Source: Yoonia sp. (lineage in GTDB: Bacteria; Pseudomonadota; Alphaproteobacteria; Rhodobacterales; Rhodobacteraceae). Taken from it: a DNA stretch of 33,691 bases. The DNA lies in assembly GCF_017854415.1 (NCBI RefSeq), contig NZ_JAFMHR010000014.1, forward strand, positions 1 to 33,691. The letters run 5' to 3'. The notes under the pieces were generated by a model. It worked only from the letters and a program-made list of their open reading frames with translations. It was not told the origin of the DNA and did not search any database. Positions 1 through 33,691 of the stretch are shown in pieces. A program made the position numbers and the translations under genes. Positions within the stretch are counted from its first letter, which is position 1; every line of letters starts with the position of its first letter.

Positions 1-379
1 GATCATAGCCTTTTGATCAACATCATTCCGAAGGTGTTATGGGCCCGAATATATCTCACGTTATATGGATCTGTGGGCAAACCATCGCTGAGTCGTACTG
101 GACTTCAATAGACCACAAAAACAAACCGACAATTCATTCATTGAGGCATTCAACGGAAAGTTCCGCGAGGAATGCTTGAACGCGCATTGGTTCTTGAGCC
201 TTGCAGATGCAGCCGAAAAGTTGGAGACTTGGCATAGTCACTATAACGAAGAACGGCCCTACAGCGCGATTGGAAATAAGTCACCGATCATGCTCGTAAA
301 ATCAGAAGGTGATACCAGCAACCAATCTGATCATAGCCGGAATCATCTAGACCGACTTGGTCAAAGGTTGGGGGCATGA
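1..379 (+). pseudogene. IS3-family transposase OrfB, C-terminal remnant with in-frame stop
   Basis: One frame reads GPEYISRYMDLWANHR, a TGA stop at 89-91, then VVLDFNRP and TDNSFIEAFNGKFREECLN. This matches the end of the rve integrase core of IS3-family OrfB proteins, including the last acidic residue of the DDE triad (the E of FIEAFNG) and the family-typical NEERPYSAIG. The stop sits where the family usually has glycine, so a single GGA to TGA change would explain it. Upstream of 41 the expected VDNGPEF context is already garbled. The remaining open stretch, 176-379 from a TTG, could at most give a 67-residue fragment without the first two catalytic aspartates. It is non-functional as a transposase. 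Confidence 0.8.
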
Positions 380-434
380 GCACAAAATTCCAAGGGCTCT
401 GTGCAAAGCTGGAGGGAACTTGGGGTTCAGGTCA
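1..434 (+). mobile_element. Right-end remnant of an IS3-family insertion sequence
   Basis: The window opens inside an insertion sequence. The C-terminal part of an OrfB-type transposase can be read up to 379. The short stretch after it reads, on the other strand, as TGACCTGAACCCCAAGTT, which resembles the TG(A)-starting terminal inverted repeats of IS3-family elements. I therefore place the right end near 434. That boundary is an inference, because the left end lies outside the window and no target-site duplication can be checked. The element is decayed, since its transposase frame carries a stop, so it should not move by itself. Confidence 0.6.
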
Positions 435-730
435 ATATTCACAGCCCTCAGATCAAGATTTTGTGTCCCACTATCGGGTTGGACATGTGCTTGAACAACA
501 GCTTGTCAGCGGATGGAAATTGATCCTTCCGATGTGCCAGTCTGACTAAGCTATCGACATTGATTTGAACTTCTTGTCCACTTCAGCGCGATTGGATGTC
601 TATTCACGGGCTGATAAGATTGATCGGTGGCGTTCTCAACGTGCGACAGTGCCAGAGGGACTTGGCCACAAGCAAGACAAACTGCTTGCCTACAGTCTTC
701 TAACAGGCAAGGATGAAGGTACATCGACGT
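435..730. other. Non-coding stretch between IS remnant and glycine riboswitch
   Basis: I see no gene here. The open frame that begins at 565 runs straight through the riboswitch and is best treated as accidental. The promoter of the gcv operon must lie in this stretch or inside the IS remnant. TTGCCT and AAGGAT, 17 bases apart near 687-715, are only a weak promoter-like pair. Confidence 0.4.
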
Positions 731-880
731 TGGGAGAACCAGCTAAGCTGGTGCCGAAGGAGCAACCGCCCCGGAAACTCTCAGGCAAACGGACCGACGT
801 CGACACGAAGACTCTGGAGAGTGGTACGCAAATTGTGCCCGCCGAAGGGATAGCAATCTCAGGCAACCGGACAGAGGGGG
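731..880 (+). promoter_or_regulatory. Tandem glycine riboswitch upstream of gcvT
   Basis: Two copies of the glycine aptamer signature lie head to tail. The first has GCCGAAGGAGCAA at 753-765 and CTCTCAGGCAAACGGACCG at 778-796. The second has CTCTGGAGAG at 812-821, GCCGAAGGG at 841-849, and CTCAGGCAACCGGACAGAGG at 858-877. Both P3b-type helices are visible (CCAGC/GCTGG near 739-751, and GGTAC/GTGCC near 823-839). The tandem arrangement 5' of glycine cleavage genes is the classical setting, where glycine binding turns expression on. No hairpin followed by a T-tract lies between the aptamers and gcvT. Control is therefore more likely at translation or RNA stability than by intrinsic termination; that part is inference. 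The aptamer limits are approximate. Confidence 0.93.
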
Positions 881-885
881 CATCA

Positions 886-940
886 CGCGTGAAAGCATGG
901 CTTTCGCGTCCAAGTGGTGCCGCAAGATATCGCGATATCT
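886..940 (+). promoter_or_regulatory. Hairpin and 16-bp palindrome in the gcvT leader (possible expression platform)
   Basis: Just after the second aptamer, GAAAGC-ATG-GCTTTC (891-905) can fold into a stem that extends into the flanking CGCG/GCG. It is followed by a perfect DNA palindrome, AGATATCGCGATATCT (925-940), 29 bases before the gcvT start. Either could be the switching part of the leader, and the palindrome could equally be a protein operator. Neither role is shown by the sequence alone. Confidence 0.4.
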
Positions 941-969
941 GAACGGCCGATTTAGAAAAGTGGCCTGAA

Positions 970-2091
970 ATGACTGATCTTTTTCATACTCCTCTGCATC
1001 AGCTTCATGAAACGCTTGGCGCAAAGATGGTGCCATTTGCGGGCTATGCAATGCCGGTTCAATACCCGATGGGTGTGTTGCAAGAACACATTCATACCCG
1101 CACGAAAGCTGGACTATTTGACGTCAGTCACATGGGGCAGGTGGTCATCAAAGGCCAGGATTACGCGGCTGTCGCAACAGCGTTAGAAACGTTGATCCCG
1201 GTCGATATCCTTGGACTAGGTAAGGATCGGCAGAGGTACGGGTTCTTCACCAACGAAGCGGGCGGCATCTTGGATGATCTGATGCTGGCTAACCGCGGGG
1301 ATCACATCTTTGCTGTGGTAAACGCAGCCTGCAAGGCGGCCGACATTGACTATATGAAAGCCAATCTAAGCGGTGTCACAGTAACCGAGATTGCAGATCG
1401 TGCGCTGCTTGCATTGCAAGGACCAGCAGCCGAAGCCGTCCTGTCGGCATTAAATCCGAATGCCGCAAGTATGCGGTTCATGGACGTGGTAAACCTGTCG
1501 CTTGCTGGCGCTGAATGCTGGATTTCGCGGTCGGGGTACACTGGCGAGGATGGCTATGAGATTTCAGTACCCGCCGCACAAGCCGAAGCATTGGCAAGGG
1601 AATTGCTTGCGCATGCTGATGTCGCGCCTGTCGGACTTGGCGCGCGCGACAGCTTGCGGCTGGAAGGCGGGCTTTGCCTGTACGGGCATGATATCGATAC
1701 CGACTCCACACCAACACAAGCCGCGCTGAATTGGGCGATCCAAAAGGTGCGCCGCAGCGGTGGCGACCGATCAGGCGGATTTCCTGGCGCCGATGTCATT
1801 TTGGCTGAATTGACTGATGGTGCTGCGCGCAAAAGAGTTGGTTTGCTACCTGAGGGGCGCGCACCGATGCGCGAGGGCGTGCAGCTATTTGCCCAAATTG
1901 ATGACGAAAGACCCATTGGAAAGATCACGTCTGGTGGCTTTGGGCCGACGGTCGGGGCGCCCATTGCGATGGGGTATGTGCCAACCGCGCAGTCCACAAT
2001 CGGTACCACGATCTATGGCGAGCTGAGAGGCAAACGCCTGCCACTAACAGTCGCTCAGCTACCTTTCACCCCTGCTAATTTCAAACGCTAA
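970..2091 (+). CDS. gcvT: Glycine cleavage system aminomethyltransferase (T protein)
   Basis: The 373-residue product matches GcvT over its whole length. It opens with LHQLHETLGAKMVPFAGYAMPVQY, has DVSHMGQV near residue 50, and ends in the FTPANFKR tail usual for the family. GcvT takes the aminomethyl group from the lipoyl arm of GcvH and passes the one-carbon unit to tetrahydrofolate, releasing ammonia. It is the first gene of gcvT-gcvH-gcvP, 13 bases before gcvH, and sits about 90 bases after the glycine riboswitch. The ATG at 970 starts the conserved N-terminus. The Shine-Dalgarno sequence before it is weak (GAAAAG), which would suit a riboswitch-controlled start. The lipoamide dehydrogenase partner (L protein) is not in the window. 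Confidence 0.96.
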   Translation: MTDLFHTPLHQLHETLGAKMVPFAGYAMPVQYPMGVLQEHIHTRTKAGLFDVSHMGQVVIKGQDYAAVATALETLIPVDILGLGKDRQRYGFFTNEAGGILDDLMLANRGDHIFAVVNAACKAADIDYMKANLSGVTVTEIADRALLALQGPAAEAVLSALNPNAASMRFMDVVNLSLAGAECWISRSGYTGEDGYEISVPAAQAEALARELLAHADVAPVGLGARDSLRLEGGLCLYGHDIDTDSTPTQAALNWAIQKVRRSGGDRSGGFPGADVILAELTDGAARKRVGLLPEGRAPMREGVQLFAQIDDERPIGKITSGGFGPTVGAPIAMGYVPTAQSTIGTTIYGELRGKRLPLTVAQLPFTPANFKR

Positions 2092-2104
2092 AAACACGGA
2101 GAAA

Positions 2105-2467
2105 ATGATGAAATTCACTGAAGAGCACGAATGGCTGCGCCGCGAAGACGACGTTGTCGTTGTGGGTATTACCGAACATGCAACAACCCAATTGGGCGAC
2201 ATCGTCTTTGTTGAACTACCCGAAGTTGGCACCACAGTCACCAAAGACGAAGAAGTTGTCGTGATCGAAAGTGTCAAAGCAGCCTCTGACATCATGTCCC
2301 CGATTGACGGCGAAATTGTTGAGGTCAACACCGCGCTTGCTGACACTCCCGCGCTCGCAAATGATGATGCGATTGGGGCAGGTTGGTTCTTTAAGATCAA
2401 GCCGTCCGACCCGTCTCAGATGGACGAGTATATGGACGAAGCCGCTTACAACGCTTTTATCGCCTGA
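2105..2467 (+). CDS. gcvH: Glycine cleavage system H protein, lipoyl carrier
   Basis: This 120-residue protein has the normal length and fold signature of GcvH. The lipoylated lysine is K58 in [10 protein letters not shown], and the C-terminal half carries the expected GWFFKI segment. The lipoyl arm shuttles the aminomethyl group between GcvP, GcvT and lipoamide dehydrogenase in the cytoplasm. Two ATG codons stand in a row (2105 and 2108) after CACGGAGAAA. The second has the more usual spacing to GGAG, so the real product may be one residue shorter. It lies between gcvT and gcvP with gaps of 13 and 16 bases, so all three are surely one operon under the glycine riboswitch. Confidence 0.97.
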
Positions 2468-2483
2468 CAATCCGGAGCCTGAC

Positions 2484-5327
2484 ATGACCTTCACCCCCAC
2501 AAACTATCTGCCTTATGATTTTGCCAACCGGCGTCACATCGGACCATCGCCTGCGGAAATGGTAGAGATGCTGAATGTTGTGGGGGCTGCTGATCTGGAT
2601 GCGCTTATCTCTGACACGCTTCCGGCGAAGATACGGCAGGCGAAACCGCTTGATTTTGGCAAACCAATGTCGGAGCGCGAACTGCTGCATCACATGAAGA
2701 TCACTGCGTCCAAGAATAAGGTCTTAACCTCACTCATTGGGCAAGGCTATCACGGCACTGTCACGCCACCGGCAATCCAGCGGAACATCTTTGAAAACCC
2801 TGCTTGGTACACGGCTTACACGCCTTACCAACCCGAGATTTCACAAGGGCGGTTAGAGGCGCTTTTGAACTTCCAAACGATGGTTTCCGACCTGACGGGT
2901 TTAGAAATCGCAAACGCCTCTTTGCTGGACGAGGCAACAGCTTGCGCCGAGGCGATGACTATGGCGCAACGGGTCGCCAAGACTAAGGTCAAAGGCTTTT
3001 TCATCGACGAAAACTGCCACCCTCAGAACATTTCCGTGATGAAGACGCGTGCCGCGCCTTTGGGGATCGAAGTCACCGTGGGCAAGCCTGACGATATGGA
3101 CGCCACTGAAGTTTTCGGCGCGATTTTCCAGTATCCCGGCACTTACGGACATTTGCGCGACTTCACGCCCGAGATTGTCAAGCTACATGCCGCCAACGCC
3201 ATCGGCATCATCGCGGCCGATCCACTGTCGCTGACGTTGTTCAAGGAACCCGGTGCGATGGGGGCCGATATCGCGGTCGGGACCACGCAACGGTTTGGCG
3301 TTCCTGTAGGCTATGGTGGGCCGCACGCCGCATATATGGCGACCAAGCAGAACTATGCCCGTTCCATGCCCGGTCGGCTGGTTGGGGTGTCCATCGACAG
3401 TCACGGCAACCGCGCCTACAGGTTGTCGCTGCAAACCCGCGAACAGCATATCCGTCGCGAAAAGGCGACTTCGAATGTCTGTACCGCGCAGGCGTTGTTG
3501 GCTGTGATGGCTGGCTTTTACGCTGTGTTTCACGGTCCCGAAGGGCTCAAGGCGATTGCCCAACGGATTCACCGCAAGACTGCGCGACTTGCAGAAGGGA
3601 TCAAAGGCGCGGGCTTTGACGTGCGGCCCGCTACTTTTTTTGATACGGTCACTGTCGAGGTAGGTCCATTGCAAGCTGCCGTGATGAAATCGGCAGTGGA
3701 TGAAGGCATTAACCTGCGTGCCGTTGGGGCTACCCAAATCGGCATCACTTTAGACGAACGCACGCGCCCCGCCACGATCGAGGCCGTCTGGCGGGCCTTC
3801 GGGATCGACCGCGATGATAAGGATTACACGCCGCATTATCATGTGCCGGAAAAGCTGATCCGCACATCCGAGTATTTGACGCATCCGGTGTTCCATATGA
3901 ACCGCGCAGAGACCGAGATGATGCGCTACATGCGCCGCTTGGCTGACCGCGATCTTGCGCTGGATCGCGCCATGATTCCGTTGGGGTCCTGCACAATGAA
4001 GTTGAACTCGGCTGCTGAAATGATGCCTGTGTCATGGGACGAATTCTCGCTTTTGCACCCCTATATTCCCCGCAATCAGGCGGCGGGTTACATGGAAATG
4101 ATCGACGATCTGTCTGCCAAGCTTTGTGATGTGACTGGATACGATGCGATTTCCATGCAGCCCAATTCCGGCGCGCAGGGTGAATACGCAGGCCTTTTAT
4201 CGATTGCGGGTTATCACCGCGCAAATGGCCAAGGACACCGCAACATTTGCCTTATCCCGATGTCAGCGCACGGCACCAATCCGGCTTCCGCACAGATGGT
4301 CGGCTGGAAAGTTGTTCCTGTTATGTCTGCCTCCAACGGTGACATTGATATGGAAGACTTTCGTGCGAAGGTAAAAGAGCATGCGGATAGCCTTGCTGCT
4401 TGCATGATTACCTACCCGTCAACGCACGGCGTATTCGAGGAAACCGTAATTGACGTTTGCAATGTTGTGCATGACCACGGCGGTCAGGTTTACATCGACG
4501 GGGCGAATATGAATGCAATGGTTGGACTGTCGCGCCCTGGTGATTTGGGCGGCGACGTCAGCCATCTGAACTTGCATAAAACGTTCTGCATCCCCCACGG
4601 CGGCGGCGGTCCGGGTATGGGGCCAATTGGTGTCAAAACCCATCTGATACCGCATCTTCCCGGTGATCCGACATCTGGCGAAGGTGCCGTTTCCGCAGCT
4701 GCCTTTGGCTCGCCTTCACTACTGCCGATTTCATGGGCGTATTGCCTGATGATGGGTGGCGAAGGGCTAACACAGTCCACCCGCGTCGCTATCCTGAACG
4801 CTAACTATATTGCCAAACGGCTCGAAGGGGCTTTCAACGTCCTTTATAAGGGGCCAACAGGGCGGGTTGCGCATGAGTGTATTATCGACACGCGCCCATT
4901 CGCCGAAAGCGCCCATGTCACCGTGGATGACATTGCCAAACGGCTGATGGATTGCGGGTTTCATGCCCCAACAATGAGCTGGCCAGTTGCGGGCACGCTG
5001 ATGATCGAGCCAACTGAATCCGAAACCAAAGCAGAGTTGGACCGCTTTTGTGATGCCATGCTCGCAATCCGGGCTGAAATCGGTGAGATCGAAAACGGAA
5101 ACCTCGATCCAGAGAACAACCCGCTGAAGAACGCACCGCACACAATGGAAGATCTTGTGAAAGACTGGGACAGGCCATACTCCCGTGAAACAGGGTGTTT
5201 TCCGCCTGGCGCCTTCAGGATCGACAAATACTGGCCGCCAGTGAACCGGGTGGACAATGTTTGGGGCGATAGAAACCTGACTTGCACCTGCCCCCCGATG
5301 TCCGACTATTCCGATACCGCTGACTGA
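2484..5327 (+). CDS. gcvP: Glycine dehydrogenase (decarboxylating), P protein
   Basis: This is a single-chain GcvP of 947 residues, the length of the fused bacterial type. The N-terminal half starts [10 protein letters not shown]. The C-terminal half holds the PLP lysine, K699, in [18 protein letters not shown]. It decarboxylates glycine and loads the aminomethyl group onto GcvH. The frame is open back to 2271, inside gcvH. I chose the ATG at 2484 because the conserved N-terminus begins there and a GGAG stands eight bases before it. It is the last gene of the operon. No intrinsic terminator is visible after it. Confidence 0.97.
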
Positions 5328-5691
5328 GATGAATCGTGCCAATCTGCTTTCCAGCGTGCTTCTGACGGTGCTCGCCTAGGCTTATCTGACGCTTTATGGG
5401 CGGAATTGGGTGTGACACCATGGCATCGCTTTGGACATAGACCATACTCTGGGATTCTGTTCAGAAGTGTGCCGCGCTTTTAACATCGTCCCGTGATCAA
5501 TCCATTGATATTGCCTTGGCTAAGTTGCCTTCTTGAAAAGGCGGGTAAGCATAAGTTTAAGTTAACATTTATCGGTCTGCGGAGGCCTTTTCCCAATTCT
5601 GACAAACCTACGTCCGCGGCACCTTCAATGTTGCTGCCTTTCACCAACTATGGCATGAAGTAGGAAATCACTGAACGAAAGAGTTTAGCTC
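5328..5691. other. Intergenic region after gcvP with a broken micro-ORF
   Basis: This 364-base gap has no convincing gene. At 5329-5379, one base after the gcvP stop, an ATG opens a hydrophobic 16-residue peptide (MNRANLLSSVLLTVLA) that ends at TAG. In the same frame AYLTLYGRNWV follows up to TGA at 5413-5415, so one TAG interrupts what would otherwise be a 28-codon membrane peptide. The rest of the gap should contain the pcm promoter. I see no clear hairpin terminator or known RNA. Confidence 0.4.
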
Positions 5692-6345
5692 GTGACAGAC
5701 TATACGTCCCGCCGCACAATGATGGTCGACACACAGGTCCGGCCCTCTGACGTAACAAAGTTCCCGATCATCGATGCGATGCTCGCGATCCCGCGTGAGG
5801 CGTATGTGCCTGATAATAAGCGCGAGGCAGCCTATGTAGGCGAGAATTTGGTCATTGATGCGAACCGCGTCATGCTAGAACCCCGTACGCTAGCCAAGAT
5901 GCTTGAAGTTCTTGATGTGCAGCCGTCGCATGTCGCGCTCGATGTGGCTTGCGGGCTAGGGTATTCTACGGCGATTCTATCCAAGCTGTGCGAATTCGTG
6001 GTTGCTGTTGAAGACGATGCGGCGCTTGCACAGGAAGCGCAAAGCATATTGTCCGAAAATGGCATCGACAATGCTGCTGTAATGACGGGCGTTTTGGCCG
6101 AAGGTTCGCCCAAGTCCGGCCCCTATGACATTATCATGGTCCAAGGCGGCGTCGAGCATGTTCCAGCGCCCTTGCTTGATCAATTGCGCGAGGGAGGGCG
6201 GATCGCATGCGTCTTCCTAGAAGGTACATTGGGTGTCGTGCGCGTCGGCCACAAGATTGACGGTGCCGTGAACTGGCGTTTTGCATTCAATGCAAGCGCG
6301 CCTGTTCTGGACGGCTTTAAGAAGCGTGCTGTTTTTGCGCTTTGA
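5692..6345 (+). CDS. pcm: Protein-L-isoaspartate O-methyltransferase family protein
   Basis: The 217-residue product carries the Rossmann SAM-binding motif VALDVACGLGYSTA at about residues 81-94 and the PCMT-type N-terminus (MMVDTQVRPSDVT). Family members methylate damaged aspartyl residues so that they can be repaired. Alphaproteobacterial copies next to tolC look like this one and may have drifted in substrate. The start is GTG at 5692, after AACGAAAGAG. No earlier in-frame start matches the family better. tolC follows 59 bases later on the same strand and a PopZ-like gene after that, an order I recall from other alphaproteobacteria including Caulobacter. Confidence 0.85.
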   Translation: MTDYTSRRTMMVDTQVRPSDVTKFPIIDAMLAIPREAYVPDNKREAAYVGENLVIDANRVMLEPRTLAKMLEVLDVQPSHVALDVACGLGYSTAILSKLCEFVVAVEDDAALAQEAQSILSENGIDNAAVMTGVLAEGSPKSGPYDIIMVQGGVEHVPAPLLDQLREGGRIACVFLEGTLGVVRVGHKIDGAVNWRFAFNASAPVLDGFKKRAVFAL

Positions 6346-6404
6346 GCGATCAAATGCGCGTCCAGTGAGTGGCGCAACACAGAAAAAAACAAAGGTGACG
6401 CAGA

Positions 6405-7766
6405 ATGAAACTTAAGGGTTTGGCCATAGTAGCGGTCGCAATGTCGATGATGACGGCACCAGCCGCACAGGCGGAATCGCTGTCTGATGCGTTGGCCTCT
6501 GCTTACAATAACTCTGGTTTGTTGGATCAGAACCGTGCGCTTTTGCGGGCCGCCGATGAAGGTGTTGCGCAATCGATGGCGGCGCTGTTGCCTGTGATTG
6601 GCTGGTCGTGGACTGCGAGCCGCACGCGCCGGTCTGAGGACAGCCCAGAGTTGCAGGATACGTCAGTTGCCCGCGTGACAGGCAGCTTGACACTCTACGA
6701 TGGGGGCGCGAGCAAACTTGCCACCGAAGCCCAAAAAGAGATCGTATTGAGCACACGCCAGTCGCTGCGCAATGTAGAGCAAAGTGTGCTTTTGCGTGCT
6801 GTTCAATCGTATATGAACCTTATTAGCGCACGTGAATTTGTTCAGTTGCGCGAAAATAACGTACGCTTGATCACCCAAGAATTTCGCGCTGCTCAAGACC
6901 GTTTTGAGGTAGGGGAGGTGACCCGTACCGATGTTGCATTGGCCGAAGCACGCCTTGCAGCGGCCCGCAGCCTACTTGCAGCCGCACAAGGTGATTTGGC
7001 CGTTTCTGCAGAGGAATTCCGCGCAGCCGTTGGGCGTGCGCCAGAAAGCCCGCGTGCGGTTACAGCGGCACCCGTGTCGCGCAGCTTGAATGATGCCAAA
7101 GCATTCGCCGTACGCAATCACCCCAGCATTCTGGAGGCGCAGCACAATGTCTCTGCGGCAGAATTGAATATCCGACGCGCACAGGCTGCCGTGAACCCAA
7201 CCGTATCACTTGATGGTTTCTACTCACGTGACCGCGACGACAACGGGACACTGCAGACAGGCGTTACAATCTCGGGCCCAATCTATCGCGGTGGATCGAT
7301 CTCCAGCCAAGTGCGTCAGACCCGTGCGAACCGCGATGCGGCCCGTTCTGGTCTACACCTGAGCATTATCGCAATCGAGCAGCAGGTCGCCAGCGCCTAT
7401 GCACGACTGCAGGTGGCGCGCGCGACCCGCGAAGCATCAGAGCAGCAGATTAGTGCCGCAACCGTTGCCTTCCAAGGTGTGCGCGAAGAGGCGACGCTTG
7501 GATCACGGACGACGCTTGATGTGCTGAACGCCGAGCAAGAATTGCTTGATGCACGTGCAAACCGCATCGCTGCGCAGTCCGATGAAGTTGTCGCGTCGTA
7601 TTCAGTGTTGTCTGCGATGGGTCTCTTGACCGCCGATCATCTGAACCTTGGTGTCCAGCAATATGATCCGTCAGAATACTATAATTTGGTGAAAAACGCA
7701 CCTATTCAGCGTTCGCCCCAAGGTGACGCGCTTGAGCGTATTTTGGAATCAATCGGCCAAGACTAA
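6405..7766 (+). CDS. tolC: TolC family outer membrane efflux/secretion protein
   Basis: The protein has 453 residues, with a signal peptide at its start (a hydrophobic stretch ending APAAQAES, cleavage near residue 24). Two outer membrane efflux repeats follow, rich in long alanine/glutamine heptad helices such as VTRTDVALAEARLAAARS and its partner RTTLDVLNAEQELLDAR. TolC trimers form the outer membrane duct of type I secretion and multidrug efflux systems. No ABC or adaptor partner is adjacent, so it probably serves several systems. AAGGTG precedes the ATG at a normal distance. The C-terminal segment after residue 420 is short and polar, as in other alphaproteobacterial TolC proteins. Confidence 0.92.
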   Translation: MKLKGLAIVAVAMSMMTAPAAQAESLSDALASAYNNSGLLDQNRALLRAADEGVAQSMAALLPVIGWSWTASRTRRSEDSPELQDTSVARVTGSLTLYDGGASKLATEAQKEIVLSTRQSLRNVEQSVLLRAVQSYMNLISAREFVQLRENNVRLITQEFRAAQDRFEVGEVTRTDVALAEARLAAARSLLAAAQGDLAVSAEEFRAAVGRAPESPRAVTAAPVSRSLNDAKAFAVRNHPSILEAQHNVSAAELNIRRAQAAVNPTVSLDGFYSRDRDDNGTLQTGVTISGPIYRGGSISSQVRQTRANRDAARSGLHLSIIAIEQQVASAYARLQVARATREASEQQISAATVAFQGVREEATLGSRTTLDVLNAEQELLDARANRIAAQSDEVVASYSVLSAMGLLTADHLNLGVQQYDPSEYYNLVKNAPIQRSPQGDALERILESIGQD

Positions 7767-7802
7767 GCGATTGTTGTTTGGGTTTTGGTTTTGCGCTACG
7801 GT

Positions 7803-7811
7803 TTATCCACA
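7803..7811 (+). promoter_or_regulatory. Perfect DnaA-box sequence upstream of the PopZ-like gene
   Basis: TTATCCACA, the strongest DnaA-box form, lies 25 bases before the start codon of the next gene. A single 9-mer match is expected by chance about once in four windows of this size, so this is only suggestive. Confidence 0.3.
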
Positions 7812-7836
7812 GGGTGTAGAACGAGGATAGCATAAG

Positions 7837-8502
7837 ATGTCCAATATCGCGCGAACGGACGAGATCGACAAAGTCGTGTCATCGGTACGTGATTTTGTTT
7901 CGCATAAGGATCAGCAAAAGGCGAAAGCCGCAGAACGCCTTGTTTTGTTGCCAGATCAACGCATTAGCGCTGAGGCGGCGGCAATGGAAGCCGCAGAATA
8001 TGCGCTATTGTCCGACATGCACGGCGATGGGCACGACACCAGCAATGTCTTGGTTTTAGAACCTGATCAACCTGCAGATCGTGCCGGTCTTGAAGCCACA
8101 ATCGCAGAGCTTGAGGCGGCAGTCACAGCGCAATCCGATGATTGGGAAGCAGACGAAGGCGAGAATTTCGCCCAAGCGGCTTGGGCCGCAAGTGCCTTTG
8201 AAACACCAACAATCGAAACAGTTGAATCCGCAACCGCGCGGATAGACGAAACTGATGCGGCACCACAAGAAGCGGCCTCACAGGTTGCCGACCATGACGA
8301 TGCGGCAGATGATCTGGATACTTCTCTTTTGGCCGACATAGACGTCAATATCGATAATGAAACATTGCGGGCCTTGGTGATCGCAACGGTTCACGAAGAA
8401 CTTGGTGGCGAGATGGGCGAACGTATCACGCGCAACGTGCGTAAGTTGGTCCGCCGCGAGATCAACCGCGTGTTGGCAACCTACGAAATCAGTCAGGACT
8501 AG
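7837..8502 (+). CDS. PopZ-like (DUF2497-type) polar organising protein candidate
   Basis: The 221-residue protein is very acidic and of low complexity between about residues 60 and 165. It ends in a charged helical segment (ETLRALVIATVHEELGGEMGERITRNVRKLVRREINRVL) that resembles the oligomerising C-terminus of PopZ/DUF2497 proteins. PopZ forms a polar hub that anchors the chromosome origin through ParB. An acidic disordered middle plus a short C-terminal helix set is its architecture. Position supports the call, because popZ follows tolC in Caulobacter and relatives, where valS comes next; here valS is some 9 kb away. Rhodobacterales versions have diverged, so orthology is likely rather than proven. 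GAGGATAG gives the ribosome binding site. Confidence 0.55.
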   Translation: MSNIARTDEIDKVVSSVRDFVSHKDQQKAKAAERLVLLPDQRISAEAAAMEAAEYALLSDMHGDGHDTSNVLVLEPDQPADRAGLEATIAELEAAVTAQSDDWEADEGENFAQAAWAASAFETPTIETVESATARIDETDAAPQEAASQVADHDDAADDLDTSLLADIDVNIDNETLRALVIATVHEELGGEMGERITRNVRKLVRREINRVLATYEISQD

Positions 8503-8505
8503 GTT

Positions 8506-9951
8506 CTAGCGCGCGAGCGTCAGCAGCCGGTCAATATCCATATGTGTTTCAAGATGGTCAGCAAGGCGATCGAGTGTGTCTTGCACGCTCGCCTCATAGC
8601 TGTACGCGGTCACCGGTCTGCCGAGTTGCGAAAGAAATGCACTGCGAAACGCATCTGCCGTGAAAAGGCCGTGCAGATAGCACCCCAAGACGCGACCATC
8701 TGCTGACGCAGCCCCTTCGCCACGCCCGTCTAGCGACAACCAAGCGCGGTTGCAGTCGGGGCCGTCGGTCACACCGATATGGATTTCGTAGCCTGTTACC
8801 GGGTCGCCAGTTGGCAAATAGGTGGCTTGCGACAATGCCAAACGCTTTTGCGGGGCCATGACGGTGCTGATATCCAACAGCCCCAACCCTGCGACACGAG
8901 CGGGGGCACCTTCGATCCCATCATCGTCGATGATTTCGCGACCCAGCATCTGGTAGCCACCGCAGATACCAAGCACGTGACCGCCGCGCCTGACATGCGC
9001 CGCTAGATCGATGTCCCAACCTTGGGCGCGGAAATGCGCCAGATCAGCAATCGTCGACTTGGATCCGGGTATGATGATCAGATCGGCGTCGCCGGGCAGG
9101 GGCCGTCCTGCTTCGATTATCTCAACGCTAACGCCGGGGGTCGCGGAAAGCGGATCAAGGTCATCAAAATTGGCAATGCGGTTCAGGCGAGGCACCGCGA
9201 TCTTGATGTCGCCTCCGGTTTTGCTGGCGATGTCCATCACATCCTCTGCAGGCAGCTTCCAGGCATCTGCGAACCACGGAATGATGCCCAGTGGTGCCCA
9301 TTTTGTGCGTGCGGCAATGATATCCATACCATCGTTGAACAGCGTTGTATCACCGCGAAACTTGTTGATGGCAAAGCCTTTGATAAGCGCCTCGTCCTCG
9401 GGTGGCAAAACCGCGTGAGTGCCAACAAGCTGCGCAATCACACCGCCGCGGTCGATATCGCCGATCAGCACGACAGGGACATTTGCAGAAGTTGCAAAAC
9501 CCATGTTGGCGATGTCACCTGCCCGCAGATTTACTTCTGCGGGGCTGCCGGCGCCCTCAACGATCACTAAATCGCGGCCTTGCCCGATTCGACCAAAGCT
9601 TTCCAGAACCGGCGGCAATAGTTTCGATTTCATCTTGCCATAGTCGCGGGCCTTCATTGTGGCAAAACGCTTACCTTGCACGATCACCTGCGCGCCAATG
9701 TCCGTTTCCGGTTTCAGTAGCACGGGGTTCATATCTACCAACGGTTCCAACCCGCACGCCAACGCCTGCAGAGCCTGCGCGCGGCCAATCTCGCCGCCAT
9801 CTGCTGTGACGGCTGCGTTGTTGGACATGTTTTGCGGTTTGAACGGGGCGACTGACATGCCGCGCCGCACGCATGCCCGCGCGATCCCTGCAACCAGCAT
9901 CGATTTTCCGACGTTCGAACCCGCCCCTTGGATCATGATTGCCTTGGTCAT
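8506..9951 (-). CDS. cobQ: Cobyric acid synthase
   Basis: The 481-residue product has the two expected parts. The N-terminal dethiobiotin-synthetase-like ATPase shows [11 protein letters not shown] and [10 protein letters not shown]. The C-terminal class I glutamine amidotransferase shows the nucleophile cysteine in [12 protein letters not shown] (about residue 329) and the histidine in GCYLHGLF. It amidates four carboxylates of adenosylcobyrinic acid in vitamin B12 synthesis. AAGGGG precedes the ATG. No other cobalamin gene is in the window, so it stands alone here except for the divergent membrane protein gene at 10005. It converges on the PopZ-like gene with only three bases between the stops. 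Confidence 0.95.
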
Positions 9952-10004
9952 CGTGTTCCCCTTCAGCTAGCTTCATACGTGCGCATCCGGCGCGGGGAAA
10001 GACC

Positions 10005-10583
10005 ATGAACACGCCAGCGCATCTGATTTTTGGCCTAACCGCTTTTGGAAAGGCGGGGCGACCTGCAGTCACGGCTGCGGCCCTCACGGGGGCAATGCTG
10101 CCGGACTTGTCTCTTTACCTGTTGGTTGGTTGGCATCTGCAGGTTTTGGGAACTGATCCGCAGGTCGTTTTTGGGCAGCTCTACTTTTCGGATGGCTGGC
10201 AAAGCATTTTCCGGATCGACAATTCATTCATCCTTTGGGGAATCGCATTTGCTATAGGCGCCATGATGCGTGCGCCCATTGTGATTGCTTTATGTGGCGC
10301 GGCATTGCTGCATCTGGGATTTGATTTTTTACTGCACAATGACGATGGTCGCGCGCATTTTTGGCCGCTCAGCAACTGGGTATTTCAAAGCCCCGTCAGC
10401 TACTGGGATCCGGATCACTACGGCAATATCGCCGGTTCGGTCGAAGTCGCGTTGTCGTTGTTGTGCTGTGGCATCCTGTGGCGGCGGTTCGTAGGGCGGT
10501 GGATGCGTGCGCTTATTGTTCTGCTGGGCCTGATCGAGTTTGCGCCGTTCGTTATCTTTGCGTTCATGTTCGCGGGGCCCTGA
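10005..10583 (+). CDS. Membrane protein next to cobQ, YdjM/DUF457-like
   Basis: From the ATG at 10005 the product has 192 residues and several hydrophobic segments. It keeps polar motifs typical of the YdjM/DUF457 group of membrane-bound metal-dependent hydrolases: PAHLIFGL at the start, MLPDLSLY near residue 33, and HLGFDFLLHNDD in the middle. The frame extends upstream to 9939, but those residues overlap the cobQ promoter and do not look conserved. Rhodobacterales homologues are often labelled as a cobalamin protein only because they sit beside cobQ. No cobalamin role is shown by the sequence. A strong hairpin terminator follows the stop. Confidence 0.7.
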   Translation: MNTPAHLIFGLTAFGKAGRPAVTAAALTGAMLPDLSLYLLVGWHLQVLGTDPQVVFGQLYFSDGWQSIFRIDNSFILWGIAFAIGAMMRAPIVIALCGAALLHLGFDFLLHNDDGRAHFWPLSNWVFQSPVSYWDPDHYGNIAGSVEVALSLLCCGILWRRFVGRWMRALIVLLGLIEFAPFVIFAFMFAGP

Positions 10584-10588
10584 AACGC

Positions 10589-10618
10589 AAAACGCGGCCC
10601 CAAAAGGACCGCGTTTTT
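10589..10618. terminator. Bidirectional intrinsic terminator
   Basis: AAAACGCGG and CCGCGTTTT form a GC-rich stem around a short CAAAA-centred loop, flanked by an A-run on one side and T5 on the other. It lies between two convergent genes, the cobQ-neighbour membrane protein (plus) and the DUF6280-like gene (minus), and can serve both. Confidence 0.85.
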
Positions 10619-10640
10619 GAACTGCTGTCGGCAGCTATTC

Positions 10641-10967
10641 TTATGCAGCGCGCGCTTCTTGCTCGGCTGCGTTGCGGCGTTCGCTTTCTTCGCGCGACAA
10701 GGCCACGGACGTGCGGACACCTTTGCCAACGAAATCCATCAGGCCGCTGACAACGCGCTCGTTCGGGTCAATGCCAGCGCAAGACAATACTTCACGGCCA
10801 TCACGCGAACGCGCCCAACGCGCGATCTGCTCTGGTCCGTTGCCATATTTCTTGTCATCCGCAATCGCATCGTCGAGAGCGGCGAGAACAACAGCTGCAA
10901 AGAGCTTACGGGCACGGTTACCTTGTTCATTGTTGAACGCCGTACCGTCGACGAAATCTCGCATCAT
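10641..10967 (-). CDS. Conserved small protein, DUF6280-like
   Basis: The product has 107 or 108 residues and is cytoplasmic and mostly helical. It includes RDFVDGTAFNNEQGNRARKL near the start, the central segments KKYGNGPEQIARWARSRDG and VLSCAGIDPNERVVSGLMDF, and an alanine/glutamate-rich tail. I recognise it as a strongly conserved protein of Rhodobacterales, which I believe is DUF6280; the function is unknown. Two ATGs follow AAAGGAAAT. The second (first base 10964) has the better ribosome-binding spacing. It diverges from efp across a 221-base region that contains a perfect inverted repeat. Its strong conservation suggests a basic cellular role, but nothing visible indicates which. Confidence 0.7.
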   Translation of the reverse strand: MMRDFVDGTAFNNEQGNRARKLFAAVVLAALDDAIADDKKYGNGPEQIARWARSRDGREVLSCAGIDPNERVVSGLMDFVGKGVRTSVALSREESERRNAAEQEARAA

Positions 10968-11044
10968 ATTTCCTTTTTTTGCTCTTGTAGTTGGTGCGTG
11001 ATAGCCTTTATGCCTGTTTTAAAGCGATTCGGGGACACTCATTT

Positions 11045-11061
11045 TGCATGGCAGCCATGCA
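11045..11061. promoter_or_regulatory. Perfect inverted repeat between the DUF6280-like gene and efp
   Basis: TGCATGG-CAG-CCATGCA has two perfect 7-base arms. It lies about 80 bases upstream of the minus-strand gene and 128 upstream of efp. The size and symmetry fit a dimeric repressor operator. No regulator family can be named. Confidence 0.35.
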
Positions 11062-11188
11062 TTAAGCGCATATCTCGAATGCTGATCCTTCAGTACTTTT
11101 GATTGTCTTGTCAGGCTCTCACCTGCCAGACATAGGCTGGTCAGACGTTCTTTCAACCTTAACCTCCGCATTTGAGACATAGTAACCC

Positions 11189-11752
11189 ATGCCCAAAATT
11201 AACGGTAACGAAATCCGCCCCGGAAACATTCTGGATCATGAAGGCGCCCTTTGGGCGGCTGTAAAGGTTGACCATGTAAAGCCCGGCAAGGGTGGCGCGT
11301 TTGCACAGGTTGAATTGAAAAACCTGCGCGATGGCCGCAAATTGAACGAGCGTTTCCGCTCTGCTGACAAGGTAGAGCGCGTGCGTCTGGATCAAAAGGA
11401 CCAGCAGTTCCTGTTTGGGGACGGGGAAATGCTGACATTTATGGACAGCGAAACTTACGAGCAAATCGCCCTGCCTGCAGATATCTTGGGCGACCGGCGC
11501 CCGTTCTTGCAAGATGGCATGACAGTTAAGATCGAATATTACGGTGAAGAAGCGCTAAGCGTCAGCTTGCCTCAAAAAGTTGTCTGCAAAGTTGCCGAGA
11601 CAGAGCCTGTCGTCAAAGGCCAAACGGCTGCCAACAGCTTTAAGCCAGCAACATTGGACAACGGCGTGCGGGTAATGATCCCACCGTTTGTGGGCCAAGA
11701 CGAAGATATTGTCGTGAACACAGAGACCTTCGAATATCAAGAACGCGCCTAA
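11189..11752 (+). CDS. efp: Translation elongation factor P
   Basis: The 187-residue protein covers all three EF-P domains: KOW-like domain I, then two OB folds ending [29 protein letters not shown] rescues ribosomes stalled at polyproline stretches. The tip of domain I reads VKPGKGGAF, with lysine at position 34. In E. coli this residue is beta-lysylated by EpmA/EpmB, so a lysine-modifying route is expected rather than the arginine rhamnosylation type. No modification enzyme lies nearby. The start at 11189 opens the conserved N-terminus ([12 protein letters not shown]). The gene stands alone, and its stop is one base from that of convergent ygfZ. Confidence 0.97.
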
Positions 11753-11753
11753 T

Positions 11754-12488
11754 TTATGTCAGGCGGGTGATTGTCGCATCCCCCGCCTGCATCACGCCTT
11801 CTGCGCGATCAAAGCGCAGATAGGCCAGCGCCTCATCTCCTGAAATTGTGTGCAGCGTGCCGACAGGCTTGCCGTCAGCAGTGATTGCGTCACCAGTTTG
11901 CGCGGTGCCGCTGATCTGAACGCGCGCCAAACCCTTTTTCAGAACTGTTTTATGCTTCATTCGGGCGACAATTTCTTGGCCGACAAAGCAACCTTTTTTG
12001 AAATCAACACCGTGCAGCGCCTCGAAACCGGCCTCTAGTATATATGTGTCCTCGGTCAGCTCTATTCCGGTTGTGGGGACCTCGTAGGCTACGTTGACAG
12101 CATTCCAGTTGGTGCTGTCGCTGATGTCTGTTTCGCTATAAGCCCGCCAGCCCAAAGCTGGATGGCGTGGATCAGCTATTGCGCCATCGGGCATCGGGCC
12201 AGTCCCGCGTGACACGATTAGATCGGTCTGCGCAATCTCGACTTTGGCGCGTAGGCGGTACATCATTAAACGCTGGCCCAGCATTTGTGCGTGTGATGTG
12301 GCCACGTCAAGCAGCAGGCGGTCGCCTTGACCAATCACAAAGAAATCGACGATGAACTTGCCTTGCGGGGTTAGCAGTGCTGTGTAGATGATATTGTCCG
12401 CAGCCTTCGCCACGTCGTTCGTGACCAGCCCTTGCAGGAAATTAATCCGGTCGTCGCCGCTGATCGAAATGACTGTACGTTCAAGCAC
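11754..12488 (-). CDS. ygfZ: YgfZ/GcvT-like folate-binding protein
   Basis: The 244-residue protein is a small relative of GcvT with the YgfZ signature KGCFVGQEIVARMKH near its middle, including the conserved cysteine. YgfZ binds tetrahydrofolate and supports repair or assembly of certain Fe-S enzymes. I place the start at the GTG whose first base is 12488. It gives the family N-terminus (LERTVISISGDDRINFLQGL) and lies only four bases after the stop of the ABC exporter gene, so the two are co-transcribed. The frame continues upstream over the ABC gene, and that part is not conserved. Confidence 0.9.
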   Translation of the reverse strand: MLERTVISISGDDRINFLQGLVTNDVAKAADNIIYTALLTPQGKFIVDFFVIGQGDRLLLDVATSHAQMLGQRLMMYRLRAKVEIAQTDLIVSRGTGPMPDGAIADPRHPALGWRAYSETDISDSTNWNAVNVAYEVPTTGIELTEDTYILEAGFEALHGVDFKKGCFVGQEIVARMKHKTVLKKGLARVQISGTAQTGDAITADGKPVGTLHTISGDEALAYLRFDRAEGVMQAGDATITRLT

Positions 12489-12492
12489 TATC

Positions 12493-14271
12493 TTAGCTTT
12501 CTGTTTGCGAAAATTGCAGGCGGTGCAAATCGGCGTAGATCCCGCCGCGTGCAATTAATGTATTGTGGTCACCCTGATCGACAACCCGTCCTTGATCCAT
12601 CACGACGATTGAATCGGCATTGCGCACAGTCGAAAGGCGGTGCGCGATGACAAGCGTCGTACGACCCGTCGCAAGTTTCTCGAGCGCTGATTGCACAATC
12701 GCCTCTGACTTTGTGTCGAGCGCACTTGTGGCTTCGTCCAGCAGCAAAATCGGGGTGTCACGCAATAGCGCACGCGCAATCGCGACCCGCTGGCGCTGTC
12801 CGCCAGACAGATTCGATCCGCGGGGCCCTGCAGGACTGTCCAAACCATTTGGCAATGCGGGAAGGAAATCGGTGACATGGGCAGAGTCAAGGACGGCTTT
12901 GAGCTGCGCATCGCTGACATCCTGGCGGCCCAGCAGAATGTTATCGCGCAACGTTTCATCGAAAAGAGCGGCGTCTTGCGTGACGACTGAAAACAGTCCC
13001 CGCAGATCAGCCAGATCGTAGTCGCTGATCGACGCCCCATCAATGGATGCAGTGCCTTGTTGGCCTTCGACCAAGCGGGTCAGGACGTTGAAGATTGTGC
13101 TTTTGCCTGCACCAGACGCGCCGACCAGCGCCGTCGTTTTGCCCGCCGCAGCGGTAAAGCTGGCCCCGCGCAAAACAGGCAGATCGCCATAGCTTAGATG
13201 TAAATCGTCTAGCGCAATCTGCGGAGCACCTGAAGGCGCCGCTTTGCCCTGCGCTGGCGATAAGATCGTAGGCTTAAGGTTCAGTACATACTGCAGCCGC
13301 TCGACGCTGGCCGCGGCCATTTGCCATTGACCACTCATTAATCCCAAGCGGCGTAGCGGGTCAAACGCGAGAGACATGGCTGTGAAAAACGCCATGAACT
13401 CGCCATTGGTCTTTTCGCCGCTAATGATTTCGCCGCCGCCATAAAGCATGACGCCCAGAAAACCGATTCCGGTCATGATGTCGATCAATGCGGGCACCGC
13501 TGCCTGACCGACGGATGTGCGGACTTCTGCATCGACGCCCTGGCGGATCAGCGCGTCATAACGCTTGGCTTGGTATGTCTCGAGAGCGTTAAGTTTAATG
13601 GGGTTAATGCCATGAAACACTTCGTCCAAGCGCGTTGAAATCCGGCCTGCTATCTCGCGGGAGTTGCGCGCACGACGGCGGATATAGGCTTGAACCATCA
13701 ACGATGGCAGGATCAGCAGTGGGATGCCGACAACTGCGATCAACGTCCATTTCCAGTCAATCCAGATTGCGACTGCCAACAATCCCAACAGCGAAATCAG
13801 ATCGCGGGCCAATGCGGTTAATATGCTGCTCCAGACGCTGTTGATGACGTTGACGTCGCCTTGTACCCGCTCGATCAGTTGGCCGGGGGGGTGGATTTGA
13901 AAGAACCCACTGTCCAGCGTCATCAGGTGGCGTAGCATATGTTGGCGCATCGCGGCTGCCGTTAGTTGCTTTATTAGCGCCATTAAGATGCGCTGTCCCG
14001 CCGATGTCACAGCGCGCACAAAGAAGATCGTCATGATTGCAAAGCCCACAAAGTATAGGGCATCGCGGTCACCGGCCGTAAAGACATCATCGAACATAGG
14101 CTGGATGAGGCGGCTGATCAGGGCCAGCATCGACCCTTCGATCATCATAAGAATGATTGCACCAGCAAGCCACCATTTTTGCGGGCGCAAATAATCGCGC
14201 CAAAGCCACCAAAAAAGCGTTGTGGCTGATTGCTGTTTGCCAGCGTGTGTCGTGGGGGTTGGCGGGGGCAT
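12493..14271 (-). CDS. MsbA-type ABC exporter (fused membrane and ATPase domains)
   Basis: The product is a 592-residue half-transporter. Six membrane helices lie in the first 320 residues (ABC transporter type 1 domain). The ATPase domain has Walker A GASGAGKST near residue 385, signature LSGGQRQR near 489, Walker B ILLLDEATSALD and the H-loop IAHRLST. Homodimers of this type flip lipids such as lipid A or export drugs, and the substrate cannot be read from the sequence. A TTG seven codons upstream is possible. I chose the ATG at 14271 because AAAAGG precedes it at the right distance. It forms a two-gene unit with ygfZ and shares a 131-base promoter region with the divergent aminotransferase gene. 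Confidence 0.9.
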   Translation of the reverse strand: MPPPTPTTHAGKQQSATTLFWWLWRDYLRPQKWWLAGAIILMMIEGSMLALISRLIQPMFDDVFTAGDRDALYFVGFAIMTIFFVRAVTSAGQRILMALIKQLTAAAMRQHMLRHLMTLDSGFFQIHPPGQLIERVQGDVNVINSVWSSILTALARDLISLLGLLAVAIWIDWKWTLIAVVGIPLLILPSLMVQAYIRRRARNSREIAGRISTRLDEVFHGINPIKLNALETYQAKRYDALIRQGVDAEVRTSVGQAAVPALIDIMTGIGFLGVMLYGGGEIISGEKTNGEFMAFFTAMSLAFDPLRRLGLMSGQWQMAAASVERLQYVLNLKPTILSPAQGKAAPSGAPQIALDDLHLSYGDLPVLRGASFTAAAGKTTALVGASGAGKSTIFNVLTRLVEGQQGTASIDGASISDYDLADLRGLFSVVTQDAALFDETLRDNILLGRQDVSDAQLKAVLDSAHVTDFLPALPNGLDSPAGPRGSNLSGGQRQRVAIARALLRDTPILLLDEATSALDTKSEAIVQSALEKLATGRTTLVIAHRLSTVRNADSIVVMDQGRVVDQGDHNTLIARGGIYADLHRLQFSQTES

Positions 14272-14402
14272 CAAAAGCCTTTTGCAGAACAAGTCAGTTT
14301 CGGTCTAGTCGTAAATGGGGGGCGCGTGCAAGTTGGGCAAGGTTGACGCCCGCAAGTGCCGCGTTAGTGTCCGATCCAAACCACACTTACGGGATTCCCA
14401 TT

Positions 14403-15581
14403 ATGTCACTGTCAAACGGCCGCGCCTACCTCGCTATTCCTGGACCATCGGTTATGCCTGACGCTGTTTTGCAGGCGATGCACCGCGCGTCGCCAAATAT
14501 TTACGAAGGCGAATTACATGACCTGACGGATAGCCTGGTGCCTGATTTGAAGTCCATCGCCATGACCGACGCCAATGTCGCGATTTACATCGGCAACGGT
14601 CATGCCGCTTGGGAGGCGGCATTGGCGAACGTGCTGTCGCGCGGGGACACTGTACTCGTCTTGGCGACGGGACGGTTCTGTATCGGTTGGGGCGAAATGG
14701 CGGCTGGTCTGGGTCTGAAGGTTGAAACCATCGATCATGGCGATCGTGCGCCGATTGATCTGGGGCGTGTGGCCGATGTGCTGGGTGCCGACCAAGAGGG
14801 CCGCATCAAGGCCGTTTTGGCGGTACATGTCGATACCTCGACCAGTGTAAAGAATGACATCGCGGGTCTGCGCGATGTGTTGGACAGCGCGGGGCATTCG
14901 GCGCTGTTGATGGCTGATTGCATCGCCTCATTGGGCTGTGACCGGTTCGAGATGGACGCTTGGGGCGTCGATGTCATGGTGTCGGGTTGCCAAAAAGGGT
15001 TGATGACGCCTGCGGGGGTCAGCTTTGTTTGGTTCAACGAAAGGGCTAATGCAGCGCGCGGTAATTGCGTGACAACCTATTGGGATTGGCGGCCACGGGT
15101 GAACCCAGAGGTCTATTTCATGTATTTTGATGGCACAGCACCGACGCATCATTTGTATGGGCTGCGTGCTGCGCTTGATATGATCAAAGCCGAAGGGTTG
15201 GATGCGGTCTTTACGCGGCACGAAAAGCTGGCTCAGATTATCTGGACTGCCGTAGATCAATGGGCCAGTGATGGACCTATGCAGCTCAATATTGCAGATC
15301 CTGCACATCGCTCGCATGCGGTGACCTCAATTGGGATCGGATCGCCCAATGGCAATGCTTTGCGCCATTGGTGTGAACATCAATGTGGCCTCACACTTGG
15401 TATCGGATTGGGCCGTGATCCTGCGGACGCGTTTTTCCGGATCGGGCATATGGGCCATGTAAATGCACATATGATTATGGGTGTATTGGGCACGATTGAT
15501 GCAGGTCTGAAAGCATTGAATATCCCTCATGGCTCTGGCGCGCTAGAGGCTGCAGCACAAGCCTTGGCGCATCGTGCCTAG
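14403..15581 (+). CDS. Class V aminotransferase, alanine/serine-glyoxylate type
   Basis: The 392-residue product starts with the class V pattern AIPGPSVMP. The PLP lysine is K198 in SGCQKGLMTPAG, and the family segment GLGRDPADAFFRIGHMGHVN lies near the end. Relatives transfer amino groups between alanine, serine or aspartate and glyoxylate, which makes glycine, the substrate of the gcv operon at the start of this window. The exact amino donor cannot be decided. The frame is open upstream to 14157, over the start of the divergent ABC gene. The ATG at 14403 begins the conserved region. The stop lies in a CTAG shared with the convergent small membrane protein gene. Confidence 0.85.
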   Translation: MSLSNGRAYLAIPGPSVMPDAVLQAMHRASPNIYEGELHDLTDSLVPDLKSIAMTDANVAIYIGNGHAAWEAALANVLSRGDTVLVLATGRFCIGWGEMAAGLGLKVETIDHGDRAPIDLGRVADVLGADQEGRIKAVLAVHVDTSTSVKNDIAGLRDVLDSAGHSALLMADCIASLGCDRFEMDAWGVDVMVSGCQKGLMTPAGVSFVWFNERANAARGNCVTTYWDWRPRVNPEVYFMYFDGTAPTHHLYGLRAALDMIKAEGLDAVFTRHEKLAQIIWTAVDQWASDGPMQLNIADPAHRSHAVTSIGIGSPNGNALRHWCEHQCGLTLGIGLGRDPADAFFRIGHMGHVNAHMIMGVLGTIDAGLKALNIPHGSGALEAAAQALAHRA

Positions 15582-15760
15582 CTAGATCGCAGGCGGCCGA
15601 TCCATTTGAAGAAATGATCAAGTCCATAAGCCGAAATGGCGACCCATAGGTATCCAAATGCCGCGGCAATGATCCAAAAGGCCATGAACAACAAGACACC
15701 AAGTGTCGTCAGAAAAGCGTCTGTGTAGTTTTCTACACTGCGGATCGTGTGTTGCGACAT
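15578..15760 (-). CDS. Small membrane protein of unknown function
   Basis: The 60-residue protein has a polar start (SQHTIRSVENYTDAF), then about 30 hydrophobic residues (LTTLGVLLFMAFWIIAAAFGYLW and following), then a charged tail (KWIGRLRSS). It probably has one long or two short membrane helices. AGAGG stands five bases before the ATG, a good ribosome binding site, which supports a real gene. It follows the HisC-like gene by 48 bases on the same strand and may be co-transcribed. I do not recognise a family. Confidence 0.6.
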   Translation of the reverse strand: MSQHTIRSVENYTDAFLTTLGVLLFMAFWIIAAAFGYLWVAISAYGLDHFFKWIGRLRSS

Positions 15761-15808
15761 GAGTACCTCTCGTTGCGGAACTATAGCCTAACTGCGTATT
15801 CGTAAAAA

Positions 15809-16924
15809 TCACCCTAACTTTTCGTGTGCAAAGGCCAATGCTGCTGGAAAGGCAGCTTCAAAGGCGTCCAATTGGGCGCCTGTTCCGCAACTGACGCGAA
15901 TGCAGCAGTCTTGTGGCGCAGTAAACGGCATGCGTACGAAAATGCCATTTGCCACGAGATGCGTAAGAACCTGGCGCGCGAAATCGCCATTTCTGCCGCA
16001 ATCGATTGCCACGAAGTTGGTCGCAGATGGCAGCACAGTCAGGCCATTGTCGGCAGCGATCTGGGCGATGCGTTTGCGGGCTGCGTCAACCTGCTGGCGT
16101 ATATGATCAAGCCAGTTTGTATCTTGTAGCGCTGCCAGCGCCCCGATTTGCCCGATCCGTGACATCCCGAAATGATTGCGCACTTTGTTAAATCCGCTGA
16201 TGACGTCGGGCGAACCCATTGCATATCCCACACGTGCGCCAGCCATGCCGTGTGCCTTGGAGAACGTCCGCATGCGGACAACGTTTGGGGCATGTGGGTC
16301 AATCACGGGGGAAGTGCCATCCGGAGCAAGGTCGATGTATGCTTCGTCGAGGACCAACATACATCCTTCAGGTAGGCGGCTGATCATATCTTGCATGACG
16401 TCAGCGCTATGCCAGCTGCCCATTGGATTGTCAGGGTTAGCGATGTAAATTAATTTTGCACCGACCTCGGCGGCTTTGGCCAGCAGCGCGTCGGGGTCTT
16501 CGTGGTCGCCTTTATAGGGAACGGTGTGCAAAGCACCGCCAAACCCTGCGACATGGTAGTTGAAGGTCGGATACGCCCCAGCAGAGGTCACAACGGCGTC
16601 GCCTTGACCCACATAAAGCCGAACAAGTGTGCCGAGCAAAGTGTCAATGCCTTCGCCAATCATGATGCAGTCGGCAGTGATATTGTGATGCTTTGCAAGG
16701 GCTTGACGCAGATCATAGCTTTCCGGATCACCGTACATCCAAACCTCGCTTGCGGCCTGTTGCATTGCTGCAATCGCCTTGGGCGAGGGGCCAAAGGCGC
16801 TTTCGTTCGCACCTAATCGCGCCGCAAAAGGGCGGCCCATTTGGCGTTCTTGTGTCTCTGGCCCGACAAATGGAACCGAGGCGGGAAGGGTTTGGGCGAG
16901 GGCGGTCAGCTTTGGATGTGTCAT
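15809..16924 (-). CDS. HisC-like PLP-dependent aminotransferase
   Basis: The 371-residue product has the class I/II aminotransferase fold seen in histidinol-phosphate aminotransferases: ARLGANESAFGPSP near residue 36, NPDNPMGS near 163, DEAYIDLAPDG near 193, the PLP lysine K223 in TFSKAHGMAGARVGYA, and the substrate-carboxylate arginine in CIRVSCG near the end. No other histidine gene is adjacent, so it may act on another substrate such as an aromatic amino acid. The name histidinol-phosphate aminotransferase would go too far. A Fur-box-like palindrome lies about 47 bases upstream, though it is closer to the divergent Tat-signal gene. Confidence 0.88.
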   Translation of the reverse strand: MTHPKLTALAQTLPASVPFVGPETQERQMGRPFAARLGANESAFGPSPKAIAAMQQAASEVWMYGDPESYDLRQALAKHHNITADCIMIGEGIDTLLGTLVRLYVGQGDAVVTSAGAYPTFNYHVAGFGGALHTVPYKGDHEDPDALLAKAAEVGAKLIYIANPDNPMGSWHSADVMQDMISRLPEGCMLVLDEAYIDLAPDGTSPVIDPHAPNVVRMRTFSKAHGMAGARVGYAMGSPDVISGFNKVRNHFGMSRIGQIGALAALQDTNWLDHIRQQVDAARKRIAQIAADNGLTVLPSATNFVAIDCGRNGDFARQVLTHLVANGIFVRMPFTAPQDCCIRVSCGTGAQLDAFEAAFPAALAFAHEKLG

Positions 16925-16970
16925 GCCAGCAGATAACCGCGTGCTTGAATTATGCGCAACCGTTCATATA

Positions 16971-16985
16971 TGAGAATCATTCGCA
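16971..16985. promoter_or_regulatory. Fur-box-like 7-1-7 palindrome
   Basis: TGAGAAT-C-ATTCGCA is symmetric except for one base pair. It fits the 7-1-7 form of Fur-family operators (TGATAATnATTATCA type) at most positions. It lies between the divergent HisC-like gene and the small Tat-signal gene, ending 16 bases before the latter's start. A Fur, Mur or Zur family regulator is plausible; the sequence does not show which. Confidence 0.4.
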
Positions 16986-17001
16986 ACAAAGGGAGGCCCC
17001 G

Positions 17002-17163
17002 ATGGAATTGAGTAGACGCGGATTTTTAGTGAGTACCGGGGCCGCCCTTGCGGTCCGTGTTGTTCCACAGGTCGCCACCAAGACAGGACGGCGGCCGATC
17101 CTAACGCTCGTTTATGACAAAGCATTGGGAATGATGCGCGCCGTCGAGCGTATGGTGCCGTAG
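17002..17163 (+). CDS. 53-residue Tat-signal small protein
   Basis: The peptide opens MELSRRGFLVST, a clear twin-arginine motif, then a short hydrophobic stretch (GAALAVRVVPQVA). The end, TKTGRRPILTLVYDKALGMMRAVERMVP, is only about 28 residues. GGGAGG stands eight bases before the ATG, so translation is likely. I recall similar mini Tat proteins with an LTLVYDK-type tail in Rhodobacterales, but no function. The arginine inside the hydrophobic part and the lack of a good AxA cleavage site raise the possibility that the signal stays attached as an anchor. The Fur-like palindrome just upstream hints at metal control. Confidence 0.65.
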   Translation: MELSRRGFLVSTGAALAVRVVPQVATKTGRRPILTLVYDKALGMMRAVERMVP

Positions 17164-17204
17164 GAATGCCCTCGGCGAAAGTTTTTTAGGGAAAAAGAAG
17201 GTAT

Positions 17205-17226
17205 GGGGCGGGTTTGAAGCCGCCCC
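17205..17226. terminator. Hairpin between the Tat-signal gene and valS
   Basis: GGGGCGG and CCGCCCC pair around GTTTGAAG. It lies 41 bases after the small Tat gene and 8 bases after the end of valS (minus strand). The T-tracts on both sides are weak (CTTTGCTT on the plus side; T5 about ten bases away on the minus side), so termination strength is uncertain. Confidence 0.6.
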
Positions 17227-17233
17227 GCTTTGC

Positions 17234-20200
17234 TTAGCCGATTTCTTGCAGGCGTGCGATGGCCGCTTTGAGTTGGGCTTCTTCATTTTCGCGTAAGGCG
17301 AGATTTGCCTTGGCTTCTGCCACGACCTCGTCTGGCGCTGAGGCCACGAATTTTGGGTTGTTCAGACGGCCGCGCAAACCGCCCAGTTCTTTGCCCAGCT
17401 TTTGCATCGTCTTTTCGAGACGCGCAATTTCTTCGCCAACATCAATGAGATCAGCCAATGGAATACCAAATGTGCCGCCCTCCATCGGGATCGTGACGCA
17501 GCCTTTGGGGAAATCATCGACATGTGACAGACTTTCGATCCGCGCGAGGCGCTGGATCAGTACATGGTTGTTGTCCCAAGCAGATTGCCCTTTCGCGTCC
17601 AGACCCGTGACGAGTACTGGCACTTTGGCACCTGCTGGCACGTGGACCTGCGCACGGGCAGAACGCACGTTGTCAATCAGCCCGATCACCCAGTTCATTT
17701 CTCGGTCTGCATCTGCGTCGATCAGTTCATTTGCCGTGTATGTCGGCCAATCGGCATGGGCCAGCATTTTGGTGCGGTTGTCGGCCAAGCCCCACAGTTC
17801 TTCTGTGATAAAGGGCATGATAGGGTGTAGCAGGATCAGACATTGGTCCAGAACCCAGCGCAGGGTTTGTTCCGTCTCAAGCTTCGCGCTCGCATCATCG
17901 CCTTGCAGGATCGGTTTGGAAAACTCCAGATACCAGTCGCAAACCTTGCCCCATGTGAAGGCATAAAGCGCGTCGGCGGCGTCGTTGAAACGGTAAGCTT
18001 CCATCGCGGCGTCAACGGTTTCGCGGACCTTGCCGGTTTCACCGATAATCCATTTGTTCAGTGTTTGCGTGGCCTCTGGCCGGATCGCATCGCCGGGGTA
18101 GGAGATTTCGTAGTGTTCGGCAAAGCTGAACGCGTTCCAAAGTTTCGTGCTGAAATTGCGGTAGCCTTTGATGCGATCTTCCGAGATTTTCAGCACGCCA
18201 CCCAAGGCCGCCATTTGCGCGTTCGAGAACCGCAGCGCGTCAGCGCCGTAAAGGTCGATCATGTCGAGCGGGTCGATCACGTTGCCCTTGGTCTTGGACA
18301 TCTTCTCGCCTTTGGCGTCGCGAACCAGTTGGTGCAGATAGACGGTGTGGAACGGGTCCTGTTCCAGCACCGCTTGGGACATCATCATCATGCGGGCGAC
18401 CCAGAAGAACAGGATGTCTTGGCCCGTGACCAGAACGTCACCGGGGAAGTATTTCATCGCCTCGGTGTCTTCGGGCCAGCCGAGGGTGCCGAAGGGCCAG
18501 AGGCCGGAGGAGAACCATGTGTCGAGGACGTCGGGGTCGCGGAAAATCTTAATAGCAGCGTTTTCATTTTTACCAGCTTGGACGGCGGCGAAACCGTCGA
18601 TCAGAGCCTGTGCTGGGCTTACTGCACCCTCAATAATTTCGGGTTTAAAGCCATATAAACTCTCGAATTCGTTCTGCGCTTCCTGCTCTGTAGCTGCGCA
18701 AACCATGTGTAGTTTGGACACATTAAACGATCTGCTCCCGTCTGCATTCGACTCCATTGAAGGCCCATACCAAACCGGTATCTGATGCCCCCACCACAAT
18801 TGCCGAGAAATGCACCAAGGTTCGATATTCTCCAGCCAGTGATAATACACCTTCTCACCGCTTTCCGGCATGATCTTGGTCCGGCCTTCTTTGACCGCAT
18901 CCAGCGCGGGGCCGACGATTTTGGCGGTGTCCACGAACCATTGGTCGGTCAGCGCGGGTTCGATCACCACTTTGGAGCGGTCGCCAAACGGCTGCATGAT
19001 CTTTTTGTCTTCGACGTAAGGAACGGTCGTTTCGACCTCTTCGCCTTCTTCGTTCTTGACCATTTTGGTGGTCATCACTGCGTTGCCCTCTGCCGTGATG
19101 TCTTCGACCACAAGTTTGCGCGCCTCGAACCGGTCGAGCCCACGGTATTCCTCGGGAACCATGTTCATCGCTGCAATCATCGCCTCGTCAAATTCCATTT
19201 CACCATTGGCGATGGCCTGCGCGGTGGTGGCTTCTTCGACGTAGGGTTTGCCGTCCGCGCGCATCGCACCTTTGGTGTCCATCAACGCGTACATCGGGAT
19301 GCCGCCGCGCTTGGCGACTTCGTAGTCGTTGAAGTCATGCGCACCGGTGATTTTCACCGCACCTGATCCGAAGTCCATATCAGGGTAGGGGTCTGTGATA
19401 ATCGGGATCAGGCGGCGCTGTTCTTTGGGGCCAACGGGGATTTCGCACAGTTTGCCCACGATCGGCGCATAGCGCTCGTCGTCTTTGTGGACCGCAACTG
19501 CACCGTCGCCAAGCATGGTTTCGGGGCGGGTCGTGGCGATGGAGATATAATCGCGGACCTCGCGTAGGGTCACGTTGCCGTCTTCGTCTTTTTCGACGTA
19601 TTCATACGTCTCGCCACCCGCGAGCGGGTATTTGAAATGCCACATGTGGCCGTCGACTTCGATATTTTCTACCTCAAGATCGGAAATCGCGGTTTCAAAA
19701 TGCGGGTCCCAGTTAACCAGGCGTTTGCCGCGATAGATCAGGCCTTTGTTGTACATCTCGACAAAGACCTTGAGGACGGCATCGTGGAAGTTGCCGGGCT
19801 TTTCGGTCGCTGGCGCGCTCTCAGCGCCTGACATCGTAAACGCAGAACGGGACCAGTCCATGCTGTCACCCAAGCGGCGCGCCTGTTGTTCGATCTGCCC
19901 GCCTTTCGCGGCTTTCCACTCCCAGACCTTTTCAAGGAATTTTTCACGGCCGAGATCAACGCGCTTGGGTTGGCCGGTTTCTGCAAGGTCCTTTTCAACC
20001 ATCAACTGGGTCGCGATGCCTGCGTGATCCAGCCCGGGCTGCCAAAGCGTGTCGTAGCCCTGCATCCGCTTCCAGCGCGTCAGCATATCCATGATGGTGT
20101 GGTTAAAGGCGTGACCGACGTGCAGGTGGCCCGTCACATTGGGCGGGGGCAGCATGATGCAAAAGGTTTCATCGCGCGATGCGTTGGCACCTGCTTTGAA

Positions 20201-20281
20201 CGCGCCTGCGTCTTCCCACATTTTGTAGATGCGTGGCTCTGCGGTTTGGGCGTCGAATGTCTTTTCCATCGGCATCATCAT
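17234..20281 (-). CDS. valS: Valyl-tRNA synthetase
   Basis: The product has about 1015 residues, slightly long for ValS because of insertions in the editing and catalytic parts that are common in alphaproteobacteria. The class I motifs are present: HVGH (HIGH) in [14 protein letters not shown] near residue 55 and KMSKTKGNV (KMSKS) near 655. So are the CP1 editing domain, the anticodon domain and the C-terminal coiled-coil arm ([22 protein letters not shown]). It charges tRNA-Val and edits threonine. Several methionines start the frame (MMMPM). AAGGACC lies so close to the first that the second or third is more likely. The HD-domain gene lies 75 bases upstream on the same strand, with a hairpin between. 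Confidence 0.97.
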
Positions 20282-20334
20282 GGTCCTTGCTGTGTCAGCA
20301 GGGCAGATAACGTGCCGATGGCGCGAGGGGAAGG

Positions 20335-20360
20335 GTAAGGTGGGTTTTAAGCCACCTTAC
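20335..20360. terminator. Hairpin at the end of the HD-domain gene
   Basis: GTAAGGTGG and CCACCTTAC, a perfect 9-bp stem, enclose GTTTTAAG. The stem overlaps the last codon of the HD gene and stands before valS. No T-tract follows on the minus strand, so it may be an RNA-stability or partial-termination element rather than a strong terminator. Confidence 0.45.
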
Positions 20361-20953
20361 GCCGCAAAAAGCGATTTGCGCTGACCTGATTGAATGACGT
20401 GGCGGTCATACGGTGTGCGGGCAAAGACCTCTTCGACCCGTGCTGCGAAATGCGACAGAGGCAAAGTATCGTATGCTGGATCGAAAGAACTTTGGTCCCA
20501 GCGCTCGCAAAAGGCGGCACAGTCGTCAAAGTATAGGCTGTCCCTATAGGCATCGCGTTTGTTGGCGTTCCCGCCCACATGATCGCCATAATAAAGCATT
20601 TGGAAATCGCCGTGCTTTTCAACCACCCAAGTCACCTGCTCGCGCACAAAGGGGCGCAGGATCGCAGCTGCATATTCATCGTGATTGTATGGCGCATAGA
20701 TATCGCCAATATCGTGCAGCAATGCGGCGACGATCCAATCAATGTCTGCCCCATCGCGTTCGGCCCGTGTTGCCGATTGCAGTGAATGTCCCAACCGCGT
20801 GATTTGATACCCCGATAGGCCTTCATCAAGCTTGACCATCGCCTCAAGCAAACGCGCGGCTGTGCCTTTCGTGTATTCTACCTCGTGTTCGGTTAGAAAA
20901 TCATAGTCTTCTTTGTCGCCATCTTTCATGGCTGTGAATTTCACGCGGTCCAT
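20357..20953 (-). CDS. HD-domain protein, candidate mixed-valent diiron oxygenase (PhnZ-like)
   Basis: The 198-residue protein shows the HD-superfamily ligand pattern: H56 in LGHSLQSATRA, H80-D81 in LLHDIGD, H91 in NHDEYAA, H114 in EKHGDF and D153 in CERWDQSSFDP. This H-HD-H-H-D set with a late RWD resembles PhnZ/TmpB phosphonate oxygenases more than nucleotide phosphohydrolases. The tyrosine and glutamate that close the PhnZ active site are not at the expected places (as I recall the PhnZ numbering), so the substrate would differ. The start is the ATG at 20953, with AAAGGA before it; the longer open frame to 21283 is not conserved. valS follows downstream. An ordinary HD phosphohydrolase remains possible. 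Confidence 0.7.
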   Translation of the reverse strand: MDRVKFTAMKDGDKEDYDFLTEHEVEYTKGTAARLLEAMVKLDEGLSGYQITRLGHSLQSATRAERDGADIDWIVAALLHDIGDIYAPYNHDEYAAAILRPFVREQVTWVVEKHGDFQMLYYGDHVGGNANKRDAYRDSLYFDDCAAFCERWDQSSFDPAYDTLPLSHFAARVEEVFARTPYDRHVIQSGQRKSLFAA

Positions 20954-21140
20954 AGGTATTCCTTTCGTTGACGCCTTTGTGGGGATGTTACGCCATTGCA
21001 CGTAGACTTGTAGAGGGTTTACGCGATCACGCTGGACAAGGTGTTGCTGGCCAGTAGGGTTTAGCGCATGCAAAAACAGCGCCTTACCCCGGTGAAGACT
21101 TTGGAACAAATCCAACCCAGCCAGTACAAATGGGACAGCC

Positions 21141-22208
21141 ATGCAGTTACCTGATTGGTTTTTTGGTCTTTTCGGACGTCGCGCGCGCACCGAAGATGAA
21201 GTTATCCGCCATCGCGGTCCCGCGACCCATATTGTGATCCTAGATGGTACGATGTCTTCGCTGGCCGAAGGGCGCGAAACCAACGCGGGCTTGACCTATA
21301 AATTGCTGTGCGAAATCAGCCGTTCCGAGAACATGACCATCCACTATGAGGCCGGTATCCAATGGCGAGACTGGTCAAACACGTGGGATGTGATCACTGG
21401 CCGTGGAATTAACCGCGGGATCAAGCGCGCCTATGGGGTCGTTGCTTCACGCTACCGCGCTGGTGATCGGATCGTGTTGATGGGCTATTCACGCGGCGCC
21501 TTTGCGGTTCGCTCGCTTGCGGGTGTGATTGATAGGGTTGGGTTGGTGCGCGATGATGTCGCGACAGAGCGTGCAATCGAGCAAGCGTATAGGCACTACC
21601 GCGCAGGAGGGGATAGCACGGCGGCGGGTGCGTTCCGTGCGCAATATTGCCATGCAAATGTGCAAATTGAAGCAGTTGCTGTTTGGGACACCGTCAAAGC
21701 GCTGGGCTTGCGGCTACCTGTTGTCTGGCGTTGGGGGCAAGTGCAGCATGCATTTCATAATCACGCCCTCGGGCCGCATATCCGCCATGGGTTTCATGCA
21801 CTTGCCAAAGACGAACGTCGCGCGGCTTACGCGCCGGTGATGTGGGATAGTCCGCCCGATTGGCATGGCCATATAGAACAAGTCTGGTTTCGCGGAAACC
21901 ATGGCGACGTGGGCGGTCAGGTCTGGCAACATCCGTTGGCGCGGCCATTGGCGAATATCCCGTTGGTCTGGATGCTCGAACGGCTTGAGGCATGTAATGT
22001 TCCGCTGCCGATAGGCTGGAAAGACCGCTTTGTGCAGGACGCATCTGCCCCGTCGATCGGGAATTGGCGGGGGTGGGCCAAGATATTCTTGACGCGGCGC
22101 AAGCGGCGCATTGGGAGCGATCCGTCAGAGCGTTTGCACGAAAGCATCACAGGTCACATTCCTGACGCTTCAGTCCTTGTGCCGCTGCATGATCAAACAG
22201 GTGGCTGA
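21141..22208 (+). CDS. DUF2235 alpha/beta-hydrolase-like protein
   Basis: The 355-residue protein has the DUF2235 layout: ILDGTMSSL near residue 33, nucleophile elbow GYSRGAF with S117, a possible acid in AVWDTVKALG, and RGNHGDVGG carrying the likely catalytic histidine. Some DUF2235 proteins are type VI secretion phospholipases (Tle1-like). No VgrG, immunity or other secretion gene lies nearby, and there is no signal peptide, so an ordinary cytoplasmic esterase or lipase is more likely. The gene stands alone and diverges from the HD gene. Its 3' end overlaps the convergent thioesterase gene by 39 bases. Confidence 0.8.
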   Translation: MQLPDWFFGLFGRRARTEDEVIRHRGPATHIVILDGTMSSLAEGRETNAGLTYKLLCEISRSENMTIHYEAGIQWRDWSNTWDVITGRGINRGIKRAYGVVASRYRAGDRIVLMGYSRGAFAVRSLAGVIDRVGLVRDDVATERAIEQAYRHYRAGGDSTAAGAFRAQYCHANVQIEAVAVWDTVKALGLRLPVVWRWGQVQHAFHNHALGPHIRHGFHALAKDERRAAYAPVMWDSPPDWHGHIEQVWFRGNHGDVGGQVWQHPLARPLANIPLVWMLERLEACNVPLPIGWKDRFVQDASAPSIGNWRGWAKIFLTRRKRRIGSDPSERLHESITGHIPDASVLVPLHDQTGG

Positions 22209-22655
22209 CCCTGTCGCGTAAAGCTTACCACTTTTTGCGTCCCTGATTTCACCGCTTGAAACACCTGTGCTGCGACCGGCGTGATCGATTGTGCCGGTCG
22301 CAATGATTTCTGCACCAACAGGGATCGCGCCCGTCAGGTTCACTTTGTATTCCAGCGTTGTGTAGACTGATCCTTTGGGCGTCACTGTCATCACGGCACA
22401 AGACATGCAGCTGTCCAGCAAGGTGCCGTACCATCCGCCATGCACGCCGCCCGCTGGGTTGGTGTGTTGAAATTCCGGCACGCCACGAAAGACGACTTTG
22501 CCTGCTTCAACGATATCAAGTGTGTAGTTCATCAATGCAGATATGGGTGGGCGGCTAACGTGGCCATCGCGCATCGCTTGCATGAACTCCAAACCCGACA
22601 TTGAAAGCATCATTTCAATGTCGGGCATTTGGTCGGGGGACGTTGCTGTAAACAT
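22170..22655 (-). CDS. PaaI-family (hotdog) thioesterase
   Basis: The 161-residue protein is a hotdog-fold acyl-CoA thioesterase of the PaaI type. The active-site segment NPAGGVHGGWYGTLLDSCMSCAVM lies near residue 65 and is followed by the VYTTLEYKVNLTGAIPVG strand. The substrate is unknown. The ATG at 22655 has CGAGG before it; the open frame further upstream overlaps metF. It begins 40 bases after metF ends on the same strand, so both probably share a transcript. Codons 10-21 contain a perfect 13-bp inverted repeat that would form a very stable mRNA hairpin. The 3' end overlaps the convergent DUF2235 gene. Confidence 0.85.
   Translation of the reverse strand: MFTATSPDQMPDIEMMLSMSGLEFMQAMRDGHVSRPPISALMNYTLDIVEAGKVVFRGVPEFQHTNPAGGVHGGWYGTLLDSCMSCAVMTVTPKGSVYTTLEYKVNLTGAIPVGAEIIATGTIDHAGRSTGVSSGEIRDAKSGKLYATGSATCLIMQRHKD
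22594..22625. repeat. Perfect 13-bp inverted repeat inside the thioesterase gene
   Basis: CCCGACATTGAAA and TTTCAATGTCGGG surround the 6-base loop GCATCA. Beyond them CCAAA/TTTGG can extend the stem after a small bulge. It lies 30-62 bases into the coding sequence, downstream of metF in the same transcription direction, with no T-tract after it. Confidence 0.75.
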
Positions 22656-22695
22656 AGGGCCTCGGGGGTAATTACTTTTCCCGCAAGCTGGTTGT

Positions 22696-23559
22696 TTAGG
22701 CCACCTTTTGCAACTGTGCTCTGGCGGTTCTGCCAAGAGCATGACAAATGTCGCGAGTCAGGTCCGGGCGGTTAAGCGTATAGAAATGCAGGTGATCGAC
22801 ACCTCCTTGGATCAAGTCGTCGCACAGTTCGGTTGCGATTGCTGTCGCCAAAAGGGCAGTCGTGTCCGGCGTCGCATGGGCAAAAGCGTCTCGGACGACC
22901 AGCGGGATCGATGCGCCGCAACGGGCAGCAAAGCGTTGCGTACCTGCCCAGTTTTCGATCGGCAAGATACCGGGAATGATCGGCGCATCGATCCCGGCCT
23001 TTACGCAAGCGTCACGAAAACGGAAAAAGGTGTCCGTTTCAAAGAAGAACTGCGTAATCGCTGATGTGGCCCCCGCATCGATTTTGCGTTTGAGAAAGGC
23101 GATGTCAGCGGCCTGATCAGCTGCGTCAGGGTGCTTTTCGGGGTAGGCGCCAACACGAATGTTGAAGTTGCCAGTGTCCGCAAGTGCCGCGATCAGATCA
23201 ACAGAACTGGCGAAACCATCCGGATGGGCGGCGTAGTTACTCGCCCCCTGCGGGGCATCGCCGCGCAGGGCTACGATATCGCGCACGCCCGTGTCGGCAT
23301 AACTTTGGGCTATGGCCAAGGTTTCTGCCTTGGTGGCGTCCACGCAAGTCAGGTGAGCAGCCACGTTCAAACCGCTGGTATTATGGATCGCCGCGACGGC
23401 CTCGTGGGTCAGTTTGCGCGTTGTTCCTCCCGCGCCGTAGGTTACGGACACGAAAGCCGGATCAAGAGGCGCGAGCATCTGGACGCAATCATGCAGGCGA
23501 AATGCGCCTTCCAGATTTTTAGGTGGGAAGAATTCGAATGATACGGATGGGTTTGACAT
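22696..23559 (-). CDS. metF: 5,10-methylenetetrahydrofolate reductase
   Basis: The 287-residue product has the MetF barrel hallmarks: SFEFFPPK at the start, VSVTYGAGG near residue 38, HLTCVDATK, IVALRGD near 100, and GAYPEKHP. It reduces methylene-THF to methyl-THF for methionine synthesis, drawing on the same one-carbon pool that GcvT fills. AAGAGGTAG precedes the ATG at 23559. The open frame reaches 23628, but those residues are not conserved. It diverges from metR across 93 bases and is followed by the thioesterase gene. Regulation by MetR with homocysteine as coinducer is expected from the arrangement. Confidence 0.96.
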   Translation of the reverse strand: MSNPSVSFEFFPPKNLEGAFRLHDCVQMLAPLDPAFVSVTYGAGGTTRKLTHEAVAAIHNTSGLNVAAHLTCVDATKAETLAIAQSYADTGVRDIVALRGDAPQGASNYAAHPDGFASSVDLIAALADTGNFNIRVGAYPEKHPDAADQAADIAFLKRKIDAGATSAITQFFFETDTFFRFRDACVKAGIDAPIIPGILPIENWAGTQRFAARCGASIPLVVRDAFAHATPDTTALLATAIATELCDDLIQGGVDHLHFYTLNRPDLTRDICHALGRTARAQLQKVA

Positions 23560-23614
23560 GATGCTACCTCTTGCTTGCTTTACGTTTGTGATCTGGATAT
23601 TGGATTGAGGCAAA

Positions 23615-23640
23615 TTCATATAATTCACTAAAGTTATGAA
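23615..23640. promoter_or_regulatory. Candidate MetR operator between metF and metR
   Basis: TTCATA at 23615-23620 and TATGAA at 23635-23640 are inverted, with another TTCA between them. TTCA/TGAA half-sites are what MetR recognises in enterobacteria. The spacing does not match the TGAA-N5-TTCA form exactly, so this is a position-supported guess. Confidence 0.4.
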
Positions 23641-23652
23641 GGCCGCTCACAA

Positions 23653-24573
23653 ATGCATATCGAATTCCGGCATCTGCGCACGATCAAGGCAATCCACGAC
23701 ACGGGCGGATTGGCCCGCGCGGCGGATTTGCTGAATATTACGCAATCGGCGCTATCCCATCAGATAAAGGGGATCGAGGATCAAGCAGGGGTCGCGTTAT
23801 TCACCCGCCGTTCAAAGCCGTTGAAATTATCGTCGGCGGGGATGCGCATGTTGGCGGCGGCAGAAGCGATTTTGCCGCAAGTGGCCGCCCTTGAAGCCGA
23901 ATTCTCGGGAATTGTCGCTGGTAAATCTGGGCGTTTGCATATCGCGATTGAATGTCATGCATGCTTTGAATGGTTATTTCCCGTGCTTGAGCAGTTCCGC
24001 AAGGCATGGCCGGATGTCGATGTTGATATTCGCCCTGGTCTGGCATTTGACGCATTGCCCGCATTGCGAAAAGAAGAAGTGGATTTGGTGGTGTCTTCCG
24101 ATCCGGAGGATCTGCCGGAGACCGATTTTACACCGCTTTTTGACTATGAACCCGTCTTCGTTGCCTCATCATCGCATCCGTTGGCCCAAAAAGATGTGAT
24201 TGAAGCAGAGGATTTTCGAGGTGAAACGCTGATCACCTATCCGGTTGATCGCGCGCGGCTGGATATCTTTTCGCAACTGTTGACGCCGGCCAAAGTAGAA
24301 CCGGCTGCCGTGCGGCAGGTAGAGTTGACGGCGGTGATCTTGCTGTTGGTGGCGTCGAACCGCGGTGTCGCGGTCTTGCCTGATTGGGTTGTGCAGCAGG
24401 TGCGTTACAGTTCGGACTATGTCACCCGCCCACTTACAAAATCCGGCATTACCCGCCGTTTGTATGCAGCAACGCGTGCTGATGATACCAGTCTGCCATT
24501 TATGGCGCATCTTATCCGGCTCGCGCGGCAGGAAGCAGTCAAACTGCAGCGCGGCGGTTCGGCTGGAGGGTAA
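23653..24573 (+). CDS. metR: LysR-family transcriptional regulator, MetR-like
   Basis: The 306-residue protein has an N-terminal winged HTH (RHLRTIKAIHDTGGLARAADLLNITQSALSHQIKGIED) and a LysR effector domain. The segment IECHACFEWLFPVLEQFRKAWPDVDVDI is typical of MetR. Divergence from metF supports the role of methionine-pathway activator responding to homocysteine. The ATG at 23653 opens the conserved HTH. Its last 35 bases overlap the end of the convergent GGDEF-EAL gene. Confidence 0.88.
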   Translation: MHIEFRHLRTIKAIHDTGGLARAADLLNITQSALSHQIKGIEDQAGVALFTRRSKPLKLSSAGMRMLAAAEAILPQVAALEAEFSGIVAGKSGRLHIAIECHACFEWLFPVLEQFRKAWPDVDVDIRPGLAFDALPALRKEEVDLVVSSDPEDLPETDFTPLFDYEPVFVASSSHPLAQKDVIEAEDFRGETLITYPVDRARLDIFSQLLTPAKVEPAAVRQVELTAVILLLVASNRGVAVLPDWVVQQVRYSSDYVTRPLTKSGITRRLYAATRADDTSLPFMAHLIRLARQEAVKLQRGGSAGG

Positions 24574-26509
24574 GGTTTTCGTCTCTGCGAAAACTGTGCG
24601 TGTTGGTTATCAACCGTAGGTATGTTTCATCGAATGGCATCGCGGCCCCAAAATAATTGCCCTGCACATATGTACAGCCCATGCTTTGGAGCATGTCGCG
24701 CTGCCCTTGCGTTTCGACACCTTGCGCGATCAGATCAACTTGCAAACCTTTGCCCATGGTCAGTAGGCCCGCAATCAGGACTTTTGCGGCAGGGTCAATG
24801 CCAAGATCGCGCACAAATCCTGTATCAAGCTTAAGTTCGTCAAACGCCAATTCCTTAAGGTGCTGCAATGACGCGTAGCCAGTGCCAAAATCATCCAGTG
24901 AAATCCGCACGCCAGCTTGACGGAACTGATTTATCGATGTGCGAATAATTTCGCTTGAACGTGCGAAAAATACGTCTTCGGTTATTTCAAAAGTTAGAAA
25001 GGGCAGCAAATTGGGGTATTGTTCGATCAAGGCAAATAGTTCTTGGCGGCCAACAAGTGTGGCCAATGTCACTTCTGGCATATTGATGGACACATGCCCA
25101 GGATTGAGCCCGTCTTCGACAAGTGCGGCCAGATCTTTCAATACCAGCGAAGCGGCGTGGATCATGAATGTACCTTGCAGCGATAATTCGTTGATCAACG
25201 GCAAAAACTGGGAAGGCGGCAATAGCCCGCGTGTCGGGTGCTGCCAGCGTGATAACGCCTCAAAACCTACGATTTCACCTGTATCAAGGTGAATCTTCGG
25301 CTGATAATGCGGTAAAATTTGTCCGCGTTCCATGGCATCAAGCAAAGTCAGGCGGTCTTGGGGCGTCGGCCGCACCGGAAAGGCGGCCTTATTATAGATT
25401 TTGACCTGAGTGTCCCTGTCTTGTTTGGCCAAATACATGGCCTGATCGGCCTGTGAAAGCAGTTCTGTGGGTGTGTTGGCATCCGGACCTTGACGCGCGA
25501 TTCCGATGCTAATCCCGACATTGAGCAGCTTTTGGTTGTAGGGAATGGCATCTGCCAGCAAAGCAGTGATCTGGGCTGCAAATTGGTGTGCTTGGGTGAC
25601 CGAGGTAACGCGCGCCGTCAGCACAGAGAATTCGTCGCCGCCGACGCGCGCGACCCAATCGTCTTGATCCGCCACTTTTTGCAAGCGGTCCGCTACGGTG
25701 CGTAGCACAGCATCCCCTGCATCGTGCCCATAGCTGTCATTGATCGGCTTGAACCCGTCAAGGTCGATCGAAAAGACCGTCACGCCTTGCTTGTTGGCGT
25801 GTTGGTTCATCATGCTCTGCGCTATTTCATCAAAGGCGCGGCGGTTCATCAGGCCGGTCAGGCTGTCGGTACGCGAAAGTCGTTCTAGTTCGACCATCCG
25901 CAAATTCGCCTTTTGCTGTGCGCGTTCAAGCGCGAGGCGCGTGGCTTTTTGTCGGTTCATCGTGTCGAAGGTGCTGAAAATGTAAACCCCGGTTAGTACC
26001 GCGATCATAACCCAATAAACAGCTTGGGTTTCATAAACAGGGTTTTGCGACAGGTTCCATAACATCCAGAAAACCGCACCAGAGGCGGGTATCATCTGGC
26101 TCCAGTTAAATAGGGGTAGCAGGGCGAATGAATTGCTGATGTGCACAAATATGCCGAATGCCCAGATGTATCCTGCCAGCACGAACGGCAAAGCGTCGCT
26201 CTGCGACAAGACCACTGAAAAGCTTAAAAAAGAGAGCATTGCAAACCAATTGGCCCCAAAAATAGCAATCGCCATGGGCAGACCAAGCCGATTTTCAAAC
26301 TGAGATGCGCGCCTGTTCAATGGGTACGACACCCCTTCAAGGCAAAGGATACAAAATCCTGCGATCAGGCCCTGCCAGCCAAATCCGGACAATTGGCAAA
26401 CACCAACCATCAAGAGTGCCGTCACAACCCGCCTTGGCACATCACGGCCAGAAATGTGACCTGCGATCTGCGTTTGGTGCAAAAAACGTTGTTTGATCTT
26501 CCGCCGCAT
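24539..26509 (-). CDS. Membrane-anchored GGDEF-EAL protein (cyclic di-GMP turnover)
   Basis: The 656-residue protein has about six membrane helices in residues 25-200 (MASE-like sensor region) and a short coiled linker. A GGDEF domain follows with an intact ARVGGDEFSVL near residue 288, then an EAL domain with GFEALSRW near 416, SINMPEV, EITED, DDFGTGYASL, ELKLD and YVQG. The usual AEGVE near residue 595 reads AQGVE, so one conserved acidic residue is glutamine; phosphodiesterase activity may be reduced. The ATG at 26509 follows GGGG at a proper distance. The open frame extends to 26620 without conserved sequence. No partner gene is adjacent. Confidence 0.9.
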   Translation of the reverse strand: MRRKIKQRFLHQTQIAGHISGRDVPRRVVTALLMVGVCQLSGFGWQGLIAGFCILCLEGVSYPLNRRASQFENRLGLPMAIAIFGANWFAMLSFLSFSVVLSQSDALPFVLAGYIWAFGIFVHISNSFALLPLFNWSQMIPASGAVFWMLWNLSQNPVYETQAVYWVMIAVLTGVYIFSTFDTMNRQKATRLALERAQQKANLRMVELERLSRTDSLTGLMNRRAFDEIAQSMMNQHANKQGVTVFSIDLDGFKPINDSYGHDAGDAVLRTVADRLQKVADQDDWVARVGGDEFSVLTARVTSVTQAHQFAAQITALLADAIPYNQKLLNVGISIGIARQGPDANTPTELLSQADQAMYLAKQDRDTQVKIYNKAAFPVRPTPQDRLTLLDAMERGQILPHYQPKIHLDTGEIVGFEALSRWQHPTRGLLPPSQFLPLINELSLQGTFMIHAASLVLKDLAALVEDGLNPGHVSINMPEVTLATLVGRQELFALIEQYPNLLPFLTFEITEDVFFARSSEIIRTSINQFRQAGVRISLDDFGTGYASLQHLKELAFDELKLDTGFVRDLGIDPAAKVLIAGLLTMGKGLQVDLIAQGVETQGQRDMLQSMGCTYVQGNYFGAAMPFDETYLRLITNTHSFRRDENLTLQPNRRAAV

Positions 26510-26671
26510 GTTGACCCCAAGCCATTTGCAGATCGGTATGCATGACGTGGGAAAACAAACCGTTAAGCCGTGCGCAGAAATCCATTCAGGGCTTCGGGCG
26601 GGTTGCCTCTTGTTCCGCACACCACTTGGGCCTATACGCCGCGCTTGATCCCGAACCGAAGGACGTCCGAA

Positions 26672-27460
26672 ATGGCTGGTAGTGCAAATCTAAACGTGAT
26701 GATGAAAGTCGCCCGCAAAGCGGGGCGTGGTTTGCTTAAGGACTTTGGCGAGGTCGAGAACCTGCAGGTCAGCACCAAGGGCCCAGGCGACTTTGTGAGC
26801 CGTGCCGACAAAGCTGCAGAAGCCTTAATCAAAGAAGAACTGATGCATGCGCGTCCGTCCTACGGTTTTCTGGGGGAAGAAGGCAAAGAGATCGAAGGCG
26901 AAGATCCAACCCGCCGTTGGATCGTTGATCCCCTTGATGGCACCACGAACTTTTTGCATGGTCTGCCGCACTGGGCGGTGTCGATCGCCCTTGAACATAA
27001 AGGTCAGATTGTTGCTGGTGTCGTATATGACCCGACCAAGGACGAAATGTTTTATGCAGAAAAAGGCGCGGGTGCTTGGCTAAATGAAAGCCGCCTGCGC
27101 GTGTCCGGGCGTCACAAAATGATCGAAAGCATCTTTGCGACGGGTCTTCCGTTTGCGGGCCGCGCTGATCTTCCAGAGACGTTGCAAGACCTTGCGCGCA
27201 TCCTGCCCGCCTGTGCTGGGGTGCGCCGTTTTGGTGCAGCAGCTCTTGATTTGGCCTATGTGGCCGCTGGTCGCTATGACGGTTTTTGGGAGCGCGGGTT
27301 GCATTCTTGGGATATCGCGGCCGGTATCGTGATCGTTCGCGAAGCTGGCGGCATCGTTGAGCCGTTGAAAATTGGTGGTGACATCATTGCCGATGGTCAG
27401 ATGATTTGTGCAAACGAGCCGATCTTCGAGACATTCGCCAAAGTTATCCGTAAATCCTAA
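26672..27460 (+). CDS. suhB: Inositol monophosphatase family protein
   Basis: The 262-residue protein has the metal-binding motifs of the family: GEE (E69, E70), WIVDPLDGTTNF with D86 and D89, and HSWDIAAG near residue 213. It hydrolyses inositol-1-phosphate or related sugar phosphates. In E. coli SuhB also takes part in rRNA antitermination, so the physiological role here is open. AAGGA precedes the ATG at 26672. The longer frame from 26570 lacks conservation. Its stop overlaps that of the convergent rhomboid gene by four bases. Confidence 0.92.
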   Translation: MAGSANLNVMMKVARKAGRGLLKDFGEVENLQVSTKGPGDFVSRADKAAEALIKEELMHARPSYGFLGEEGKEIEGEDPTRRWIVDPLDGTTNFLHGLPHWAVSIALEHKGQIVAGVVYDPTKDEMFYAEKGAGAWLNESRLRVSGRHKMIESIFATGLPFAGRADLPETLQDLARILPACAGVRRFGAAALDLAYVAAGRYDGFWERGLHSWDIAAGIVIVREAGGIVEPLKIGGDIIADGQMICANEPIFETFAKVIRKS

Positions 27461-28191
27461 CGCCTGACTGTCGGGATATTGCTACGGCGGTATTGCGCCT
27501 CGGGATGCGGTGGCCGGCCATGCGTCTGATGCCAATACACAGTGCCCCCGCGTTTAAGCCACAGTGGTAATGTGCCGAGAAAACCAATCACAAATCCGCC
27601 TGCGTGCGCCCAATAAGCGACACCGCCAGCGGACGTATCGACGTTGATCCCACCGAAAAGTTGAATGCCGAACCAAAGGCACAACATGATCCAAGCGGGA
27701 ATCGGGAAAACGCGAAAAAATACGATGAAAAAGACGAATATATCGACGCGTGCCTTTGGATATAGCAGTAAATAGCCCCCCATGACGCCCGCGATTGCGC
27801 CAGAAGCCCCCACAGTAGGAATCTGGGACGTGGGATCAGTCGCGACTTGTGCCAAGCTCGCGCCGATGCCGCAGAGCAAGTAGAAGATCAAGAACGGGAA
27901 GTGCCCCATTTCGTCTTCAAGGTTGTCGCCGAAAATCCATAGAAACAACATGTTGCCGGCAAGGTGCATGAACCCACCATGTAGAAAGATTGATGTGATC
28001 AACGACATGGGGTTTTCGCCATCACTAAGCCGAAATGGCAGCAAAGCGTAATCATAGTAAAACATCGATAACGCCCGATCGGTCTGCAAGAGAGCGAATC
28101 CTGCAAGAAAGATCACCACGTTCAACGCAATCAGTGAAAGCGTGACATAGGGCGTGCGTTGTGACGGGTTGTGGTCGCGGATTGGAAACAT
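27457..28191 (-). CDS. Rhomboid-family intramembrane serine protease
   Basis: The 244-residue membrane protein has six or more helices and the rhomboid catalytic set: H76 and N80 in FMHLAGNMLFLWIFG, nucleophile S130 in VGASGAIAGVMGGY, and H196 in AYWAHAGGFVIGF. It should cleave membrane proteins inside the bilayer; the substrate is unknown. The ATG at 28191 begins MFPIRDHNPSQRTPYVT, which is common in alphaproteobacterial rhomboids. Upstream frame sequence overlaps putA. It follows putA by 31 bases on the same strand, so the two may share a transcript. Confidence 0.92.
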   Translation of the reverse strand: MFPIRDHNPSQRTPYVTLSLIALNVVIFLAGFALLQTDRALSMFYYDYALLPFRLSDGENPMSLITSIFLHGGFMHLAGNMLFLWIFGDNLEDEMGHFPFLIFYLLCGIGASLAQVATDPTSQIPTVGASGAIAGVMGGYLLLYPKARVDIFVFFIVFFRVFPIPAWIMLCLWFGIQLFGGINVDTSAGGVAYWAHAGGFVIGFLGTLPLWLKRGGTVYWHQTHGRPPHPEAQYRRSNIPTVRR

Positions 28192-28222
28192 GCCGCGACC
28201 GTCCCTGATGTTGCGTTGGTGG

Positions 28223-31200
28223 TCAAGAGGTCGCTTGGTCCGCCACTTCTGCCAGCAGTGCGGCGTTTCCACCTGCTGCTGTTGTGTCGATGCAGACATG
28301 GCGTTCATGCAGCACGTGTGCCGCATCCGGCATGCTGGTAATCAACGCGGTGATTGGACCCTCGCGCTGGCTAAGCGCTATTTCGATCTCGCGGCCGGTG
28401 GTCGTGTCCCCCCACCAGATCACACCCGCCAGAGGAGTGATGCCCGCGAGTGCTGCGGCTGGGATTGCACCACCGGATGCGATGCCGATCCCGCCAAGCG
28501 CATTGACGGTCGCCGCTTGTTTCGCCGCCGCCGCTTTTCCCGGACCCATACACAGGATCGGGCCGCGCGGATGCGTGCTGTGACGGTTTGATTCGCCCGT
28601 TGGTCCGGGCAAGTCGGTAGCGGGATGAGTGAATGCTGCCTCACCGGACATCAGTTCCTTATGAAGCGCAGTGAGGTCTGCGTCTGTTTCCCAAACTTCG
28701 TCTGATTGCGCGGCTTCGGACGCGGTGAAGCGTGGCAAATAGTGCGGTCCGCCAGCTTTGGGGCCTGTGCCGGACAAGCCTTCCCCGCCGAATGGTTGGC
28801 TGCCGACGATTGCACCAATCTGGTCACGGTTGACATATAGGTTTCCGGCTTTGACCTTTTCCACAATTGTCTGGACGCGGTCGTCGATACGGGTGTGCAG
28901 GCCAAAGGTCAGCCCGTAGCCTGTATCGTTGATCGCGTCGACAACAGCTTCCAGCTCGCTTGATTTGAATGTCGCGACATGCAGGACGGGGCCAAAGATT
29001 TCTTTAGTCATGTCGGCGATGCCATTTACGCGGATTGCTGTGGGCGCGATGAAGTGCCCATGCTGAGGCGCTTTGATCTGGTGGATGATCCGACCGTCAG
29101 CTGCTGCCTGTGCGATGTGATTGGCAATGCCGTCGTGTGCGGCTGCGTCAATCACCGGGCCGACATCTGTCGATAAGTGCCAAGGGTCACCTACGATCAA
29201 TTCATTCATCGCACCTTTAAGCATCTTAAGCAGGTTGTCAGCGATGTCTTCTTGGACATAAAGACAGCGCAGAGCCGAACACCGTTGACCCGCAGACCGG
29301 AACGCGCTGTTAATAATGTCGCGCACGGCGTGTTCGGGCAGGGCGGTGCTGTCGACAATCATCGCATTGAGCCCACCAGTTTCCGCAATCAGAGGTGTGC
29401 CGGGAGCGCAATGAGCGGCCATGTTGGCGCGAATTTTTAGCGCTGTCGCTGTTGAACCGGTAAAAGCGATACCTTTGATGCGGGCGTCCCCCGTCAAGGC
29501 CGCACCGACTTCGCCGCCGCCGGGCAGTAGTTGCAGGCTGGCGACGGGCACGCCGGCCGCGTGCATCAGTGCAATCGCGCGGGTTGCGATGATCGGTGTT
29601 TGCTCTGCTGGTTTGGCGAGAACCGCGTTGCCAGCGGCAATCGCTGCTGCGATTTGGCCAGTGAAAATCGCGAGCGGAAAGTTCCACGGGCTGATACAAG
29701 TCCAGACGCCACGCGCTTGTTGGGTCGGCTGGGCTTGGGCTGCATAGTAGCGCAGGAAATCAACCGCTTCGCGCATTTCGGCGACCGCATCGGGCAATGC
29801 TTTGCCCGCTTCGAGGGTCAGGATCGTGAACAGCTCGTCTGCGTTTGCTTCATAGGCATCGGCTGCTGCATTTAAAGCTGCGGCGCGGGTTGCAACATCG
29901 GCGGTCCAAGGGGTTGCAGCGGCAAGGGCAGCGTCAATATCTGCTTTGGTTGATTGATCGACGTGGCCCACGATTGCGCCTGTCTTGGCGGGGTTGGTAA
30001 TAGGTTGCGGGTCTTGGAGCCTCCGGCGGGGATATTTGGGCTCCGAAGACGTCAGGGGATGTGCCGTGAATGCAACCTTTTGAAATGCGGCCCGTCCTTT
30101 GTCGATTGCTGCAAGGGTCGGGGTGTATGTGAGGTCCCAGCCTTTTGAATTCGTCCGCTCTGGCTGATAGAGGTCGGGGCCTTTGGGCAGGCTTGGTGTC
30201 GCTCCAATATGATCAAATGGGCAGGCTGCGACGGTTTCGGGGCTGACGTCTTCGTCTACGATCTGGTTCACAAAGCTGGAATTCGCACCGTTCTCAAGCA
30301 AGCGCCGAACGAGATAGGCCAATAGGTCTTCGTGCGCGCCCACGGGCGCATATATCCGGCAGCGCGTATTTTGTTCTTTGAGGACGATTTTGTGCAACGT
30401 TTCGCCCATGCCGTGTAGACGCTGGAATTCAAAGTCGTCGGGTCCACAGTTTTCTTGGGCGGCGATTTCCAGCACCGCCTGCACGGTGTGCGCGTTATGT
30501 GTCGCGAATTGCGGATAGATACGGTCGGTCATACCCAGCAATTTGCGTGCGTTGCTGATGTAGCTGATGTCTGTGTGATGCTTAGAGGTGAAGACCGGAA
30601 ATCCGGCAATGCCTTCGACTTGGGCGCGCTTGATCTCGGCGTCCCAATAGGCGCCTTTTACAAGACGAACCATGATTTTGCGATCAAGGCGTGTCGCCAT
30701 GTCGTGCAAGTGATCCAGCACTAACGGTGCGCGTTGTCCAAATGCCTGAACCACAACGCCAAAACCGTCCCAGCCTGCAAGAGCGGGTTCTGAAAGCACT
30801 GCGCCAATCACATCAAGTGAAAGCGAAAGCCTGTCCGCTTCTTCCGCGTCAATATTAAAGCCCATGCAAGCCGATTTCGCCAATAGTGCTAATGCGCGCA
30901 CACGCGGCACCAGTTCCTCCATGACGCGGGCCTCTTGTGCCACTTCGTAACGGGGGTGCAGTGCAGAGAGTTTGACCGAGATGCCTGGGTTTTCCGCCAC
31001 GCTGTCGTTGCTACAGTGATCAGCAATTGCGCTGATCGCGCGGGAATAGGCGAGGTGATAAAAACGCGCATCTGCATCGGTGCGGGCGGCTTCGCCCAGC
31101 ATGTCATAGCTGTAAGTAAAGCCCTTGGCTTGCATGCCTGCGGCGCGTTTCATAGCTTTTTGAATATCTTCGCCCAATACGAACTGCCGGCCCATTTCGC

Positions 31201-31696
31201 GCATCGCGCGAGCGACCGCAGTGCGGATCACAGGTTCACCCAAGCGTTTGACGGCACTGCGCAAGTGCCGCGCAAGGCCCGGCTTTTCATCGTCCAAGAC
31301 GCGCCCTGTCAGCATTAAGGCCCAGGTAGACGCGTTAACGAGTGAAGAGGCCGAATGCCCAAGGTGCTTGCCCCAGTCCGAAGGCGCGATCTTGTCTTCT
31401 ATCAATTCGTCCATGGTATCGGCGTCTGGAACGCGTAAAAGCGCCTCTGCCAGACACATCAACGCGATGCCTTCATCGGTGGACAGGCCATATTCTGCGA
31501 GGAAAACCTCCATCAACCCCGGCTCGGAGCTGCCACGAATTTTGCGCACGAGTTCCGCGGCACCGGCGCTGATACGGGCGCGATCGCTGTCTGAAAGCCT
31601 GGCAGCGGTGACAAGATGGCCCACTGCCGTTGCTTCGTCTTGGTACATGGCCAGATCGATTTGGTGGCGCAGTGTATGTGTGTGATCGCGTGGCAT
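28223..31696 (-). CDS. putA: Bifunctional proline dehydrogenase / P5C dehydrogenase
   Basis: The 1157-residue protein oxidises proline to glutamate in two steps. The FAD-dependent PRODH barrel carries VKGAYWDAEIKRAQ near residue 345 and the YAPVGAHEDLLAYLVRRLLENGA region after it. The aldehyde dehydrogenase part has E in IAETGGLNAM near 770 and the nucleophile cysteine in SAGQRCSALR near 804. It lacks the ribbon-helix-helix DNA-binding domain of the enteric PutA, so it should not repress itself; divergent putR fits as activator. The linker near residue 555 (EPKYPRRRLQ) is encoded by a REP-like DNA motif. The last 110 residues are poorly conserved. Confidence 0.96.
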   Translation of the reverse strand: MPRDHTHTLRHQIDLAMYQDEATAVGHLVTAARLSDSDRARISAGAAELVRKIRGSSEPGLMEVFLAEYGLSTDEGIALMCLAEALLRVPDADTMDELIEDKIAPSDWGKHLGHSASSLVNASTWALMLTGRVLDDEKPGLARHLRSAVKRLGEPVIRTAVARAMREMGRQFVLGEDIQKAMKRAAGMQAKGFTYSYDMLGEAARTDADARFYHLAYSRAISAIADHCSNDSVAENPGISVKLSALHPRYEVAQEARVMEELVPRVRALALLAKSACMGFNIDAEEADRLSLSLDVIGAVLSEPALAGWDGFGVVVQAFGQRAPLVLDHLHDMATRLDRKIMVRLVKGAYWDAEIKRAQVEGIAGFPVFTSKHHTDISYISNARKLLGMTDRIYPQFATHNAHTVQAVLEIAAQENCGPDDFEFQRLHGMGETLHKIVLKEQNTRCRIYAPVGAHEDLLAYLVRRLLENGANSSFVNQIVDEDVSPETVAACPFDHIGATPSLPKGPDLYQPERTNSKGWDLTYTPTLAAIDKGRAAFQKVAFTAHPLTSSEPKYPRRRLQDPQPITNPAKTGAIVGHVDQSTKADIDAALAAATPWTADVATRAAALNAAADAYEANADELFTILTLEAGKALPDAVAEMREAVDFLRYYAAQAQPTQQARGVWTCISPWNFPLAIFTGQIAAAIAAGNAVLAKPAEQTPIIATRAIALMHAAGVPVASLQLLPGGGEVGAALTGDARIKGIAFTGSTATALKIRANMAAHCAPGTPLIAETGGLNAMIVDSTALPEHAVRDIINSAFRSAGQRCSALRCLYVQEDIADNLLKMLKGAMNELIVGDPWHLSTDVGPVIDAAAHDGIANHIAQAAADGRIIHQIKAPQHGHFIAPTAIRVNGIADMTKEIFGPVLHVATFKSSELEAVVDAINDTGYGLTFGLHTRIDDRVQTIVEKVKAGNLYVNRDQIGAIVGSQPFGGEGLSGTGPKAGGPHYLPRFTASEAAQSDEVWETDADLTALHKELMSGEAAFTHPATDLPGPTGESNRHSTHPRGPILCMGPGKAAAAKQAATVNALGGIGIASGGAIPAAALAGITPLAGVIWWGDTTTGREIEIALSQREGPITALITSMPDAAHVLHERHVCIDTTAAGGNAALLAEVADQATS
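30016..30044. repeat. REP-like motif inside the putA linker
   Basis: GGAGCCTCCGGCGGGGATAT (30016-30035) and the bases up to GGCTCC at 30044 look like the short dispersed motif (GCCTCCGGCGGGAGTATTT type) that I recall from many intergenic sites in Rhodobacterales. The ends GGAGCC and GGCTCC are inverted. Here it is read through in frame, between the two enzyme domains. Confidence 0.55.
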
Positions 31697-31805
31697 TGGC
31701 AGGCTCCTGCAAAAGGGTGAGCTTTAGTATATCGGATATTTTGTGGTCTATCTGACTTCAGTGTGGCATATTCGCAGGCAACTTGACTGAATAAGGGCGA
31801 AAAAT
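31697..31805. promoter_or_regulatory. putA-putR divergent promoter region
   Basis: These 109 bases separate the divergent putA and putR genes and must hold both promoters and the PutR site. The region is AT-rich in the middle (TTTAGTATATCGGATATTTTG). I cannot mark exact boxes. Confidence 0.4.
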
Positions 31806-32297
31806 ATGGCCGAAAAGGTTTCTGACGTTGATCAGTTTGATCGCAAAATTCTTGATATTCTTACCGTAGAAGGTCGAATCAGTGTGACCGAACTGGCGCG
31901 CAGGATTGGATTGTCGAAATCCCCGACACAAGCACGGCTGAAAAGGCTGGAAGAATGCGGTGTGATCAGAGGCTACCGTGCGCTTTATGATCCGATCCGG
32001 TTGGGGCGCGACCATGTAGCTTTTGTCGAGATGAAATTGACCGACACCCGCGAGGCTGCGCTGTCGGCGTTCAATGCGGCCGTGATGCGTGTGCCTGAAA
32101 TTGAACAGTGCCACTTGATCGCCGGTGCTTTTGATTATCTGCTCAAAGTGCGCACGGCGGGAATGACGGGCTACCGCGCTGTGCTGGCCGAAAAAATTTC
32201 GACCTTACCGCATGTGGCGAATACCTCGACCTATGTCGCGATGCAGGCGGTGAAAGAAGAAGGTTTGGCGCCGATCTCGCCTGCGACAGTTGGGTGA
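31806..32297 (+). CDS. putR: Lrp/AsnC-family regulator of proline catabolism
   Basis: The 163-residue protein has an N-terminal HTH (DQFDRKILDILTVEGRISVTELARRIGLSKSPTQARLKRLEECGVI) and a C-terminal RAM/AsnC ligand-binding domain (IEQCHLIAGAFDYLLKVRTAGMTGYRAVL). Its divergent position next to putA matches the PutR activators of Rhodobacter and Agrobacterium, which switch on putA in response to proline. The ATG at 31806 opens the typical N-terminus. The TPR gene lies 36 bases downstream. Confidence 0.9.
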   Translation: MAEKVSDVDQFDRKILDILTVEGRISVTELARRIGLSKSPTQARLKRLEECGVIRGYRALYDPIRLGRDHVAFVEMKLTDTREAALSAFNAAVMRVPEIEQCHLIAGAFDYLLKVRTAGMTGYRAVLAEKISTLPHVANTSTYVAMQAVKEEGLAPISPATVG

Positions 32298-32333
32298 CTT
32301 GACCGAAAGTCATGCAGATGGGGATATTAGTGG

Positions 32334-32873
32334 ATGAAATGGATTTTTTCGCTTTGCTTTGCCGCTGCGCCCGCCTTCGCCGAAACTTGCCCGCCTGTGC
32401 GCGATATCAGCGCACAGATATCACAGATCATCGCGCAGCTTGGTAGCGCGGTTGGGCAGGCAGAGGCTGATATTCTGGGTCAAGAGTTATGGGCGCTTTG
32501 GACGGATGCACCTGATGAGCAGGCGCAAGTAATGCTGAATGAAGGCATGTCGCGGCGCGCTAGTTATGATTTCTTGGGATCACGCAATGTCTTGGACAGG
32601 TTGATAGAATATTGTCCTGATTATGCCGAAGGGTATAACCAGCGTGCCTTTACCAATTTTCTTGGGCAGGACTTTGAGGCCGCACTTCTGGATCTGGACC
32701 GTGCGCTCGCGATACTGCCAACCCACGTGGCGGCTTTGTCGGGCAAGGCGCTGACGTTGATGGGGCTTGGGCGCAATGAAGAGGCCCAGGAAGTCCTGCA
32801 ATCCGCGTTGGACTTGAACCCATGGCTGCAAGAACGGGCACTGCTTACCCAACCAATTGGGACCGACCTGTGA
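32334..32873 (+). CDS. Secreted TPR-repeat protein
   Basis: The 179-residue protein starts with a signal peptide ([16 protein letters not shown], cleavage before ETCPP). The second half has tetratricopeptide repeats: [21 protein letters not shown], then [20 protein letters not shown] with [17 protein letters not shown]. It should sit in the periplasm and bind other proteins. Short secreted TPR proteins of this kind are common in Rhodobacterales and without assigned function. It follows putR closely on the same strand, but a functional link is not implied. Confidence 0.8.
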
Positions 32874-32918
32874 TCACGTCTTGCCCACCGGCCACAGGGC
32901 GCATAGGAATACGACCGT

Positions 32919-33004
32919 GCCCGCGTGGTGGAATGGTAGACATCGGAGACTTAAAATCTCTTGGCCGCAAGGCCGTGCCGGTTCGAGTCCGGCCGCGGGC
33001 ACCA
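32919..33004 (+). tRNA. tRNA-Leu (UAA anticodon)
   Basis: The cloverleaf is complete. Acceptor arms GCCCGCG and CGCGGGC pair. The anticodon stem GGAGA/TCTCT encloses CTTAAAA with TAA as anticodon. A long variable arm (TTGGCCGCAAGGCCGT) is typical of leucine tRNA. The T arm is GCCGG-TTCGAGT-CCGGC. Discriminator A is followed by encoded CCA (33002-33004). It reads UUA and UUG codons. Confidence 0.97.
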
Positions 33005-33061
33005 CAGACTTTTAGATAGTCATATAAATAAGGGGTTTGGTGGCTCTGGCTTGTTGGTCTA

Positions 33062-33094
33062 TGTACCGTTTTCTCCAAATTCTTGTACCGTTTT
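33062..33094 (+). repeat. Two TGTACCGTTTT repeats downstream of tRNA-Leu
   Basis: TGTACCGTTTT occurs at 33062-33072 and 33084-33094, 22 bases apart in the same orientation, 58 bases after the tRNA. Such pairs can be arm-type sites for a tyrosine integrase at a tRNA attachment site. No integrase gene is in the window. Confidence 0.45.
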
Positions 33095-33124
33095 TAATCC
33101 TAAATTATTCTGTTGGCTTTTGTA

Positions 33125-33612
33125 GCGACAGGTTTATAGCCTGAACTCAGGTGTATTTTTCGCGATCTGCACCTATTGGTCGCTCTAGATTTGTTAGTTT
33201 CTTGTGGTGAGTTGGCTGCATCTCTGGGGTGACCGCTCACCATCAATGATCAATGGCCGTCTAGTTTGATCTGGATCAATGCAGTGTAGTGGCGGGGTTG
33301 TATCTTTAATTCAGGTGTCCTGTTCGCGCTGTCTCACCTAAAGGTCGCTCTGGAGTGCCCCCTCGCATCCTCCCCGATTGTAGCTACGTTTCCAGAGCGA
33401 CCACTCATCCACCAATGATGAATATATTCTTGATTTTGCAGCGACAGGTTTATATCTTTGGCTCAGGTGTATCAGTCGCAGGCCACACCTATTGGTCACT
33501 CTAGATTTGTTAGTTCTGTTGGCTGCATCTCTGGGGCGACCAGCTTAGTTCGCTCTAGATTTGTGGCTATCCCAACGTGGTTGCATTTCCAGAGCGGACC
33601 TCTCATCCATAA
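33125..33612 (+). repeat. Tandem array of structured intergenic repeats (three full, one partial)
   Basis: Units begin near 33125, 33292 and 33441, with a partial unit at 33549-33612. Each full unit reads roughly GCGACAGGTTTATA, then a small stem-loop (AGGTG...CACCT with TCGC in the loop), then TATTGGTCGCTCTAGATTTG, then a GC-rich closing arm. Units 1, 2 and 4 end in variants of GACCACTCATCCA; unit 3 is cut off after GACC. The large stem is a perfect 12-bp inverted repeat in unit 2 (33343-33354 with 33391-33402). In unit 1 all 12 pairs remain possible in RNA through three G-U wobbles and one G-C to A-U change. Short open frames across the array look accidental. Function unknown. Confidence 0.75.
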
Positions 33613-33691
33613 GTACAGGTTGACCAAAAAACTTAATATGGCCTAGTTTAAGGGCAGGGTACGAGCTTTGGGAGGAGCGAGTAGCTTAGTT
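33613..33691. other. Unassigned right edge of the window
   Basis: I see no gene, known RNA or repeat here. It is AT-rich up to about 33645 and then purine-rich. The repeat array may continue beyond the window. Confidence 0.3.

Follow-up and report, generated by a model that had tools for sequence, protein, structure and literature searches.

A tandem array of a putative FNR-activated small RNA gene downstream of tRNA-Leu in Yoonia sp.

Small RNAs controlled by FNR are known in few bacteria; in the part of the literature consulted, which was not searched by sequence, those of Rhodobacterales came from Rhodobacter. FnrS of enterobacteria is a small RNA under direct FNR control (PMC4263372), and in Rhodobacter sphaeroides low-oxygen input through FnrL has been described for PcrZ and for the FnrL-bound RNAs RSs0019 and RSs2461 (PMC8139620, PMC4263372). 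Tandem homologous copies are known from the CcsR1-4/cuckoo RNAs, which have an RpoHI/HII promoter, a DUF1127 gene in front and an end terminator (PMC10253847), and cuckoo-type loops are described as carrying CCUCCUCCC (PMC3927594). In the alphaR8 family (SisA-D, MmgR), siblings arose through duplication and through transfer; a stretch for pairing is rich in pyrimidines, UUUCCUCCCU is single-stranded, and a terminator is present (PMC12559287).

The window analysed here, 33,691 nt in length, was an entire contig (C144) of a draft genome of Yoonia sp. with 244 contigs and 92.6% completeness. Among plasmid records, the gcvP gene of the window was nearest to that of Limimaricola variabilis (83%), which, like the Rhodobacter-type FnrL, points to Rhodobacterales. 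The window ended with a TPR gene, a tRNA-Leu(TAA) gene and a tandem repeat array, in that order (Table 1). The array is fairly likely to be an FNR-activated small regulatory RNA gene in tandem, partly decayed copies, of which unit 2 would be intact, activated by FnrL and acting in trans. From its sequence, this small regulatory RNA looks undescribed. Among 55 further genomes of the genus, three (designated G016, G044, and G006) each contained one diverged relative.

PcrZ, RSs0019 and RSs2461 share their bacterial order and, by prediction, the FnrL-mediated low-oxygen input with the array RNA, and RSs2461 could be a relative of it. PcrZ differs by its PrrA site and by a control through FnrL that is perhaps indirect; this comparison was by published description only. 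Like FnrS, the array RNA is predicted to be a free small RNA switched on by FNR at low oxygen; unlike FnrS, it occurs in tandem, showed no U-run terminator and had no match in Rfam 15, including its FnrS model to the extent that this release contains one. The tandem arrangement recalls CcsR, here in the window only, with one copy found per relative. The cuckoo-type loop motif was absent from the array RNA, and no DUF1127 gene lay directly in front, where the window had the TPR gene and tRNA-Leu and where none was seen among the neighbours scanned in the relatives. With alphaR8 as described, the array RNA has in common siblings by duplication and transfer and a pyrimidine-rich stretch, while the single-stranded 10-mer of that family was absent from it. 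A search of Rfam 15 gave no family match at the array or its relatives except tRNA and a chance snoRNA match (E 2.5), which ruled out a riboswitch or other known RNA. The array RNA thus fits none of the sequence definitions tested and is probably an FNR-type small RNA whose special trait would be tandem siblings of uneven promoter state.

Table 1. Features of the array and its surroundings (positions in the window)
Feature	Position	Strand	Remarks
tRNA-Leu (TAA), before array	32919..33004	+	ARAGORN and Rfam; downstream side is the putative landing place
Tandem array	33121-33609	+	3 full and 1 partial copies; non-coding stretch 3' of tRNA gene
Unit 1, promoter-like part	33121..33148	+	no FNR box (best 4/10 at place); weak TATAGC at 33135-33140
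Unit 1, hairpin 1	33149..33174	+	
Unit 1, hairpin 2	33178..33234	+	12/12 pairs
Unit 2, FNR-type box	33266-33279	+	perfect TTGAT-N4-ATCAA; centre 40.5 nt upstream of hairpin 1
Unit 2, candidate -10 hexamer	33301-33306	+	TATCTT; by eye
Unit 2, hairpin 1	33313..33339	+	predicted (inferred) transcript start about 33313-33314
Unit 2, hairpin 2	33343..33402	+	perfect 12-bp stem; C/U-rich loop
Unit 2, unpaired tail	33403..33418	+	ACTCATCCACCAATGA; similar in G044, partly in G016 and unit 1
Unit 3, promoter-like part	33437..33464	+	TATCTT at 33453-33458; no FNR box (best 5/10 at place)
Unit 3, hairpin 1	33465..33490	+	
Unit 3, hairpin 2	33494..33541	+	11/12 pairs
Unit 4, hairpin 2 only	33548..33599	+	fold z -4.8 plus, -1.4 minus

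The distances from unit start to unit start were 164 and 152 nt. Units 1 and 3 shared 82% identity across 82 nt, and the similarity between units was above chance, with blastn E values of 4e-23 (units 1 and 3) and 1e-4 (units 1 and 2). These values bore out three full and one partial imperfect copies, as the initial annotation had described. Unit 4 was missing both the promoter part and hairpin 1. Coding by the array was ruled out by stops throughout all six frames, and by eye there was no common frame in the relatives; a CRISPR was ruled out by the divergence of the units and their spacing of 152-164 nt. The earlier statement that the array was neither CRISPR, rRNA, tRNA nor a recognised RNA family held on spacing, divergence and the Rfam search. 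The contig ended 82 nt past the last unit (at 33691), with no gene before the end. Its final 18 nt (33674-33691) were 83% like the junction of units 3 and 4 (33533-33550), so the array may extend past the contig end. Between tRNA-Leu and the array, the direct repeat TGTACCGTTTT occurred at 33062-33072 and 33084-33094, 22 nt apart.

In unit 2, the arms of hairpin 2 (33343-33354 and 33391-33402) were 100% complementary. Hairpin 2 of unit 1 had one A-U in place of G-C and three G-U pairs, and the failing pair of unit 3 was A-C. The pairing first reported for these three units was reproduced by the counts: a perfect stem in unit 2, twelve pairs with one compensatory change and three wobbles in unit 1, and 11 of 12 pairs with an A-C mismatch in unit 3. 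For unit 4, 10 of 12 pairs formed in register (U-C and A-C failed), close to the 10 of 11 given before. The AGGTG/CACCT small stem, assigned before to each copy, was present in three units and not in unit 4, which lacks that half.

When a 511-nt stretch was folded, the plus-strand RNA had a z of -3.7 (0 of 100 shuffles as good) and the minus-strand RNA a z of -1.9 (3 of 100). For single units including the promoter part, the strand result was mixed (unit 2, z -1.2 plus and -1.6 minus); folding from the predicted start gave z values of -2.4, -3.1, and -2.0 for units 1-3. The covariation score of the window's four units alone was not significant (reached by 318 of 500 shuffles). Under a mutation null, all 12 pairs between units 2 and 1 were kept with P = 0.13, and at least 11 pairs between units 2 and 3 were kept in 40% of trials. 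The caution of the initial annotation that so few copies could pair by chance was justified at this level (318/500; P = 0.13); from sequence comparison, the kept pairing is strong only once the three relatives are included.

As proposed with the initial annotation, a covariance model (R1) was built from the four units; it was searched against 56 genomes of the genus, the own genome included. Beyond the array, R1 gave G016 (43.3 bits) and G044 (35.1 bits); a match in G021 was dropped (E 0.9). The model with the G016 and G044 copies added (R2) gave G006 (27.6 bits, E 0.001 per genome, over 56 genomes). Each of the three other species thus had a homologue whose stems were kept with compensatory changes; the membership of G006, which rests on E 0.001 per genome and the FNR box, is marginal. 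A third model (R3) that included upstream DNA gave matches in 4 of the 56 genomes; it was trained on the array and all three relatives and so merely re-finds them.

In the own genome, covariance-model searches gave no unit above noise on any other contig, and blastn of the array gave only the array itself. Among 394 genomes of the family (393 genera, own included), R2 and R3 matched the own array only, with 7-9 candidates scored per genome, so that this absence is weak evidence. Blastn of the array against 40 relatives gave five weak matches (E 0.0096-0.085), one of which (L003) sat within a 622-aa frame. No match to the array was found by blastn in phage and plasmid records; with the homologues as queries against plasmids, the G044 copy gave none and the G016 copy one 34-nt match (E 6). 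Two exact unit strings matched no viral contig.

Several other candidates were rejected. The R1 match in the family genome G247 (L047; 21.5 bits, E 0.004) was within a 565-aa frame and was not re-found by R2 or R3. Two R2 matches of about 19 bits (L054 and L055) were both within 336-aa frames, two matches in the own genome (L045 and L046, 12.8-13.8 bits) had no R3 match, and L050 (13.8 bits) was dropped as a weak model match. A stem pattern gave three matches in genome contigs (L037-L039, 6-14 bits with R1); this pattern would match none of the G016, G044, and G006 copies and is therefore no census. A stem-pattern match in viral contigs (L040, 13.7 bits with R1) had no R3 match. Later stem patterns gave two foreign family matches and one viral contig, with no box of at least 7/10 upstream and no R3 match.

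Covariation was counted on an alignment fitted to R2, which contained units 1-3 and the copies from the three relatives, six in all; unit 4 was not among the matches. In this alignment, 98.0% of 102 pair cells held, 9 of the 17 pairs had double changes, and the covariation score was reached by 0 of 500 shuffles. When the partner was shifted by 1-3 columns, pairing went down to 37-45%. Five of the nine double changes, those in helix 1, stemmed from G006 alone or G016 alone. The fitted alignment leans to structure, and helix 2 was therefore recounted on a plain MAFFT alignment; helix 1, misaligned in two rows, was left out of this count. Here 97.2% of 72 cells were paired, 4 of 12 pairs were double-changed (reached by 18 of 500 shuffles), and the covariation score was again reached by 0 of 500 shuffles; the number of pair types did not beat the shuffles on this alignment (352/500). 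The null P for keeping the pairs relative to unit 2 was 0.008 for G016, 0.016 for G006 and 0.16 for G044. Both helices were recovered by RNAalifold on the fitted alignment. The stems were therefore kept through compensatory changes in other species, as in a structured RNA family, over six copies of which three came from one array.

On the plus strand of the fitted alignment, there were 9 G-U cells but just 1 A-C cell and one further mismatch. The fold z of the sense and antisense strands was -5.8 and -2.9 in G016, -3.7 and -1.7 in G044, and -3.0 and -1.1 in G006; the minimum-energy fold of G044 did not form hairpin 1 as modelled. Selection on plus-strand RNA, proposed from the window alone, was supported by the three homologues with compensatory changes and by the 9 G-U against 1 A-C cells.

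The FNR-type box preceded hairpin 1, with its centre at a distance of 40.5 nt (unit 2 and G044) or 41.5 nt (G006 and G016). The box scored 10/10 in unit 2, 9/10 in G044 and G006, and 7/10 (weak) in G016, where two other 7/10 sites nearby made the site not outstanding. Among 2000 dinucleotide shuffles, the box score at this place was reached by 1 for unit 2, 0 for G044, 0 for G006, and 24 for G016; the place was chosen after unit 2 had been seen, so its own figure is no test. Four sites in the window departed from the box by one mismatch at most, where 1.3 were expected, so a single box on its own means little. As R1 and R2 contained no box columns, the box supports the relatives independently, G006 in particular. 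No FNR box was found at unit 4, nor at units 1 and 3. A box at class II distance was thus strong in unit 2, G044, and G006, weak in G016, and lacking in units 1 and 3.

In Dinoroseobacter shibae, working Fnr boxes with the site TTGAT-N4-ATCAA lie 39.5-43.5 bp before the start, and Dnr-type proteins bind similar sites, according to the part of the source consulted (PMC5398030). With the box at a class II activator position, the RNA should start at hairpin 1. By eye, TATCTT-like hexamers stood at the expected -10 place in the aligned upstream DNA. The first ~28 nt of each unit read as promoter rather than RNA. At the predicted site, a sigma-70 consensus scan gave a promoter neither in the window nor in G016 or G044, and in G006 there was none on the strand concerned; promoters of the class II activator type can lack this consensus. 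The promoter-like part, the unit 2 box and the non-shared location behind tRNA-Leu had been overlooked in the initial annotation.

The window's genome, the one examined for the regulator, had four Crp-type matches, three of them over the cut-off. One protein (L068) was identified as FnrL by the NCBIfam equivalog (Rhodobacter-type model), scoring 387.5 bits against a cut-off of 300, and carried the cysteine cluster CSDCPIRYNAVC; a second (L067) was Fnr/FixK-like and below every cut-off. FnrL is the first candidate regulator and not the sole one, because Dnr-type proteins bind like sites.

At low oxygen, FnrL would activate the unit 2 copy through the FNR box about 41 nt and TATCTT about 10 nt before the RNA. 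An RNA of ~90-110 nt would result, with hairpin 1 first, then the 12-bp hairpin 2 with its C/U-rich loop, and the unpaired tail last. It would pair in trans with mRNAs through the hairpin 2 loop or the tail ACUCAUCCACCAAUGA, plausibly at ribosome-binding sites. In this scheme we infer transcription, the start site, the acting Crp/Fnr-type protein, the trans action and the targets. The hairpin 2 loops were C/U-rich in unit 2 (CCCCCUCGCAUCCUCCCC), G016 (UUCUUGUCUCCC), and G044 (GUCUUCUCC), and loops of this composition are described to serve as anti-Shine-Dalgarno motifs in further small RNAs of Alphaproteobacteria (PMC3927594, in the part consulted). Units 1, 3, and 4 may not be expressed, may be covered by transcription that enters from upstream, or may answer a different signal. 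Scans of the window, G016, G044, and G006 found no U-run terminator directly behind hairpin 2; in G016, a terminator-like site was ~115 nt farther downstream of it. With its covariation and fixed activator site, this compact family offers a candidate low-oxygen regulator that can be tested directly; its tandem set, in which the promoters are uneven, is a natural series on the survival and decay of duplicated small RNA genes.

The RNA copy had four different neighbourhoods in the four species. The window's post-tRNA DNA was found in none of the 27 other genus loci read beyond tRNA-Leu (one only 2 nt long); most of those stretches differed among themselves, and five pairs shared stretches. The site after tRNA-Leu(TAA) is probably an integration hotspot, judging from these comparisons. 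The G044 copy lay behind an integrase gene at tRNA-Asn, the G006 copy ~1.1 kb from a resolvase gene, and the G016 copy behind a Crp-type regulator gene on the same strand (L051 8025-8804). These positions suggest mobility of the RNA between genomes. The next downstream frame was convergent in G016, G044, and G006 (3/3), so the RNA is not a 5' leader in the relatives. In G006, an unassigned co-directional 146-aa frame (L066 7648-8088) ended inside the box region (box 7638-7651). With these co-directional frames upstream, the RNA may have come from a 3' UTR in G016 and G006.

Some further features of these loci were recorded. The TPR-tRNA-Leu pair was kept in 28 of 30 genus loci while the DNA from 33005 on varied strongly (L008-L036), and in one of them (L019) a frame directly behind tRNA-Leu was tyrosine integrase-like by eye. 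The G006 copy lay between two genes with weak cytochrome c domain matches (L066 6809-7267 and 8134-8616), a possible link to respiration.

The changing neighbourhoods also bear on a different origin, in which the RNA is a cargo or control RNA of integrative elements, timed by the host FNR-type protein, and not a host gene. This is a real possibility, if an unlikely one: besides the integrase and resolvase near two copies, the window copy follows a tRNA in DNA not common to congeners, but none of the 4 neighbours scanned around the G016 copy was a recombinase gene, the 18 kb of that locus contained no tRNA, and neither blastn of phage and plasmid records nor the viral contig scans gave a copy. 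A tentative and rather doubtful extension of the small RNA reading is an undescribed oxygen-responsive family that mobile elements carry between related genomes and that forms tandem copies once it has landed, its duplicates losing the FNR input one by one while the folds persist. If true, mobile elements would hand each new host a ready-made low-oxygen regulator. It is improbable that the array instead belongs to a neighbour gene as its 5' or 3' UTR, in the form of a structured leader or a read-through region under FNR control. The co-directional regulator gene upstream in G016, the 146-aa frame reaching the box region in G006, and a window contig that ends 82 nt after the last unit, before any next gene, would fit such a region; the convergent downstream genes in all three relatives argue against a 5' leader there, and the box implies an own start.

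The preferred reading, a small RNA gene, was also weighed against two explanations without a functional RNA, both very improbable. The perfect 12-bp inverted repeat of unit 2 and the recombinase genes near the G044 and G006 copies would suit a DNA palindrome (a protein site, recombination site or transposon end) with the RNA fold as a by-product. This was already disfavoured, as the wobbles are one-stranded (9 G-U against 1 A-C), the sense strand folds more strongly in all three relatives, and a covarying two-hairpin order stands behind a fixed activator box. Functionless decaying repeats, paired through chance and common descent, would explain why the window-only pairing is not significant and why three of four units lack the box, but hardly the independent homologues with covariation and the fixed box.

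Three minor observations concern G044 and the window. Within the RNA of G044 (minus strand of L049, about 1585-1632), the hairpin 1 loop had a tandem duplication, a near-duplicate of GGTGTATGCGTAGGCCCGAG. A remnant resembling tRNA-Glu (minus strand of L049, about 1820-1890; 26 bits with the Rfam tRNA model, under its cut-off of 29) was preceded by CCAGAGTGACCGCT; this sequence resembles the 3' arm of hairpin 2 and is perhaps a second, fused remnant of the RNA. At 721-806 of the window, an ordinary glycine riboswitch aptamer (Rfam, 62 bits) lay before glycine cleavage genes.
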